Assembly (NCBI RefSeq): GCF_000827125.1
Contig: NZ_CP010311.1
Coordinates: 1,674,001-1,738,000 of the forward strand
DNA: 64,000 bases
Reading direction: 5' to 3'
Origin: Geoalkalibacter subterraneus
Lineage (GTDB): Bacteria > Desulfobacterota > Desulfuromonadia > Desulfuromonadales > Geoalkalibacteraceae
Each line of letters begins with the position of its first letter. Within the stretch, counting starts at the first letter, position 1. Under the pieces are notes generated by a model. That model saw nothing but the letters and a program-made list of their open reading frames with translations, did not search any database and was not told where the DNA came from. Of this stretch, positions 1 to 64,000 are shown in pieces. The position numbers and the translations under genes are program-made.

Positions 1-80
1 CCGTACTTTTTCTCAGTTCCGATGCTGCAGCATACATTACCGGGCAGGTGCTCGGCGTCAATGGCGGCATGTACATGTAA
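1..80 (+). CDS. fabG: 3-oxoacyl-ACP reductase, C-terminal end only
   Basis: The window opens inside a gene read in the frame starting at base 3. The last 25 residues include DAAAYITGQVLGVNGGMYM, the classic C-terminus of the FabG short-chain dehydrogenase, ending in TAA at 78-80. FabG reduces 3-oxoacyl-ACP with NADPH in fatty-acid elongation. The position directly upstream of acpP and fabF matches the common fab cluster order. The catalytic Tyr/Lys region lies outside the window, so the call rests on the tail and the context. Confidence 0.85.
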   Translation, partial: VLFLSSDAAAYITGQVLGVNGGMYM

Positions 81-147
81 CAGCAACCCGAAAAGCGGTC
101 ATAATGATCGCCTGATACTTACTTAAAAGACCAAGGAGGTGAAGCAG

Positions 148-381
148 ATGGCTTCTATCGACGAACGAGTTAAGCAGATTGTGGCGGAACAGTTGGGTGT
201 TGAGGAGGATCAGGTCACCACGGAAGCTTCTTTCATGGAAGATCTTGGCGCCGATTCCCTTGATACGGTTGAACTGGTTATGGCGTTGGAGGAAGAATTC
301 GATATCGAAATTTCCGATGAGGACGCCGAAAAAATCCAGACTGTTCAGGACGCCGTCGATTATATCAACGAGCATTCCTGA
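148..381 (+). CDS. acpP: acyl carrier protein
   Basis: A 77-residue acidic protein that carries growing acyl chains on a 4'-phosphopantetheine arm in the cytoplasm. The attachment motif GADSLDT is present with Ser37 as the modified residue, and the four-helix ACP pattern ([20 protein letters not shown], then [11 protein letters not shown]) is complete. The reading frame is open up to a GTG at 139, but the strong ribosome site AAGGAGGT (133-140) is spaced for the ATG at 148, which also gives the usual MASIDERV N-terminus. It lies between fabG and fabF and is probably co-transcribed with them. Confidence 0.97.
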
Positions 382-505
382 GAGTTCAGGTAAGGGGAGG
401 GGGGGGCAGAACTGCTCCCTCTTCCGCCTTCTGACCGCATTTGCAAGTATCTCTCTTGTTGCGCAATAAGCAATAAAGTCTTTCATCCGGAGGACTCCCA
501 CAACC

Positions 506-1738
506 ATGCGTAGAGTCGTTGTAACCGGGATCGGTACAGTTTCACCCCTGGGCACGGGTACGGAAAAGAATTTTGAAGCACTGTCCGAAGGACGTTCTGG
601 CATCGATACGATCACACGTTTCGATGCCTCTGATCTACCTTCGCAGATTGCTGGTGAAGTCCGTGATTTCAATGCAGAGGATTACATTGAAAAAAAAGAG
701 ATCAAGAAAATGGATCTCTTTATCCAGTATGCATTGGGTGCGGCGGACATGGCCCTGAATGATTCGGGGTTTGAGATCAACGAACAGAATGCCGAGAAGG
801 TCGGTGTTCTCGTGGGGGCCGGCCTGGGCGGTCTGCCGGCCATCGAGAAATACCACGAAGCCATGCTCAATGGCGGCTATCGGAAGATTTCACCGTTTTT
901 CATCCCCATGCTGATCATCAATCTCGCTCCGGGCCACATTTCCATCCGTTACGGTGCCAAGGGGCCTAATGTCTCTTCTGTCTCAGCCTGCGCGACCGGT
1001 ACTCATTCCATCGGCGATGCCTATCACATGATCGCCCGTGGCGATGCCGATGCCATGTTCGCCGGCGGAACCGAGTCTACCATCACGCCCCTGGGAATCG
1101 CCGGCTTCAGTGTCATGAAGGCCCTTTCAACCCGTAATGATGATCCGACAGCTGCGAGCCGTCCTTTCGATAAGGGCCGCGACGGTTTCGTCATGGCTGA
1201 AGGGGCAGGTATCCTTTTTCTTGAAGAGTACGAAAGTGCCCGCCGTCGCGGTGCGAAAATCTATGGCGAAGTTGCCGGCTATGGCCTTACGGGCGATGCT
1301 CACCATCTGACCGCCCCCGCACCGGGTGGCGAAGGCGCTGCGCGCTGCATGAAGATGGCGCTGAATAATGCCGGCGTATCCACGGAGCAGGTCGATTATA
1401 TCAATGCTCACGGCACTTCAACTCCCTTTAATGATTTGTACGAGACGATGGCGATCAAGTCGGTATTTGGGGACCATGCCCGTAAGGTTATGATCAGTTC
1501 CACCAAGAGCATGACCGGTCATACGCTGGGAGCTGCTGGAGGCCTTGAAGCGGCTTATTGTCTTCTCGCCATGGAAAGAGGCCTTGTTCCGCCGACCATC
1601 AATTACCAGGAGCCTGACCCTGAGTGCGATCTTGACTATGTTCCCAATGAAGCGCGGCAGGCGAAGGTCGATTTCGCCTTGAGCAATTCTTTTGGTTTCG
1701 GCGGGACCAATGCCAGCCTGCTGTTTCGCAAAGTCTGA
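506..1738 (+). CDS. fabF: 3-oxoacyl-ACP synthase II (KAS II)
   Basis: A 410-residue condensing enzyme that elongates acyl-ACP with malonyl-ACP. The catalytic triad is visible: Cys162 in [11 protein letters not shown], His302 in [11 protein letters not shown] and His339 in [13 protein letters not shown]. The N-terminus [16 protein letters not shown] and the C-terminal [14 protein letters not shown] are standard for FabF, and the length fits the family. A GGAGGA-type ribosome site precedes the ATG. The 124-nt gap after acpP contains a G-rich stretch and a weak hairpin but no clear terminator, so it is likely in one operon with acpP. Confidence 0.97.
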
Positions 1739-1758
1739 GGACACGGGGAGAAGAATCA

Positions 1759-2226
1759 ATGATTGCAATCGGAAGTGACCACGGTGGTCTTGCTCTCAAA
1801 GAGGCCGTCATTGATCTGCTGCGCCGCCGCGGTCTTGAAGTGACCGATATTGGTACCAACAACCTTGATTCGGTTGACTATCCTGATTTCGGCGAAAAGG
1901 TGGCGCGCATGGTTTCCAGCGGCGAGGCCGAAAACGGAATTCTTATCTGCGGCACCGGGATTGGCATGTCCATCGTCGCCAATAAGTTTCCCCGGGTTCG
2001 TGCAGCCCTGGTGACCGATGAGTTTATGGCGCAAATGGCCCGGGAACACAACAACGCCAATATCCTGGTTCTCGGAGGTCGTGTGGTCGACCCTGACCTG
2101 GCTTGTCGTATGACGACCGCCTGGCTCGATGCCTCGTTCGAGGGGGGGCGGCATCAAAATCGCCTCGATAAGATCTCGCGAATCGAACGCGAAATCGCTG
2201 CGCCCGACACTGTCGGCACAAACTGA
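1759..2226 (+). CDS. rpiB: ribose-5-phosphate isomerase B
   Basis: A 155-residue RpiB/LacAB-family sugar isomerase interconverting ribose 5-phosphate and ribulose 5-phosphate. Family marks are GSDHGG near the start (His10 region), ICGTGIGMSI around residues 63-72 with the catalytic Cys, and REHNNANILVLGGR. It starts 20 nt after fabF and ends just before a terminator, then glyA. The fabF-rpiB-glyA order is common in Geobacter-like genomes. Confidence 0.94.
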   Translation: MIAIGSDHGGLALKEAVIDLLRRRGLEVTDIGTNNLDSVDYPDFGEKVARMVSSGEAENGILICGTGIGMSIVANKFPRVRAALVTDEFMAQMAREHNNANILVLGGRVVDPDLACRMTTAWLDASFEGGRHQNRLDKISRIEREIAAPDTVGTN

Positions 2227-2239
2227 AAAAAGGATTCTT

Positions 2240-2270
2240 CGGGCGGGCACTTTGCCTGCCCGTTGTTTTT
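2240..2270 (+). terminator. intrinsic terminator after rpiB
   Basis: Stem CGGGCGGGC / GCCTGCCCG (one G-T wobble) with an ACTTT loop, followed by TTGTTTTT. It separates the fab-rpiB unit from glyA. Confidence 0.7.
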
Positions 2271-2298
2271 CCAAGTCTATCTCTAGCGGAGCAGATTA

Positions 2299-3549
2299 AT
2301 GTCTCAAAATCTTAATCAGTTTGATCCCGAGATCGCACAGTCGATTCAGGCCGAAACCAGACGCCAGGAGTTCAGCCTGGAACTGATTGCCTCCGAGAAC
2401 TTTGTCAGTGAACGTGTTCTTGAGGCTCAAGGCTCGGTCCTGACCAATAAATATGCTGAAGGCTATCCCGGCAAACGTTACTATGGTGGCTGCGAATTCG
2501 TGGATCAGGCTGAGCAGCTTGCCATCGATCGTGCCTGCGCGTTGTTTGGTGCTGAACATGCCAATGTCCAGGCCCACTCCGGCTCCCAGGCCAATATGGC
2601 GGTTTATTTTGAGGTTTGCCAACCGGGCGATACGGTCCTTGGTATGAACCTCGCCCACGGAGGACACCTGACTCACGGTTCTCCTGTCAATTTTTCCGGC
2701 AAATTGTTCAACATCGTGCCCTACGGGGTACGACAGGACACCGCCACCATCGATTATGACGAAGTGGCCTCTCTGGCCCGCGAGCATCGCCCGAAGTTGA
2801 TTGTCGTCGGGGCCAGTGCCTATCCGCGCATCATTGATTTCGAAGCCTTTCGAGCCATTGCCGATGAAGTCGGAGCAATGGTGATGGTGGATATGGCTCA
2901 CATTGCTGGCCTGGTGGCCGCCGGGGAGCATCCCAATCCCGTCCCCCATGCTGAATTCGTGACCAGTACGACTCACAAGACGCTGCGTGGACCTCGTGGG
3001 GGAATGATCCTGTGTCGGGAAGAATTCGCCAAGAAGCTCAACAGCAATATTTTCCCTGGTATTCAGGGCGGTCCCCTGATGCACGCCATTGCCGCCAAAG
3101 CTGTGGCCTTCAAGGAAGCCCAGACTGACGAATTCAAAGCCTACGCGGCACAGGTCGTCAAAAACGCCAAGGCTCTGGCGGATGCTTTGTCGGAGCGCAA
3201 TTTCAACCTTGTTTCCGGCGGCACCGACAATCATCTGATGCTGCTTGACTTTACCGGTACTGAATTGACCGGCAAGGTGGCGGAAGCCACCCTGGAGCAG
3301 GCCGGAATCACGGTAAACAAGAACGCCGTGCCTTTTGACACCCGTTCTCCCTTTGTGACCAGCGGCGTGCGGATCGGAACCCCCGCGACCACGACTCGCG
3401 GTTTCAAAGAAGCGGAAATGGTCCAGATTGCCGATTGGATCCGGAGGGCCCTGGATAATATCGACAATGAGCAGCAGTTAAAATCCATCCGTAATGAAGT
3501 CGAGGACCTTTGCCGACAATTTCCTCTCTACGCCCACCGACTCGACTGA
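2299..3549 (+). CDS. glyA: serine hydroxymethyltransferase
   Basis: A 416-residue fold-type I PLP enzyme converting serine and tetrahydrofolate to glycine and 5,10-methylene-THF. [25 protein letters not shown] and the PLP lysine motif [14 protein letters not shown] (Lys227) are intact. The length is normal for bacterial GlyA. The ATG at 2299 follows GCGGAGC. It is followed after 12 nt by a dCMP deaminase and then nrdR, so this group connects folate/one-carbon supply with thymidylate and deoxynucleotide metabolism. Confidence 0.98.
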
Positions 3550-3561
3550 GAAGGGCCACTG

Positions 3562-4038
3562 ATGGAAAGACCTTCCTGGACTCAGTACTTCATGGACATC
3601 ACCCGCCTGGTGGCGAAGCGCTCAACCTGCCTTCGCCGCCAGGTCGGCGCTGTCATCGTCAAGGATAAAAATATTCTTGCGACGGGCTACAACGGCACGC
3701 CCTCCGGGATCACCCATTGTTCCCAGACCGGGTGTCTGCGCCAGAAAATGCAGGTCCCGTCGGGGGAACGTCATGAGCTGTGCCGCGGTCTCCATGCTGA
3801 GCAGAATGCCATCATTCAGGCGGCCAAGCACGGCGTCAACATTGCCGGTGGAACCCTCTTCTGCACCAACACCCCCTGTATTATCTGCAGTAAAATGATT
3901 ATCAATGCCGGCCTGTCCCGCGTTGTTTTTGACGATGGTTATCCCGACCGGCTTTCTCTCGAGATGCTGGCCGAAGCGGGAATCAAAACCCTGCGGTTTG
4001 CCGATCTTCAGGAAGATGATGGAGTGTTCGGCCCGTGA
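3562..4038 (+). CDS. deoxycytidylate/cytidine deaminase family protein (dCMP deaminase)
   Basis: A 158-residue zinc deaminase of the ComEB/dCMP deaminase group. The zinc and proton-shuttle motif HAEQNAII and the paired-cysteine motif [11 protein letters not shown] are both present, with an additional Cys/His-rich segment ([13 protein letters not shown]) as in dCMP deaminases. The probable role is dCMP to dUMP, feeding thymidylate synthesis next to glyA. Its stop overlaps the GTG start of nrdR by 4 nt (GTGA), implying translational coupling. Confidence 0.9.
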
Positions 4039-4505
4039 AGTGCCCTTATTGTGGATTCAATGATACCCGGGTGATTGATTCGCGCCTGGGGAAGGAAGGC
4101 AACAACATACGTCGTCGCCGTGAATGCGTTCAGTGCGAACGTCGCTTTACGACTTACGAGCGTGTGGAAGAGGTATTGCCTCTTGTTATAAAAAAAGACG
4201 GCCGGCGCGAGCCCTTCGATCGCGCCAAAATCATCGCGGGGATTCAAAGAGCCTGCGAAAAGCGCCCTGTTTCTATCGATACCATCGAAAAATTCGTTGA
4301 TCGCCTCGAGCTTGAGCTTCAGGAAACCGGTGAAAAGGAATTTCCTTCCGCGCGCATTGGCGAAATGGTGATGAATGCCCTGCATCGGATCGATGAAGTG
4401 GCTTATGTGCGATTCGCCTCGGTTTACCGGCAATTCAAGGATATCAATGAATTCATGTCTGAGCTCAAAGATCTCCTGGCTCACGGCGGTCGAATTCCCG
4501 ACTGA
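4035..4505 (+). CDS. nrdR: transcriptional repressor NrdR
   Basis: A 156-residue NrdR protein. The N-terminal zinc ribbon uses Cys3/Cys6 (MKCPYCG) and a second pair in ECVQCERRF, followed by the ATP-cone domain ([20 protein letters not shown]). NrdR binds nucleotides through the cone and represses ribonucleotide reductase genes. Translation begins at a GTG inside the stop of the upstream deaminase gene. NrdR next to dCMP deaminase and the rib operon is a conserved arrangement in many bacteria. Confidence 0.97.
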
Positions 4506-4586
4506 TTTTTATAACCACTCCGGTCTTGATCTCGTGTTTGTTTTTCGCGTACCCTTCAATGCGTACAATCATGCGGGGTACCTCTC

Positions 4587-5702
4587 ATGACGCACAATCC
4601 TGAATTTTTCATGCACCGCGCCCTGGAACTTGCGCGCAGAGGGGAGGGGCGCACCCGGCCGAACCCCCCCGTGGGTGCCGTGATCGTTCGCGAGGGGCAC
4701 ATCGTCGGTGAAGGTTTTCACCCGCGTGCCGGTGAACCCCATGCGGAAATCTTCGCTTTGCGTGACGCCGGCCAGGCTGCAAAAGGCGCTGATCTTTACG
4801 TCACCCTCGAGCCCTGCTCACATCAGGGGCGCACCGGGCCCTGTGCCGATGCGGTGATCGCCGCGGGCATCAGGCGGGTGTTTATCGGGTGCCGGGATCC
4901 CAACCCCCGGGTGGCGGGTAACGGAATCAGACGGCTGCAGGCCGCAGGGCTTGATGTGGTTACCGGTGTGCTCGAACCTGACTGCCTCTGGCTGATTGGT
5001 CCGTTTGCCTGCCATGTTAAAACCGGGCGTCCCCTGGTCATGCTCAAATCCGCCATGACGCTCGACGGCAAAACCGCCACCGCTATCGGCGACAGCCAGT
5101 GGATCAGCAATGCACAGAGCCGAACCTTCGTACATAAGGTGCGCAACCGAATCGATGCGGTCATGGTCGGGATCGGAACCGTTCTTCGGGACGATCCCAG
5201 CCTCAATACCCGCTTGCCGGAGGGCGGCCGCGATGCGGTGCGTGTCGTTGTGGACAGTCAACTGCGCATCGCCGAACATGCGCGGGTGCTGACTCTCGAT
5301 TCCTCAGCGCCCACGGTCATCGCCACCACGGAAAAAGCTTCCTACGGCAAGATCAGAAGGCTGCGCGATCTCGGTGCGCGTATTCTGGTCCTGCCTTCAA
5401 GTAATCAGCGTGTCGATCCCGGTGCCCTGTTGACTGCCCTCGGGGAGATGGATCTGCAAAGCGTCATGCTTGAGGGAGGCGCCGTTCTCAGCGGGGAACT
5501 ATTGCGTGCCCGCCTGATCGATCGAGTGATGATCTTTGTCGCACCCCGGCTCATCGGCGGAGATGACGGAAAGGGAATCTTCGCCGGGCCCGGCGTGGTC
5601 AGCCTTGGCGACGCACCAACGGTGCGAAATCTTCGCTGGCGCCATTTCGGCGATGATATTCTGTGTGAAGGAGAGATCGAGTATGTTCACGGGGCTGGTT
5701 GA
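4587..5702 (+). CDS. ribD: bifunctional pyrimidine deaminase / reductase of riboflavin synthesis
   Basis: A 371-residue fusion catalysing the second and third steps of riboflavin synthesis. The N-terminal half carries the zinc deaminase motifs HAEIFALRDAG and PCSHQGRTGPC. The C-terminal half is the NADPH reductase, opening with MLKSAMTLDGKTATAIGDS. Its last 20 nt overlap the ribE start. The 81-nt gap before the gene is too short for an FMN riboswitch and shows no RFN-element motifs, so control by FMN is not evident here. Confidence 0.97.
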   Translation: MTHNPEFFMHRALELARRGEGRTRPNPPVGAVIVREGHIVGEGFHPRAGEPHAEIFALRDAGQAAKGADLYVTLEPCSHQGRTGPCADAVIAAGIRRVFIGCRDPNPRVAGNGIRRLQAAGLDVVTGVLEPDCLWLIGPFACHVKTGRPLVMLKSAMTLDGKTATAIGDSQWISNAQSRTFVHKVRNRIDAVMVGIGTVLRDDPSLNTRLPEGGRDAVRVVVDSQLRIAEHARVLTLDSSAPTVIATTEKASYGKIRRLRDLGARILVLPSSNQRVDPGALLTALGEMDLQSVMLEGGAVLSGELLRARLIDRVMIFVAPRLIGGDDGKGIFAGPGVVSLGDAPTVRNLRWRHFGDDILCEGEIEYVHGAG

Positions 5703-6333
5703 AACAGTCGGGACCCTACGTCAACTCCACAGGAGCAGTGATTCCTGCCGCCTGACAGTCGACAGCGATTTACCCGTGGATGAGCTGACCCTGGGAGAGA
5801 GCATCAGTGTCAACGGCATCTGTCTGACCGTGGTTGATTTCGGTGCCGGCTTCTTCACCGCAGACCTGTCGCCTGAAACCCTGCGGCGTTCGACCTTTGA
5901 GCATCTTGCGCGCGGCAGCCGGCTCAACCTTGAACGCGCTCTACGACTTGGCGACCGATTGGGAGGACACATTGTCACAGGTCACATCGATGGACAGGGA
6001 CGTGTGACTCGCATCGAGAAAGCCTCCAATGCGTATTTTTTCCGCATCGATGCCGCCCCGGAACTGCTGCGCTATATTGTCGCCAAGGGATCAGTGGCAC
6101 TCGACGGCATCAGCCTGACCGTCAACGAGGTCGATTCGTCAGGGTTTTCGCTGGCCATCATTCCCCACACCCTTGACCGTACCAATCTGCACGCTTTGCG
6201 AGTCGGGGATTCAGTCAACCTGGAAACCGATATCCTCGGAAAATATGTGGCTCGCCTGCTGGGCGGGTCAATTCCGGATTCCGGCAAAAGCCGCATAAAT
6301 CTTGAATTTCTTGCCAATAATGGCTATCTGTGA
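5683..6333 (+). CDS. ribE: riboflavin synthase, alpha chain
   Basis: A 216-residue protein with the two tandem lumazine-binding domains of riboflavin synthase. Each half shows the pattern MFTGLVETVG ... INGICLTV / LGDRLGGHIVTGHIDG. It dismutates 6,7-dimethyl-8-ribityllumazine to riboflavin. The frame is open further upstream, but the ATG at 5683 preceded by GAAGGAGA gives the invariant MFTG N-terminus; the gene therefore begins 20 nt inside ribD. Confidence 0.97.
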   Translation: MFTGLVETVGTLRQLHRSSDSCRLTVDSDLPVDELTLGESISVNGICLTVVDFGAGFFTADLSPETLRRSTFEHLARGSRLNLERALRLGDRLGGHIVTGHIDGQGRVTRIEKASNAYFFRIDAAPELLRYIVAKGSVALDGISLTVNEVDSSGFSLAIIPHTLDRTNLHALRVGDSVNLETDILGKYVARLLGGSIPDSGKSRINLEFLANNGYL

Positions 6334-6366
6334 CATAGTTTTTCGTTCTAGAAGGAAGGCACGCTC

Positions 6367-7572
6367 ATGCCCACAGCTAAAATCGAAGAAGCACTTGAAG
6401 ACATCCGCAACGGTAAAATGGTCATCCTGGTCGATGATGAGGATCGCGAGAATGAGGGTGACCTGACCATGGCCGCCGAGATGGTGACCCCCGAAGCCAT
6501 CAACTTCATGGCCCGTGAAGGGCGGGGGCTGATCTGCCTTTCCATGACGGAAGATCGCGCCGATCAGCTTGAACTGCCGCTTATGGTACAGGACAATACC
6601 TCGTCGTTCAACACGGCTTTTACCGTTTCCATCGAAGCCCGCCAGGGGGTGACCACCGGAATTTCCGCGGCGGATCGCGCCCAGACCATTCGTGTCGCCA
6701 TCGACGATGCCACCAAGCCGATCGATCTTGCACGTCCCGGTCACATCTTCCCCCTGCGCGCCAAAAAGGGTGGAGTGCTGGTGCGGGCCGGACAGACGGA
6801 AGGCTCCGTGGATCTCGCCCGGTTGGCGGGATTGAGACCCGCCGGAGTGATCTGCGAAATCATGAATGACGACGGCACCATGTCGCGCATGCCTGATCTT
6901 CGCAAGTTTGCTAAAAAGCATGATCTCAAGATTGTCACCATTGCCGATCTTGTCGCCTATCGCATGTGCAAGGAAATGTTGGTGCGCCGGGCTGCCGAAA
7001 CGGTAATTCCGACCCCTTACGGTGGCGAGTTCAAAGCCATTGTCTATGAAAACGACGTCGATCAGGCCCATCACATCGCGTTGTATAAAGGGGAAATCTC
7101 TCCGGAAAGTCCCGTGTTGGTTCGAGTCCACTCCGAATGTCTGACTGGTGACGTATTCCATTCGCTGCGCTGTGATTGCGGTGATCAGCTTCACAGCGCC
7201 ATGGAGAAAATCAACCAGGAAGGTGCCGGGGTTGTTCTTTATATGCGCCAGGAAGGTCGCGGCATCGGCCTGATCAATAAACTCAAGGCTTACGCTTTGC
7301 AGGATCGCGGCCATGACACGGTGGAGGCCAATGAGGTCCTCGGATTCAAGGCCGATCTACGCGATTATGGGATCGGTGCGCAGATTCTGATTGATCTCGG
7401 TGTGCGCAAAATTCGACTGATGACCAATAATCCCAAGAAAATCATCGGGCTTGAAGGTTACGGCCTCGAAATTGTTGAACGTGTCCCTATTGAGGTGGAA
7501 GCCAACCGCTCCAATCTCAAATATCTCAAGACCAAGCGCGAAAAAATGGGGCATCTGCTGGAAAATATCTGA
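6367..7572 (+). CDS. ribBA: bifunctional DHBP synthase / GTP cyclohydrolase II
   Basis: A 401-residue fusion supplying both riboflavin precursors. The N-terminal RibB domain has [17 protein letters not shown] (metal-binding acidic motif) and [12 protein letters not shown]. The C-terminal RibA domain has the zinc motif [17 protein letters not shown] and the catalytic RQEGRGIGL. An AGAAGGAAGGC ribosome site precedes the ATG. It lies between ribE and ribH in a compact riboflavin operon. Confidence 0.98.
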
Positions 7573-7603
7573 ATTTTCGGGTAACTGTTCAAGGAGAAGG
7601 TTC

Positions 7604-8068
7604 ATGGGAAATACAATAGAAGGGCGCCTTGATGCCTCCGGACTTAAAATCGGTCTGATCGTCAGCCGCTTCAATAGCTTTATTACCGACCGTCTGGTCG
7701 AAGGGGCACAGGATGCCCTGGTGCGCCATGGGGCTGCCGAACAGGATATCGATATTATCCGCGCTCCCGGGGCGTTCGAGATCCCGCTGGTTGCCAAAAA
7801 AGCTGCTGCTGCCGGTCGTTACGACGCCCTGATCTGCCTGGGAGCCGTGATTCGCGGGTCTACCCCACACTTCGACTATGTCAGTGCCGAGGTGTCCAAA
7901 GGGGTTGCTCATGTTGGTCTTGATGCAGGGCTTCCCGTTATTTTCGGGGTCCTGACGACCGATACCATCGAGCAGGCTATCGAGCGTGCCGGAACCAAGG
8001 CCGGCAACAAAGGCTTTGAGGCGGCGATGAGTGCTATTGAAATGGCCGATCTTCTGAAGAAACTGTAA
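7604..8068 (+). CDS. ribH: 6,7-dimethyl-8-ribityllumazine synthase
   Basis: A 154-residue lumazine synthase with the expected [26 protein letters not shown] and [14 protein letters not shown] motifs. The frame extends far upstream inside ribBA, but the ATG at 7604 with AAGGAGAAGG just before it gives the normal length. It assembles into a capsid-like oligomer in the family. It ends 3 nt before nusB. Confidence 0.97.
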
Positions 8069-8071
8069 ATC

Positions 8072-8602
8072 ATGGTTTGTGCTGCTGATACCCAAAATAC
8101 CCCGGATCAGAATTCCCGGCCCCCTCGACGGACTACGGACAAGCGCGGCGCGCGGCGTGTCGCGCGCGAGCTGGCGCTCAAAGTGCTCTTCGATTTTCAG
8201 CGGGGGGCTGATGTTCGCCAGGTTCTGGATCAGTTCTGGGCCAACTTTCGTTTTGCCGAGGATGAACTGGGTGAGCCCCTTGAAGAGGCATCGCTGCCGG
8301 TTCCGTTTGAGATCCAATCTTTTGCTGAAAGCCTGGTGACGGGAGTTTTCTCCAAACTGGATCGCATCGATGAGATCCTCAAGCAGTACTCCGCCAACTG
8401 GACTCTCGAGCGTATGGCTCGCGTCGATCGGGCGATCTTGCGCATCGGCATTTATGAACTGCTTTACTGCCCACAGGTGCCCGCCAGTGTCGTGATCAAT
8501 GAAGCGATAGAGATCGCAAAGCGTTTCGGCAGCAAAGAGACCCCGGGATTTGTCAACGGGATTCTCGACCAGGTGGCCCGCTTGCGTGAAACGTCTTCGT
8601 AA
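8072..8602 (+). CDS. nusB: transcription antitermination factor NusB
   Basis: A 176-residue NusB with an N-terminal extension of about 25 polar residues before the conserved RRVARELALKVLFDF. The later motif INEAIEIAKRFGSKETPGFVNGI is diagnostic if read in its two halves. NusB with NusE (S10) binds boxA RNA in rRNA operons. The ribH-nusB neighbourhood is conserved across many proteobacteria. The ribosome site is weak, consistent with coupling to ribH. Confidence 0.93.
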   Translation: MVCAADTQNTPDQNSRPPRRTTDKRGARRVARELALKVLFDFQRGADVRQVLDQFWANFRFAEDELGEPLEEASLPVPFEIQSFAESLVTGVFSKLDRIDEILKQYSANWTLERMARVDRAILRIGIYELLYCPQVPASVVINEAIEIAKRFGSKETPGFVNGILDQVARLRETSS

Positions 8603-8625
8603 AGGTTTAAAAGGAGTTAGTTGTA

Positions 8626-9936
8626 ATGAAAGAGATTAATGTTGGATTGATCGGTTTCGGTACCATCGGGACCGGTGTCGTTCATATTTTTCAGCAAAAC
8701 GCCGATGTCATGGAACAGCGCCTCGGCGCACGCCTGAATCTGAAGAAAATAGCCGATCTCGATGTGATCACAGACCGTGGCGTTACCCTTGATCCGTCAA
8801 TTCTGACCACCGATGCCAACGAGATTCTGCACGACCCCGAGATCGATATGGTCATCGAACTGGTCGGCGGATATGAACCCGCGCGCACTTTCGTGATGGA
8901 AGCCATCAGCCAGGGCAAGCACATTATTACCGCCAACAAAGCCCTGCTCGCGCTGCACGGAGATGAAATCCTCGCCGCGTCTGAGGAGAAAGGCGTCAGT
9001 GTGATGTTCGAGGCGGCAGTGGCCGGCGGCATCCCCGTCATTTCTCCCATCAAGGAGAATCTGTGCGCCAATCGTTTCCGCACGGTGCTCGGCATTCTCA
9101 ACGGAACCTGCAACTATATCCTGACCCGCATGAGTCAGGAAGGCGATGATTTCGCCGATGTTCTTAAGGATGCGCAGGAAGCCGGCTTTGCCGAGGCAGA
9201 TCCAACCTTCGATATCGAGGGCGTGGACACGGCCCACAAGCTGGCCATTCTCACCTCTCTTTGCTTCGGGACCAAGGTTGACTTCGACAGCATCTACACC
9301 GAGGGTATTTCCCGCCTGAGCAGTCTCGACCTCCAGTTCGCGCGCCAGTTTGGCTATGAAATCAAACTTCTGGCGATCGGTAAGATCGGCTATGGCAAGG
9401 TCGAGGCACGCGTGCATCCGACAATGATTCCCATCAGCCACCCTCTGGCCGAGGTGCATGGTGTTTTCAATGCCGTACGGCTGCTCGGAGATTTTGTCGG
9501 GCCTGTCATGCTGCACGGGCAGGGCGCAGGTATGGAGCCTACCGCCAGTGCCGTGATGGGCGATGTCATGTCCGTCGCACGCGATATCCTCCATGGCAGC
9601 CCTCTGCGCACCCCGGCCATGGGCTGCTCGCAGAAGAATTTTGAGGATCTGCCGGTGCGGCCGATGGAGGAACTGATCAGCCAGTATTATCTTCGTTTCG
9701 GCGCCCTGGACCGCCCCGGCGTACTGGCCCAGATTTCCGGAATCCTCGGCAACCACGATATCAGCATCTCATCCATGATCCAGCCCGACCGTCAGATCGG
9801 CGGCACGGTCTCCATCGTGATCATGACCCATGAAGCACCGGAAGCCAACATTCGCGCCGCCCTTGCAGAGATCGACGAGCTTGAGGTCATGCGCGAGAAG
9901 AGCCTGTTCATCCGCATCGAGAACGACCTCGGGTAA
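8626..9936 (+). CDS. hom: homoserine dehydrogenase
   Basis: A 436-residue NAD(P)-dependent enzyme of the aspartate family pathway (to threonine and methionine). It has the N-terminal nucleotide-binding GFGTIGTGV, then the catalytic core (ITANKALLA, GILNGTCNYIL, AQEAGFAEADPTFDIEGVD), then a C-terminal ACT domain from about residue 355 (DRPGVLAQISGILG), which suggests threonine feedback control. AAAAGGAGTT precedes the ATG. A terminator follows. Confidence 0.97.
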   Translation: MKEINVGLIGFGTIGTGVVHIFQQNADVMEQRLGARLNLKKIADLDVITDRGVTLDPSILTTDANEILHDPEIDMVIELVGGYEPARTFVMEAISQGKHIITANKALLALHGDEILAASEEKGVSVMFEAAVAGGIPVISPIKENLCANRFRTVLGILNGTCNYILTRMSQEGDDFADVLKDAQEAGFAEADPTFDIEGVDTAHKLAILTSLCFGTKVDFDSIYTEGISRLSSLDLQFARQFGYEIKLLAIGKIGYGKVEARVHPTMIPISHPLAEVHGVFNAVRLLGDFVGPVMLHGQGAGMEPTASAVMGDVMSVARDILHGSPLRTPAMGCSQKNFEDLPVRPMEELISQYYLRFGALDRPGVLAQISGILGNHDISISSMIQPDRQIGGTVSIVIMTHEAPEANIRAALAEIDELEVMREKSLFIRIENDLG

Positions 9937-9988
9937 CGGCCCTGCTGTTCTGGAAAAGTCCCTGTCCAGCAGGGACTGCGAATCTTGC

Positions 9989-10031
9989 AAAAAAAGGCGC
10001 CCTCTTCCATGGTGAAGGGGCGCCTTTTTTC
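9989..10031. terminator. bidirectional terminator between hom and the acyl-CoA synthetase gene
   Basis: A long stem AAAAAAGGCGCCC / GGGCGCCTTTTTT, A-rich on the left and T-rich on the right. It can therefore end transcripts from both converging genes. Confidence 0.88.
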
Positions 10032-10056
10032 TTGTGGTTGCCGGTATTGCCGTTGG

Positions 10057-11988
10057 TTATGACGATTTGTTCTTGTTTCTGTTTTTGCGCTCGTGCTTGT
10101 TTTTCTCCCAAGTCCCGAAAGAGGAGGCAGGGATTTCGGCCTCAACGGCGAAGCGTTTAATCTTGCGGGTGGTTGTTTTAGGCAGCTCTTCTTCGCGCAG
10201 GGTGAATTTTCTCACCCGCTTGAAGTCCGCCAGGCGCCGGCAGGCTTTGACCACCTCCTCGCGGATGATGGCTTCGACGTCCTTTTCGTTCAGTGGGAAG
10301 CTGTCCGTTTCATGGGCATGAGCGTCAAGGTTTTCCTGGTCAGGAACGATGATGGCATGCACATCTTCGGCTGAAGGTGAAATTTTGTGTCCGTAGACCA
10401 TCGCTTCGGCGATGAACGGGCTCTTGGTCAGTTCGTTTTCCACTTCTTCCGGATAGACGTTTTTACCGTTGGGGGTAACGATCAGGTTTTTAACCCGTCC
10501 GCGGATCGACAGATAGCCTTCCTCATCGATACTTCCCAGGTCCCCGGTGTGATACCATCCATCGGTCAGAACCTCCTGGGTGGCACGCTCGTTGTTGTAG
10601 TAGCCCTGCATGACATTGGAGCCTTTGACCCATATCTCTCCAACCCCTTCCTTGTTCGGCGATTCGATGCGGACTTCGACCCCGGGCAGGGGGAGGCCGA
10701 CTGTGCCGAGCTTCTGATGTCCCGGTCGTTCTGCCGCTACAATGGGGGAGGTTTCGGTAATGCCGTATCCCTGGTAGATGTCGACGCCGAGCTGCGCCAT
10801 GCCGGCAGCTGTGTCCGGATCGAGCGCTGCCCCGCCACTGACGAAAATCGTACCGTCACCCAGCAGGCGGCGAACCTTTTTTGCGACAATGGAGCGGGTA
10901 GGGGAAAACCGGAACAGCAGGCGGGAAACCGATTTGTCGTTGATTTCTTTGAGAATGCGGGCGTGAAGTTTTTCAAACACCGCTGGAACGCCAAGCAAAA
11001 ATGTCGGTTTGACCTCTGCCAGATTGCTGCCGAGTTTTTTAAGGCTTTCGGCAAAAGAGACCGTGCCGCCGACAGAGAGCGGCAGAAGAATTCCGCACAC
11101 CAGCTCATAAACATGATTGATGGGCAGAAAGGAGAGGGTGCGCATATCCTCATTGAGGGCAAAGATGCTTCTTGCCGCCTGTATGTTGGAGGTGACGTTG
11201 GCGTGGCTGAGGATCGCTCCCTTGGAACGCCCGGTCGTGCCTGAGGTATAAAGAATCATGGCGGGATCATCCGCCTTGCGCAACGATTCGGTGCAAAGGT
11301 CATCGTGCATGAATTCAGACAGGGCAATGGTCTTCGACGACAGACCACGATCGGATTTACCGATGCGAGGCAAAAGGGACTTTTTGCGTCCTTTGCGTTG
11401 CCGGCCGGCCTGCTCCGCACCGGGAAGGCCTTCTTCGATTTTGCGCAGCAACTCCTGCAGTTCCTCGGTGTCTTTCTCCTCGATTTCGTAACGTTGGGCC
11501 AGGTCCGAGAGGGTGCGAACCAGGGCATCGAGATCCTCCTGGATTTCGAGCCGGTCGCTTTCGATTCTGGATTGGTGGCGGTCCGCTCGCAGGTAGATAA
11601 TGTGCTCAAGGTCAGCAAGGGCCGGCAGCAGTTCTTCCAGGGGGTCGTTGAAGGCAGGCTCGGCAAACAGCACCCGGGCCCGGCAGTCTGTCAGAACATG
11701 CCTGATTTCGGTGGTTTTGAGTTCCTTGTCGACGGGGACGACAACTCCGCCGGCTTTGAGAATGCCGAGATAAGCGCTGATCCAGTAGCTTGACGGGGGG
11801 GCCAGGATAGCGGCAGGGGCTCCCGCTTCAAACCCTGTGGCCAACAGGCCGGCGCCAATACGTTCGGACTGATCTGCGAGCTGCTCATAGGATGTTTCAA
11901 TCCAGGCGCCGTCCTGCTTTTCGCGCAGGGCTATTTTCCCCGCAAGCCGCTTGCAGGTCTGTTCGATCAGTTGGTCGATGGTTTCCAA
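10057..11988 (-). CDS. AMP-binding long-chain acyl-CoA synthetase-like enzyme
   Basis: A 643-residue ANL-superfamily ligase likely to activate fatty acids as acyl-AMP and then acyl-CoA. The P-loop motif ILYTSGTTGRSKGA, the substrate-side motif YQGYGITETSP, DGWYHTGDLG and the C-terminal hinge GRVKNLIVTPNGKNVYP are all present. Two oddities are visible. A charged, probably helical insert of about 80 residues sits before the P-loop (around 155-235, rich in Glu/Gln then Lys/Arg). The C-terminus ends in a short, very basic tail (NKHERKNRNKNKSS). It stands alone, convergent with hom; the substrate is not deducible. Confidence 0.88.
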   Translation of the reverse strand: METIDQLIEQTCKRLAGKIALREKQDGAWIETSYEQLADQSERIGAGLLATGFEAGAPAAILAPPSSYWISAYLGILKAGGVVVPVDKELKTTEIRHVLTDCRARVLFAEPAFNDPLEELLPALADLEHIIYLRADRHQSRIESDRLEIQEDLDALVRTLSDLAQRYEIEEKDTEELQELLRKIEEGLPGAEQAGRQRKGRKKSLLPRIGKSDRGLSSKTIALSEFMHDDLCTESLRKADDPAMILYTSGTTGRSKGAILSHANVTSNIQAARSIFALNEDMRTLSFLPINHVYELVCGILLPLSVGGTVSFAESLKKLGSNLAEVKPTFLLGVPAVFEKLHARILKEINDKSVSRLLFRFSPTRSIVAKKVRRLLGDGTIFVSGGAALDPDTAAGMAQLGVDIYQGYGITETSPIVAAERPGHQKLGTVGLPLPGVEVRIESPNKEGVGEIWVKGSNVMQGYYNNERATQEVLTDGWYHTGDLGSIDEEGYLSIRGRVKNLIVTPNGKNVYPEEVENELTKSPFIAEAMVYGHKISPSAEDVHAIIVPDQENLDAHAHETDSFPLNEKDVEAIIREEVVKACRRLADFKRVRKFTLREEELPKTTTRKIKRFAVEAEIPASSFGTWEKNKHERKNRNKNKSS

Positions 11989-12093
11989 AAAAAAGCTCCC
12001 AATGACGGTGTTTTAAAAATGTGCTATGTTAATGGTTCCGGCGTTTTTGGATCAAGGAAAAAGGTGTTAAATTGATTCATCGTTTAAAAGTGC

Positions 12094-12121
12094 TTGACAC
12101 CACAGAATCAGTTTTGATACA
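12094..12121 (+). promoter_or_regulatory. sigma-70-type promoter for tRNA-Val
   Basis: A perfect -35 hexamer TTGACA (12094-12099) and a GATACA -10-like hexamer 16 nt further on (12116-12121), about 20 nt upstream of the tRNA. The -10 match is weak. Confidence 0.5.
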
Positions 12122-12142
12122 AGTTACCGGCATTGCGGCTGT

Positions 12143-12217
<75 letters not shown>

Positions 12218-12249
12218 TTTTAACCCAATACAACCGCACACTGACGCTT

Positions 12250-12273
12250 GAGGCATCTTCGGATGCCTCTTTT
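12250..12273 (+). terminator. UUCG-loop hairpin between tRNA-Val and thrS (terminator or attenuator)
   Basis: A perfect 8-bp stem GAGGCATC-TTCG-GATGCCTC followed by TTTT, ending about 17 nt before the thrS ATG. It probably terminates the tRNA transcript, but any thrS mRNA that starts upstream must pass it. Confidence 0.7.
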
Positions 12274-12290
12274 CATTCGCGGAGAACGTC

Positions 12291-14207
12291 ATGAGCATGG
12301 TTCAGGTCGAACTTCCGGACGGGTCCACGAAAGAAGTTCCCGAAGGCAGTTCCCCCAAAGATATCGCTTCCTCCATCGGCGAGCGCCTTGCGCGTCAGTC
12401 CGTGGCCGCCCGGGTCGACGGAAAGCTGGTCGATGTCACCTACCCCCTGCATCAGAATTGCCGTCTGGAATTGATCACCTTGAACAGCCCCGAAGGGTTG
12501 GAGGTCTATCGCCATTCGGCCGCCCACCTGATGGCCCATGCGGTTAAGGAACTCTACGGTGAAGAGGTTCAGGTCACCATCGGCCCGGCCATCGAAAACG
12601 GCTTCTACTACGACTTTTACAGCGATACTCATAAGTTCACACCGGAAGAGTTCGACAAGATCGAAGCGAAAATGGCAGAACTGGCGAAAATGGATCTGCC
12701 TGTCGAGCGTGAAGATATGAGCCGTCAGAGCGCGATCGAGCTTTTCCGTTCCATGGGTGAACAGTACAAGGTCCAGTTGATTGAGGATCTGCCTGAAGAA
12801 ACGGTTTCGATTTACCGTCAGGGATCCTTTGTCGACCTCTGCCGTGGACCTCATCTGCCGTCGACCGGTTTTCTCAAGGCGTTCAAACTGACCAGCGTCG
12901 CAGGTGCCTATTGGCGCGGCGATGAGCGCAACGCCATGCTGCAGCGTGTCTATGCCACCGCTTTCCCAGACAAGAAGGAATTGCGCGCCTACTTGCACAA
13001 ACTGGAAGAAGCGCGCAAGCGTGACCACCGTAAACTCGGAAAAGAACTTGACCTGTTCTCCTTCAGCGAGGAGGCCGGCGCCGGCCTCGTGATCTGGCAC
13101 CCCAAGGGAGCCCTGCTGCGGACTCTGCTCGAGGACTTCGAGAAGCGCGAGCACCTCAAGCGCGGCTACGACATCGTCATGGGCCCACAGATCCTGCGTA
13201 CCGACCTTTGGAAGACCTCGGGGCATTACGATAACTATCGCGAGAACATGTACTTTACCGAGGTGGAAGGGCAGAGTTACGGCATCAAGCCGATGAACTG
13301 CCTGTCTCACATGCTGATTTACCGATCCCACATTCGCTCCTATCGCGATCTGCCCCTGCGATTCTTTGAGCTTGGAACGGTTCATCGCCACGAAAAATCA
13401 GGTGTTTTGCACGGCTTGACCCGTGTCCGTGGTTTCACTCAGGACGATGCCCATATTCTCTGCACCCCTGAACAACTCGACGGTGAAATTAAAGGGGTCC
13501 TTGAGTTTGTGCGCGACGTCATGGGCAAGTTCGGCTTCGAATATGAACTCGAAATTTCAACCCGCCCTGAAAAGGCTATCGGCAGCGACCAGGACTGGGA
13601 TCGTGCGACCAACGCCCTGATGAGTGCCTTGAAGGACACGGGGCTGCCGTTTGAAATCAACGAGGGTGACGGGGCTTTCTACGGGCCGAAGATCGACGTC
13701 AAGCTCAAGGATGCTCTTGACAGGCGATGGCAGTGTGCTACAATCCAGTGCGATTTTACCCTGCCAGATCGCTTTGACCTGACCTATGTCGGGCGCGACG
13801 GTGAAAAACATCGCCCCGTCATGGTGCATCGGGTTATTCTCGGTTCGATCGAGCGGTTCATCGGTGTGCTTATTGAGCACTATGCCGGTAATTTCCCGCT
13901 ATGGCTCTCCCCGGTTCAGGCGGTTGTCGTCAATGTGACCGATAATCAGGCCGAATATGCCGAGGAGATTTTTCGCCGTTTGAGAGCCGAGGGCGTTCGA
14001 GTCAAAAAAGATCTGCGCAACGAGAAGCTCGGCTTCAAAATCCGCGAAGCGCAGCTTGAGAAAATCCCTTACATGCTGGTCATCGGCGATAAGGAAGTTG
14101 AGCAGGGAACGGTGTCTCCGCGGCATCGCTCCGGCCAGAACCTGGATTCCATGACGCCGGAGGATTTCGTCGCCTTTGTACGCCGTGAATGTATGGAATA
14201 TCAGTAA
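12291..14207 (+). CDS. thrS: threonyl-tRNA synthetase
   Basis: A 638-residue class II synthetase. The order is an N-terminal TGS domain ([16 protein letters not shown]), the editing/SAD domain with [11 protein letters not shown] and the zinc-like [14 protein letters not shown], the class II core (motif 2 [15 protein letters not shown]; motif 3 near [11 protein letters not shown]) and an anticodon-binding domain. A GGAG ribosome site lies 6 nt before the ATG at 12291. It heads the conserved thrS-infC-rpmI-rplT-pheST gene string. Confidence 0.98.
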
Positions 14208-14283
14208 TTTTTCGGCATGCCTGAATTCTCAGGATGCGGGTGTGCTGATTAGTTGCGAATATCATTGAAAAGGAGGTCGCATC

Positions 14284-14805
14284 ATAGCTAAGCAAGAAAC
14301 CAACATCAACCGAGCCATTCGAGCCCGCGAAGTTCGGGTCATTGACGATGCATCCGAGCAGCTGGGTATCATGAGTCTGGCCGACGCCTTGGCCGCTGCT
14401 GAACAACAGGGTTTGGACCTGGTGGAAGTCTCCCCCAATGCCAACCCGCCCGTATGTCGCATTATGGACTACGGAAAATTTAAATATCAGCAAAGCAAAA
14501 AAGCCGCCGAGGCCAAGAAGAAGATGGCCCGCGTTGAGGTTAAAGAAGTCAAGATGCGGCCAAAGACCGAGGAACACGACTTTCAGACGAAAGTGCGCAA
14601 TGCGCGCCGTTTCCTCGAAGATGGCAACAAGGTTAAATTGACCATTATGTTCCGGGGACGAGAAGTCACCCATCCCGAATTCGGGAAGGCGCTGCTTGAA
14701 CGGGCCGCCACTGAGGTCAGCGACATCGGCCAGATTGAAGGCCGCCCCAATATGCAGGGGCGTTTCATGTCGGTCATTGTTGCACCCATTAAAAAAACTG
14801 TCTAG
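14284..14805 (+). CDS. infC: translation initiation factor IF-3, with a rare ATA start
   Basis: A 173-residue IF-3. The normal N-terminus AKQETNINRAIRAREVRVID is encoded upstream of the first in-frame ATG (14371). It is preceded by the strong ribosome site AAGGAGGT (14270-14277), which is spaced 6 nt from an ATA at 14284; an ATC immediately before it is the only other option. IF-3 is known to discriminate against non-canonical start codons and infC often uses one for autoregulation, so I take ATA as the start. The C-terminal domain (KMRPKTEEHDFQTKVRNARR) is complete. Starting at 14371 would delete conserved N-terminal sequence. Confidence 0.93.
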   Translation: MAKQETNINRAIRAREVRVIDDASEQLGIMSLADALAAAEQQGLDLVEVSPNANPPVCRIMDYGKFKYQQSKKAAEAKKKMARVEVKEVKMRPKTEEHDFQTKVRNARRFLEDGNKVKLTIMFRGREVTHPEFGKALLERAATEVSDIGQIEGRPNMQGRFMSVIVAPIKKTV

Positions 14806-14813
14806 GAGATTGT

Positions 14814-14841
14814 CGGACTCAGTAGCTTCTCCCGAAGTCCG
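14814..14841 (+). promoter_or_regulatory. hairpin in the infC-rpmI gap
   Basis: CGGACT (14814-14819) pairs with AGTCCG (14836-14841) around a 16-nt loop. It is not followed by a T-run. It sits where L20-responsive RNA structures occur in other bacteria, but there is no direct evidence of that here. Confidence 0.3.
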
Positions 14842-14879
14842 GCAGCCCCCCCTTAATTAGATCTGAAGGAGCAGCACTC

Positions 14880-15077
14880 ATGCCCAAGATGAAAACCAAC
14901 CGCGGCGCCGCGAAACGTTTCCGCAAGACCGGCACTGGAAAGATCCGTCGGGGCAAGGCGTTCAGAAGCCACATCCTGACCAAGAAAAGCACCAAGCGTA
15001 AGCGCAACCTGCGCTCTGCGACCATCATCAGTGGCCGCGACGAGAAGAATGTCAGTCGTCTGATCCCTTACCTTTAA
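14880..15077 (+). CDS. rpmI: ribosomal protein bL35
   Basis: A 65-residue, very basic protein with the bL35 signature [20 protein letters not shown] and a C-terminal VSRLIPYL-type end. It is a 50S subunit component. GAAGGAGCAG precedes the ATG. It lies between infC and rplT as in most bacteria. Confidence 0.98.
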
Positions 15078-15146
15078 GGGGGGATAAAAATCGGCTTTCT
15101 TAAATCCGCGAACTGAGGGGTTATTGTCTCCCCCTTCAGATCCGGT

Positions 15147-15174
15147 AGCGGCTGCGGCCGCTTATTTATTTTTT
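15147..15174 (+). promoter_or_regulatory. terminator-like hairpin between rpmI and rplT (candidate attenuator)
   Basis: Stem AGCGGC-TGCG-GCCGCT followed by TATTTATTTTTT, only about 16 nt before the rplT ATG. Upstream, AAGGGGG (around 15075) can pair with CCCCCTT (around 15130), giving room for alternative folds. An intrinsic-terminator shape inside an r-protein operon, just before the gene for the known autoregulator L20, suggests attenuation; this is inference. Confidence 0.45.
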
Positions 15175-15190
15175 CAAGGAGTTTTACAAA

Positions 15191-15547
15191 ATGCCGAGAG
15201 TCAAAAGAGGATTCAAAGCGAGACGCAGAAGAAACAAAGTCTTGAAGCTGGCTAAAGGGTACCGGGGCGCACGCTCTAAGTTGTTCCGCAGTGCGACCGA
15301 GGCCGTCGATCGTGCCCTGAACTATGCGTATCGTGACCGTCGTGTCCGCAAGCGGGATTTCCGTGCCTTGTGGATTGCGCGTATCAACGCAGCTTCCCGC
15401 GAGAACGGCCTGTCTTACAGTCGTCTGATCCATGGCCTGAAAAAGGCCGAGGTCGGACTTGACCGCAAGATTCTTGCTCAGCTCGCGGTGGAGGATCCCA
15501 AGGGATTTTCCGGGGTGGTCGAAAAGGCTAAAGCCCAGCTTCAGTAA
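15191..15547 (+). CDS. rplT: ribosomal protein bL20
   Basis: A 118-residue bL20 with the characteristic [20 protein letters not shown] start and [16 protein letters not shown] core. It is an assembly protein of the 50S subunit, and in several bacteria it represses its own operon by binding RNA that mimics 23S rRNA. CAAGGAG precedes the ATG. A strong terminator follows. Confidence 0.98.
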
Positions 15548-15560
15548 AAGGTGTTTGGCC

Positions 15561-15600
15561 GTAAAAAAAGAGATGGGGGCGACCTCATCTCTTTTTTTAC
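15561..15600 (+). terminator. strong intrinsic terminator after rplT
   Basis: A 15-bp stem GTAAAAAAAGAGATG / CATCTCTTTTTTTAC. It ends the thrS-rplT block before pheS and could act in both directions. Confidence 0.9.
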
Positions 15601-15603
15601 GTT

Positions 15604-15654
15604 CCGGCCTGATTCTGAGCCGGATAGGCCGGAGGTTGCTGGTCGGACGACCAG
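15604..15654 (+). promoter_or_regulatory. two hairpins in the pheS leader
   Basis: CCGGCCT/AGGCCGG (15604-15632) and CTGGTC-GGAC-GACCAG (15639-15654) lie between the rplT terminator and pheS. pheST must have its own promoter in this gap. I see no Phe-rich leader peptide, so a classical attenuator is not supported. Confidence 0.3.
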
Positions 15655-15710
15655 GCAGCCTTTCCGGTCAACTTCATCCTGGTGACAAACACCGTTGTTG
15701 CATGAAATGA

Positions 15711-16736
<1,026 letters not shown>

Positions 16737-16791
16737 GAATAACGGAAAAGCAGAGACTTAAAATGCTATTTTTGATAAAGGACGTGAAGAA

Positions 16792-19212
16792 ATGATCGTC
16801 ACCTATAACTGGCTTAAAGAGTTTGTAGATTGTGACCTTGCGCCTGATGAGCTCTCCCATCGTCTGACCATGGCCGGTCTTGAAGTCGATGCGATGGACG
16901 TACTCGGGGAAGGTCTCGATACTGTTGTCGTTGCCCGCCTGCTCAGCGTGGAATCACATCCCGATGCCGACCGTCTGACCCTGTGTCAGGTCGATGCCGG
17001 CGGTGGTGATCCGGTTCAGGTTGTGTGTGGTGCGACCAACCACAAGACGGGCGACCTGGTTGCGTTTGCGCAGGTTGGGACTGTCCTGCCCGGTGATTTC
17101 AAGATCAAGAAATCCAAGATCCGCGGACAGGTCTCCTTCGGCATGCTCTGCTCGGAAAAGGAACTCGGTCTGGCCGAAGAGGCCGAGGGCATTATGATCC
17201 TTCCTGCCGATCTGCCTTTGGGAAAGCCTGTTTTTGACGCCCTGGGGCTCAAGGACGTGCGCTTCGAGCTGGGGTTGACCCCAAACCGGGCGGACTGCCT
17301 CAGTGTTGTCGGCGTGGCGCGTGAGGTCGCTGCCATCTGCGGCAAACCCATGCGGCTGCCGCAGGTGAGCGTGAAGGAGGAAGGGGAGCCCATAGCAGAG
17401 CGCACCTCGGTGACCATCGAGGAGCCTGGCATGTGCCCGCGTTACGCAGCCCGCCTGATTCGCGACGTTCGCATAGGTTCCTCTCCCGCGTGGCTCGTTC
17501 GCCGTCTGGAGTCCGTCGGACAGCGCTCCATCAACAACGTTGTCGATGTGACCAACTATGTTCTGATGGAGTTGGGGCATCCTCTGCATGCTTTCGACTT
17601 CCGTCTCCTGCGCGGCGGGCGCATCGTTGTGCGCAGAGCAGGCGACAATCAAAAATTCACCACTCTCGACGGCCAGGAGCGCATCCTCAATTCGGGAGAT
17701 CTGACCATCTGTGATGCCGATGGGCCGGTCGCGCTTGCCGGCATCATGGGTGGGGAAAATTCAGAGATTCAACCAGATACGGTCGATATTCTGCTGGAAA
17801 GTGCCTATTTCAATCCGCCCACCATCCGGCGCACCAGCAAGCGCCTTGGAATTCACAGCGAGTCGTCCCACCGTTTCGAGCGCGGCGCCGATGTGGATAT
17901 GGTGCCCATTGCCCTCGACCGGGCGGCCGAATTGATTCGCGAAACGGCAGGCGGCGCAATCTCCCAGGGAGCGCTCGACGTTTATCCTGCGCCCATCGCT
18001 GAAAAGAGCTTGCGCATTCACACTGACAAGACCCAGCGGCTGCTGGGTGTGCGTATCGACACTCTTGAAATCAAACGCCTGCTTGAAACAATCGGCTTTT
18101 CCTGCCATCTTGAAGACGGCGCACCGGAAGGAATCGTTCACGTCAATGTGCCGAACTGCCGGCCGGACATTGAACGGGAAGTCGACCTGATTGAAGAGGT
18201 TGCGCGTCTTAACGGCTATGATCAGATTCCCACCACCATGCCGGCCGGTCGGGTCGTATGCCATCCTGATTCGCCGCTTCGGCGCATCGAGCAGGCCCTG
18301 CGCAACGCCATGGTGGCCTGTGGTTTCTCCGAGGTAATTAATTATTCTTTCAACGCTCCGGCGGCGCTTGACAGGATTGCCCTGCCCGAACAGGACGAAC
18401 GCCGTTCCCAGGTCCGTCTGCTCAATCCCCTTACGGAAGAGCAGTCCGTCATGCGCACCACATTGGTGCCCAGTGTCCTACAGAACGTCGCCCAGAATCT
18501 TGCCCGTCGCAGCGCCGGCGATCTGCGCCTGTTTGAACTCAGGCCAGTCTTTCTTCCCGACGGTGGGGACGATCTGCCCCGCGAAGTGCCTCATCTGGTC
18601 TTTGCCCTGAGCGGCAGGCGCAGTCCATTGGGGTGGGCGCAGAGTTCGGAACCGGTCGATTTCTTCGATCTCAAAGGGGTCGTCGAAGAGCTCATGGAGC
18701 AGCTGCGCCTCGATTCGGTAGAATATTCTCCAGACCAGGGCGAGTCGTTCCTGCATCCCGGCAAGTCCTGCGCCTTGACCTGCAACCAGGTGGTTTTAGG
18801 GTTGCTGGGTGAAGTTCATCCGCAGGTCCTGAAGGAATTTGAGATCGAACAGCCGGTCTATATCTGCGATCTGGATCTCAGTGCGATTGCCGATGTGGCA
18901 GGCAATCCCGTTGTTTTTAAAGAGCTTTCCCGTTTTCCCGGAGTCGATCGCGACAGCGCCTTGCTGGTGGATGAAGAGATCGAAGCGCGCCGCATTCTGG
19001 ATGCGGCGCTCAACGCCAGGGCGCGCGATGTGGAAGATGTCGTTCTCTTCGATGTCTATCGCGGCAAAGGGATTCCGCAGGGTAAAAAGAGCATTGCCAT
19101 CCGCGTACGCTATCGCCGGGCGGATAAAACTTTGACTGATGAAGAGGTCGCCAAGTCTCATTCGCGCATCATCAAAGCCCTCGAAAATGAGTTAGGTGCC
19201 GAAATTCGTTGA
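16792..19212 (+). CDS. pheT: phenylalanyl-tRNA synthetase beta subunit
   Basis: An 806-residue PheT of normal bacterial length. Domains in order: N-terminal tRNA-binding OB fold (to about 150, with CGATNHKTGDLVAFAQVG), B1/B5 regions, the B3/B4 editing domain (about 210-400, with SVGQRSINNVVDVTNYV), the catalytic-like domain and a C-terminal ferredoxin-like anticodon domain (about 710-806, FPGVDRDSALLVDEEI). GTGAAGAA precedes the ATG, 55 nt after pheS. Confidence 0.97.
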   Translation: MIVTYNWLKEFVDCDLAPDELSHRLTMAGLEVDAMDVLGEGLDTVVVARLLSVESHPDADRLTLCQVDAGGGDPVQVVCGATNHKTGDLVAFAQVGTVLPGDFKIKKSKIRGQVSFGMLCSEKELGLAEEAEGIMILPADLPLGKPVFDALGLKDVRFELGLTPNRADCLSVVGVAREVAAICGKPMRLPQVSVKEEGEPIAERTSVTIEEPGMCPRYAARLIRDVRIGSSPAWLVRRLESVGQRSINNVVDVTNYVLMELGHPLHAFDFRLLRGGRIVVRRAGDNQKFTTLDGQERILNSGDLTICDADGPVALAGIMGGENSEIQPDTVDILLESAYFNPPTIRRTSKRLGIHSESSHRFERGADVDMVPIALDRAAELIRETAGGAISQGALDVYPAPIAEKSLRIHTDKTQRLLGVRIDTLEIKRLLETIGFSCHLEDGAPEGIVHVNVPNCRPDIEREVDLIEEVARLNGYDQIPTTMPAGRVVCHPDSPLRRIEQALRNAMVACGFSEVINYSFNAPAALDRIALPEQDERRSQVRLLNPLTEEQSVMRTTLVPSVLQNVAQNLARRSAGDLRLFELRPVFLPDGGDDLPREVPHLVFALSGRRSPLGWAQSSEPVDFFDLKGVVEELMEQLRLDSVEYSPDQGESFLHPGKSCALTCNQVVLGLLGEVHPQVLKEFEIEQPVYICDLDLSAIADVAGNPVVFKELSRFPGVDRDSALLVDEEIEARRILDAALNARARDVEDVVLFDVYRGKGIPQGKKSIAIRVRYRRADKTLTDEEVAKSHSRIIKALENELGAEIR

Positions 19213-19220
19213 ATAATTGG

Positions 19221-19249
19221 TTGCGGCATTCGATTTTCCATGTTATAAA
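19221..19249 (+). promoter_or_regulatory. sigma-70 promoter for ihfA
   Basis: TTGCGG (19221-19226), a 17-nt spacer and TATAAA (19244-19249), 44 nt upstream of the ihfA start. The -10 is strong and the spacing ideal. Confidence 0.7.
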
Positions 19250-19292
19250 ATCAATAAATTCAAGGACATGGATTTGAATGACTGGAGGTAAT

Positions 19293-19577
19293 ATGACCAA
19301 AGCGGATCTGATCGAGAGTGTTTATTTGAAGACCGGTTTCTCTAAGAAAGAATCCGCTGAAATTGTTGAACTGGTCTTTGATCTGATAAAAACCACGCTG
19401 GAAAAGGGCGAGAAGATCAAAATTGCCGGGTTCGGTAATTTCGTCGTGAAAGAGAAAGATTCGCGTCGCGGTCGCAACCCGCAGACCGGAGATGAGATTG
19501 AAATCTCTTCCCGACGCATTCTGACTTTCAAGCCCAGCCAGGTTCTCAAAGGCGCTATCAACGACAGCAACGCCTGA
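19293..19577 (+). CDS. ihfA: integration host factor alpha subunit
   Basis: A 94-residue HU/IHF-family DNA-bending protein, with the beta-arm motif [18 protein letters not shown]. An in-frame ATG at 19278 exists, but GGAGGT (19284-19289) is spaced for the ATG at 19293, which gives the usual MTKADLIE start. Its place after pheT is the standard ihfA location. IHF commonly bends DNA between enhancer and sigma-54 promoter, which is relevant to the promoters described at 31921-41721. Confidence 0.95.
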
Positions 19578-19621
19578 ATCTGATGCGCTGGACCGGGCTG
19601 TTGCCCGGAGTTGGCCGGAGC

Positions 19622-20029
19622 ATGGACATCGAAATTCCCGACAAATTGTATTTCAAGATCGGGGAAGTTTCCCGCATTACCGGCGTGAAGCCTCATGTTC
19701 TGCGCTATTGGGAGAGCGAATTCGGTGCTTTCAGCCCGAATAAGAGCCGCAGTCGGCAACGCCTCTACCAGCGCAAGGATATTGAGCTCATCCTGCGCCT
19801 GAAGCGGCTTCTGTACCAGGAAGGGTATACCATCTCCGGTGCGCGCCGCAAACTGCGTGAAAAAGATGCGGCGGTCAATGCAGAGCCTCGTACTATTGCA
19901 GAGCCTGATAACGTACCTGGTTCTGAAAAAGTAGCCGGTGATGAGCCGCATGATCTTCTTAGTGAGGTTCGTAAAGACCTCAGAAATTTGCGCGAATTGC
20001 TGCGTCGTGACCCCCCCCGCCGGGGATAA
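19622..20029 (+). CDS. MerR-family regulator downstream of ihfA
   Basis: A small DNA-binding protein, 135 residues from the ATG at 19622, with the MerR winged helix [20 protein letters not shown] and [20 protein letters not shown]. The C-terminal third is charged and not recognisably ligand-binding, with no metal-binding cysteines. An upstream in-frame ATG (19583) would add 13 residues; family members I know start near [10 protein letters not shown], so the later start is preferred. The regulon is unknown. Confidence 0.85.
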
Positions 20030-20060
20030 CACTCCCCGCCAAACCGATCGTTAGGCGCCA

Positions 20061-20819
20061 TTGTTTACACTGCTGACCAATGATGACGGCATTCACGCTC
20101 CCGGGTTGAACGCTCTGGCTGAGACCATGCAATCCGTGGCCGAAGTTGTGGTTGCCGCACCTGATCGTGAGCGAAGCGCCACCAGCCACTCTCTCACGCT
20201 GCATTCCCCCCTGCGAGCCGAAGAAATCCGCAGCGGCTTTTTTTCCATCGACGGCACCCCGACCGACTGTGTCAATCTCGGCATCCACGGCTTGTTCAAA
20301 AGGCGACCGGATATCGTGATCTCCGGAATCAACAGCGGTGCCAATATGGGCGATGACATCACTTATTCCGGGACGGTTGCTGCGGCAATGGAAGCAACCC
20401 TGATGGGCGTTCCTGCTTTCGCCATATCTCTTGCTCGCGAAGGTTCCAAACCCGCCGATTATCGGCCGGCGGCTCAGTTTGCCGTTAAGCTTGCCCAGTC
20501 TTTGTCCCGTAACCGTTTGCCCGCAGATACTTTCCTGAACGTCAATGTCCCCCAGGTAGAAGCCGGCAGTATTTCCGGCGTGCGTCTGACGCGGCAGGGC
20601 AAGCGTGTCTACGGCGACCTGGTGATAGAGAATATTGACCCGCGAGGTCGCAAGTATTACTGGATCGGTGCCGGCGATCTCCATTTCAAGGATGTTGAGG
20701 GGACCGATTTCCATGCCGTTCATCGCCATGCCATTTCCATTACTCCTCTTCATCTCGATTTGACCAACTATCGCTCCTTCGAAAATCTGGCGGGGTGGGA
20801 TATCTTTCATCCCCGGTAA
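20061..20819 (+). CDS. surE: 5'/3'-nucleotidase SurE
   Basis: A 252-residue metal-dependent nucleoside-monophosphate phosphatase of stationary-phase metabolism. The metal-binding start LLTNDDGIHAPGL, then APDRERSATSHSLT and ISGINSGANMGDDITYSGTV are intact. The start codon must be TTG at 20061, because an in-frame stop lies 9 nt upstream and no ATG/GTG intervenes; there is no clear ribosome site. The surE-pcm-nlpD-rpoS order is widely conserved. Confidence 0.96.
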   Translation: MFTLLTNDDGIHAPGLNALAETMQSVAEVVVAAPDRERSATSHSLTLHSPLRAEEIRSGFFSIDGTPTDCVNLGIHGLFKRRPDIVISGINSGANMGDDITYSGTVAAAMEATLMGVPAFAISLAREGSKPADYRPAAQFAVKLAQSLSRNRLPADTFLNVNVPQVEAGSISGVRLTRQGKRVYGDLVIENIDPRGRKYYWIGAGDLHFKDVEGTDFHAVHRHAISITPLHLDLTNYRSFENLAGWDIFHPR

Positions 20820-20913
20820 CTGTTTTTTATACTGAATTTCTCTAATTTTGACGCACTCGCAGAAACTCACAGTTTGCGACGCCATCAATTTTCAAGTGTA
20901 AAAGGGCATAATC

Positions 20914-21567
20914 ATGGACTTTGCCATCGCTCGCAGGCGCATGGTGGAAAAGCATATCAAGGGCCGCGGCGTCAATGACCCCCTGGTTCTCCAGGCCATG
21001 CTTGAGGTGCCGCGTCATCTGTTTGTCGAAGAAGCCCTGCAGAGTCAGGCCTACGGTGATTACCCCCTCCCGATCGGGAATAAGCAGACCATCTCCCAGC
21101 CGTATATGGTGGCCTACATGACCGAAGCCCTGCAACTCAAGGGAGGAGAAAACGTCCTCGAAATAGGGACTGGCTCAGGCTATCAGGCGGCCGTACTGGC
21201 ACGAATCGCCGGCAAGGTTTTTACTGTGGAGCGCATCCCCGAACTGGCCCGCCGTGCGCGCCGAATCCTTGATCGCATCGGGGCGATCAACGTCAATATC
21301 AAGGTGACGGACGGCACAATCGGGTGGGAAGAGCAGGCACCTTTTGACGCCATTATCGTTACGGCAGGTGCTCCGGCCGTTCCCGAAAAGTATCTCGCAC
21401 AGCTCGCTCCGGGCGGGCGGCTGGTCATTCCCGTCGGGGATATGTACAGCCAGGTTCTTAAACGCTTTATCAAGCAGGCAGACGGTCAGGTCACTGAAGA
21501 ATCCCTTCTTGGGTGCCGTTTTGTGCCCCTGGTCGGCCGCAACGGTTGGCGTGAGGAAGGGGACTGA
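20914..21567 (+). CDS. pcm: protein-L-isoaspartate O-methyltransferase
   Basis: A 217-residue SAM-dependent repair enzyme that methylates isoaspartyl residues. It shows [16 protein letters not shown] (SAM motif I), TVERIPEL and [14 protein letters not shown], and the N-terminal substrate motif [11 protein letters not shown]. It starts with ATG at 20914, 94 nt after surE, and ends 5 nt before the next gene. Confidence 0.97.
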
Positions 21568-21572
21568 CACAA

Positions 21573-22166
21573 GTGTTCGGACTGCGTCGTCTCTATGACT
21601 GGGTGCTCTCCTGGGCGCGCACCCCCTACGGGAGCATTGCTCTTTTTCTGCTCGCCTTTGCCGAGTCTTCCTTTTTCCCCATTCCCCCCGACGTACTGCT
21701 GATGGCGCTGGCGCTCTCCATCCCGGCCAGGGCTTTTCGCTATGCGCTCCTGGCTGCGGCAGGCTCGGTTCTGGGCGGGATCTTCGGCTATCTTCTCGGC
21801 TATGCGCTGTGGGGCGCGCTTGAATCTTTCTTCTACGCCTACGTCCCCGGGTTTAGCCCTGACGGTTTCGCCCAGGTTCAGGCTCTTTTTGCTCAATATG
21901 ATTTCTGGGTGGTGTTTTCTGCCGGGTTTACCCCCATCCCCTATAAAATTATTACCGTCGGCTCCGGTGTCTTTCACGTCAATCCGGTGATTTTCGTTAT
22001 CGCTTCCGCCGTCAGCCGCAGTCTGCGCTTTTTTCTTGTGGCCTGGTTTATTTATCATTTCGGCCCTCCGGTCCGGGTTTGGATCGAAAAATATTTCAAT
22101 CTGTTGACGATTATTTTTTTGATCCTTCTAATTGGGGGGGTATGGGTGGTAAAATACCTTTTCTAG
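21573..22166 (+). CDS. YqaA/DedA-type VTT-domain membrane protein
   Basis: A 197-residue inner-membrane protein beginning at GTG 21573. Hydrophobic segments lie around 16-40 (SIALFLLAFAESSFFPIPPD, the family hallmark), 50-75, 110-150 (GFTPIPYKIITVGSGVF) and 170-195. The VTT/SNARE-associated fold is linked in other bacteria to lipid-carrier recycling and membrane homeostasis. It is within the pcm-nlpD-rpoS string, as in related Desulfuromonadia. Confidence 0.87.
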   Translation: MFGLRRLYDWVLSWARTPYGSIALFLLAFAESSFFPIPPDVLLMALALSIPARAFRYALLAAAGSVLGGIFGYLLGYALWGALESFFYAYVPGFSPDGFAQVQALFAQYDFWVVFSAGFTPIPYKIITVGSGVFHVNPVIFVIASAVSRSLRFFLVAWFIYHFGPPVRVWIEKYFNLLTIIFLILLIGGVWVVKYLF

Positions 22167-22232
22167 TGTCTCCGTGCGGTTAGTGTCCCGTGCGAGTCAT
22201 CTTGCGTTGCTGGTCGAGTGACGAGGGGAAGC

Positions 22233-23006
22233 GTGACGGTGAGTGGCTTGGTCAAGGTTTTGATTGTGATATTGACCTGTTGGGGTCTTACGGCCTGCTC
22301 GTCTTCGAGTGGGGTTTACCATACCGTGCAGCCCGGGCAGACGCTCTACCGGATCGGCCAGTCCTACGGCGTGGATGAGCGTTACCTGGCCCGCATCAAC
22401 GGGATCGAGGATCCCCGCCTTCTTCAGGCCGGCAAAAGGCTGTTTATCCCCGGGGCTTCCCGCCGCAAAACGGTTTCTTCTTCGGTTGCGAGCGCCCCAC
22501 CGCCCAAATCGACCTCCAGGACTTCCACCGTTGCAACCCGACCTCGCTCATCGTCTCCCGCGCCTACCAGGACGCCCCCCCCTGCCTCGCGCACAAGGTC
22601 CCAAACGTCATCGCCGGCTGTCTCTTCCGCCACCCGCGGGACGTTCGGCTGGCCGCTCAGGGGAGATATCCTTAAAAAATTCGGACAGAAAAGCAGTGGC
22701 CCGAGTAAAGGCCTTGAGATCGCCGGACGCAGGGGACAGGAGATTCGCTCCGCAGGCGCCGGGCGAGTGATCTACAGCGATGACAAGATCAGAGGATACG
22801 GCAACCTCATCATTCTTAAACATGATGGCAACCTCTTCACTGTCTATGGATACAATGACCAGAACCTGGTAAAATCGGGCGCCGTGGTTCGCAAGGGCGA
22901 TGCCATTGCCAGAGTCGGCACTCCTCCAGGTGGGGGGGCGCCACGCCTTTACTTTGAAGTGCGCCGCGGCAAACAGGCTGTCGACCCGCTTTTTTACTTG
23001 CCTTGA
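22233..23006 (+). CDS. nlpD: NlpD-like lipoprotein: LysM plus degenerate LytM (M23) domain
   Basis: About 257 residues. A lipoprotein signal (VLIVILTCWGLTAC, lipidated Cys) is followed by a LysM domain (YHTVQPGQTLYRIGQSYGV), a Ser/Thr/Pro-rich linker (about 90-145) and a C-terminal LytM fold. The catalytic metal ligands are missing: SKGLEIAG replaces the His/Asp site and RLYFEVR replaces HLHFEIR. As in NlpD/EnvC it is therefore probably an activator of cell-wall amidases, not an enzyme. Start codon uncertain: GTG 22233 has GAGGGG upstream; GTG 22218 is also in frame. It precedes rpoS as in E. coli. Confidence 0.88.
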   Translation: MTVSGLVKVLIVILTCWGLTACSSSSGVYHTVQPGQTLYRIGQSYGVDERYLARINGIEDPRLLQAGKRLFIPGASRRKTVSSSVASAPPPKSTSRTSTVATRPRSSSPAPTRTPPPASRTRSQTSSPAVSSATRGTFGWPLRGDILKKFGQKSSGPSKGLEIAGRRGQEIRSAGAGRVIYSDDKIRGYGNLIILKHDGNLFTVYGYNDQNLVKSGAVVRKGDAIARVGTPPGGGAPRLYFEVRRGKQAVDPLFYLP

Positions 23007-23063
23007 GGGCCCGGGGTTTTCTAGACTTTCCAAACCATCGAAAACCATTCATTGAGGATGAAG

Positions 23064-24098
23064 ATGAACGAAGAAATCAATGATCTCGACGAGGTTGAGC
23101 TTGACAGCGAGGAAGACAGCGAAGAGAGCAAGCCTCGTAAAAACTCTACCGAGGAAGAGACCGACGAAACCCCGTCTGAGGAGGAAGAAGAGGAAGAGGA
23201 AGAGGAAGAGGAAGAGGAAGAGGAAGAGGAAGAAGCGTCGGCCAAGGCGCAGAGCGATCATTCCGACGATGCCATCAAGCTGTACCTGAAGGAGATCCAG
23301 AAAACCAACCTGCTCACGGCCGAGGAGGAACGCGAGCTGGCGCGTCGCATCTCGACCGGAGATATGGCTGCCCGGGACCGGATGATCGAATCCAACCTGA
23401 GGCTGGTGGTCAAGATCGCCAAGCGTTATATGAATCGTGGCCTGCCCTTTCTTGATCTGATCGAAGAGGGCAACATGGGCTTGATCAAGGCTGTGGAGCG
23501 CTTCAAGCTCAGCAAGGAATGCCGTTTTTCAACCTATGCCACCTGGTGGATCCGTCAATCCATCGAACGCGCCCTGGTCAACCAGAGCCGTACCATCCGT
23601 CTGCCGGTACATGTCTCCGATGATATCAACAAGTTGATCAAAATTAGCCGCGAGCTGCAGCAGAAGCTCAACCGGGAACCGCAGGTCAAGGAAGTGGCCG
23701 AAGCCATGGGGGTTGAGCCCCACTACGTGCGTCGCCTCATGGTGCTGGTGAAAAAAACCTACTCCATTGAACACCCCATGGGGGAGAACAGCGACTACAG
23801 TCTTATCGATACCATCGAAGACAACTCGGCCGTCAACCCCTCCGGTCTGATCGAAAACCTGGAGAAATTCAAGCGGGTGCAGACCTGGCTTGATACGCTG
23901 AGCGACAACGAGCGCGAAATCCTCAGCCTGCGTTTCGGTCTGGAAGACCGCGAACCGCAGACGCTGGACACCATCGGACGCAAATTCGGAGTTACCCGCG
24001 AGCGCATCCGTCAGATCGAAGCGAAAAGCCTGGAAAAGTTGCGCAAGATCATGGAAGAGGGTGAAGAAGCGGCTCGTTTCAGTCGGCAGGATTTTTAG
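23064..24098 (+). CDS. rpoS: RNA polymerase sigma factor RpoS
   Basis: A 344-residue group 2 sigma-70 factor. Region 1.2 ([20 protein letters not shown]), region 2 ([19 protein letters not shown], then [17 protein letters not shown]), region 3 and region 4 ([20 protein letters not shown]) are complete. The acidic N-terminal 65 residues contain 19 consecutive Glu. The ATG at 23064 is chosen because GAGGA sits 5 nt upstream; earlier in-frame starts overlap that site. Location after nlpD supports RpoS, not the primary sigma factor. Confidence 0.95.
23178..23234 (+). repeat. GAGGAA microsatellite coding 19 glutamates in rpoS
   Basis: 57 nt consisting only of GAG/GAA codons, mostly alternating as GAGGAA hexamers. 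Slippage would change the tract length by multiples of 3 or 6 nt and keep the frame. Confidence 0.95.
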
Positions 24099-24153
24099 CC
24101 CTGTTTTACCACCGGTTGCCGTTTATCTTTTGAAAACTCAGGAGCTGATCATA

Positions 24154-24672
24154 GTGGAAGATCTTAAAACCATTATCCGTGATATCCCGGATTTCCCTCA
24201 GAAAGGGGTCGTATTCAAAGATATTACGACTCTTCTGTCCGATGCCAAAAGCTACCACCGCATGGTCGACCTCATTGCTCATCGCTACTTCGGGCAGAAG
24301 ATTGAGCAGGTCGTTGGCGTCGAGGCCCGTGGGTTTGTTCTGGGGGCGGCCCTGGCCTATAAACTCGGGGCTGGAGTCACGCTGGTGCGCAAGCCCGGCA
24401 AGCTCCCCTACAAAACCCGCAAGAAGTCCTACGAACTTGAATACGGCCAGGACACACTCGAAATCCACGAAGATGCCTTCGATAAAGGAACCCGTGTGAT
24501 TATCGCCGATGATCTGCTGGCCACCGGCGGCACCATGGCCGCGGTTTATGATCTGGTGACGGAGTTGGGCGCCGAGGTGGTCGAGTGCGCTTTTCTGGCC
24601 GAGTTGAATTTTCTCAAAGGGCGGCAGCGCCTGCCCGACAACAAGGTTTACAGTCTACTGCAGTTTGACTGA
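24154..24672 (+). CDS. apt: adenine phosphoribosyltransferase
   Basis: A 172-residue purine-salvage enzyme forming AMP from adenine and PRPP. It has [32 protein letters not shown] and the PRPP motif [16 protein letters not shown]. The frame is open upstream to 24061, inside rpoS, but GTG at 24154 with GGAG 9 nt upstream gives the normal N-terminus [16 protein letters not shown]. Confidence 0.96.
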
Positions 24673-24686
24673 CCGCGGCGCCAAGG

Positions 24687-24715
24687 TTGCCCTCCAACCG
24701 GATATGTTGTATAAA
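24687..24715 (+). promoter_or_regulatory. sigma-70 promoter for tRNA-Arg
   Basis: TTGCCC (24687-24692), 17-nt spacer, TATAAA (24710-24715), about 15 nt upstream of the tRNA 5' end. Confidence 0.72.
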
Positions 24716-24730
24716 CAGACTCCTTTTCGG

Positions 24731-24807
24731 GGCCCTGTAGCTCAGCTGGATAGAGCAACCGCCTCCTAAGCGGTAGGTCTTGGGTTCGAATCCCGACAGG
24801 GCCGCCA
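24731..24807 (+). tRNA. tRNA-Arg (CCT)
   Basis: A 77-nt cloverleaf with acceptor GGCCCTG/CAGGGCC, D stem GCTC/GAGC, anticodon stem ACCGC/GCGGT with loop CTCCTAA (anticodon CCT), T arm TTGGG-TTCGAAT-CCCGA, discriminator G and encoded CCA. Confidence 0.97.
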
Positions 24808-24811
24808 ATAA

Positions 24812-24846
24812 AAACAGCCACTTAGCTTCGTGCCAAGTGGCTGTTT
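24812..24846 (+). terminator. terminator of tRNA-Arg
   Basis: A 12-bp perfect stem AAACAGCCACTT / AAGTGGCTGTTT just after the CCA end. Confidence 0.85.
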
Positions 24847-24899
24847 CTGTGTTCGGGGTAGCTTTTGGGGTAACCCTTCGGAGAACTCTCCTGTTTGAC

Positions 24900-25187
24900 C
24901 TATGCTGCGGTTTGCATTTTTTCTACTTTGAGCCCCTTGGCCTTCTTTTTCGCCTGCCAGAGGTCATAGTGCATCTGCTGAGTCAGCCAGCTTTCCGGGG
25001 TTGTGTCGAATGCGATAGAAAGACGCAGCGCCATTTCCGGACTAACCCCTGTCTTGCCATTCAGCAGCTCAGAGAGAGCTTTTCTCGACACGCCGAGTGC
25101 CTTGGCCGCATCGGTGACAGTCACACCGAGAGGTTCAAGGCAAAGCTCACGGATCACTTCACCTGGATGGGGTGGGTTGTGCATCAT
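24900..25187 (-). CDS. higA: HigA-type antitoxin
   Basis: A 95-residue XRE-family protein with the HigA/VapI pattern: [18 protein letters not shown], helix-turn-helix [20 protein letters not shown] and [18 protein letters not shown]. It neutralises HigB and represses the operon by binding its promoter. It follows higB by 15 nt (toxin first, the usual higBA order), with AAGGAG before the ATG. The C-terminal tail is Lys-rich. Confidence 0.9.
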
Positions 25188-25202
25188 TTGTGAAACTCCT
25201 TA

Positions 25203-25481
25203 TCAGTGATAGTCCAGGTAATCCACGTCGAAAACATCCGGTCCGTCGAAGCGAAAGATCACCCGCCAGTTTCCGCTCACGCTGACCGACCAGAAACCGG
25301 TAAGGTCGCCCGTCATCTGGTGCAGTCGCAAACCAGGAAGGTTCATGTCGCGAGGTTCGCGGGCGGCTTCGAGACGGGCAAGGACAAGTTTAAGCCTCTT
25401 CGCCTGGCTGGCGACAATCCCAGCCTTGCTTCCTGATTCGTAAAACTGCCTGAGGCCCTTGTGGCGGAAAGTCTGAATCAT
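25203..25481 (-). CDS. higB: HigB-type RelE-family toxin
   Basis: A 92-residue mRNA interferase of the RelE superfamily, with LPGLRLHQMTGDLTGFWSV and the core SGNWRVIFRFDG, ending in DVDYLDYH. The ATG at 25481 gives the standard MIQTFRHKGLRQFYESG start; an in-frame TTG at 25502 would lie inside the promoter. Target is probably ribosome-bound mRNA, by family. The pair lies beside tRNA-Arg, a common insertion neighbourhood, but no integrase or att duplication is visible. Confidence 0.88.
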   Translation of the reverse strand: MIQTFRHKGLRQFYESGSKAGIVASQAKRLKLVLARLEAAREPRDMNLPGLRLHQMTGDLTGFWSVSVSGNWRVIFRFDGPDVFDVDYLDYH

Positions 25482-25516
25482 GGTTATACTGTAACCCGAC
25501 AAGGGACAGGTGTCAA
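25482..25516 (-). promoter_or_regulatory. higBA promoter with overlapping palindromic operator
   Basis: On the minus strand: TTGACA (25516-25511), 17-nt spacer, TACAGT (25493-25488). The palindrome GGTTA-N5-TAACC (25482-25496) overlaps the -10 and touches the higB ATG, as expected for a HigA operator. The predicted start of transcription is at or next to the ATG. Confidence 0.6.
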
Positions 25517-25719
25517 TATCTTCTGCCGAGTGATCAGCCGAGTCTTAGCACAATGACTTTCTAAGCCCGTGTGCAGTCAGCCTTGGTTTCAAGGTTTAAT
25601 CCAGGGTCTGCAAGGACCATAATCTGGACAATGTGGTGAACTGGGGATATGATAGGAACCCTTTTGAAATAGTTGTCAAGCGCCACCACACCGCAGCCCC
25701 TTTTACGCTTCAGGCCAAC

Positions 25720-26352
25720 ATGATCATGATTCCCTTCGAAGCTCTCATCACTTTTTTTATCGCCTCTGTTCTTCTCGGCCTTGCACCGGGTCCGGACAAT
25801 ATTTTTGTGCTTACCCAGTCGGCGCTGCATGGCAAAGGGGCAGGGCTGCTTGTGACCCTGGGCTTGTGCACGGGGCTGGTGGTGCATACTCTGGCGGTTG
25901 CTCTTGGAGTCGCAGTGATTTTTCAAGTCTCCGCCGCAGCCTTCACCGCGCTTAAGCTGGTGGGGGCCGCCTACCTGGTATACCTGGGATGGCAGGCCTT
26001 TCGTGCGGCTTCTGCACCGATTCCCATGACGGGCAATGCGTCGCCAAATCGCTTCAAGCTCTATCGGCGCGGCATTATCATGAATGTCACCAATCCCAAG
26101 GTGTCGATCTTCTTTCTTGCCTTTCTGCCGCAGTTTGCCGACCCTGCGCGCGGGTCTGTCCCCTTGCAGGTTGCCATGCTGGGCGGCGTCTTTATCCTTG
26201 CGACCCTCCTGGTCTTTGGGGCGGTCGCATTGCTGTCCGGCGCACTGGGAAGCTGGCTCAATCGCTCGGAGCGCATTCAACGCACTCTCAACCGGGTGGC
26301 CGGCACGGTCTTTTTCGGCCTGGCCCTGACTCTGGCTATGAGCCGCCGCTGA
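25720..26352 (+). CDS. LysE/RhtB-family amino-acid exporter
   Basis: A 210-residue inner-membrane protein with about six hydrophobic segments and the family motif LGLAPGPDNIFVLTQSALHG near the N-terminus, plus GAAYLVYLGWQAFR and IIMNVTNPKVSIFFLAF. The frame is open from 25633, but the ATG at 25720 gives the normal length. Likely substrates are amino acids or homoserine lactones, not distinguishable here. Its stop overlaps the next start (TGATG). Confidence 0.9.
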   Translation: MIMIPFEALITFFIASVLLGLAPGPDNIFVLTQSALHGKGAGLLVTLGLCTGLVVHTLAVALGVAVIFQVSAAAFTALKLVGAAYLVYLGWQAFRAASAPIPMTGNASPNRFKLYRRGIIMNVTNPKVSIFFLAFLPQFADPARGSVPLQVAMLGGVFILATLLVFGAVALLSGALGSWLNRSERIQRTLNRVAGTVFFGLALTLAMSRR

Positions 26353-27539
26353 TGGGATCTGCCTCGATGAAAGAATCTATTGCTTTCCCTTTCTCTGCAC
26401 TGATTGGGCAGGAAGATCTGCGTACCGCTCTGCTTCTCAATGCTGTTGACCCGGCGATCGGCGGGGTGCTCATCCAGGGGCACAAAGGGGCCGGCAAATC
26501 CACGGCTGTTCGTGCCCTGGCCGCCCTGCTGCCCGATATGGAGGTGGTCGCGGATTGCCCCTATCACTGCCCGCCCGCTCCACTGGACGCCATGCACGAT
26601 GAGTGTGCCGCGCGGGTCCTTGCCGGAGAGCCCCTGAAAACGGTGATGCGCCCCATGCCCCTGGTTGAGCTCCCTCTGGCCGCCACGGAGGATCGTGTCG
26701 TGGGATCCCTCCATCTGGAAAAAACGCTTGCCGGCGGGCAGCGTTATTTCGAGCCGGGTCTGCTTGCGGCGGCCAATCGCGGCATTCTGTATGTGGATGA
26801 AGTCAACCTGCTGCCCGACCACCTGGTGGATCTGCTGCTTGATGCTGCTGGGAGCGGCATCAACCGGGTGGAGCGCGAAGGGATCAGCGTGACTCACCCT
26901 GCGCGTTTTCTCCTGGTGGGGACCATGAATCCGGAAGAGGGGGAGCTGCGGCCCCAGTTTCTCGATCGCTTCGGGCTGTGTGTCACGGTGCGCGGCATCG
27001 AAAATATTGCGCAGCGGCGTGAGGTGATTCGCAGACGCATGGCCTTCGAGGAAAATCCGGAAGACTTTGTTAAAGCCTGGACTCAGGCTGAACAAGCCCT
27101 TCGCCAGCAGGTTGTCCGCGCCCGCCAAACCCTCGACAATGTCGCATTGCCGGACGAGATTCTTGACCGGGCCATCGGCATCAGTCTTGCCATGGGGGTT
27201 CAGGGGCATCGCAGCGATCTTGCAATTGTGCGTGCCGCGCGCGCCCTTTCCGCGCTTCTCGAACGTGACCGGGTCGGTGAAGAAGAAATTTTCGAGGCGG
27301 CCCTGCTGGTGCTTCCTCACCGCATCGGTGCCGAAGCGATGGAAGAACGAAGCGACCTGCGTGGCCGTTTGCAGAAAGCCTTTTCCGGTGAAAAAGTAAA
27401 ACAGGGCGAAGACTCGAATATTCCCGAATCAGCAGAAGAGTTGGATGACTGGGAATCTTCCATGGAAGTTCCGGGCGCCACTGCTGCCGGCAGCCTGCTG
27501 TTTTCCTTTCTTAAAAAAAAAGTTCCGAACGCATCATAG
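26352..27539 (+). CDS. Mg-chelatase ChlI/BchI-like AAA+ ATPase
   Basis: A 395-residue AAA+ protein of the ChlI family with Walker A GHKGAGKST, the Cys-rich segment ADCPYHCPPAP, Walker B GILYVDEVNLLPDHLVD and FLLVGTMNPEEGELRPQFLD. The start ATG at 26352 overlaps the lysE stop; ATG 26367 is an alternative. A flexible acidic stretch follows the AAA lid. It is paired with a VWA protein, as in I/D chelatase subunits, but no large H/CobN-type subunit is in the window, so the metal or substrate is unknown. Confidence 0.88.
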   Translation: MGSASMKESIAFPFSALIGQEDLRTALLLNAVDPAIGGVLIQGHKGAGKSTAVRALAALLPDMEVVADCPYHCPPAPLDAMHDECAARVLAGEPLKTVMRPMPLVELPLAATEDRVVGSLHLEKTLAGGQRYFEPGLLAAANRGILYVDEVNLLPDHLVDLLLDAAGSGINRVEREGISVTHPARFLLVGTMNPEEGELRPQFLDRFGLCVTVRGIENIAQRREVIRRRMAFEENPEDFVKAWTQAEQALRQQVVRARQTLDNVALPDEILDRAIGISLAMGVQGHRSDLAIVRAARALSALLERDRVGEEEIFEAALLVLPHRIGAEAMEERSDLRGRLQKAFSGEKVKQGEDSNIPESAEELDDWESSMEVPGATAAGSLLFSFLKKKVPNAS

Positions 27540-27556
27540 AACCTTATAACCTGGCT

Positions 27557-28363
27557 GTGCCTGATCTGCCGCTCAGCATCACCCGCCTGCGGACCGTTCG
27601 TGATAGCGGCCGACGATTTCAGAACATCGGTCGCACCGGCGGTGTCATGCGCACCGTGCCGGACCACCTCAGCGGCGGCCACCGTGAGCTGGCCCTTGGC
27701 CGTACCCTGCGTGCGGCTGCCCTGGGTGGTGGGGGCGCTCTTAAAATCCGGGCCAGGGACGTTTACCGCACGATCCGCCGCCGGCGGCATGAAACCCTCG
27801 TGGTTTTTCTGGTGGATGCCTCCGATTCCATGGGGGAGGGGACAACCTCCCGCATCGCTTTGGCCAAAGGCGCTGTTCTGGCCCTGCTGCGGCGTGCCTA
27901 CCTGAATCGCGACCGCGTGGCACTGGTGACCTTCCGGGATCAATCCGCCCAGGTGCAGCTGCCTCCCACCCGTAGCCGCACTCTCGCTCGACAGCGTCTG
28001 CGGCGTCTTGCCATTGGCGGCGCGACCCCCTTCGCCGCAGGGCTGCATGAGGCAAGGCGGCTGATTGAACTGGAGCGCCGCCGCGATCCCAGGTTGCAGG
28101 TGCTGCTGGTCATCCTTTCCGATGGTGAGGGCAATGTCGCACGCGAACGCGGCGCCGACCCACGGCAGGAGGTTTTATCCGGGGCGGCGGCACTGTGTCA
28201 TAAACAGACTTCGGTCGTCCTGTTCGATACGGGATCGCAGAGCAAAGACAACCTTCTCCCTGACATCGCGAAGGTGTTTAAGGTGCCCTGCCATCTATTG
28301 CAGGGAGATAGTCTCGCGCGATTGGTGGAGCTGATAGAAGAGGGCAGGGGGAGCGGTCCTTGA
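27557..28363 (+). CDS. Mg-chelatase ChlD-like von Willebrand A domain protein
   Basis: A 268-residue protein beginning at GTG 27557 (a stop at 27512 and no other ordinary start between). The basic N-terminal 85 residues lead into a VWA domain with MIDAS motif VVFLVDASDSMGEG, a threonine site near GGATPFAAGL and LLVILSDGEGN. This corresponds to the C-terminal part of ChlD/BchD, lacking the AAA-like half. Together with the preceding ATPase it makes a MoxR/chelatase-type module, possibly for metal insertion or complex assembly. Confidence 0.85.
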   Translation: MPDLPLSITRLRTVRDSGRRFQNIGRTGGVMRTVPDHLSGGHRELALGRTLRAAALGGGGALKIRARDVYRTIRRRRHETLVVFLVDASDSMGEGTTSRIALAKGAVLALLRRAYLNRDRVALVTFRDQSAQVQLPPTRSRTLARQRLRRLAIGGATPFAAGLHEARRLIELERRRDPRLQVLLVILSDGEGNVARERGADPRQEVLSGAAALCHKQTSVVLFDTGSQSKDNLLPDIAKVFKVPCHLLQGDSLARLVELIEEGRGSGP

Positions 28364-28458
28364 CGATGCGTCCAATGCGATATGCTATTGGGAAGACTGT
28401 TTTCGTACAGGATGCATCCCTGTCACAGTAATCGAGTTGATTTCATGGAGATACCGCT

Positions 28459-29433
28459 ATGTTGACTGCTGTTGCTGCCGTTGTTTTCGGGTTGGCGCTG
28501 CTGGTCTGGAGTGCGGATCGTTTCGTCGAAGGGGCTGCAGCAACGGCGCGCCATTTCGGGATGCCCCCCCTGCTTATCGGCATGGTCATTGTGGGGTTCG
28601 GCACCTCGGCGCCGGAAATGGTCGTTTCCGCCATCTCCGCTCTGCAGGGCAACCCCGGCATCGCGCTCGGCAATGCCTACGGTTCCAATATCACCAACAT
28701 CGCGTTGATCCTTGGCATCACTGCCCTGATCAGCCCCATTACGGTGCATTCCCAGGTCCTGCGCAAGGAACTGCCGCTTCTGACAGGCGTGACGATCTTC
28801 GCCGCCCTGCAACTGATTGACGGCCAGATCTCGCGCCGCGATGCCGTCGTGCTGCTTGCAGTTTTTGCCCTGTTGATGGGATGGACCATATATCAGGGGA
28901 TGCAGAAAAAAGACGATCCCCTGGCTTCCGATGTGGAGCAGGAACTCGCCGCTCAGACGGTCCCCCTGCGCAGTGCTCTGCTGCGACTGATCGGCGGCCT
29001 GGTGCTGCTGGTTATCGCCTCGCGCGTGCTGGTGTGGGGCGCGGTCGATATCGCCCGCAGCTTCGGGGTGAGCGACATGATCATCGGGTTGACCATTGTC
29101 GCCATCGGCACATCGCTCCCGGAGCTGGCCTCCTCCGTTCTGGCCACCCGTAAAGGGGAGCACGATATTGCCCTGGGCAACGTGCTGGGCTCCAACCTCT
29201 TCAACACCCTGGCGGTCGTTGGTATCGCCGGCTCCATTCATCCCATGGCCGTCGGACCGGAGGTTCTTTCACGCGACGTGGTGGTGATGGGCGTTCTGAC
29301 CCTGTCGCTGTTTGTGCTCGGCTACGGCATGCGGTCGAGGGCCGGGCGCATCAATCGCATCGAGGGTGCGCTGCTGCTGGCGGCTTATATCGGCTACACC
29401 GCCTACCTTGTGCGCAGCGTCTTCGCGGCTTGA
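28459..29433 (+). CDS. calcium/sodium antiporter, YrbG type
   Basis: A 324-residue CaCA-superfamily exchanger with two inverted alpha repeats: VGFGTSAPEMVVSAISAL with GNAYGSNITN, and AIGTSLPELASSVLATRKGE with GNVLGSNLFN. About ten membrane segments are visible. It exchanges Na+ (or H+) for Ca2+ across the inner membrane. ATGGAGATACC precedes the ATG. The 95-nt leader shows no recognisable metal riboswitch. Confidence 0.92.
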   Translation: MLTAVAAVVFGLALLVWSADRFVEGAAATARHFGMPPLLIGMVIVGFGTSAPEMVVSAISALQGNPGIALGNAYGSNITNIALILGITALISPITVHSQVLRKELPLLTGVTIFAALQLIDGQISRRDAVVLLAVFALLMGWTIYQGMQKKDDPLASDVEQELAAQTVPLRSALLRLIGGLVLLVIASRVLVWGAVDIARSFGVSDMIIGLTIVAIGTSLPELASSVLATRKGEHDIALGNVLGSNLFNTLAVVGIAGSIHPMAVGPEVLSRDVVVMGVLTLSLFVLGYGMRSRAGRINRIEGALLLAAYIGYTAYLVRSVFAA

Positions 29434-29502
29434 CCTTGACAATCCTGATAATGATGCCTACCTTGCCTTTCGAAATTATATCCACAAGGAGGATTCTGAT
29501 CC

Positions 29503-31356
29503 ATGTCCGAGAAAGAACAAGTCGAAAAAGGCACCATCTCCATTCATACCGAAAATATTTTCCCCATCATCAAGAAATGGCTCTACAGCGACCATGAAAT
29601 TTTCCTGCGCGAGCTGGTCTCCAACGCGGTCGACGCCATTCATAAGCTGCAGCATGTCAATGTCATCGAAGGGCTGCAGATTGCCGACGATTACGCCATC
29701 GACATCAGCGTCGACAAGGACGCCGGCACCCTGACCGTCAAGGACAACGGCATCGGTATGACCGCCGATGAAATCCGCAAATACATCAACCAGATCGCCT
29801 TCTCCTCCGCCGAGGAGTTCGTGCAGAAGTTCAAGGATATCGAAGATAAGAATCAGATCATCGGCCATTTCGGCCTGGGGTTCTATTCCTCCTTCATGGT
29901 CGCAGACAAGGTGGAGATCCGTTCCCGTTCCTACCAGAAGGATGCAGCAGGCGCGCACTGGAGCTGCGACGGCACCACCAGCTACGAACTCGAAGAGGTC
30001 GACAAAGAGGATCGCGGCACCGAGGTCATCCTGCATCTCAGCAAAGACGAAAAGGACTATCTCGAACCTTCCCGCATCCGCGAGATTCTCAAGAAATACT
30101 GCAACTTCCTGCCGGTGCCCATCCGGCTTGCCGGCGACGTGGTCAACGACAGCGAGCCGCTGTGGATCCGCTCCGCCTCCGAAATCAAGGATGAGGAATA
30201 CGTCGAGTTCTACCGCAAGCTCTACCCCCTATCGGATGACCCCCTGTTCTGGATTCACCTCAATATCGATTTCCCTTTCAATCTCAAAGGGATTCTGTAT
30301 TTCCCCCGTCTCTCGACCGAATTCGATGTGACCAAGAGCCATATCAAGCTGTACTGCAACCAGGTGTTCGTTTCGGACAACTGCCCGGAACTTATCCCGG
30401 AATTTCTCACCCCGCTGCAGGGCTGTCTCGACGCTCCCGACCTGCCGCTCAACGTGTCGCGCAGCTACCTGCAGAACGAACCCCAGGTGCGCAAGATCCG
30501 CGAAGTGATCAGCGGGCGGGTGGCTTCCAAGATTGTCGATCTCGCCAAACAGGATCGCGACCAGTTCGCCGAGATCTGGGACAACATCCACACCTTCGTC
30601 AAATACGGCATGATGCGCGATGACAAGTTCTTCGACAAGGTCAAGGATCAGGTCATCTTTCGCACCACCGCAGAGAACAAGTACACGACCCTGCCCGAAT
30701 ATCTCGAGCGCAACAAGGAGCGCCACGAGAACAAGATGTTCTACGCCAACGATGAAGCCGCCCAGGCCACCTATCTCAGGATGTTCAAGAACCAGGGGCT
30801 TGAGGCGCTGATTCTCGATGCCATGATCGACAGCCACTTCATCCAGTTCCTCGAGATGAAACAAAAGGGGGTGACCTTCGAGCGGGTTGACGCCGATGTG
30901 ACCCAGAACCTGATCGATGAGGACCAGGGGTCAAAGCTGGTGGAAGGCGAAGATGAAAAAACCGCCGACGAAAAAATCAAGACCGCCTTCGAGGAACTGC
31001 TTGGCGAGAAAAAGGGGATGACCGTACGGGTCGAAAGCCTCAAAGACCCCTCGGTGCCCGCCATGGTTCTGCTCTCAGAACACACACGCCGCTTCAAGGA
31101 GATGACCCGCATGATGGGCAAGGAGCTTGGCGATGCCATGGAGGAATACACCCTGCTGCTCAATAAAAACAATCCCGTTGTGAAGAAAATCCGCGCCATG
31201 AAGGAAGAGGGCAGGCAGGAAGACGCCCGCCTGCTCGGCCAGCAGATCTACGATCTGGCCATGCTCAGCCACAAGGCTTTCGATAAGGAGCAGATGGAGG
31301 ATTTTCTGGAGCGCAGCAATAAAATTCTTGAAATGGTGGGTACAGCGGAAAAATAA
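29503..31356 (+). CDS. htpG: Hsp90-family chaperone HtpG
   Basis: A 617-residue cytoplasmic ATP-dependent chaperone. The GHKL ATPase domain shows FLRELVSNAVDAIHKL, VKDNGIGMTADE and IGHFGLGFYSSFMVADKV. The middle domain contains the conserved LYVSDNCPELIPEF-like region (here VFVSDNCPELIPEFL) and LPLNVSRSYLQ. The C-terminal dimerisation domain is present and there is no eukaryotic MEEVD tail. AAGGAGGATTC precedes the ATG. A terminator-like hairpin follows. Confidence 0.98.
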   Translation: MSEKEQVEKGTISIHTENIFPIIKKWLYSDHEIFLRELVSNAVDAIHKLQHVNVIEGLQIADDYAIDISVDKDAGTLTVKDNGIGMTADEIRKYINQIAFSSAEEFVQKFKDIEDKNQIIGHFGLGFYSSFMVADKVEIRSRSYQKDAAGAHWSCDGTTSYELEEVDKEDRGTEVILHLSKDEKDYLEPSRIREILKKYCNFLPVPIRLAGDVVNDSEPLWIRSASEIKDEEYVEFYRKLYPLSDDPLFWIHLNIDFPFNLKGILYFPRLSTEFDVTKSHIKLYCNQVFVSDNCPELIPEFLTPLQGCLDAPDLPLNVSRSYLQNEPQVRKIREVISGRVASKIVDLAKQDRDQFAEIWDNIHTFVKYGMMRDDKFFDKVKDQVIFRTTAENKYTTLPEYLERNKERHENKMFYANDEAAQATYLRMFKNQGLEALILDAMIDSHFIQFLEMKQKGVTFERVDADVTQNLIDEDQGSKLVEGEDEKTADEKIKTAFEELLGEKKGMTVRVESLKDPSVPAMVLLSEHTRRFKEMTRMMGKELGDAMEEYTLLLNKNNPVVKKIRAMKEEGRQEDARLLGQQIYDLAMLSHKAFDKEQMEDFLERSNKILEMVGTAEK

Positions 31357-31386
31357 ACCTCCCAAATAAACATTGGCACCCAAAAG

Positions 31387-31419
31387 AGCAGGGCGGAAAA
31401 GCTATTTCTCCGCCCTGCT
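31387..31419 (+). terminator. hairpin after htpG
   Basis: An 11-bp stem AGCAGGGCGGA / TCCGCCCTGCT with an 11-nt loop. The T-run after it is poor, so it may be a rho-assisted or mRNA-stabilising end. Confidence 0.55.
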
Positions 31420-31429
31420 GCAGTTTCAG

Positions 31430-31920
31430 AGCACCTTTTAACAGTAAAGGTAGCAGGAGAAAGCGTTTCGTCAAGAACGGACGGAAAGAAAAAAGGTACT
31501 GAAATTACGAAGAAAAAAGTGGTTCATTAAGGAAAGGCTCTGTCCTGGTGTGATTCCTTTTATGTCAGAATGAAAAGTCATCACGAAAGTGTCACCTGTG
31601 AGCGACAGCACTCAAGCCGAGAGGGGGGGAAGGAAAAGATGCATCTGACAATGGAATGGAGAATTATTCTGTCTGCTGATAGCGACAAAAAGGGGAACCT
31701 GTTTCAGCGAAAGCTAATAATTAAGTGTGCGAAAAGCCGACAAAAATGTTGATTTGCCTATCATTCTAGAGTTAGTATTCACACGCAATTCAAAAAGTGG
31801 GTATAGCGTTCTGTAATTAGAAAATTTATTGTTTTTACGACGTTTTCAATCGCCTGAAATTACAAAGTAAATTCTGTCGCTATTTGAAGGGGGCGCGAAA
31901 CTTACATATCTGATAGAAAG
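31430..31920. other. gene-free A+T-rich leader region upstream of the acyltransferase
   Basis: About 490 nt with no protein I can support; a 60-codon frame (31570-31752) has no family features. By eye the stretch is more A+T-rich than the neighbouring genes. It ends at a sigma-54 promoter, so it is the expected place for enhancer (UAS) and IHF sites of that promoter; I cannot define them. Confidence 0.5.
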
Positions 31921-31938
31921 TTGGATTTGATTTTGCTA
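31921..31938 (+). promoter_or_regulatory. sigma-54 (-24/-12) promoter of the first acyltransferase gene
   Basis: TTGG-ATTTGATT-TTGCTA: GG at 31923-31924 and GC at 31935-31936 with exactly 10 nt between. Predicted start of transcription is near 31948, leaving about a 42-nt leader before the TTG start at 31990. Confidence 0.72.
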
Positions 31939-31989
31939 TCAACTAGGGAGGTTTCAATTGCTGCCCACCACTCAGGGAGGAATCAAATT

Positions 31990-32604
31990 TTGCTTAAATT
32001 TGCACGTATTCAACCGGAGGATCATCCGGAGTGTTTTCGTGAGATTTTAAGGCTTCGATATAACGTTTATTGCCTTGAAAGAGGGTTTGAGAAAGTTTCG
32101 GATCATCCGGACGGCCTCGAAACCGATGTCTATGACAACAGATCGGTTCATTTTGCCGCGTTCTATGAATCAAATGGAGAAGTGGCCGGAACCGTTCGAT
32201 TGATAAAAAACAGTCACCTCGGCTTCCCTGTTGAAAAACATTTTGGACTGGATCTTGATCGCATGGTCGGTTGCCGCGATCAGGTCTGTGAAATCTCCCG
32301 CCTGTCCGTTCCCAGAAAATACCGTTCAGATTATAACATTGTGAGGGGTCTTTTTGAATGTGTTGCCCTGGAGAGCAGGCGGCTCGGAGTGACGCACTGG
32401 TGTGCCGCGATGGCCCAGGGCCTGCCCCGCCTGTTGAGCAAGCAGGATATTCATCTCAAGAAAATAGGGCCGGAGATCGAGTTCCATGGCCCCAGGGCGC
32501 CGTATTTCGGCAGAATTGATGATATTGCTTCGCGCCACAATGCCTACGCTCTTTACCGCGGAGACCTGCAGGTCGGAAAGGTTGCTTCCAGCCTAGCCCT
32601 GTGA
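31990..32604 (+). CDS. PEP-CTERM/exosortase-associated acyltransferase (N-acyl amino acid synthase-like)
   Basis: A 204-residue GNAT-fold acyltransferase resembling the exosortase-associated family, some of which make long-chain N-acyl amino acids from acyl-ACP. Hallmarks are RLRYNVYCLERGFEK, CEISRLSVPRKYR, GVTHWCAAMAQGLPRLL and IGPEIEFHG. The frame extends back to 31921, but that stretch is a sigma-54 promoter. The TTG at 31990, 9 nt after AGGGAGG, is the better start. It shares its pattern with the acyltransferase at 39425. It converges on the ThiF gene, overlapping it by 12 nt at the 3' ends. Product not deducible. Confidence 0.82.
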   Translation: MLKFARIQPEDHPECFREILRLRYNVYCLERGFEKVSDHPDGLETDVYDNRSVHFAAFYESNGEVAGTVRLIKNSHLGFPVEKHFGLDLDRMVGCRDQVCEISRLSVPRKYRSDYNIVRGLFECVALESRRLGVTHWCAAMAQGLPRLLSKQDIHLKKIGPEIEFHGPRAPYFGRIDDIASRHNAYALYRGDLQVGKVASSLAL

Positions 32605-33468
32605 TAGAGATCTGCGGATCATTCGCAGCGCAAACCAGGCTTTAAGCCTTTGCAGCGGATTGTTGCCTCCGCCCCACACTCGGGAAGTTTTGAACTTGCG
32701 CAGCATCAGGTCGATCTGGATGTAGTGGGGGACGGGTTTGACTTTGCCGCGTTGGCAGAGGATCTTCGCCACCTCTGCGGCGACAAGCGCCGAGGCCAGC
32801 GTGCAGGACGGCGCCACCGCCGGCCCTTTTTTCGCTTTGAAGCTGACTTTGGAGAGATCCATGTATTTTTTCTGATAGGGCCAGGGGGCCACTCCGACGG
32901 CAAAGGCCGCGATCTTCTCCTCGTAGCTCATCCCTTCGCGAATTCCGAAATACTGATCGAATGTCATCCCATCGGGGGCAAAAACCTGCAGAGTGCCTCC
33001 AAATCCCAGGGGCGCTGATGTCAGTGCGTAAATCCCCATTTCGCGCGAGGTGTTGAACAACAGACGCCTGATATCAAATTCAAAAAACTCCATTCCGTCG
33101 ACATACAGGTCCGCCTCCTGCAGAAACTCGGTGACATTCTTTGTCGAGATCCCTTCCTTGTAGAGATGAACCTCCGCTTCGGGGTTAATGTCGCGGATCA
33201 TTTCCCCAATCACCTCGGCTTTATGCCTTCCGACGGTACTCTGATAGGCTCCAAACTGGCGGCTGATGTTTTCGCGCTCAAATTCATCGAGATCAGCCAG
33301 GCTGAATTTTCCGATCCCCATGCGCGCCAGGGTCAGGGCATGAATGCCGCCCACGCCTCCGCAGCCTGCGATGGCAACATGCGATTGCAGCAGCTTCTGC
33401 ATGTCGTTTTCGGAAAGAAGGCCGATATTGCGCGAAAATTCATGTGAAATCAGATCATTTACCTGCAT
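32593..33468 (-). CDS. ThiF/MoeB-type adenylating (E1-like) enzyme
   Basis: A 291-residue protein with the E1-like fold: nucleotide loop AGCGGVGGIH (residues 34-43), the ATP site DLDEFERENISRQ (Asp59, Arg70), Lys83 in GRHKAEV, and a candidate catalytic Cys222 in VAPSCTLASALVAAEV. The zinc CxxC pairs of MoeB/ThiF are absent. Such enzymes adenylate a C-terminal carboxylate of a protein or a small substrate. No ubiquitin-like or ThiS-like partner is nearby. The ATG at 33468 is preferred because the region beyond is promoter-like. It lies divergent from the RND operon and converges with the acyltransferase gene. Substrate unknown. Confidence 0.85.
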   Translation of the reverse strand: MQVNDLISHEFSRNIGLLSENDMQKLLQSHVAIAGCGGVGGIHALTLARMGIGKFSLADLDEFERENISRQFGAYQSTVGRHKAEVIGEMIRDINPEAEVHLYKEGISTKNVTEFLQEADLYVDGMEFFEFDIRRLLFNTSREMGIYALTSAPLGFGGTLQVFAPDGMTFDQYFGIREGMSYEEKIAAFAVGVAPWPYQKKYMDLSKVSFKAKKGPAVAPSCTLASALVAAEVAKILCQRGKVKPVPHYIQIDLMLRKFKTSRVWGGGNNPLQRLKAWFALRMIRRSLSQG

Positions 33469-33496
33469 TTGGAACCCCCGGAATAAAGTGAACTCA

Positions 33497-33512
33497 GGCA
33501 TGGAATCTGCAA
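33497..33512 (+). promoter_or_regulatory. candidate sigma-54 promoter for the LolA-barrel-RND operon
   Basis: AGGCATGGAATCTGCA: GG (33497-33498), 10 nt, GC (33509-33510). The -24 GGCA and -12 TGCA cores are kept but the flanking T positions deviate, so it is weaker than the other three sites. Confidence 0.45.
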
Positions 33513-33672
33513 AAAGCATGCAAAAAATTAAAGTTTCATTACCCCAAAAGTGCTGCTACCCAGACAAATTAAAGTCAAAGAGAGATTTCATGGTCAAAAT
33601 CACGGGAATCTGCTATGTCTGAAAATTCCTGATTCGCTAAATAAGGTTAAAATAAGGACTTTGGAGTCAAAA

Positions 33673-34494
33673 ATGCGTCATCTTCGATTCAACTCGATCA
33701 TAACAAAAGCTGCTATTGTTTTTACTGCCTTTTTGCTGGGAGGAGGCTTGACCAGCTTCGCCTCTGAAAGCCACCCTGCCGCAGGCTCCGAACTTTCCGG
33801 GCGTGAGCTGGCGCAAAGAGTTTATGATCGCCCCGTCGGCGAGGATATGACATCTCATGCCGTTATGGAGCTGATCTCAGCAAAAGGCTCGGTTCGCAAG
33901 CGCGAATTTCAGGTTTACGGCATGGATCAGAAGGGCCAGCGAAGCCAACTTATTCGTTTTACTTCGCCGGCCGATATCAGCGGGACCGGATTTCTGGTGT
34001 TTGAGAGAGGGCAGGGCGATACCGAGCAGTTTCTTTACCTGCCGGCCCTGCGGCGAACACGGCGCATTGTTTCGAGCCAGAAAGGTCACAGCTTCGTGAA
34101 TAGCGATTTTTCCTACGAGGACATGGAGCGTCGCCCCGTAGATAGCTGGAGCCATAAGATTGCCGGCTCGGAAAAAATCGGACCGATGGTGACCCTTGTT
34201 TTGGAAAGCCGTCCGAAAGAAGACACCACCAGCAGCTATACCCTGGTCAAAAGCTGGGTCGCACCGGAGATCGATATGCCGCTGCGCGTCGAGTACTACC
34301 AAAGAAATGACCGTCTGGTCAAAACATACCAGGTCCTCAGCCTGGAGAATATTCAGGGGTACTGGACCGAAACCAAGGTCGTGATGGAAGATGCAGAAAG
34401 TGGCCATAAAACCATCATTGCCAATCTTGAAACGTCCTACGACACAGGCCTCTCCGATGACATTTTTACTCAAAGGTATCTTGAGAGCCAGTAA
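33673..34494 (+). CDS. periplasmic LolA-like outer-membrane lipoprotein-sorting protein
   Basis: A 273-residue secreted protein. The N-terminal signal (IVFTAFLLGGGLTSFASES) is followed by a LolA-like beta sheet (VRKREFQVYGMDQKGQRSQL, FLVFERGQGDTEQFLYLPAL, SDFSYEDMERR, IDMPLRVEYYQRNDRLVKTY). Proteins of this type accompany MMPL/RND pumps and are thought to carry lipids or lipoproteins across the periplasm. It overlaps the next gene by 38 nt and forms an operon with the barrel and pump. Confidence 0.83.
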   Translation: MRHLRFNSIITKAAIVFTAFLLGGGLTSFASESHPAAGSELSGRELAQRVYDRPVGEDMTSHAVMELISAKGSVRKREFQVYGMDQKGQRSQLIRFTSPADISGTGFLVFERGQGDTEQFLYLPALRRTRRIVSSQKGHSFVNSDFSYEDMERRPVDSWSHKIAGSEKIGPMVTLVLESRPKEDTTSSYTLVKSWVAPEIDMPLRVEYYQRNDRLVKTYQVLSLENIQGYWTETKVVMEDAESGHKTIIANLETSYDTGLSDDIFTQRYLESQ

Positions 34495-35968
34495 CCCCGG
34501 CCGTCGAGTTTTTTTTGTCGCTCTGTGGTGTGCTGCAGTTGTTCTGGCGTCACAATCTTTTGCTGAGCCGGTCGATTCTGCCCCCGTGGACTCAGGACGA
34601 ATACTGTTGTTTGACGATGGAAGCGAGGCGAAGCCTGAGGCTGTTGCTTCGGATCAACCCCCGGCTTTCGACCTTGGGGGAATGATCGAGCTCCGCGGCG
34701 GCACCGATCTGCACGACGACGATTTCAATGAACACGACAAGCTTGTGCGCGGCGTCGGACGTTTATGGCTCGAGTGGCCGGCGCAGGGGATGAAGCAGCT
34801 CGGGGGCTGGCGCTCCCGATTATACCTCTCAGTTGAAGCCGATTACCTCTACATGGGGAATGATCGCTCTCAGCGGGACTTCGATCTTGAGCTCTATGAA
34901 AACAAGCTCCTGCTGGCAAACGGCCCCTTTGAAATCGAACTCGGAAAGCAGATTGTCCGATGGGGAAAGTCCGATCAGCTCAGCCCCGTTGACAACCTCA
35001 ATCCGCAGGACCTGCGCGAATTTATCGTTCCGGAACTCGAGGATCGCAAGCTCCCCGTATGGATGGCGCGCGCCCGCTGGTTTTTCGACGGATGGACGGC
35101 AGAGGGGGTTTTCATCCCCTGGCACGAGTCTGCCGATATGGACTATTTTGACAGCGACTGGGGGATTTACCGCCACGTTAAGGGCGATGTGAGGGATGCG
35201 GCCCTGCCGGAGGACTTGAAAGATTACCTCATGGGGCTGCGCGTCGCTGAAAACGACCCACCCAACACATTGAAAAACAGCGAGTTCGGTGCCCGGGTTA
35301 CCACCACGATCGGACGTTGGGACTGGGGGGCGAGCATTTTTCACGGCCGTGAAGATCTGCCCTTTTTCGGAAAATTCCCCATAAAAAACCTGGCACTTCC
35401 CGGGTCGTTTTCTTCTCGGGGGGTTCTTCAGGCCCTCGATGATGCCGTCCTGACAGATGAGCGGATCGAGGTCTATTACCCGCGCCAGACCATTGTCGGC
35501 CTCGAATTTGAATCCACTCTCGGGGTCTTCGGGGTGCGCGGCGAATCAGCGTACATCGACCATACTTCATTCCTGCTCAATGATCTCACCTCGGATACCC
35601 GCCCGGTACTGCATACAGTTGTCGGGGGAGATTACACCGGTGTCTCCGGTTTTTACGGCAACCTTCAATTATCTCACCGCTATATCCACAATTACGACGA
35701 CTCCATCATGTATTTCGACCGGCATAATGTTTCGCTGCTGGGAGAAGTCCGGCAGGAAGGGCTGCGCGGAACTGTCGAGGGCTACCTGCGGTTCAACTAC
35801 GATCTGCACGACGGTGGGTATTACCTGGAACCCGGCATTGTTTACAGCGGTGTGAAAAATCTCGACCTCACCCTCGGCCTCAACATCTTCGGGGGTGATC
35901 AGGATACGTTCCTCGGCTATTACGACGATAACGACCAGGTGTTCCTCAAGGCCAAATACCATTTTTAA
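34457..35968 (+). CDS. outer-membrane beta-barrel protein (DUF1302-like)
   Basis: About 503 residues from ATG 34457, with an N-terminal signal (FFVALWCAAVVLASQSFAEP) after a basic n-region. The body has many alternating aromatic/polar strands (RLYLSVEADYLYMGN, VRGESAYIDHTSFLLNDL, GYLRFNYDLHDGGYYLEPGI) and ends VFLKAKYHF, with the C-terminal Phe typical of outer-membrane barrels. KQIVRWGKSDQLSPVDNLNP resembles DUF1302-family proteins that travel with MMPL pumps. The frame is open upstream in the previous gene; the chosen start gives the signal peptide. Confidence 0.8.
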   Translation: MTFLLKGILRASNPGRRVFFVALWCAAVVLASQSFAEPVDSAPVDSGRILLFDDGSEAKPEAVASDQPPAFDLGGMIELRGGTDLHDDDFNEHDKLVRGVGRLWLEWPAQGMKQLGGWRSRLYLSVEADYLYMGNDRSQRDFDLELYENKLLLANGPFEIELGKQIVRWGKSDQLSPVDNLNPQDLREFIVPELEDRKLPVWMARARWFFDGWTAEGVFIPWHESADMDYFDSDWGIYRHVKGDVRDAALPEDLKDYLMGLRVAENDPPNTLKNSEFGARVTTTIGRWDWGASIFHGREDLPFFGKFPIKNLALPGSFSSRGVLQALDDAVLTDERIEVYYPRQTIVGLEFESTLGVFGVRGESAYIDHTSFLLNDLTSDTRPVLHTVVGGDYTGVSGFYGNLQLSHRYIHNYDDSIMYFDRHNVSLLGEVRQEGLRGTVEGYLRFNYDLHDGGYYLEPGIVYSGVKNLDLTLGLNIFGGDQDTFLGYYDDNDQVFLKAKYHF

Positions 35969-35986
35969 ATTTCAGGGACAACAGAC

Positions 35987-38266
35987 ATGCTGAAAGAACT
36001 CGTCGGCAAAAATTGCGATCTGATTTTCCGCCACTCCCGCCTGTATCTTGCGTTTCTTATCCTGCTGACAGGTTTTTTCGGGTATTTCTACGCCAACCTG
36101 CCTGTCGAGACCTCTGTCGAATCACTGATTATCGAAAACGATCCCGACCTTGAGTTTTACGAGAGTTTCAAGGATCAATTCGGTGAAGATGAATTTCTGG
36201 TGGTGGGATACGAGAGCCCCCGCATGTTCACCGATGAATTTCTCGACCGGATTGATCTGCTGACGCTGGACCTGGAGAATATCTCCGGTGTGCGGGAAGT
36301 GGTCAGCATCACGAGCGTGGAGGATATTCTCGGCACCGAGACCGATTTTATCGTACAACCCCTCGTGCCTTCACGCCCGGAAGGCGAGCAGGAAATCCGG
36401 CATATCCTGGAGCGCATCGAGCGAAACCCCCTGATCAAGGGGAACGTCGTCTCCGAAGATCTGCAGGCCGGGTTGTTTCTGATTCGCACGACCGGCAGTG
36501 AGGACGATGGTTTTGACGCCCGCCTGGTGGCGGATGTCATGGCGTTTTTCAGCGAACATCCACAGCTTCCCGAGGGAATCGACTTTCATGTGGCCGGTTG
36601 GCTGGTCACCGATACCAGCATGGCCTCCTACATGAATCGGGATATGGCCTTTTTCATGCCCATCACCTATGTGCTGATCGCCGTGCTGCTGTGGGTTTTC
36701 CTGCGCAACCTGCCGGCCGTGACCATCTCCTTGATCAATATCAGTATCTGCCTGGTCTGGACCATGGCCTTTCTGTACTTTGCCGGTGGCGCCATGAGCC
36801 CCATGACCTCGATCCTGCCGCCTCTGATCATGGCGCTGGTGGTTTCCGACAGCATCCATATCCTGCAGAAGTTTCTGCAGACGCAAGGGGCCGATCTGCA
36901 GAAACGCATCAGGGACGCCATGCAGCGTCTTGCCGTTCCCTGTTTTCTCACCAGCCTGACGACCGCAATCGGTTTTTCCAGCCTCGGGCTCAGTGATATC
37001 CCCCCCATCCGTCATTTCGGGTTTGCCGCGGCGGGGGGAATGCTGGTCGAATTTTACCTCTCAATGACACTGATTCCCCTGGGGTTGTGGCTGTGGGGGA
37101 AAAAACGCCCGATCGCTGCTCAGAGCAAAACGGTTTTCAAGGGACTTGATCGTATCAGCGAGTGGACCGGGAGCCGGGTCACCCTCTGGTACAAACCAGT
37201 TCTTGCCGGCTCCATTGCGGTTCTGGCCCTCTTTGTATACGGGGCAACACAGTTGCAGGTGGAAACCAATCTGCTTGAATATTTCCGGTCGGGCAGTGAG
37301 ATCCGCCAGGATACCGATTTTGTCGACAGCCGCCTCGGCGGGGTCAATACCCTTGAAATCTCACTGCGCAGCGATGAGCGGGAGTATTTCCTGGAGCCGC
37401 AGAACCTCGAAAAAATCGAGGCGATTTCTCGCTACCTTCAAGAGATAGAGGTCGTCTCAAAGACGACGTCCCTGGTCGACTTCCTGAAACAGATGAACCA
37501 GGCGTTTCATGCCGACCAGCTCGAGCATCACGTGCTGCCGCAAAGTCGCCAGCTCGCCGCCCAGTACCTGCTGCTCTACGATGGAGATGAGCTGCGTAAC
37601 TTTGCCGACCTGGATTACAGCTGGGTGAGAATATCGGCACGCCTGACCGAACACAGCTCCCAGCGACTCAACCATATCATCTCCGATATCGACGAGTATC
37701 TCACGCGCACCATTGACGACCCCGCGATCGAGGTGAACATCACCGGTAAAACTTTCCTGGTCAACAAACTGGTCAAGAGCATTGTCGAGAGTCAGGTCAA
37801 AAGTCTCTCCACCGCGTTTGTCGTCATTTTCCTGGTGTTGTTCTTCGTGTTCCGTTCCTTCAAACTGGGGTGCCTGTCCATTATCCCCAATGCCCTGCCT
37901 ATCATTATGAATCTTGGCGTCATGGGGTTGTTCGGCATCCCGCTCAATACCGCGACGGCCATAATCTCTGCCGTCGCCCTCGGCATCGCCGTCGATGATA
38001 CCATCCATTTCCTGACCGAATACCAGCACCAGCGGGAAAGCGGCACGCCACGCGCCGAGGCCATCCGTGCCAGCATCAACGAAAAGTTCAGCCCGATCCT
38101 GTCGACGTCCCTGATCCTTGTCTTTGGTTTCGGGATTCTGGTCTTCTCCAGCTTTGTGCCGACCGTTCAGTTCGGTTTCCTCTGTGCGTTGATCATGCTT
38201 TTTGCGTTTGTCAGCGACCTGATCATTCTGCCTGCGGCCTTGATGGTGGGGGCGGTACGGAAATAA
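35987..38266 (+). CDS. RND/MMPL-family exporter
   Basis: A 759-residue inner-membrane pump with the two-fold RND layout: TM1 near 20-40, large periplasmic loop, TM2-6 about 220-365, TM7 about 410, second loop, TM8-12 about 620-755. Motif GIAVDDTIHFLTEYQ in the second half and VVSDSIHILQKFL in the first are typical of COG1033-type lipid or hydrophobe exporters. With the LolA-like protein and the barrel it could form a route from inner to outer membrane. Substrate unknown. Confidence 0.9.
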   Translation: MLKELVGKNCDLIFRHSRLYLAFLILLTGFFGYFYANLPVETSVESLIIENDPDLEFYESFKDQFGEDEFLVVGYESPRMFTDEFLDRIDLLTLDLENISGVREVVSITSVEDILGTETDFIVQPLVPSRPEGEQEIRHILERIERNPLIKGNVVSEDLQAGLFLIRTTGSEDDGFDARLVADVMAFFSEHPQLPEGIDFHVAGWLVTDTSMASYMNRDMAFFMPITYVLIAVLLWVFLRNLPAVTISLINISICLVWTMAFLYFAGGAMSPMTSILPPLIMALVVSDSIHILQKFLQTQGADLQKRIRDAMQRLAVPCFLTSLTTAIGFSSLGLSDIPPIRHFGFAAAGGMLVEFYLSMTLIPLGLWLWGKKRPIAAQSKTVFKGLDRISEWTGSRVTLWYKPVLAGSIAVLALFVYGATQLQVETNLLEYFRSGSEIRQDTDFVDSRLGGVNTLEISLRSDEREYFLEPQNLEKIEAISRYLQEIEVVSKTTSLVDFLKQMNQAFHADQLEHHVLPQSRQLAAQYLLLYDGDELRNFADLDYSWVRISARLTEHSSQRLNHIISDIDEYLTRTIDDPAIEVNITGKTFLVNKLVKSIVESQVKSLSTAFVVIFLVLFFVFRSFKLGCLSIIPNALPIIMNLGVMGLFGIPLNTATAIISAVALGIAVDDTIHFLTEYQHQRESGTPRAEAIRASINEKFSPILSTSLILVFGFGILVFSSFVPTVQFGFLCALIMLFAFVSDLIILPAALMVGAVRK

Positions 38267-38308
38267 ACGGTATGGGGTAGAAGAAGGGCGGGTGATTTGA
38301 GAATAAAA

Positions 38309-38332
38309 AAGCGCGGCCCGAAGGCCGCGCTT
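38309..38332 (-). terminator. terminator of the PEP-CTERM gene
   Basis: A 10-bp stem AAGCGCGGCC-CGAA-GGCCGCGCTT. On the minus strand it is followed by TTTTTTATT, so it mainly ends the leftward PEP-CTERM transcript; on the plus strand the T-run is minimal. Confidence 0.85.
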
Positions 38333-38363
38333 ATGGAATCGAATTTTAAGATTGTATTTTTAC

Positions 38364-39194
38364 TTACTTGCGGTTTTTGCGGCGCAGCATGATGCCGGTA
38401 CCAAGCAGGCCTGCACCGAGAAGAATGATGGTGCTCGGCTCGGGGATCACGCCAACGCTGATGGAGGAATCGTGAGTTGAGAACACGATGAGGTTTCCGT
38501 CACCATCTTCTGTGATATTCAAAGAGGCGGGGTCGTTGTCGCCTGCGGTATAAGCAGTCACCCAGCGCTTGCCGACCAATTCGTCAGCAAGGTCTTCGCC
38601 CGTATCGGCGTTGTACCAGAAGTTATCAAGAATATAGGAAAATTCGCCGTTGATGATGTAGGAGCTGCCTGCGTTGCCGTTTGTGTCGAGCCGGTAGCTG
38701 CCGGAGGTCACATCAACGGTGGCCACACGGGCGCCATCAGCGAAGGAGGCGGGATTTTCCATGTTGGTGGCATAGGGGTCATAATCAATGTAGAAATCGA
38801 ATGTCCCGGAAGTGTACAGCGCCTCAATGACGCCGTCGACATTGGAGGTGACAACGCCTTCCAGGTCGTCCCATACGAACGTGAATCCATAACCTGTGGC
38901 AGTAAGGAATCCTTCATCGTCGCCGGGGCTGTTACCCGAAACAAAGTTCAGACCGGTTGCTCTGGCCAGGCCGGCATCGGATACGAAGCCGGTGGCCGTA
39001 ATTTCTGACGTTGTTTTGGCATAATAAGTGATCTCATTGAAGGCTTCTGTAATGCCATCGCCAGTACCAACAGGGAAAAAGGCATTGTCAACAGCATTCA
39101 GATCCCAATAGCTGTTGATAAAGGCCGCCGGTGCGCTAGTCGCTGCAAGCAAACTCATTGCAGCAAGGAGCAATAGGACTTTTTTCATTTTCAA
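38364..39194 (-). CDS. PEP-CTERM sorting-signal protein
   Basis: A 276-residue exported protein. The N-terminal signal is KVLLLLAAMSLLAATSAPAA. The C-terminal 26 residues are a textbook exosortase signal: PEP motif (VIPEPSTI), a hydrophobic helix (ILLGAGLLGTGIML) and a basic end (RRKNRK). The body is rich in Asp, Gly, Thr and Tyr with no cysteines and matches no enzyme family I recognise; it is probably a structural surface or matrix protein. A sigma-54 promoter lies upstream and a strong terminator downstream. The cognate exosortase is not in this window. Confidence 0.93.
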   Translation of the reverse strand: MKMKKVLLLLAAMSLLAATSAPAAFINSYWDLNAVDNAFFPVGTGDGITEAFNEITYYAKTTSEITATGFVSDAGLARATGLNFVSGNSPGDDEGFLTATGYGFTFVWDDLEGVVTSNVDGVIEALYTSGTFDFYIDYDPYATNMENPASFADGARVATVDVTSGSYRLDTNGNAGSSYIINGEFSYILDNFWYNADTGEDLADELVGKRWVTAYTAGDNDPASLNITEDGDGNLIVFSTHDSSISVGVIPEPSTIILLGAGLLGTGIMLRRKNRK

Positions 39195-39260
39195 TCTCCT
39201 TCTTTTGGGGGTTAATGGAATTTATTTATTTCTGTTTTTTTCAAATCTGCGTTATTATTA

Positions 39261-39278
39261 ATGCAATCACTTTGCCAA
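39261..39278 (-). promoter_or_regulatory. sigma-54 promoter of the PEP-CTERM gene
   Basis: Minus-strand reading TTGGCAAAGTGATTGCAT: GG (39276-39275), 10 nt, GC (39264-39263). It matches the TTGGCA / TTGCA cores at every position. Predicted start is near 39252, about 58 nt before the ATG. Confidence 0.85.
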
Positions 39279-39424
39279 CTTTTAAGTGGTTGAAATTTAA
39301 CAATTTTATGGTTTATTTTCACTGAGAGGGAATTGTTGTGTAAAAAAAGCCGACGGATTTTTTAAAGAGATCTTTACAGATACCAGGGGCCGGTTTTTCA
39401 GAGCGGAAAGGACGGGAGGGATAG

Positions 39425-40165
39425 ATGGGCTATTTTGAGTTTGAGGGTGGTTTGTACCCTGATGTCCCCGAGAATATCCGTACGGCTATTTTTCGCCTGC
39501 GCTATCAGGTGTATTGCCTGGAGTGGGGATTTGAAAAAGAAGAAGACCATCCCGGCGGAATTGAAGCCGACAAATTTGATTCTCACTCTGTTCAGATTGC
39601 GGCTCGAGTAAAAGGGGCTTCACCAGAGGATGTCATTGGCACAAGCCGCGTGATAGTTGGCTGCGAGGTGGATCGCTTTCCGATTGAATGTCATTGTTCT
39701 TTTTTTAGTGAATTCAAACCACCCCCGCGAGAGTTTTCAGGAGAAATATCTCGCCTTGCTGTCAGCAAACATTTCCGTCGCCGTGCGGTGGACAAGCTGA
39801 TCTTTTCTCATGGCGATCCAGCGTATGAATCCGAGCAGGCTTTGTCCGCAGCATCAGCCCATGACCGTCGCAAAAGCGAAAACGAGATTGTTGCCGGTAT
39901 CTATATGCACCTTTATGCTGAAAGCAAAAGACTTGGCATCACTCATTGGTACGCGGTTATGGCCAAAGGGCTCCATTTGCTCCTCAAGCGCTGGGGAGTT
40001 GTCTTTCACCCCATCGGCCCGGAATTGAACTACCACGGCTGGCGTGGTCCTTATCTGGCAGAAATTGCAGAAATTGAAAAAAATCTCGAAAGGCGCAACC
40101 CCGCTTTGATCGAGGGGGCTCGAAAAATTTTATGGCAATCCGATTCAAAACAAGAGGTGATATGA
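39425..40165 (+). CDS. second PEP-CTERM/exosortase-associated acyltransferase
   Basis: A 246-residue paralogue of the protein at 31990: RLRYQVYCLEWGFEKEEDHP, GEISRLAVSKHFRRR, ITHWYAVMAKGLHLLLKRWG and IGPELNYHGWRGPY. It carries an extra insert (about 125-155, SHGDPAYESEQALSAASAHD) relative to the first copy and a longer C-terminus. The family includes N-acyl amino acid synthases found with exosortase loci. GGGAGGG precedes the ATG. Its stop overlaps the response-regulator start (ATGA), so enzyme and regulator are co-translated. Confidence 0.85.
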   Translation: MGYFEFEGGLYPDVPENIRTAIFRLRYQVYCLEWGFEKEEDHPGGIEADKFDSHSVQIAARVKGASPEDVIGTSRVIVGCEVDRFPIECHCSFFSEFKPPPREFSGEISRLAVSKHFRRRAVDKLIFSHGDPAYESEQALSAASAHDRRKSENEIVAGIYMHLYAESKRLGITHWYAVMAKGLHLLLKRWGVVFHPIGPELNYHGWRGPYLAEIAEIEKNLERRNPALIEGARKILWQSDSKQEVI

Positions 40166-41517
40166 GTACTGTGGGTGAGATTCTTGTCATTGACGACGAG
40201 CCCAATGCGCTCAAAGTCATCTCCGCCATCCTGTCGGAATCCGGATATTCCGTTGAGGCGGTCATGGATGTGGACGGCGCCTGCCAGGCTGTTGCGGCGC
40301 GGGACTTTGATGCAGTTGTCACCGACATGAAGCTGCCTGACGGCACCGGGATGGACATATTCCATTACGTTAAAGAAAAACGCCCTGATATCCCTGTCAT
40401 TTTTCTTACCGCCTACGGCACTGTGGAATCCGCTGTCGACGCCATGACCGGCGGTGCTTTCTACTATTTCATCAAGCCTCCGGATTACGTCAACCTTAAA
40501 GGGATCCTTTCCCGCGCAGTGGAGCAGCGCCGACTTAAACGCGAATTGTCGCAGCTTCGGCAGCGCCTGGCTCGTGGAAAAGAGACTTCGCGCATCATTG
40601 GCAACCACCCCAGCATTCTGCGGATTCAGGAAGTTGTTGAAGCGGTCAGCGATTCGGAGAGCAGTGTCCTGATCCAGGGTGAGACCGGAACCGGCAAGGA
40701 GATGATCGCTCGCGCCCTTCACGAGCAGTCCAGAAGTCGCCGCGACCACGAATTTGTGGCAGTTAACTGTGCCGCTATCCCCCATGAACTGATCGAAGCC
40801 GAGCTGTTTGGTTATGAGAAAGGGGCGTTCACCGGCGCGACTTCAAGGCGTATTGGTCGAATCGAGCAGGCAGACGGGGGGACACTTTTTCTCGACGAGA
40901 TCGGAGAGCTGGACCACGCTGTACAGGCTAAATTGCTGCGCGTTCTTCAGGAAAAAGAGATTGAGCGCATCGGTGGTAACCAGAAGATCCACCTGGACTT
41001 CCGGCTGGTTTCTTCCACAAATCGTGACTTGGAAAGAGAGATTTCTAACGGTAATTTCCGTGAAGACCTCTATTATCGCCTTAACGTGGTGCAGATCAAA
41101 GTGCCCGCCTTGCGTGAGCGCCGCGAAGATATTCCGTTGCTTGTGTCTGAATTTGTCCGTGAATTCTGCGCTCGGGAAAATAAGATACTGGTTTTCGGAG
41201 ACGAGGTCATGCCTCTCTTGTGCCGATATGATTGGCCCGGAAACATCCGCCAGCTGCGCAATGTCATCGAAAGCTGCGTGGTTCTCTCCCGTGGGGTTGA
41301 AATCTCCCCAGATCAGCTCCCTGCCGAGATAACCTCCAGATCAACATGCCGCAACGATAAAGCTTCATTGAAGTCCATCAAAGAGGTTGAGGCTGATGCT
41401 ATATCGAATGCATTGCTCGAATGCAGGGGAAATAAATCCGAAGCGGCGCGTATCCTGGGTATTTCGCGCAAGGGCCTATACAAAAAAATAAAGGATTTTG
41501 GTTTGGGCGATACCTGA
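40162..41517 (+). CDS. NtrC-type sigma-54 response regulator (PrsR-like)
   Basis: A 451-residue enhancer-binding protein. The receiver domain (1-120) keeps the acidic pocket and Asp55 in [10 protein letters not shown]. The AAA+ domain has Walker A GETGTGKE (173-180) and an intact sigma-54 contact loop GAFTGA (221-226). A Fis-type helix-turn-helix ([20 protein letters not shown]) ends the protein. The start is ATG 40162, overlapping the upstream stop. It lies in the middle of four sigma-54 promoter candidates and most likely drives them. No partner histidine kinase is in the window. Confidence 0.93.
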
Positions 41518-41587
41518 ATATGAGGCTCACCGTTAAATGTGTCCCTGATTGAAACACTCACAAAGTTAATAAAAACAACGCCTTGAA

Positions 41588-41619
41588 AAGGCTGTCTCCA
41601 AAAGAGACAGCCTTTTTTT
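41588..41619 (+). terminator. terminator after the response-regulator gene
   Basis: Stem AAGGCTGTCTC-CAAAA-GAGACAGCCTT followed by TTTTT. It separates the acyltransferase-regulator unit from the EPS operon. Confidence 0.92.
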
Positions 41620-41703
41620 GTAAACTGTTTCTTTTGGAAGCATATTAAGCTGGAGTGCTTGATGTTCGTTCTTAAAAACTTGTTATATCAAATACTTAAG
41701 GAG

Positions 41704-41721
41704 TTGGCATTATACTGGCAT
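41704..41721 (+). promoter_or_regulatory. sigma-54 promoter of the EPS operon
   Basis: TTGGCATTATACTGGCAT: GG (41706-41707), 10 nt, GC (41718-41719). The TTGGCA core is perfect and the -12 TGGCA deviates at one position. Predicted start is near 41731, about 68 nt before the first gene. Confidence 0.75.
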
Positions 41722-41798
41722 TGGAGTTAAATCTGTGCTGACTTATGGCAAATCTCTTGAACAGGTGATCGGAGGGAAACCCGGTGGGTTTCTGAAGA

Positions 41799-42137
41799 AT
41801 GAAAAAAAAGATTTTACTTGTTGACGACGACCATTTTTTCCGTATCTGCCAGGCCATCTTTTTACGTGAGGGTGTTGAAGTCGAATCACCTCTGGTCATG
41901 GAGCCTGAAAAGTGGGATCCAGGTCGTTACTCTCTGGTTATTGGCAGCTATCCCATGGCCGCTCCTTTTTTTCTTCGGATCAGTGAATGGAAAATCCCGG
42001 TGTTTATTCTTTCTGAAGGGCTTTCGCGCGAATTAATCAGTCTCATGAAGAAGATCCCCAACTCGCGTTTTTTTCTTAAACCCCTTGATTTCGACCATTT
42101 TCGTGGGATTGTTTGTAACGTTGTCCATAGTGAGTGA
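41799..42137 (+). CDS. receiver-like protein lacking the phospho-acceptor aspartate
   Basis: A 112-residue protein shaped like a single receiver domain. The N-terminal KKKILLVDDDHFF supplies the acidic pair and FFLKPLDF supplies the conserved Lys94. The beta-3 aspartate is replaced: YSLVIGSYPM has Gly/Ser where LVxxD is expected. It is probably a phosphorylation-independent pseudo-receiver acting by protein contact. It is the first gene after the EPS sigma-54 promoter, 33 nt before the PrsT-like gene, so a role in controlling that pathway is plausible but unproven. Confidence 0.75.
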   Translation: MKKKILLVDDDHFFRICQAIFLREGVEVESPLVMEPEKWDPGRYSLVIGSYPMAAPFFLRISEWKIPVFILSEGLSRELISLMKKIPNSRFFLKPLDFDHFRGIVCNVVHSE

Positions 42138-42170
42138 TCTTGTTTTTATCTTTCGGCAGGGAGTGTGACA

Positions 42171-44822
42171 TTGAAAATGAAAAAATTTCTTCTTCTTATC
42201 CTTCTACTTAATCTTGTTCTCATTGCTGCCTGTGGCTCGAAAAGTAAAGAAGAATTGCTCGAAGAAGGAGTGAGCAATCTTGAATCCGGAAATTACTCAG
42301 CAGCACTTGTCCTGCTGAATAACGCCCTTGAGAAAGATCCCAATTTTGTTCCCGCCCGCTATCAGCTCGGCAAGCTCTTCCTTGAGACTGAAAAGTACGA
42401 CCGCGCCGAGAAGGAGTTTCAGAAGGTCGTTCGGCAGAACCCCGCCAATCTCAACGCAAGGCTTGATCTGGGGCAAGTCTATCTTGCCATGGACCAGCCG
42501 CAGAAGGCGATTGAAGAGGTCAACACCTATCTTTCTGAACATCCCGCGGACAGTGAAGCATATCTCGTGCTGGGTCGTATCTACTTTCATCAGCGTGAAT
42601 GGCAGCGGAGCATGGCTGCTTTTGAAAAAGCCCTGGAGATCAACCCCGAAGGAGAAGATGCCCGCCTCGGCCTTGCCCGTGTAATGCTCGCACAGAATGA
42701 CCTTGAAGGCGCCCGCCGCATAACGGATGCAATTCTGTCTTCAGGAACCAAAGTCAAAGACGCGGCCTATCTTGCGGCACGTATAGAGCGGCGGGCAGGT
42801 GATGTCGAAGCGTATAAAAATGCCTGGGAGGTGGTTCTCAAGGAAGATCCAAAGGACCCTGCCGCACTTTATCAACTCGGGCTGATCGCGTTGGAAGAGG
42901 GCGACATTGAGGCCGTTGAGGACTATGCCGCAAATCTTAAGCGCATTTATCCCAAAGGCGCAGAAGGGCATCAGCTTGAGGGATTTGTCCTTTACCAAAA
43001 GGATCAGTATGAGCCTGCCATTATCAGTCTTCAGGAATCCCTGCGAGTGAGTGAACATATTCAGACGCACCAGTATCTCGGTTTGAGTTATTTTCGCCTC
43101 AACAACTTTGAGTTGGCCCTGAATCATTTTCAGAAAATGCTCGACCTCGAGCCGGAAAACCTCCCCGCACGTATTCTGGTAGCCACGACCCTGCTGCGCC
43201 AGAAACGTCCCCAGGAAGCTGTCTACGAGGCAGAAAAAGCCATCGTCCTGGCGCCTGGAAACCCTGTGCCGCATAACCTGCTGGGCAGCGCTCTCGCAGC
43301 GCAGGGGAAATATGAAGAAGCGATGAAGGCATTTGATGTCGCCATCGACCTGGACCCCTCCCAATCCATGCTTTATGTCAAAAAAGGCCTTGTCGAATTC
43401 GGCCAGGGAGACATCGTCGGTGGTGAGGAGTCTCTGCGGCAGGCGGTTGATGTCAGTCCTGACGTCGTCGGGTCGCGGTTGCTGCTGGCCGGTTTTCTGC
43501 AGCGCAAAGGGGAACTCGACAAGGCGCTTGCTGTTCTTGAAGAGGGCTTGAATGATGAAGAAAAAGATGCCCTCTACCTCAATCGCATGGCGCAGATTCA
43601 CCTGCGCTCAGGCAACACCGATAAAGTGATTGAGGTTCTTGAGATGGCAAAAAAAGTGTTCCCCTCGTTTGAGCCCTCCTACCTGAACCTGGCAAACCTC
43701 TATGTTCGCATGGGTGAGCCGGAGAAAGCTCTGGATGAGACACGGGTACTTCTTTCCGTCGATGCGGACAACCTCCGTGGACGTCTTCTCGAAGGAGCGC
43801 TGCTCGAAGGGCTCGGCCGTGATGACGAAGCGGAAAATGCTTATCGCAAGGCTCTCGACAGCAGGAATCCTGAAGCATTCCGAGCGTTGGCGACCTATCT
43901 TGTTCGAAAAGGAGAAAAAGCTCAGGCGCTGGAAGTTGTCGAAGCAGGCCTGAACATCGCACGTGAAGAGGCGACGCTTCTTGAGCTCGCCGGTCGTCTC
44001 AGCAGTGACCTGGGCCGGAAAGCTCAGGCGATCAAATACTTTGAACGTCTCTTTGAATCCAGTCCGGATCGCGGCGGGGCGCTGTTGGCTGCCGCTTATG
44101 TCGCCAATGACCAGAACGATAAAGCCCTGAGTCTCGGCGAGCAGCGGATTTCCAGAAACCCCGGCGCGCCAGCTGGTTATCTTCTTCTGGCTGCCATTCA
44201 TCGCCAGGGCGGAAATCTCGATGCAGCCCATGAAACACTTGACAAAGGGATTGAGAGAAGTTCTGAGCCTCAAAACCTCTATCTGCAGAAAAGCAGTCTC
44301 CTTGTGCAGCAGGATAAACGCGATCAGGCAATGAGACTACTGGATCAGCTCATTAAAGAATATCCGGGATTTTCTCGTGGTCTTTTTGCCAAAGCTTCGC
44401 TGCTGCAGATCGAGGGACAGGTCGATCAGGCGGTTGATGTTTATGAGGAGCTTCTGGCGCAAAATCCGATGCATGGTCCCTCATTGAACAATCTGGCCTA
44501 CCTCTACCTTGACCAGCCTGAAAAGCGCCAGGAGGCCCTTCAGTTGGCATATCGTGCCTACCGCCTTTCCCCGACCGAATCTGCGGTCCTCGACACTCTC
44601 GGGTATGCTCTGCTTCACAACGGAGAAACTGAACAGGCACGCAAAGTTCTTGAAGCCGCCGCCGCCCGTCTTGACCACCCTTCGGTTCACTATCATCTCG
44701 CTTTGGCTTACGACGCATCGGGGGAAAAACAACAGGCCCGCCAATCCCTCCAGAGAGCGTTGCAGCACGACTCCTTCCCCGAAAGGGACGCTGCACAGCA
44801 ATTGATGCAGCAGTTGAACTAA
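42171..44822 (+). CDS. prsT: PrsT-type TPR-repeat lipoprotein of exosortase/EPS systems
   Basis: About 883 residues. A lipoprotein signal (LLILLLNLVLIAACGS, lipidated Cys) is followed by some 20 tetratricopeptide repeats spanning almost the whole chain (for example AEKEFQKVVRQNPANLNARL and ALEINPEGEDARLGLARVML). This matches the very long TPR lipoproteins that accompany exosortase A loci and probably scaffold EPS assembly at the membrane. The TTG at 42171 is spaced 7 nt from GGGAG; ATG 42177 is the alternative. It is directly upstream of the sugar transferase. Confidence 0.9.
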   Translation: MKMKKFLLLILLLNLVLIAACGSKSKEELLEEGVSNLESGNYSAALVLLNNALEKDPNFVPARYQLGKLFLETEKYDRAEKEFQKVVRQNPANLNARLDLGQVYLAMDQPQKAIEEVNTYLSEHPADSEAYLVLGRIYFHQREWQRSMAAFEKALEINPEGEDARLGLARVMLAQNDLEGARRITDAILSSGTKVKDAAYLAARIERRAGDVEAYKNAWEVVLKEDPKDPAALYQLGLIALEEGDIEAVEDYAANLKRIYPKGAEGHQLEGFVLYQKDQYEPAIISLQESLRVSEHIQTHQYLGLSYFRLNNFELALNHFQKMLDLEPENLPARILVATTLLRQKRPQEAVYEAEKAIVLAPGNPVPHNLLGSALAAQGKYEEAMKAFDVAIDLDPSQSMLYVKKGLVEFGQGDIVGGEESLRQAVDVSPDVVGSRLLLAGFLQRKGELDKALAVLEEGLNDEEKDALYLNRMAQIHLRSGNTDKVIEVLEMAKKVFPSFEPSYLNLANLYVRMGEPEKALDETRVLLSVDADNLRGRLLEGALLEGLGRDDEAENAYRKALDSRNPEAFRALATYLVRKGEKAQALEVVEAGLNIAREEATLLELAGRLSSDLGRKAQAIKYFERLFESSPDRGGALLAAAYVANDQNDKALSLGEQRISRNPGAPAGYLLLAAIHRQGGNLDAAHETLDKGIERSSEPQNLYLQKSSLLVQQDKRDQAMRLLDQLIKEYPGFSRGLFAKASLLQIEGQVDQAVDVYEELLAQNPMHGPSLNNLAYLYLDQPEKRQEALQLAYRAYRLSPTESAVLDTLGYALLHNGETEQARKVLEAAAARLDHPSVHYHLALAYDASGEKQQARQSLQRALQHDSFPERDAAQQLMQQLN

Positions 44823-44844
44823 AAGACTTGAAGAGGATTAAAGG

Positions 44845-46200
44845 ATGCGCAAGCCCCTGATTATTCTGCTGTCTGGTGATTTTCTTCTGGCCTGTCTGTC
44901 CCTGGCTCTGGGCATACTTGTGCGCTTTGGCACATTGACCGGGAGCGAGGCCTCGGAAATTGGCGGATGGCAACTGGCGTTTTTCGCGGCTGTGCTTCTT
45001 TTTTCCGGTTTTTTTGTCGAACTTTACAGCGCCTCCAGCGACTACCGCAAAACCGAATTGACGGTACGCGTATTCATCGGTCTGTGCCTGGCTTTTCTTA
45101 TCCTCTCCGCTTCATATTACATCTTCCCGTCATTGCTGATCGGCCGTGGTGTGCTGCTCTCGGCCCTGGTGATATTCGGAATCGGCCAAATCGTCTGGCA
45201 CAGCGCTTCACCCATGCTGAATGTCGTACCCGGTTTCGCACAAAAGGTCGTTATTCTCGGTAACGGAGCGCTCGGCAAACAGATCGAGGATCTTATCCCC
45301 AGAGAGCGCAATAACTTTGTCTTTGCCGGGTACATCAAGGCCGCAGCGGAAGGCCCCATGGGACCAGACAAAAATGTTGTCGGAACCATGGATAATATTT
45401 TTGAAACTGTCAGCCGGATCAAGCCCAACAAAATTATCGTCTCCCTGGCTGAGCGTCGTGGTGTGCTGCCGGTAAAGGAAATTCTCAAGTGCAAACTTTC
45501 AGGTATCGAGGTCATCGATGCATTGAATTTCTACGAACGGTTGACCGGAAAGCTGCTGGTTGAGAATATCAACCCGAGTTGGTTTATCTTTTCCAGCGGT
45601 TTTCGCGTCACCCGCTTCATGTGTTTTTACAAGCGGGTTCTTGATGTTGCGCTCAGCCTGACGGGGATCATTCTGGCTTCCCCTCTAATGCCCCTGATCG
45701 CACTGGCGGTACGACTGGACTCCCCCGGGCCGGTGTTTTTCAAGCAGGAGCGCGTCGGCAAAGGCGAACAGGCCTTCACGCTCATCAAATTTCGAACCAT
45801 GCGCAATGACGCTGAGAAAAATGGCGCTGTCTGGGCATGCAAAAACGACCCGCGCGTAACCAGAGTGGGACATATCCTGCGCAAGACCCGACTGGATGAA
45901 ATCCCCCAGCTGTTCAATGTACTGCGCGGCGACATGAGTTTCGTCGGGCCGCGCCCCGAGCGTCCTGAATTTGTCGAAACCCTAAAGGAAAAGATCCCCT
46001 ATTACTCCAAGCGACATTTCGTTAAACCGGGAGTCACCGGCTGGGCCCAGGTGCGCTATCCCTATGGTGCCTCCGTCGAAGACAGCCTGGAAAAACTGCG
46101 CTACGACCTGTATTACATCAAGAATTTCTCAGTTTTTCTGGATATATTGATCATTTTCGAAACAATCAAGGTCGTTTTGTTCGGACGCGGTGCACGGTGA
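44845..46200 (+). CDS. undecaprenyl-phosphate sugar transferase of exosortase-type EPS loci
   Basis: A 451-residue polyprenyl glycosylphosphotransferase that starts repeat-unit synthesis. The N-terminal 120 residues form four membrane helices, then a Rossmann-like domain (KVVILGNGALGKQIEDL), a fifth helix (LSLTGIILASPLMPLIALAV) and the catalytic domain: FFKQERVGKGEQAFTLIKFR, RKTRLDEIPQLFNVLRGDMS, VGPRPERPEF and HFVKPGVTGWAQV. It matches the sugar transferase commonly linked to PEP-CTERM loci. Confidence 0.93.
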   Translation: MRKPLIILLSGDFLLACLSLALGILVRFGTLTGSEASEIGGWQLAFFAAVLLFSGFFVELYSASSDYRKTELTVRVFIGLCLAFLILSASYYIFPSLLIGRGVLLSALVIFGIGQIVWHSASPMLNVVPGFAQKVVILGNGALGKQIEDLIPRERNNFVFAGYIKAAAEGPMGPDKNVVGTMDNIFETVSRIKPNKIIVSLAERRGVLPVKEILKCKLSGIEVIDALNFYERLTGKLLVENINPSWFIFSSGFRVTRFMCFYKRVLDVALSLTGIILASPLMPLIALAVRLDSPGPVFFKQERVGKGEQAFTLIKFRTMRNDAEKNGAVWACKNDPRVTRVGHILRKTRLDEIPQLFNVLRGDMSFVGPRPERPEFVETLKEKIPYYSKRHFVKPGVTGWAQVRYPYGASVEDSLEKLRYDLYYIKNFSVFLDILIIFETIKVVLFGRGAR

Positions 46201-46221
46201 GAATGGTTATGGGGCGCGGGG

Positions 46222-46245
46222 AGGGGCGCACATCGGTGCGCCCCT
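46222..46245 (+). repeat. REP-like palindrome AGGGGCGCAC-ATCG-GTGCGCCCCT
   Basis: A 10-bp perfect inverted repeat in the 71-nt gap before the export gene. It shares the GGGGC...GCCCCTA(C) outer edge with elements at 49624 and 57606. Confidence 0.7.
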
Positions 46246-46271
46246 ACATATAATTTGAAACAGGAGACATT

Positions 46272-47084
46272 ATGAAACGTCTGTGCGTACTGCTGGTTTT
46301 ATTGTCCTTTCTCGTGCCGTCATTTGCCATGGCGGAAACTGAAAGCGACTATGTCATCGGTGACGGCGATGGTTTGAGCATTTTGGTCTGGGGTGCTGAA
46401 GAGCTTTCCAGCCAGGTTACGGTGCGTCCTGATGGCAAGATAACCCTGCCTGCCGCAGGCGATGTCACTGCAACAGGATTCACCCCGGAACAACTGAGTA
46501 AAGAGCTCGCCGAAAAACTCGAGGATTTCGTTAAAAACCCCATCGTCACAGTTTCGGTAACCGGCATTACCAACAACAAAGTCTATGTCTTTGGTGGCGG
46601 CGCATCCTCCGGAGCTTTTGATCTGCCCCGGCGTACCACGCTACTCAAATTTCTAGCCACCCTGGGCGGCATCGAAAAAGCCGACCTCGAACGCGCTTAT
46701 ATCATGCGTGACGGCAACAGGCTCGACATCGATTTCTACGATCTTTACATCAATGGCCAGCTCGAACGAGATGTCCCCCTTCAATCGGAAGACCTGATTT
46801 ATATCCCGGACAATGAGCTGATGAAGATCTACGTTATGGGTGCGGTGGAGAATCCGCAATACATCTTCTATCGCGACGGTATCCGCGTTCTCGACGCCAT
46901 TCTCGAATGCGGCGGATTCACCAAATTCGCCAAAGAAAGCAAAGTTCTGATCCTGCGTGAAGTTGATGACGAAATGGCTGAATTGAGAGTTAATGCCAAA
47001 GATTTGATGAAAGACGGAGATCTTAGCCAGAACATTGAACTCCAACGTGGTGATTTAGTCATCGTGCAGGAAGGCCTGTTTTAA
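46272..47084 (+). CDS. polysaccharide export protein (Wza-like, SLBB domains)
   Basis: A 270-residue periplasmic/outer-membrane export protein. The signal peptide (VLLVLLSFLVPSFAMAE) has an AMA cleavage site and no lipobox. It is followed by a Poly_export domain (DYVIGDGDGLSILVWG, VTVRPDGKITLPAAGDV) and two SLBB regions (KVYVFGGGASSGAFDLPRR and KIYVMGAVENPQYIFYRDG). It forms the outer-membrane channel for EPS with the next gene product. ACAGGAGACA precedes the ATG. Confidence 0.93.
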   Translation: MKRLCVLLVLLSFLVPSFAMAETESDYVIGDGDGLSILVWGAEELSSQVTVRPDGKITLPAAGDVTATGFTPEQLSKELAEKLEDFVKNPIVTVSVTGITNNKVYVFGGGASSGAFDLPRRTTLLKFLATLGGIEKADLERAYIMRDGNRLDIDFYDLYINGQLERDVPLQSEDLIYIPDNELMKIYVMGAVENPQYIFYRDGIRVLDAILECGGFTKFAKESKVLILREVDDEMAELRVNAKDLMKDGDLSQNIELQRGDLVIVQEGLF

Positions 47085-47122
47085 AAACAGGATAAATAGA
47101 AAATTTTAACAGGAAGTGATAC

Positions 47123-48742
47123 ATGGATAATCCTCTCAAAGAAGTAAAAAGATACCTGCTGGTTGTTTACAAAAAAAGGTTTATATTTTTGTCCGTCGCC
47201 CTCATCGTGACATTGATGATCATCGTCGGCAGCTTTTTCATGACCAAAAAGTATGAAGCGACCAGTACCGTATTTATAGAACGCAACATGATCGATAGCC
47301 TGATGAAGGGGATTACCATCACACCCTCCATGAATGATCGAATCCGTGTGCTGCGGTACTATATGCTCAGCCGCGATATGGTGACAAGAACCCTCAAAGA
47401 TCTGGACATGGACCTGAAAGCAGAAAGTTCCGAGGCTTTTGACGCCATGGTGCAGAAATACCGCAATGCAACCAATATCAACATAAGGGGTGGAGATCTT
47501 TTCATCGTCTCCTTGAAGGACACAAATCCTGTTTTTGCCCGGGATTTCATCAATACCCTTGTAAACAAATATGTTGAGGAAAACGTCTCTGATAAACGGG
47601 AGGAAGCCTATGGCGCAGACCGCTTCATTGGTGAGCAACTCGGGTTTTTCAAAAATAAGCTTGATGACGCACAGAATGAAATTATCGCTTTCCGCCGCGA
47701 AAAAGGGATTTATTCCTCGGTTGATGAAGCGACCCTGATTGAGAACATAAAAAACAATGAGGAAGAGCTTGAGTGGTTGAAAAGCCAGAAAAATGAGATG
47801 CTTGCCACCATCTCCACGATCAGGCAGCAGTTGGAAATGATGAAAGGCCTGTCTGGTAATAATCCCATGGATTTTTCAATTGAAGAAACCTCCGGCGATC
47901 AGGGGGGGCGCATCGCTCAGCTTGAAGCGCGCCTTGAGCAGCTTCTCTACAATTACAATGAACAATATCCGGAAGTCGTGCGAATTAAAGCCCAGATCGA
48001 AGAATTGCGCCGCGCCCAAGAGGAGAAAGCCCCTGAAGCCGAACCCTCGCCGACTCAACATGCCGCCCAGACTGTCGATTCCTTTAATCCCCTGGAAGAT
48101 CCCATTTACGTCGATCTGAAAATGCGACTCAATGCCAAGGAGTCCGAGTTGCAGGCACTTGAGGCTCGCTTACGCGAAGTTCAATCAACAATCACGGCCA
48201 ATAAGGATAAGCTTGAGAATTATCCTCATGATATGAAAGTTCTGGCCGACCTTGAACGCACTAAAAGAACCTATCAGAATCTCTATGAGCAGCTCCTGCA
48301 GAGACAGGGTGTAACAGAAGTGTCCAAACAGATGGAAGTTGCCGACAAGACCACAACTTTCCGTATTGTCGACCCTGCTATCATCCCGACTCAACCCGTC
48401 AGTATCGATCGATTTAAGGTCATGGTTATGGGAATCTTTGCTGGTTTCGCTGCCGGGCTCGGTCTGGTGATTCTGATTGAGAAGCTTGACGGTAAATTTA
48501 AGGATCCTGAGCATCTCCGGGCACTCGGGGTTCCGATCCTGGTCGAAATCCCGACAATTAACAACCCGATCGAAACTGCCCGGATAAAACGGAGAAACAG
48601 CTTTAAATACCTGGCGGCCCTCAGCGGATATGCCTTGGTCGGCTGCTTTCTGGTGCATGATCTTCTGAATCTGGGAGTGATCGACCGGTTTATTTCCGAC
48701 ACGCACCTGGACCGATTTGTTTCTCAATTCATCAATTTCTGA
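47123..48742 (+). CDS. Wzz-type chain-length determinant of exosortase EPS loci
   Basis: A 539-residue inner-membrane protein with an N-terminal TM (about 20-42, FIFLSVALIVTLMIIVGSFF), a long coiled-coil periplasmic region (about 180-400) and a second TM (VMVMGIFAGFAAGLGLVIL), plus an extra C-terminal hydrophobic segment (AALSGYALVGCFLVHDLLNL). It controls polymer length together with the tyrosine kinase encoded next. AGGAAGTG precedes the ATG. Confidence 0.92.
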   Translation: MDNPLKEVKRYLLVVYKKRFIFLSVALIVTLMIIVGSFFMTKKYEATSTVFIERNMIDSLMKGITITPSMNDRIRVLRYYMLSRDMVTRTLKDLDMDLKAESSEAFDAMVQKYRNATNINIRGGDLFIVSLKDTNPVFARDFINTLVNKYVEENVSDKREEAYGADRFIGEQLGFFKNKLDDAQNEIIAFRREKGIYSSVDEATLIENIKNNEEELEWLKSQKNEMLATISTIRQQLEMMKGLSGNNPMDFSIEETSGDQGGRIAQLEARLEQLLYNYNEQYPEVVRIKAQIEELRRAQEEKAPEAEPSPTQHAAQTVDSFNPLEDPIYVDLKMRLNAKESELQALEARLREVQSTITANKDKLENYPHDMKVLADLERTKRTYQNLYEQLLQRQGVTEVSKQMEVADKTTTFRIVDPAIIPTQPVSIDRFKVMVMGIFAGFAAGLGLVILIEKLDGKFKDPEHLRALGVPILVEIPTINNPIETARIKRRNSFKYLAALSGYALVGCFLVHDLLNLGVIDRFISDTHLDRFVSQFINF

Positions 48743-48756
48743 AATGAAGGTATCTC

Positions 48757-49608
48757 ATGAGCCGTATAGAGAAAGCATTGGAAAAAGCTGCCAAGCAGCG
48801 TGAGAGCAGCGATCAAAAAAAAGACCATAAGGTCCGGGAAATCCCGACTCTGCGGAAAGAAGCTCCCGGTAAAGACTTCAGCGCTTTTGACGCGGTGCCG
48901 CACCCCCAGATTCAAAATCCATATCTGGTGACCGCCAATGACCGACACTCGCCGATCTCCGAACAGTACCGCAAGCTTAAATCCCTGCTTGTCAAAACCG
49001 CTAAAGGGCAGGACGGCCGGAATTCTCTTTTGATCACCAGCACCGTAGGGGGGGAGGGCAAGACGATCACCGCCCTTAATCTCGGCATCGCCCTGGCGCA
49101 GGAATATGATCACACCGTACTTCTGATTGAAGCCGACCTGCGGCGCCCGTCTATCATGAGCTATCTTGGCCTCGAAGGTGGAGTGGGCTTAACGGATTGC
49201 GTGCTCGACGGCATCGATGTAGGCAGTGCGCTGGTTAAGACCGGCATCGGCAAACTTGTTGTGCTGTCGGCCGGCCGGCCGGTTGAGGATCCTGTCGAGG
49301 TATTCTCCTCCTCACGCATGGCCGCAATTCTCGAAGAAGTCAAAAAGCGCTACAGCGACCGTTTTGTCATTGTCGACTCGACCCCGCTGCTGCCTTTCGC
49401 AGAAGGCTACATTCTGGCTAACCTGGTCGATTATGTGATGTTTGTCGCACGGCAGGACTACACTCCCTTTGACAAACTCAAGGAAGCGCTGGCTTCTCTC
49501 AAAAGCAACAATCTGCTTGGAGTCGTTTGCAATGACGTTGACAGCACCCTGGTCGGTAACGGGTATTACGGTTATTACGGCTACTATAATTACGCTAAAA
49601 AAGCGTAA
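48757..49608 (+). CDS. CpsD/CapB-type tyrosine autokinase
   Basis: A 283-residue P-loop BY-kinase cytoplasmic domain. Its start MSRIEKALEKAAKQRES is typical of the exosortase-linked subgroup. Walker A is STVGGEGKT, Walker A' is VLLIEADLRRPS and Walker B is FVIVDSTPL. The C-terminus is a tyrosine cluster (NGYYGYYGYYNYAKKA) for autophosphorylation. It works with the adjacent Wzz-type protein, 14 nt upstream, to control EPS polymerisation. Confidence 0.93.
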   Translation: MSRIEKALEKAAKQRESSDQKKDHKVREIPTLRKEAPGKDFSAFDAVPHPQIQNPYLVTANDRHSPISEQYRKLKSLLVKTAKGQDGRNSLLITSTVGGEGKTITALNLGIALAQEYDHTVLLIEADLRRPSIMSYLGLEGGVGLTDCVLDGIDVGSALVKTGIGKLVVLSAGRPVEDPVEVFSSSRMAAILEEVKKRYSDRFVIVDSTPLLPFAEGYILANLVDYVMFVARQDYTPFDKLKEALASLKSNNLLGVVCNDVDSTLVGNGYYGYYGYYNYAKKA

Positions 49609-49623
49609 TTGACTGGTTTGTAG

Positions 49624-49644
49624 GGGCAACCCGCCGGGTTGCCC
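49624..49644 (+). repeat. REP-like palindrome GGGCAACCC-GCC-GGGTTGCCC
   Basis: A 9-bp inverted repeat with a 3-nt loop, preceded by TAG; the same class as the elements at 46222 and 57606. It lies in the 85-nt gap after the kinase gene and may end or stabilise that mRNA. Confidence 0.75.
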
Positions 49645-49693
49645 TGCTCGGGAAACGCGTTCCGCTCCACTGTTCCATTGACGAAGGATTGAT

Positions 49694-51058
49694 ATGCAGA
49701 TGAAATTATGGATCCGTTTTTTTGCCTTGTCTCTTCTGCTGGCTTCAATGGCTTTGCCGTCAATTGTAAAAGCGGAATTTCGTCTGACGCCGTCACTCCT
49801 TGTCGGCGAAGAATACAATGACAATATCTATCTTGACGCGGAGGACGAAGAAAGCGATTTCATCACGACGATCAATCCCAGCCTCAACTTCTTCTGGAGC
49901 ACTAAGGTCGTTGATCTGAATCTCGATTGGGGCCTTCGTTTTCGCTACTACCTGAAAAACAGCGAAGAAAATGAGGACAGCCTCGATCAATCGCAGAGGG
50001 CGCGGCTCGATGCTCGCTTCAAGCTCATGCGCGATGTGCTCTTTCTGCACGTCTCAGATACCTACGAGCGTGTCACCATTGACGAAAGTGAAAAAGGGGC
50101 AATCGGCAACGACCTGGTCAACCTGACGGACTCCAACACCCTGCGTGTCAATCCCTATCTTCAGCTCGAGCCTTGGCGAACTGTCACCACCCGGCTGGAC
50201 TATATCTATGAGAATATCTGGTATGACGACCCTGAAGGGATCGACTCCGAAAGGCATGTCGCGCGGCTGACGGTTTCGAAAGAAATTTCCGCCAGAATAA
50301 CAGGGCGCATCACCGGATCTCATACCCTTTATCGGCCCAAATCCCGCGACGAAAGATATTTCGACGATTTTGATGACGCTCAGAAATATGACCGCAACGA
50401 CGCGACTGTCGGCCTGACTTATCGCGTCACCGACCGGTTGACTCTCGACGGTCATTACGGCAAAGCCTGGATCGAGTACAAAGACGTGGATGATCCGGTT
50501 CTTGATCCTGGCGGCGACAGAGATCCGCGCAATGGGGATGTTCTGGATGGCAGCTTGAGGGATTTTGGCGACCAGGAACTTGACCTTTGGGGTATCAACG
50601 CCCGCTACCAGCTGACAGAAGAAGTTTCGTTCGGGGGCGGCTACAACGTCACCACAAGCCACACCGTCAGCGAAGGGATGATCGAAACCGAAGGCGCCGA
50701 CGCCTTTCTGCAGTACGCCCGTCGCAACCGCATCGCACTGCGTGCTCACGCAACGACCAGCGATTACCTCACCCAGGAGCGCAAAGACGACTCCTGGGGC
50801 ATAGCCGTCGACGGCGACATCCCCTGGACCAACCGCATGGGGTTCGACTACCAACTGGCCTACACGGATTACGACAACGAAGACGCGATTGAAGGCGATG
50901 AACAATACAAGCGCTACGGCCTTCGCCTGGGATTTTATCGCGATATGAAGCTGGGACGCTTCCGCACGGGATATACCTACAACGAAAACGTCTCCGATGA
51001 CGACGACAACGACTACACCAACAATATCGTCTACGTGGAGATGCGGTTTACATTCTAG
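49694..51058 (+). CDS. exosortase/EPS-associated outer-membrane beta-barrel protein
   Basis: A 454-residue protein with a signal peptide (FFALSLLLASMALPSIVKAE) and a body of amphipathic strands (FRLTPSLLVGEEYNDNIYL, DLNLDWGLRFRYYLKN, RIALRAHATTSDYLTQERKD), ending in YVEMRFTF with a terminal Phe. The opening phrase LVGEEYNDNIYLDA is typical of the PEP-CTERM-associated barrel family. It probably helps EPS leave the cell. GAAGGATTG precedes the ATG. Confidence 0.88.
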   Translation: MQMKLWIRFFALSLLLASMALPSIVKAEFRLTPSLLVGEEYNDNIYLDAEDEESDFITTINPSLNFFWSTKVVDLNLDWGLRFRYYLKNSEENEDSLDQSQRARLDARFKLMRDVLFLHVSDTYERVTIDESEKGAIGNDLVNLTDSNTLRVNPYLQLEPWRTVTTRLDYIYENIWYDDPEGIDSERHVARLTVSKEISARITGRITGSHTLYRPKSRDERYFDDFDDAQKYDRNDATVGLTYRVTDRLTLDGHYGKAWIEYKDVDDPVLDPGGDRDPRNGDVLDGSLRDFGDQELDLWGINARYQLTEEVSFGGGYNVTTSHTVSEGMIETEGADAFLQYARRNRIALRAHATTSDYLTQERKDDSWGIAVDGDIPWTNRMGFDYQLAYTDYDNEDAIEGDEQYKRYGLRLGFYRDMKLGRFRTGYTYNENVSDDDDNDYTNNIVYVEMRFTF

Positions 51059-51068
51059 AAATTATTAC

Positions 51069-51307
51069 GCCACTAAGACTCGAAGATCGCAAAGAAAATC
51101 ATATATTTTAAAAAGTGCCACTAAGACACAAAGGCACAAAGAACAACTCAAATGTGGGAGCGGCTTCAGCCGCGAAAAGGTTCTTTGATTGCTCAACCCT
51201 GAAGTGCCTTTGTTTTTCTCGGAGTCTTCGAAACTTAGTGGCTTTATACAAGTGTTCAGAATTTTTAGACTTTTAGCATTTCTTGGTGTTCTTAGAGTCT
51301 TAGTGGC
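51069..51307. repeat. nested inverted-arm repeat cluster (CACTAAGAC family) with a REP core
   Basis: Outer arms GCCACTAAGACTCGAAG (51069) and CTTAGAGTCTTAGTGGC (to 51307) are inverted. Inside them lie a second left arm GCCACTAAGACACAAAGG (around 51118) and right arm AACTTAGTGGC (around 51232). The centre carries GGGAGCGGCTTCAGCCGCGA, a REP-like hairpin. Arms are built from roughly 8-nt units (ACAAAGGC/ACAAAGAA). No gene fits in this 268-nt gap. Confidence 0.8.
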
Positions 51308-51326
51308 TCGTTGAAATAAGGTTTTT

Positions 51327-52487
51327 ATGTACGAAAAATTCTTCAATTTTGATTGCAAACCCTTCGATCTGGTTCCCAACCCCCGGTTCCTCTTTCTGAG
51401 CCAGTCGCATCGTAAAGCGATCAATTACATGCGCTACGGGATTCAGGAGCGAGCGGGGTTTATCCTGTTTACCGGCGAGGTCGGCTCCGGCAAGACCACC
51501 ATCCTGCGCGATCTGATTCACAACATCGATCCTGATATGTTGGTCTCCATGGTCTTCAATACCCGGGTCGATGCCCAGCAGCTGCTCGGCATGATCAACG
51601 AGGATTTCGGGCTCGATGTTGATGGAAGGGACAAACGCACCCTTCTTCGGGATCTCAACGATTTTCTCATTGAACAGCATGCAAACAATATGCGTCCCAT
51701 CATCATCATCGATGAAGCGCAGAATCTGTGCTCCGAGGCCCTTGAAGAAATCCGCCTCATCTCCAATCTCGAAACCGAAAATCACAAACTGGTGCAGATC
51801 ATCCTGGTCGGCCAACCCGAACTCAGAGCGTTGATCAACAATCCGGCCCTGCGCCAGCTCCGCCAGCGTATCGGGGTCAACTGCCACCTCAATCCACTGA
51901 CACGCGAAGAAACCGAGGCCTACGTCTTTCACCGCCTTGAAGTGGCCGGCAACCGTGACGCCGTGAGCTTTCACGACGAAGCTTTCGATGTCATTTACTT
52001 CTACAGCAAGGGGATTCCGCGCCTGGTCAATGTTTTCTGCGATTTCATCCTGCTGGCCGCCTATGTCGAGGAAACCCGCGACATGACCCGCGAGCTGGTC
52101 GAAGACGTCGTCGGCGACGTGGCCTGGAAGGAGAATGTAGCCGCTCCGCAGGAGACGAATCATTCAATTGAAACCTCCGGGAACTCTGTCGCCGGCGAAG
52201 TGTTTCGCAAGCTTTCCCTCATCGAGAACAATATCCTCAAGATCAGCCGTGCGACAGATGATCTTTCCGCCATGCATAAAAAAGGGCAGACCTTCTCCGG
52301 CATGTTTCAGGAGATGGAAAAACAGGGACGGCAGCTTGAACAGCTTCAGGAATGCATGAATCGCATCGAAAAAATTCTGGCGGACGATGCTGAAGATGTT
52401 TCACAGATCGCAGCAGAGCAAAAAAGTAAGGTCGTCAATTTCAAACAGCCTGAAAAGCAAGGGCTGTTTTCCAGGATTTTTGGGTAA
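51327..52487 (+). CDS. ExeA-like AAA ATPase of exosortase EPS loci
   Basis: A 386-residue protein with Walker A FTGEVGSGKTTI, Walker B PIIIIDEAQNL and sensor-like QIILVGQPELR, as in GspA/ExeA-type ATPases. The N-terminus MYEKFFNFDCKPFDLVPNP is the hallmark of the exosortase-associated group. The C-terminal 110 residues are charged and coiled-coil-like (MFQEMEKQGRQLEQLQECMN). It is 3 nt upstream of the deacetylase gene. It may energise or organise EPS export. Confidence 0.92.
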   Translation: MYEKFFNFDCKPFDLVPNPRFLFLSQSHRKAINYMRYGIQERAGFILFTGEVGSGKTTILRDLIHNIDPDMLVSMVFNTRVDAQQLLGMINEDFGLDVDGRDKRTLLRDLNDFLIEQHANNMRPIIIIDEAQNLCSEALEEIRLISNLETENHKLVQIILVGQPELRALINNPALRQLRQRIGVNCHLNPLTREETEAYVFHRLEVAGNRDAVSFHDEAFDVIYFYSKGIPRLVNVFCDFILLAAYVEETRDMTRELVEDVVGDVAWKENVAAPQETNHSIETSGNSVAGEVFRKLSLIENNILKISRATDDLSAMHKKGQTFSGMFQEMEKQGRQLEQLQECMNRIEKILADDAEDVSQIAAEQKSKVVNFKQPEKQGLFSRIFG

Positions 52488-52490
52488 GCC

Positions 52491-53372
52491 ATGGCTATCG
52501 CGAATTATCTCAGCATCGATGTCGAGGATTATTTCCAGGTCAGCGCCTTCGAACGGGTTTCGCCGCCGGACAACTGGCACAACCAGCCGTTCCGTGCCGA
52601 GCGCAACACGTCGCTGGTGCTGGATATCCTGGCTGAAAAGCAAACCCGCGCGACCTTTTTCGTCCTTGGCTGGATCGCCCGCAAGTGCCCCTCACTGGTC
52701 AAAAAAATATCCGCCGCCGGGCATGAAATCGCCAGTCACGGTTTTGGCCACCGTCGCGTTTCAACCCAGGATCGCACCGTTTTTCGCAAGGATGTGCGTG
52801 ACAGCAAAAAGATCCTGGAAGATCTGTCCGGGCAGCAGGTGCTGGGCTATCGCGCACCCAGTTATTCCATCAGCCACAAAACCCTGTGGGCCTACGATGA
52901 GCTGCATGAGGCCGGGTATGTCTATGACTCCAGCGTGTTCCCCGTCCAGCACGATTTTTACGGCATTCCCGACTGGCCGCGTTTTGCTTTTGAGGTCGGA
53001 AAACAGGCCGACGGCGACTGGTGCCCCCTGGAATCGCAGATCGAAACACAAACCGGGATGAAGGAATTCCCTATCTCTACCCTGCGCATCGGAAAACGCA
53101 ACCTGCCCATCGCAGGCGGCGGCTACTTTCGCCTGTTCCCTTACGCGGTAACCCGATGGGGCCTGCAGCGCATCAATAAATCCGAAAAAAAACCCTTCGT
53201 TTTCTACCTTCACCCCTGGGAGTTCGACCCCCAGCAACCCCGCATGAACGGGGCGGGGTGGAAAAGCAACTTCAGGCACTACCTCAATCTGCACAAGACC
53301 GAAGGGCGTTTTCGGCGGCTGCTCGATGATTTCAAATTCTGTCCGATAGGGGATGAGATAAAGGCACTTTAA
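52491..53372 (+). CDS. polysaccharide deacetylase, exosortase-linked subgroup
   Basis: A 293-residue NodB-like carbohydrate esterase with YLSIDVEDYFQVSAFE (catalytic and metal Asp), the metal motif HEIASHGFGHRRVS and GYRAPSYSIS. The C-terminal extension (FYLHPWEFDPQQPRM) is the DUF3473 type seen in exosortase loci. It probably deacetylates EPS sugars. It is translated directly after the ATPase gene. Confidence 0.93.
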   Translation: MAIANYLSIDVEDYFQVSAFERVSPPDNWHNQPFRAERNTSLVLDILAEKQTRATFFVLGWIARKCPSLVKKISAAGHEIASHGFGHRRVSTQDRTVFRKDVRDSKKILEDLSGQQVLGYRAPSYSISHKTLWAYDELHEAGYVYDSSVFPVQHDFYGIPDWPRFAFEVGKQADGDWCPLESQIETQTGMKEFPISTLRIGKRNLPIAGGGYFRLFPYAVTRWGLQRINKSEKKPFVFYLHPWEFDPQQPRMNGAGWKSNFRHYLNLHKTEGRFRRLLDDFKFCPIGDEIKAL

Positions 53373-53384
53373 AATCAAAAGCAT

Positions 53385-53545
53385 TTGCCTCGAAGACACG
53401 AAGAAGAGACAAAAGGCAAGGCTCAAAAAAACAAAACTTCTGGTGTTTTTCTTAGCGGACTTTGTGTCTCAGTGGCAAACTGCATGATTTTAGCCAGACT
53501 TTTCTGGGTTTTCTTGGTGAACTTCGAGTCTTAGTGGCAAACAAA
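53385..53545. repeat. inverted-arm repeat cluster before the FemAB gene
   Basis: The left arm CTCGAAGACACGAAGAAGAG (from about 53391) faces right arms CTTTGTGTCTCAGTGGCAAA (about 53460) and CTTCGAGTCTTAGTGGCAAA (about 53524). These are the same 8-nt-unit families as at 51069 and 59004. No gene is present in the gap. Confidence 0.75.
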
Positions 53546-53552
53546 AGGCTTT

Positions 53553-54581
53553 ATGAATATCAGAACATACCAAAATACAGACCGCCAACCCTGGGACGAC
53601 TACGTTATGTCCCACCCCAACGGCACCGTCTTTCACCTGACGCAATGGAAACAGGTCGTCGAAGAAGCCTTCGGGCATCCGAGTTTTTACCTGCTCGCCG
53701 AAAACGGGCAGGGGGGGATTGTCGGTATTCTGCCCATGTTCCAGATCAAAAGCCGACTGTTCGGCAACTTCATGGTCTCCGTACCCTTTGCTGAACTCGG
53801 CGGTCCACTGGCGGATTCGCCCTTTGTCCTTGATCGCTTGCTCGACCAAGCGCAATCCGTCGCCAGAGACCAGGGTGTCGATTATCTCGAAATGAAAAAC
53901 GCCGACTCAGCCGGCGACTACCCGACCAAGGATCTCTATTTCAACTTCAGCAAAGAGCTTGACCCCGATCCTGAGGTCAACATGGCCGCTATCCCCCGCA
54001 AGCAGCGTGCCATGGTGCGAAAGGGGATCAAGAGCGGCCTCACGCACGAACTCGGCCACCATCTGCTGCCCGAGTTCTACGAATTGATGGCCCGCAGCTA
54101 CCACAGCCTCGGCACGCCCATTTTCCCGCAGCACTTCTTCGGCAAGTTTCTCGAAGTCTTCGGGGATAAGTCGGATCTGCTGGTTGTGCGCAGCTCCGAA
54201 AAGGAGCCCGTCGCAGGGGTGCTGACCTTCTATTACAAAGACCGGGTCATGCCCTTTTACGCCGGCTCCCGCATCGAAGCCCGCGCCCTCGCGCCCAACG
54301 ACTACATGTACTGGCAGCTCATGAAAGACGGTTGCGAACGCGGCTACAAGGTGTTCGACTACGGCCGCAGCAAAGCCGACACCGGCTCATTCAGCTTCAA
54401 AAAGCACTGGGGCTTCGAACCCCGCCAGCTCGCATACCAGTATGTGCTGATCAAGGCCCAGGAAATGCCGAACCTCAGCCCGACCAACCCGAAGTATCAT
54501 AAGAAGATCGAACTCTGGCGCAAAATGCCGTACCCGATGACAAAAATCCTCGGGCCGCCTTTGGCGAAGTACCTGGCATAA
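53553..54581 (+). CDS. FemAB-like aminoacyltransferase-fold protein of exosortase loci
   Basis: A 342-residue GNAT/FemAB-related protein. Its start NIRTYQNTDRQPWDDYVMSH, QWKQVVEEAFGH, and C-terminal FDYGRSKADTGSFSFKKHWG are typical of the exosortase-associated FemAB group. It probably transfers an aminoacyl or acyl group to the polymer or its precursor; the real reaction is unknown. AAAGG precedes the ATG. Confidence 0.9.
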   Translation: MNIRTYQNTDRQPWDDYVMSHPNGTVFHLTQWKQVVEEAFGHPSFYLLAENGQGGIVGILPMFQIKSRLFGNFMVSVPFAELGGPLADSPFVLDRLLDQAQSVARDQGVDYLEMKNADSAGDYPTKDLYFNFSKELDPDPEVNMAAIPRKQRAMVRKGIKSGLTHELGHHLLPEFYELMARSYHSLGTPIFPQHFFGKFLEVFGDKSDLLVVRSSEKEPVAGVLTFYYKDRVMPFYAGSRIEARALAPNDYMYWQLMKDGCERGYKVFDYGRSKADTGSFSFKKHWGFEPRQLAYQYVLIKAQEMPNLSPTNPKYHKKIELWRKMPYPMTKILGPPLAKYLA

Positions 54582-54585
54582 AAGC

Positions 54586-54611
54586 GACAGGATTAACAGG
54601 ATTTACAGGAT
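54586..54611 (+). repeat. family A left arm (GACAGGATT-AACAGGATT-TACAGGAT)
   Basis: Three 9-nt units immediately upstream of the GxxExxY gene, 4 nt from its ATG, so the arm supplies the AGGA part of its ribosome site. Confidence 0.9.
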
Positions 54612-54614
54612 GAA

Positions 54615-55049
54615 ATGATAATGGAATTTTCTGATATTACTGAGGAAATTATAGGATGTGCATATAGAGTTTACTCTGTTTTGGGGTTCGGATTTCTGGA
54701 AAGTGTATATGAAAAGTCACTTGCTGTTGAATTTGACAAAGTCGGTCTGAAAGCAAATTTTCAAAAACCTATTGATGTTTTTTACAAAGGTCAGAATGTT
54801 GGAAACTTTATCGCCGATGTGTTGGTCGAGGATAACGTGATTGTGGAATTGAAGTCTGTCAGAGGATTGACTAAAAGCCATGAAGTGCAAATTGTCAATT
54901 ATCTTGCAGCCACACAAAAGCCTGTGGGGCTACTGATCAATTTCGGCGAAAATCGTGTTGACATAAAACGAAAGGTTTGGAAATTGCCAAAATTCTCTGA
55001 TTTCCATCCAGTCAATCCTGTTAATCCTGTCAGAGGTTTTGAGGTTTGA
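54615..55049 (+). CDS. GxxExxY protein (PD-(D/E)XK nuclease-like)
   Basis: A 144-residue protein with the naming motif GFGFLESVYEKSL and a PD-(D/E)XK-like site FIADVLVEDN ... VIVELKSV (Asp, Glu-x-Lys). Biochemical function is unknown. By eye its base composition is more A+T-rich than the EPS genes around it. It sits between inverted family A arms (54586-54611 and 55006-55031), and the right arm encodes its tail HPVNPVNPV. It overlaps the next gene's TTG start by 4 nt. It separates two otherwise adjacent EPS genes, which suggests insertion. Confidence 0.85.
   Translation: MIMEFSDITEEIIGCAYRVYSVLGFGFLESVYEKSLAVEFDKVGLKANFQKPIDVFYKGQNVGNFIADVLVEDNVIVELKSVRGLTKSHEVQIVNYLAATQKPVGLLINFGENRVDIKRKVWKLPKFSDFHPVNPVNPVRGFEV
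55006..55031 (-). repeat. family A right arm inside the GxxExxY gene end
   Basis: ATCCAGTCAATCCTGTTAAT followed by CCTGTC, the inverse of the left arm at 54586. It is in frame within the gene and codes its last residues. Confidence 0.9.
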
Positions 55050-56323
55050 AGATCTTATATATCTGCCATCGCATCCCATACCCCCCCAACAAGGGCGACA
55101 AGATCCGGTCGTTCAACGAGGTCAAATACCTCGCCGAAAACCACGACCTCTACCTTGCCTTTCTGGTCGACGATCCGGCGGACGTCAAGAATGTCGATCC
55201 GCTGCGGAAATATTGCGTCGATCTGGCCTGGGAGGAGGTCGATCCGCGGCAGCAGAAAATTAAAGCCGCGCCTCACATGTTGCTCGGTAAACCATTGAGT
55301 CTTCCGTACTTTTACTCTTCAAGTCTTCAGCGGAAGATTGATCAATGGGCTGGCGCCGTCGACTTTGATGCCGTCGTCTGTTTTTCCGGCCCCATGGCGG
55401 AGTATGTGTTCAAGAGCAACACTCTCAAAAGAGAATCAGGCAAAGCGCCGCGTCTCGTCATGGACTTCTGCGATGTCGACTCCGACAAATGGGGACAGTT
55501 TTCCAGGGAAGGCAAATTTCCCATGAACATCGTCTACGGGCTGGAGCAGAAGCGCCTGCTGGCCTACGAGGCGAAGGTCAACCGAGAATTTGACTGCAGC
55601 ATTCTCGTCACCGAAAACGAAGCGCACCTGTTCAAAACCCTTGTCCCCGAAGCCCGCAATGTCGAGGTCGTCGGCAACGGCGTCGATTTCAAATTTTTCA
55701 ACCCGGAGGCTGTCCCCGGCAATACCGTCGACACCACCATCGATGGCCCTACATCGGCGTCCCCCCAGACGGGTGATCACCGGGATGACGCCCCCCGTAC
55801 GGAACCCATGCATCTCGTTTTCACCGGTGCCATGGACTACCACGCCAACGTCGACGCCGTGACCTGGTTCTGCCGCGACATTCTGCCGATCATCCGTGAA
55901 TCCGGCATCGATGTGGAATTCTACATCGTCGGCGGCCGTCCCACCCCGGCGGTGAAGGCACTTGAACAGGTTCCCGGGGTCACGGTGACCGGCTTTGTCG
56001 ACGATATCCGCACCTGGTATGCCCAGGCCGATGTCTGTGTTCTCCCCATGCGCCTTGGGCGCGGCGTTCAGAACAAGGTCCTTGAAGCCATGGCCATGCA
56101 GCGCCCCGTCGTCACCACCACCAAGGCCGCCGAAGGCGTCAGCGCAAAAGATCTGCAGCATCTTCTGGTCGCCGACAGCCCCGAAGATATCGCCAGATCC
56201 GTCATCGAACTCTGCAAAAACCCCAACGCCCGCACTCAACTGGGAGAGGCGGGGAGAACGTTCGTGACGGAGAATTTCGACTGGAAACGCAATATGGAAA
56301 AGCTGGAAGAGCTTTTGAAATGA
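55046..56323 (+). CDS. glycosyltransferase, exosortase A-associated (Stp1-type)
   Basis: A 425-residue GT-B glycosyltransferase starting at TTG 55046 (MKILYICHRIPYPPNKGDKI, the subgroup's start). Acceptor-domain features include SFNEVKYLAENHDLYL, and donor-domain features include LVFTGAMDYHANVDAVTWF and VCVLPMRLGRGVQNKVLEAM. A Thr/Asp/Pro-rich stretch of about 30 residues (around 232-258) between the two domains looks like an insertion. It adds a sugar to the EPS unit; specificity is unknown. Confidence 0.9.
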   Translation: MKILYICHRIPYPPNKGDKIRSFNEVKYLAENHDLYLAFLVDDPADVKNVDPLRKYCVDLAWEEVDPRQQKIKAAPHMLLGKPLSLPYFYSSSLQRKIDQWAGAVDFDAVVCFSGPMAEYVFKSNTLKRESGKAPRLVMDFCDVDSDKWGQFSREGKFPMNIVYGLEQKRLLAYEAKVNREFDCSILVTENEAHLFKTLVPEARNVEVVGNGVDFKFFNPEAVPGNTVDTTIDGPTSASPQTGDHRDDAPRTEPMHLVFTGAMDYHANVDAVTWFCRDILPIIRESGIDVEFYIVGGRPTPAVKALEQVPGVTVTGFVDDIRTWYAQADVCVLPMRLGRGVQNKVLEAMAMQRPVVTTTKAAEGVSAKDLQHLLVADSPEDIARSVIELCKNPNARTQLGEAGRTFVTENFDWKRNMEKLEELLK

Positions 56324-56329
56324 AAAATC

Positions 56330-56408
56330 GACAGGATGAACAGGATATTTTAAAAGAACAGACTTTTTGGTTTTTGGTCTTATCCAGTCAATCCTGTTAA
56401 TCCCGTCA
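56330..56408. repeat. family A element, complete copy
   Basis: Left arm GACAGGATGAACAGGATAT (56330-56348), spacer, right arm ATCCAGTCAATCCTG... ending at 56408. At 79 nt it is the size of the six copies further right. Confidence 0.85.
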
Positions 56409-56449
56409 GAGGTTTTTTTGATTATGGCGATGTTTGAAAGTTTTGAATC

Positions 56450-56476
56450 GACAGGATTTACAGGATGAACAGGATT
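56450..56476 (+). repeat. family A left arm upstream of wecB
   Basis: GACAGGATT-TACAGGATG-AACAGGATT, three 9-nt units. Its partner right arm is at 57703, beyond wecB. Confidence 0.88.
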
Positions 56477-56526
56477 ATGGCTCAGGTTTTATTCGGGAAA
56501 TTCAGTCAAATGATTTTGAGGTTGTT

Positions 56527-57609
56527 ATGAAAATTCTATGTGTTGTCGGTGCGCGTCCTAATTTCATGAAGATCGCGCCCATTATTGATGAACTCAAAAG
56601 CCGCAATATCGACTACGTCCTGGTGCATACCGGCCAGCACTACGACGAGAAGATGAGCCAGTTCTTCTTCGTCGACCTCGGCATGCCCAAACCTCACGTC
56701 GATCTCGGCGTCGGTTCCGGCAGTCACGCGAAGCAGACCGGTGAAGTGCTGATGCGCATCGAGCCGATCATGGAACAGGAGCAGCCCGATGTAGTGGTCG
56801 TTGTCGGCGATGTCAATTCGACTCTGGCCGCGACTCTTGCCGCCGCCAAACTGGGTATCCCCGTCGCCCACGTCGAAGCCGGGCTGCGCAGCTTCGACCG
56901 CAGCATGCCCGAAGAGATCAACCGCCTCATGACCGACAGCGTGGCTGACTACCTTTTCACCACCGAAGAATTGGCTGGAGAACACCTGCGGCGCGAAGGG
57001 ATCGACGATGAAAAAATCTTCTTCGTCGGCAACACCATGATCGACAGCCTGTTCAAACATGTTAAACGCGCCGATGAATCGAAAATTCTGGATCAGCTCG
57101 GCGTCGCACCGAAGAAATACGGCGTGGTCACCCTGCATCGCCCGTCCAATGTCGATCAGCCGGAAAGCCTGCGCGGCATCCTTGAAGCCTTGAGCACCAT
57201 CGCCCGCGATCTGCCCCTGGTGTTCCCCATTCATCCGCGCACCCGCAAGCGCATCAGCGAATTCGGACTCGATTCACTGCTTGAGCAGGGTTTTATTCTC
57301 AGCGAACCCCTTGGCTATCTCGATTTCCTCAGGCTTAACAAAGACGCCCGCCTCGTCCTGACCGACTCCGGCGGCATCCAGGAGGAAACCACCGTCCTCG
57401 GCGTGCCCTGCATCACCCTGCGCTACAACACCGAGCGCCCCATTACCGTCACCGCCGGCACCAACCAGCTGGTCGGCGCGGACAAACAGCAGATCCTTGC
57501 CGCCGCCCTGAAAGTCCTCAGCGGAGAAGCAGAAAAAAAACAGATCCCCCCGCTGTGGGACGGACAAGCCGCGAAACGTATCGTGGACGTTTTGCAACAA
57601 ACATTGTAG
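56527..57609 (+). CDS. wecB: UDP-N-acetylglucosamine 2-epimerase (non-hydrolysing)
   Basis: A 360-residue enzyme forming UDP-ManNAc from UDP-GlcNAc for surface polysaccharide. It has MKILCVVGARPNFMKIAPII, HTGQHYDEKMSQFFF, HVEAGLRSFDRSMPEEINR and LTDSGGIQEE. The frame runs back to 56434, through a repeat, but the ATG at 56527 with GAGG upstream is right. The stop TAG lies within a REP-like element. The gene stands between inverted family A arms. Confidence 0.95.
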   Translation: MKILCVVGARPNFMKIAPIIDELKSRNIDYVLVHTGQHYDEKMSQFFFVDLGMPKPHVDLGVGSGSHAKQTGEVLMRIEPIMEQEQPDVVVVVGDVNSTLAATLAAAKLGIPVAHVEAGLRSFDRSMPEEINRLMTDSVADYLFTTEELAGEHLRREGIDDEKIFFVGNTMIDSLFKHVKRADESKILDQLGVAPKKYGVVTLHRPSNVDQPESLRGILEALSTIARDLPLVFPIHPRTRKRISEFGLDSLLEQGFILSEPLGYLDFLRLNKDARLVLTDSGGIQEETTVLGVPCITLRYNTERPITVTAGTNQLVGADKQQILAAALKVLSGEAEKKQIPPLWDGQAAKRIVDVLQQTL

Positions 57610-57656
57610 GGGCGAGGCGCTGCCTCGCCCAGGGCGACCCAGCGGGTCGCCCCTAC
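57606..57656. repeat. double REP-like palindrome at the end of wecB
   Basis: Two adjacent hairpins: GGGCGAGGC-GCT-GCCTCGCCC and GGGCGACCC-AGC-GGGTCGCCC, bounded by GTAGGGG and CCCCTAC. It includes the wecB stop codon and may serve as its transcript end. Confidence 0.85.
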
Positions 57657-57702
57657 GGTGGCCGAACTGGATTTCTGGAAAATTTCGGGAATTTACAGTC
57701 GA

Positions 57703-57718
57703 ACCTGTTAATCCCGTC
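57703..57718 (-). repeat. family A right arm downstream of wecB
   Basis: ACCTGTTAATCCCGTC, inverse of the arm at 56450 but shortened to under two units. Confidence 0.75.
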
Positions 57719-57730
57719 AAAGGGGTTTAA

Positions 57731-58978
57731 ATGAAGATTCTCCACATCCTCGATCACAGTCTCCCGCTGCACAGCGGCTACACCTTCCGCAGCCAGAACA
57801 TTCTGCGTGCGCAGCGCCGGATGGAGTTCGATCCGGTTGTTGTCACTTCACCCAAACATGAAGAAGGCACCGGTGAAGACGGGCCGACCATCGAGCAGAT
57901 CAACGACTTCATCTATTACCGCACCGGCGGAGCGCGCACCTTCCCCGTTCCCCTGGCAAGCGAAGCCTGGCTCATGCACAAGCTTTCGCGCCGCATCATT
58001 GAAGTCGCGCGCATCGAGCAACCCGATATCCTCCATGCGCACTCGCCCATTCTCAACGCCATCCCTGCCTTGTGGGCCGGGCGCAAACTGGAACTGCCTG
58101 TGGTGTATGAAATCCGCGCATTCTGGGAAGATGCCGCCGTCGATCACGGCACCTACGCCGAAGGATCGTGGAAATATAAATTGACGCAATCTCTGGAAAC
58201 CATGGTCTGCACCCGCGCCGACCAGGTCGCCATTCTCTGCAACGGTCTCAAGGAGGATCTGGTGCGACGCTGCATCCCCAGTGACAAAATCACTCCCGTC
58301 TTCAATGGAGTCGATCCGCAGGATTTTAAATCTTCCCCGCCCGATGCCGAATACCAGCAGCAGTGGGGGCTTGCCGGCAAAACCGTGATCGGCTTTATCG
58401 GCTCCTTTTATCGCTATGAAGGCCTCGATCTGCTGGTGCGCGCCTTTGCCGATGCCTGTCGGGAGCGTGAAGACGCCGTTCTTCTGCTGGTCGGCGGCGG
58501 CGAAACCGAGAACGAATTGAAAAAACTCGTGGAAGAACTCGGAATCGGTGACCGGGTGATCATGCCCGGCCGCATCCCCCATGAGCGCATCCCCGGCGTG
58601 TATGCCCTGGTCGACGTCCTGGCCTATCCGCGCAACCCCATGCGATTGACCGAGCTGGTCACGCCCCTGAAGCCCCTCGAAGCCATGGCCATGGGTAAAG
58701 TGCTGATCGCCAGCGATGTCGGCGGCCACCGCGAGCTGATCCAACACGGCCAGAACGGCCTGCTTTTTCCCGCCGGCAACGGCGACGCCCTGGCCCAGGC
58801 CCTGAGCGACGTCCTCAGCGATACGCAGCTCTGCGACCACATCCGGGCCCATGCTCCGGAATGGGTGGTAAAATATCACAGCTGGCAGAAGACGACGGCG
58901 GTGTACAGGGATATTTACGCCAAGGCGCTGCATACAGAAAAAATTCTTGAACCACAGAGCGCACAGGGGAAGAGCTGA
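57731..58978 (+). CDS. glycosyltransferase, exosortase A-associated (second type)
   Basis: A 415-residue GT-B enzyme with the subgroup start MKILHILDHSLPLHSGYTFR, then YEIRAFWEDAAVDHGTYAEG and a GT4-type donor site (GFIGSFYRYEGLDLLVRAFA, PRNPMRLTELVTPLKPLEAM). It adds a sugar to the EPS repeat unit. It is the last recognised gene of the EPS locus in this window; neither exosortase nor asparagine synthase homologue follows. Confidence 0.9.
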   Translation: MKILHILDHSLPLHSGYTFRSQNILRAQRRMEFDPVVVTSPKHEEGTGEDGPTIEQINDFIYYRTGGARTFPVPLASEAWLMHKLSRRIIEVARIEQPDILHAHSPILNAIPALWAGRKLELPVVYEIRAFWEDAAVDHGTYAEGSWKYKLTQSLETMVCTRADQVAILCNGLKEDLVRRCIPSDKITPVFNGVDPQDFKSSPPDAEYQQQWGLAGKTVIGFIGSFYRYEGLDLLVRAFADACREREDAVLLLVGGGETENELKKLVEELGIGDRVIMPGRIPHERIPGVYALVDVLAYPRNPMRLTELVTPLKPLEAMAMGKVLIASDVGGHRELIQHGQNGLLFPAGNGDALAQALSDVLSDTQLCDHIRAHAPEWVVKYHSWQKTTAVYRDIYAKALHTEKILEPQSAQGKS

Positions 58979-59003
58979 GAAACCATAAGGCTGGAAAGGC
59001 TTT

Positions 59004-59207
59004 TAACACGAAGACACGAAGGAAAAGGACATAGGCGTATTGTCCACGGAAAACACGGAAAGCACGGAATTAGAACCAAAAGAAGGGGCATGAGAGGTTA
59101 ATAATCCATGAATTTATGCTTCCCTTCGTGCCTTCGTCTTAAGAAAAGATTGGGTTTTCTGATTTTGAATTTTTTTCCGTGTCTACCGTGCTTTCCGTGG
59201 ACCAGAA
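59004..59207. repeat. interleaved inverted arms of two repeat families
   Basis: Left arm CACGAAGACACGAAGG (about 59007) and left arm TCCACGGAAAACACGGAAAG (about 59043) are followed by right arms CCTTCGTGCCTTCGTC (about 59133) and TTCCGTGTCTACCGTG... GTGGACC (about 59176-59203). The order L1 L2 R1 R2 is interleaved, not nested. The whole gene-free stretch 58979-59440 consists of such repeats plus the element at 59252. Confidence 0.8.
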
Positions 59208-59251
59208 AAAGATTGTGATGTTGTGTTCTTTCTCAGTGGTGAAAAAACATT

Positions 59252-59330
59252 GACAGGATTAACAGGAATGACAGGATTTTAAAACCACAACCGATTTTGA
59301 TTGATCCTGTCCATCCTGTAAATCCAGTCG
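59252..59330. repeat. family A element, complete copy
   Basis: Left arm GACAGGATTAACAGG..., spacer with ACCGATTTTGATT, right arm GATCCTGTCCATCCTG... ending CCAGTCG; 79 nt. Confidence 0.9.
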
Positions 59331-59415
59331 GATTTTGCTTTTCAGTTTTGCACAGGCGTATTTTCCGTCCCGTTGATTAGTTTGTGATGTGTTTTCTTTT
59401 GTGGTACAGTATTCA

Positions 59416-59426
59416 GTACATGTACA
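59416..59426 (+). promoter_or_regulatory. putative YefM-YoeB operator
   Basis: GTACATGTACA contains the TGTACA hexamer reported as the core of YefM-YoeB operators, within a 10-bp perfect palindrome (59416-59425) 17 nt before the antitoxin start. Confidence 0.55.
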
Positions 59427-59442
59427 AAAAGGAGGTCAGCAC

Positions 59443-59694
59443 ATGGAAGCTATTTCGTACACCAACGCAAGAAGCAACTTAGCAAAAACAATGGAAAAAG
59501 TCTGCGAAGACCATGATCCTGTCATTATCACACGCCGGAACGAAAGCTCGGTTGTTATGATGTCTCTTGAAGATTACCAAGCTCTTGAAGAGACTGCGTA
59601 TTTGCTGAGAAGCCCTAAAAATGCTCGACGTCTTTTGGAGTCGATTGCTCAGTTAGAGTCTGGTGACGGTGCTGAGCGGGAGCTTACTCGGTGA
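59443..59694 (+). CDS. yefM: YefM-type (Phd/YefM) antitoxin
   Basis: An 83-residue antitoxin with the family N-terminus MEAISYTNARSNLAKTMEKV, DPVIITRRNESSVVMMSLED and YLLRSPKNARRLLESI. It binds YoeB through its C-terminus and DNA through its N-terminus. The frame begins earlier (59389), but AAGGAGG is spaced for the ATG at 59443. It overlaps the yoeB GTG start by 4 nt. Confidence 0.94.
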   Translation: MEAISYTNARSNLAKTMEKVCEDHDPVIITRRNESSVVMMSLEDYQALEETAYLLRSPKNARRLLESIAQLESGDGAERELTR

Positions 59695-59945
59695 AGCTCA
59701 TATTTTCCGAAAATGCTTGGGATGACTACCAGTATTGGATAAAAACCGATAAGAAGATCCTCAAGCGGGTGAACGCATTGATTCAGGATATACAGCGTTC
59801 ACCTTTTTCTGGTACCGGGAAGCCCGAACCATTGAAACATGGTCTTTCCGGCTATTGGTCCAGGCGAATTAACGATGAACACAGAATCGTTTATAAAGCT
59901 ACGGATGACTCCATTTTCATTGCTCAGGTCCGCTACCACTATTGA
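59691..59945 (+). CDS. yoeB: YoeB-type mRNA interferase toxin
   Basis: An 84-residue toxin starting at GTG 59691 inside the antitoxin stop. It shows the YoeB pattern: MKLIFSENAWDDYQYW, GTGKPEPLKHGLSGYWSRR, NDEHRIVYK and the C-terminal catalytic VRYHY. It cleaves mRNA on the ribosome by family knowledge. All conserved positions I can check are intact, so the pair is probably functional. Confidence 0.94.
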   Translation: MKLIFSENAWDDYQYWIKTDKKILKRVNALIQDIQRSPFSGTGKPEPLKHGLSGYWSRRINDEHRIVYKATDDSIFIAQVRYHY

Positions 59946-60010
59946 TTTTCGCACGTAACAAGGAATTAGAACCAAAAAAAAAGAATTCTGATTTTCCAGA
60001 TTTTGAATTT

Positions 60011-60091
60011 TTCCGTGATTTCCGTGATTTCCGTGATTTCCGTGATTTCCGTGATTTCCGTGATTTCCGTGATTTCCGTGATTTCCGTGGA
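60011..60091 (+). repeat. 9-bp minisatellite TTCCGTGAT x8 plus TTCCGTGGA
   Basis: Eight perfect consecutive units (60011-60082) and a terminal variant unit. It is an expanded right arm of family B (elsewhere 2-4 units), sitting 33 nt upstream of a toxin-antitoxin operon. Confidence 0.97.
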
Positions 60092-60123
60092 CCAGAAAAA
60101 GATTTTCCAGGATTGGAGATATT

Positions 60124-60312
60124 ATGCCAGTAACAGCCAAAGAAAAAATGACCGAAGTGATCCAATCACAACCCGACGATGCCTCTTATGATGAGATTTT
60201 GCGGGAACTGGCCTTTGAACGCATGGTTGACCGCGGCATGTCAGATTTTCGTAACGGTCATGTTGTCACGAATGAAGAAATGGAACACAGGATTCGAACA
60301 TGGCAAAAATAA
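60124..60312 (+). CDS. small antitoxin of a RelE/ParE pair
   Basis: A 62-residue acidic protein (DASYDEILRELAFERMVDRG, then VTNEEMEHRIRTWQK) typical of short antitoxins encoded before RelE/ParE toxins. The DNA-binding family is not certain. GGATTGGAGA precedes the ATG. It overlaps the toxin gene by 13 nt. Confidence 0.8.
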   Translation: MPVTAKEKMTEVIQSQPDDASYDEILRELAFERMVDRGMSDFRNGHVVTNEEMEHRIRTWQK

Positions 60313-60596
60313 TTTGGACGTCCGAAGCCGAACGTTGGCTAAGGGACATCTACGATTATATTGCCGAAGATAATCCACAAGCGGCCAAAAAGGTAGTCAA
60401 CGGTATATTTCAAAAAGCGCAGATATTGTTGACATTTTCCGAGACAGGTCACAGATATCGAACCGAATCTGAGGGTGAAGTCAGGATTCTCCTGTACGGT
60501 CACTATCGGATTGCGTATTTGTGGTCGTCGGGAAAGGATGTTGTTGTCTTGGGAGTATTCCATGGAGCTTTGGACATCAACCGGTATCTGATTTGA
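60300..60596 (+). CDS. RelE/ParE-family toxin
   Basis: A 98-residue ParE/RelE-fold protein: IIWTSEAERWLRDIYDYIAE, DNPQAAKKVVNGIF, GHRYRTESEGEVRILLYGHY, RIAYLW and VFHGALDINRYL. Whether it targets gyrase (ParE) or mRNA (RelE) is not decidable by eye. It is translated from inside the antitoxin gene end. Confidence 0.87.
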   Translation: MAKIIWTSEAERWLRDIYDYIAEDNPQAAKKVVNGIFQKAQILLTFSETGHRYRTESEGEVRILLYGHYRIAYLWSSGKDVVVLGVFHGALDINRYLI

Positions 60597-60627
60597 GTGG
60601 TGAGAAGACTTCAGGTTTTTGACTATA

Positions 60628-60663
60628 TTCCGTGCTTTCCGTGCTTTCCGTGCTTTCCGTGGA
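60628..60663 (+). repeat. family B right arm: TTCCGTGCT x3 plus TTCCGTGGA
   Basis: Four 9-nt units between the RelE/ParE toxin and the mntA gene. The mntA reading frame extends back into it, but that part is repeat-coded and not counted. Confidence 0.93.
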
Positions 60664-60676
60664 CCAGAAAAACAAC

Positions 60677-61075
60677 ATGAAACCTGACAAAATGATCGAC
60701 ATCATCAACCGCACCCTGGCCGACTTCCCCGAAGTGCGCTTCTGCACTCTGTTCGGGTCCGCCGCCCAGGGGCGTCTGACCGCACACAGCGATATCGATA
60801 TCGCCGTCGCAGCACAGCGGAAATTAACACCGGAATACAAGGTCCGGTTATCCCATACACTCTCTTCCGCGTTGAAAAGAGAAGTCGACCTCGTCGATCT
60901 GCAGGAAGTGTCCGGCCTGATCCTCGAACAGGCTCTGTGCAAAGCGGTTATCGTCAAAAATGATGATCACGAACTCTACGCCCGTTTACTCAAACGCCTC
61001 TGGTACAACCAGTCCGACATGATGCCGTATGTCAAACAGATCCTCGAGCAAAGGAGCAGCAATTGGCTTCAATGA
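60677..61075 (+). CDS. mntA: MntA-type nucleotidyltransferase antitoxin
   Basis: A 132-residue minimal nucleotidyltransferase with the complete GSX10DXD motif (FGSAAQGRLTAHSDIDIAV). In characterised pairs, MntA silences HepT by AMPylating a tyrosine. The ATG at 60677 is the first after the repeat. It overlaps hepT by 13 nt. Confidence 0.88.
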   Translation: MKPDKMIDIINRTLADFPEVRFCTLFGSAAQGRLTAHSDIDIAVAAQRKLTPEYKVRLSHTLSSALKREVDLVDLQEVSGLILEQALCKAVIVKNDDHELYARLLKRLWYNQSDMMPYVKQILEQRSSNWLQ

Positions 61076-61491
61076 TCCTCCTGACCAAACTCGACGCATT
61101 GCAGCGGTGCCTGGCGCGTGTCAAAGCTAAAACGCCTGAAAACGCCGCCATCTTGCAGCAGGATCTCGACCTTCAGGATATTATCTCCGTCAACCTGGAG
61201 CGTGCCGTACAATCCTGCGTCGACATTGCAGCACACGTGATCGCACAGCACAACACGACAGCACCGAGTACCATGGCAGAGAGTTTCAATCGATTGCACG
61301 ACCTGGGAGTGATTTCAGAGAATACGGCAGAAAGAATGAAAAACGCCGTCGGCTTCCGCAACATCTCGGTGCATGAGTACCAGAAAATCGACTGGAATAT
61401 TGTCTATCGCATTATCACCGAGCATCTTGACGATTTTAAGGATTTTGCCCGGCAAGTGCTGAAATGGGCTGATGAACATGAATCGAAATAA
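61063..61491 (+). CDS. hepT: HepT-type HEPN toxin
   Basis: A 142-residue HEPN ribonuclease with the RX4HXY motif RNISVHEY (catalytic Arg and His, and the Tyr that MntA modifies). Start TTG 61063 is spaced 7 nt from AAGGAG; ATG 61072 is the alternative. The motif is intact, so the module is probably active. Confidence 0.9.
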   Translation: MASMILLTKLDALQRCLARVKAKTPENAAILQQDLDLQDIISVNLERAVQSCVDIAAHVIAQHNTTAPSTMAESFNRLHDLGVISENTAERMKNAVGFRNISVHEYQKIDWNIVYRIITEHLDDFKDFARQVLKWADEHESK

Positions 61492-61546
61492 GATTTGCCA
61501 CCAAGGCACGAAAAAAAGTAAAGGACAGGTCGCGAAGAAAACCTTT

Positions 61547-61625
61547 GACAGGATTAACAGGAAATACAGGATTTTATAACCACAATCGATTTTGATTGAT
61601 CCTGTTCATCCTGTTAATCCCGTCG
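61547..61625. repeat. family A element, complete copy
   Basis: GACAGGATTAACAGGAAATA..., spacer CACAATCGATTTTGATT, right arm ending TTAATCCCGTCG; 79 nt. The gap 61492-61804 has no gene. Confidence 0.92.
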
Positions 61626-61695
61626 CTTTGAGGATAGATTTTCAACCGCTGCGTCTTGCTCTTAAATCTCCGCGCCTTCGCGTTGAAAAGATTTT

Positions 61696-61729
61696 CTTGG
61701 TGCCTTGGAGCATCCTTGGTGCCTTGGTG
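61696..61729 (+). repeat. 8-nt-unit repeat (CTTGGTGC family)
   Basis: CTTGGTGC-CTTGGAGC-AT-CCTTGGTG-CCTTGGTG; a second copy lies at about 62122-62152. Confidence 0.85.
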
Positions 61730-61804
61730 TTAAAAGGTTTTCTCCGCGCCCTCCGTGGTGAAAGCTTTAAAAACGAATACTCTCCATTTTGAGAGGAACA
61801 AAAA

Positions 61805-62056
61805 ATGAAAATCCTCGAAGTTGAAAAAATGAATAAAACTGAACGATTGCAGGCCATGGAAGAGCTTTGGGATTCATTTTTGCGGGAAGAAAATGAATTA
61901 GATTCCCCCCAATGGCATCAAGACATCCTGGAGAAGCGCAATTTTATCTGCGATCTCCGCGGTGAAAACATAGACAGGATTAACAAGAATTACAGGATTT
62001 TAAAATTACAATCGATTTTGATCAATCCTGTTCATCCTGTAAATCCTGTCGCTTAG
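61805..62056 (+). pseudogene. addiction-module antitoxin whose C-terminal half is replaced by repeat sequence
   Basis: Residues 1-46 (MKILEVEKMNKTERLQAMEE, then LWDSF and SPQWHQDILEKR) match the small addiction-module component family that normally precedes a RelE-type toxin. After LEKR the frame runs through repeat sequence; from 61973 it is a family A element, giving the tail LINPVHPVNPVA. The expected toxin-binding C-terminus and the toxin gene are absent. It is probably a remnant, although the frame is open and AGGAAC precedes the ATG. Confidence 0.75.
61973..62051. repeat. family A element inside the antitoxin remnant
   Basis: GACAGGATTAACAAGAATTA... to CATCCTGTAAATCCTGTC; 79 nt, overlapping the 3' end of the antitoxin frame. 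Confidence 0.92.
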
Positions 62057-62174
62057 GGGTTTTCGATTGTGAAATTTTCAGTGTCTTCCGTGTTTTCTGT
62101 GGACAATAAAAAGATATTCTTGGTGCCTTGGAGCCTCTTTGGTGCCTTGGTGTTAAAAAGATTCTAAAAAAAGA

Positions 62175-62275
62175 CTCACGTAAAGCCGCAAAGACTTCAA
62201 AAGATATGAAAACTTTTTCTCAGAATTTTTTGTGTTTTCTTCGCGTCTTAAGAGAGCGCAGCGAACGGGCGTGAG
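62175..62275. repeat. CTCACG...CGTGAG inverted-arm element (family F)
   Basis: Left arm CTCACGTAAAGCCGCAAAG; right arm CTTCGCGTCTTAAGAGAGCG ending GGGCGTGAG. Units of 8 nt are visible. The gene-free stretch 62057-62303 holds this, a family B fragment and a CTTGGTGC repeat. Confidence 0.85.
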
Positions 62276-62303
62276 ATGATTTTATTTTTTTCCGAGGGGT
62301 TAA

Positions 62304-62549
62304 ATGTATTTTGAAATTATCGGGGCAATAAAAAATTCAAAAACAATTGCAATTGGTTCAAAAATCAGGGAGTTGCCCAGGCTTAAGAAAGCTTACGGCC
62401 CTGGCCGGTGGAGAAAGCGTAAAGGGATTGCTCAAATCCGCCTTGTTGATGGAAGCATTGTATCAGCAGAAATTCACTGGTACGAGGCAAGCGGGATCGG
62501 AAGGAAGGAATTTAAAATCAAGCGGTATTTGGAGAACGGTTATGATTAA
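62304..62549 (+). CDS. conserved hypothetical protein (first of a two-gene unit)
   Basis: An 81-residue basic protein, MYFEIIGAIKNSKTIAIGSK then LRKAYGPGRW-like (LKKAYGPGRWRKRKGIAQIR), HWYEASGIGRKEFKIKRYL. I recognise it as a recurrent small protein without known function, usually followed by the same partner as here. GAGGGG lies upstream. It overlaps the next gene by 8 nt. Confidence 0.7.
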   Translation: MYFEIIGAIKNSKTIAIGSKIRELPRLKKAYGPGRWRKRKGIAQIRLVDGSIVSAEIHWYEASGIGRKEFKIKRYLENGYD

Positions 62550-62772
62550 CACCAAGATAAAAGAACATTTTTTTGCCGTTTGCATACAAAATGATGGTTT
62601 CCCTGCGTCCCTTGAGAAGATGAAAATTTATGAAATTATTCCCGACGAAATCGCCAGGAAGCACAATCAATACAGGGTTGTTGACGAATCCGGCGAAGAT
62701 TACCTCTATCCTGATGAGCTTTTCGTCGTGATTGATCTTCCTGAAGCTGTCGAAAAAGCTGTCCAGGGTTGA
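62542..62772 (+). CDS. conserved hypothetical protein (second of a two-gene unit)
   Basis: A 76-residue acidic protein, FAVCIQNDGFPASLEKMKIY, IIPDEIARKHNQYRVVDESG, EDYLYPDELFVVIDLP. The frame is open upstream inside the previous gene, but ATG 62542 gives the compact form. Basic first partner plus acidic second partner in overlapping genes resembles a toxin-antitoxin layout, but no family evidence supports that. Confidence 0.7.
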   Translation: MINTKIKEHFFAVCIQNDGFPASLEKMKIYEIIPDEIARKHNQYRVVDESGEDYLYPDELFVVIDLPEAVEKAVQG

Positions 62773-62805
62773 ATGGAAAATACAGTGGATGACCTTAAAC
62801 CCAGA

Positions 62806-62911
62806 CTCACGCAAAGCCGCAAAGGCGCAAAGAGGTCAAAAGACTTGGAACCTTTTTTCGAGATTTCTTAGCGTCTTCGCGTCTTAAGAGAGCGCAGCGA
62901 ACGGGCGTGAG
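62806..62911. repeat. CTCACG...CGTGAG inverted-arm element (family F), second copy
   Basis: Left arm CTCACGCAAAGCCGCAAAGG with three CGCAAAG units at 8-nt period; right arm TCTTAGCG-TCTTCGCG-TCTTAAGA then GGGCGTGAG. It merges into the tandem array. Confidence 0.88.
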
Positions 62912-63757
62912 ATGATTTTGAATTTTTTCCGTGCTTTCCGTGGACCAGAAAAAGATTGTGATGTTGTGTTCTTTCTCAGTGGTGAAAAAACATTGACAGG
63001 ATTAACAGGAAATACAGGATTTCAGAAACCACAATCGATTTTGATTGATCCTGTTCATCCTGTAAATCCCGTCGCTTTAGGGTTTTGACATAAAAAGGTG
63101 GCTTACCTTCGTGTTTTCTTAGCGTCTTGGCGTCTTAAGAGAGCGCAGCGAACGGGCGTGAGATGATTTTGAATTTTTCCGTGATTTCCGTGCTTTCCGT
63201 GGACCAGAAAAGATTTTGATGTTGTGTTCTTTCTCAGTGGTGAAAAAACATTGACAGGATTAACAGGAAATACAGGATTTCAGAAACCACAATCGATTTT
63301 GATTGATCCTGTTCATCCTGTAAATCCCGTCGCTTTAGGGTTTTGACATAAAAAGGTGGCTTACCTTCGTGCTTTCTTAGCGTCTTCGCGTCTTAAGAGA
63401 GCGCAGCGAACGGGCGTGAGATGATTTTGAATTTTTCCGTGCTTTCCGTGGACCAGAAAAAGATTGTGATGTTGTGTTCTTTCTCAGTGGTGAAAAAACA
63501 TTGACAGGATTAACAGGAAATACAGGATTTCAGAAACCACAATCGATTTTGATTGATCCTGTTCATCCTGTAAATCCCGTCGCTTTAGGGTTTTGACATA
63601 AAAAGGTGGCTTACCTTCGTGTTTTCTTAGCGTCTTCGCGTCTTAAGAGAGCGCAGCGAACGGGCGTGAGATGATTTTGAATTTTTTCCGTGCTTTCCGT
63701 GGACCAGAAAAAGATTGTGATGTTGGTTTCTTTCTCAGCGGTGAAAATCAAGGTTTA
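62864..63757 (+). repeat. tandem array, about 3.5 copies of a ~250-bp composite unit
   Basis: Units begin with TTTCTTAGCGTCTT at 62864, 63115, 63373 and 63623 (periods 251, 258, 250). Each contains a family F right arm, a family B right arm (TTCCGTG units; the second copy has one more 9-nt unit), a common linker and, in the first three, a complete family A element (62995-63074, 63253-63332, 63503-63582). The fourth copy breaks off near 63757. No gene occurs in 62773-63776. Confidence 0.95.
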
Positions 63758-63776
63758 ATTTTTCAGGGTGAAGCTC

Positions 63777-64000
63777 ATGGGAAAAAAATGCATGACTCGA
63801 AAAGAGATCACACATTTTCTTCAAACCCATAAAAAGGAAATGGCGCGGCGATTCGGGATTCAATCCATCGGGTTATTTGGCAGCTACGCTCGCGACGAGG
63901 CCCGTGAAGACAGCGACATCGATATTGTCGTCATGCTTAATAGCGAGCATCTAGCCGATGATTATTTCGGTGTCCTGCATTACCTCGAGGACCACTTACA
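63777..64000 (+). CDS. MNT-type nucleotidyltransferase, cut by the window end
   Basis: The first 74 residues of a second minimal nucleotidyltransferase with GSX10DXD (LFGSYARDEAREDSDIDIVV). ATG 63777 follows GGGTGAAG; ATG 63792 is an alternative. A HEPN partner would lie beyond the window. It differs from mntA at 60677 outside the motif, so it is not a simple duplicate. Confidence 0.85.
   Translation, partial: MGKKCMTRKEITHFLQTHKKEMARRFGIQSIGLFGSYARDEAREDSDIDIVVMLNSEHLADDYFGVLHYLEDHL

Follow-up and report, generated by a model that had tools for sequence, protein, structure and literature searches.

A truncated antitoxin gene that runs into repeat sequence within a toxin-antitoxin island of Geoalkalibacter subterraneus

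If the plus-strand reading frame at 61805-62056 of the window (the whole stretch of 64,000 nucleotides analysed here) is an antitoxin gene, then it should carry a complete antitoxin domain and be followed by a toxin gene. What became of both? Coordinates and reading frame of the 83-residue ORF were verified against the sequence and the ORF listing, and direct reading of the sequence revealed a Shine-Dalgarno-like GAGAGGAA (61791-61798, plus strand) about 8 bases 5' of the ATG. A reading made from the letters of the DNA had assigned the first ~46 residues to an addiction-module antitoxin family. This assignment was borne out by PF09720 (Unstab_antitox), which matched residues 8-45 with an E-value of 9e-9 and 35.7 bits, above its cut-off of 23.3. 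Only profile positions 1-37 of 54 were covered, so the domain is incomplete, while TIGR02574 (NCBIfam) scored 15.1 bits against residues 6-45 and thus stayed under its cut-off of 31.9. In the alignment with homologues, conserved C-terminal columns such as G52 were absent from the ORF. These comparisons support the view that about 22 C-terminal residues of a PF09720-type antitoxin were lost and that repeat sequence stands in their place. A promoter and terminator scan of 61480-62320 remained near background, sequence searches found no match in plasmids and no relative in viral contigs, and the search of solved structures gave no relative either (best E-value 0.4, a ribosomal protein).

We then compared 61805-62056 with 18 homologues by nucleotide identity in codon register, using blocks of four codons. 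Mean identity was 46-80% per block through codon 44; codons 45 and 46 gave 44% and 56%, and codon 47 gave 4%. Accordingly, the antitoxin head comprises codons 1-46 (61805-61942, plus strand). From the other side, alignments with further repeat blocks of the surrounding island start at 61941 (against 59218 and 62961) or 61942 (against 61738), and a fourth begins only at 61958. Since similarity to homologues ends at codon 46 and similarity to repeats starts at 61941-61943, the junction can be placed to a few bases: the alignment to intact homologues proposed in the sequence-only reading puts the break at about 61939-61943 (plus strand). One base leaves some room. The copy of the repeat unit at the junction (unit e) has an A at pattern position 4, which is C in almost all of the copies listed. 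This A could be leftover antitoxin sequence (TTT ATC, Phe-Ile), which would move the break about 9 bases further right and would need a second small deletion.

To relate the break to protein structure, we used an AlphaFold2 model of the intact homologue L054, computed from 21 aligned sequences (mean pLDDT 83, pTM 0.38), with helices at residues 3-7, 11-27, 36-50 and 59-67. In this predicted model, the break falls within the third long helix (36-50) and removes the last one (59-67). Type II antitoxins usually hold their toxin by the C-terminal part. By analogy, the part lost here is the putative toxin-binding part.

Downstream of the junction, the ORF continues through 61943-62056 (plus strand) to a TAG at 62054-62056, as given by the ORF listing and frame analysis. 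The claim that these remaining ~37 codons are repeat-derived held, as they consist of one unit e copy and a family A element. Unit e (TTTNTCYGYGNYCTCYGYGGTGAAA, 61943-61967, plus strand) is a dispersed 25-bp sequence that pattern searches located at 7 places in the own genome (up to 2 mismatches) and in 40 of the 136 genomes of the order, while the reversed pattern occurred in 1 of 136. The palindromic family A element (61973-62054, plus strand) had been described as present for the most part. Repeat families, alignments to copies and folding correct this: it is complete, with both arms at ~61973-61998 and 62025-62054, and the family A stretch of the tail folds at z = -6.3 (0 of 200 shuffles as good). 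Further mosaic repeats lie on both sides of the gene on the plus strand, an upstream block at 61495-61763 (family A 61547-61630, unit d 61696-61729, unit e 61739-61763) and the remainder of the downstream block at 62077-62295 (units c, d, a and b).

The repeats belong to the island and not to the antitoxin. In extended coordinates 54000-68000 we counted 90 unit hits (taking overlapping patterns as separate hits) and none elsewhere in 1-73000, and the surroundings of 31 homologues contained 6 hits in 258 kb, with 2 in shuffled copies of the same sequences. The copies of unit e and family A that were inspected outside the island lie between genes or just past a stop codon; a single pattern match within a lipoprotein-like ORF (L099) looks like chance. 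Inverted pairs of unit e were found in L095, L096 and L098 (four altogether), while the copies at 61742 and 61946 show the plus arm alone. Many repeat units of the island share a 9-base period, and at 60011-60091 a 9-base repeat, TTCCGTGAT, is present in about nine consecutive tandem copies. A 262-base compound repeat occurs at 62917-63686 in three tandem copies (91-98% identical, spacing 250-258 bases), with two further copies beyond the end of the window. Rfam gave no family at gathering score on 58900-64000. A search of the open-access literature, made with repeat strings only, found no paper naming these repeats, and no open-access paper was found that joins GxxExxY, toxin-antitoxin and repeat.

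The tail of the ORF ends in NPVNPV, and the recurrence of this motif at the end of a GxxExxY protein had been pointed out. We analysed the reading frames of the repeat itself. Of the 8 forward copies of family A in the extended window, 7 leave the PVHPVNPV frame open across both arms, and none leaves either of the two other forward frames open. Since the other forward frames are closed, any frame crossing the whole of family A on that strand must end in PVHPVNPV. The recurrence is forced by the repeat and carries no information, which removes the NPVNPV tail as an apparent sign of a shared protein feature. With one forward frame open in 7 of the 8 copies, an open tail of 37 codons is in itself unsurprising. 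The GxxExxY protein (54615-55049) gained a repeat-derived C-terminal tail with its domain whole (TIGR04256 positions 1-116 of 116 across residues 7-121), whereas in the antitoxin the domain itself is cut. Another repeat-derived tail possibly exists in the glycosyltransferase, the last ~13 residues of which (58936-58978) are unmatched in relatives (best match ending at 403 of 415) and coincide in part with a weak hit to unit e.

With the antitoxin cut, we looked for its toxin. The best match to the head among 58 genomes was found in the same taxonomic family (L010, 51% identical over the head), where a 68-residue antitoxin is followed, with an overlap of 4 bases, by a toxin-like gene of 102 residues. 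In total, 31 homologues came from named genomes of Desulfobacterota, Methylococcales, Brocadiaceae, Verrucomicrobia and others. The usual antitoxin C-terminus is reached in 28 of these, and the repeat tail is present in none; homologues sharing it, with a functional toxin elsewhere, are what the sequence-only reading had named as evidence against itself. In twenty, a single frame covers most of the toxin (nearly all of it in 19, 83% in L081), in five the toxin is partial or frameshifted (L058, L064, L066, L073, L079), and in six it was not detected (L061, L063, L069, L077, L080, L084). Thus, 11 of 31 are without a whole toxin, and toxin loss is frequent among homologues of this antitoxin. That no toxin follows in G. 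subterraneus was confirmed by tblastn with 15 homologous toxins, which gave no credible hit in extended coordinates 58900-65200 (best E-value 0.037, on the other strand and away from the antitoxin); the adjoining toxin gene of a type II module is absent at 61805-62056. Elsewhere in the own genome, the L010 toxin has only distant relatives, with identities of 48% and 26%, besides a third, marginal hit. The 48% relative (genome 3240524-3240811, the match spanning one TAG) adjoins the other PF09720-like antitoxin of this genome.

The gene lies within an island of toxin-antitoxin modules that extends from 59443 to the window end at 64000 and on to about extended coordinate 64419 (L020 10420), with four apparently intact pairs and mosaic repeats between. 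YefM (59443-59691) is directly followed by a YoeB-like frame, recognized by inspection and not by family search. A RelB-like/ParE pair (60124-60596) and an MntA/HepT pair (60674-61491) come next, and an MNT-like/HepT pair, its MNT-like frame again found by inspection, runs past the window end. A gene pair at 62304-62772 has no significant Pfam or NCBIfam match. The idea of an island with several orphan halves was rejected upon inspection, as the YoeB-like frame follows YefM and the MNT-like frame precedes the second HepT. We take the island to lie downstream of a glycosyltransferase-like gene in an apparent exopolysaccharide cluster, in a slot between this glycosyltransferase (57731-58978) and what is presumably a TIGR03790-like gene (genome 1739146-1740837); these names were assigned by reading the sequences and, for the last gene, its position.

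The two genes flanking the slot lie close together in G004, G005 and G053 as well, and in relatives the place downstream of the glycosyltransferase (L085, L086, L087, L089, L091) holds differing toxin-antitoxin-type or GxxExxY genes. Beside the glycosyltransferase, G004 encodes an AbiEii-like nucleotidyltransferase (under the Pfam cut-off) and a HEPN gene, while G005 encodes an HTH/ParE pair together with a nucleotidyltransferase, the compared part of which is the same as in G004. GxxExxY was found among larger genes in G053 and one gene further on in G010. The G003 slot contains an MntA/HepT pair with 78% nucleotide identity to that of the window over 800 bases. Despite this similarity, the repeats of the window island gave no hit in L091. 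An unbroken PF09720 pair was seen in none of the slots of G003 (where the contig ends within the slot), G004, G005, G010 and G053, nor at this locus in any other relative searched, the 58 and 136 genomes including none of the same genus.

How, then, did an antitoxin gene come to end in a repeat? Most likely this is an ordinary broken gene, the remnant of a pair of PF09720 antitoxin and ParE-like toxin that deletion or illegitimate recombination joined to a repeat block (probability roughly 0.78). The pair would once have been whole within the array of toxin-antitoxin modules, and such an event would have fused codon 46 with the left border of the downstream repeat block. The frame enters the block at this border and stops at the far edge of the palindromic element, and we read the tail as a by-product of an open frame in a 9-base-periodic repeat. 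The 83-residue product is probably not a working antitoxin, because its C-terminal part is missing and there is no longer a partner that could maintain selection on it. The lone plus arms of unit e would be consistent with a deletion that removed the left arm; however, the lone arm at 61742 has no broken gene beside it. Against a remnant speak the possibly leftover A in unit e and the lack of the unbroken pair at this locus in any relative searched. Moreover, frame and ribosome-binding-like site are intact and translation is possible, as would be expected if the chimera were a working protein, that is, a solitary regulator or an anti-addiction antitoxin with a new tail. We consider this very improbable, since the conserved C-terminal columns are gone, no homologue has the same tail, and identity over the head reaches no more than 62% in the homologues found.

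The sequence-only reading had taken the locus as direct evidence that the elements insert into, or recombine within, coding sequence. One precisely placed junction between gene and repeat shows that rearrangements in this repeat-rich island can reach coding sequence. Insertion is not demonstrated, because the repeat is not followed by a second gene half and the other inspected copies are located between genes. A mobile palindromic element or composite block could have inserted at codon 46, with later loss of the displaced half and the toxin. In favour of such an insertion, the end of the gene coincides precisely with the edge of a unit, and palindromic elements inside reading frames are already known elsewhere (described in part of PMC10969869). 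As in the Rickettsia palindromic elements and MITE-like in-frame elements, a short palindromic repeat is found within an ORF and is read in frame. But those elements are insertions into genes that continue, whereas the present gene stops within the repeat and has lost its remainder: beyond the ORF we found more repeat up to about 62295, followed by the gene pair at 62304-62772. As neither the displaced half nor the toxin is present beyond the block, and as two events would be required, we regard insertion as unlikely. Deletion or illegitimate recombination is preferred, since an insertion should leave the remaining gene half on the far side of the element. A deletion with its endpoint at the edge of a repeat accounts for the observed junction. 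An assembly error at a repeat is extremely improbable. Assemblies do break at repeats, and contig C13 of G003 ends just past MntA/HepT, but the genome studied here (3.7 Mb) is assembled into 2 contigs with 99.99% completeness, and the junction joins unique antitoxin sequence to a block copy unlike all others in the island.

The preferred reading, a broken gene, was further compared with known systems. PF09720/TIGR02574 antitoxins with an overlapping ParE-like toxin share the same head of 45-46 residues with its ERL..ME.LW...P.WH....R pattern; in contrast, the ~22 C-terminal residues and the toxin are gone here, with repeat instead. Orphan or decayed type II antitoxins likewise lack a toxin, but in the present case the cut runs through the antitoxin and coincides with the border of a dispersed repeat. 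Orphan antitoxins are abundant in Klebsiella according to the consulted part of PMC7192599, while the consulted part of PMC2701414 contained nothing on this antitoxin family. The locus most likely represents the end stage of a decayed toxin-antitoxin pair, an outcome that is common.

On its own, such a remnant matters little, as toxin-antitoxin pairs decay often. The island is the better subject, with its four apparently intact pairs, its 9-base-periodic repeats and a slot occupied by other modules in relatives. A decidedly doubtful but wider idea is that the mosaic repeat blocks serve as joints for the capture, stacking and loss of toxin-antitoxin modules, making the island an integrase-less cassette array at an exopolysaccharide slot. 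If this were true, the junction between antitoxin and repeat would be a mis-joined cassette that records where joining happens.

Finally, we surveyed flanking repeats at the 31 named loci, 29 of which had enough flank. Direct repeats bracketing such antitoxin-toxin pairs in general were rejected, as 23 of the 29 loci were without notable repeats. Flanking direct repeats (scores 60-411) were detected at L055, L059, L075, L076 and L083, and weakly at L065; for L065 and L083, control window pairs of the same locus scored above the flanking repeats. The homologous antitoxin-toxin pair of L055, from a Methylococcaceae MAG, is intact and is bracketed by two direct repeats that are 459 bases long or longer.
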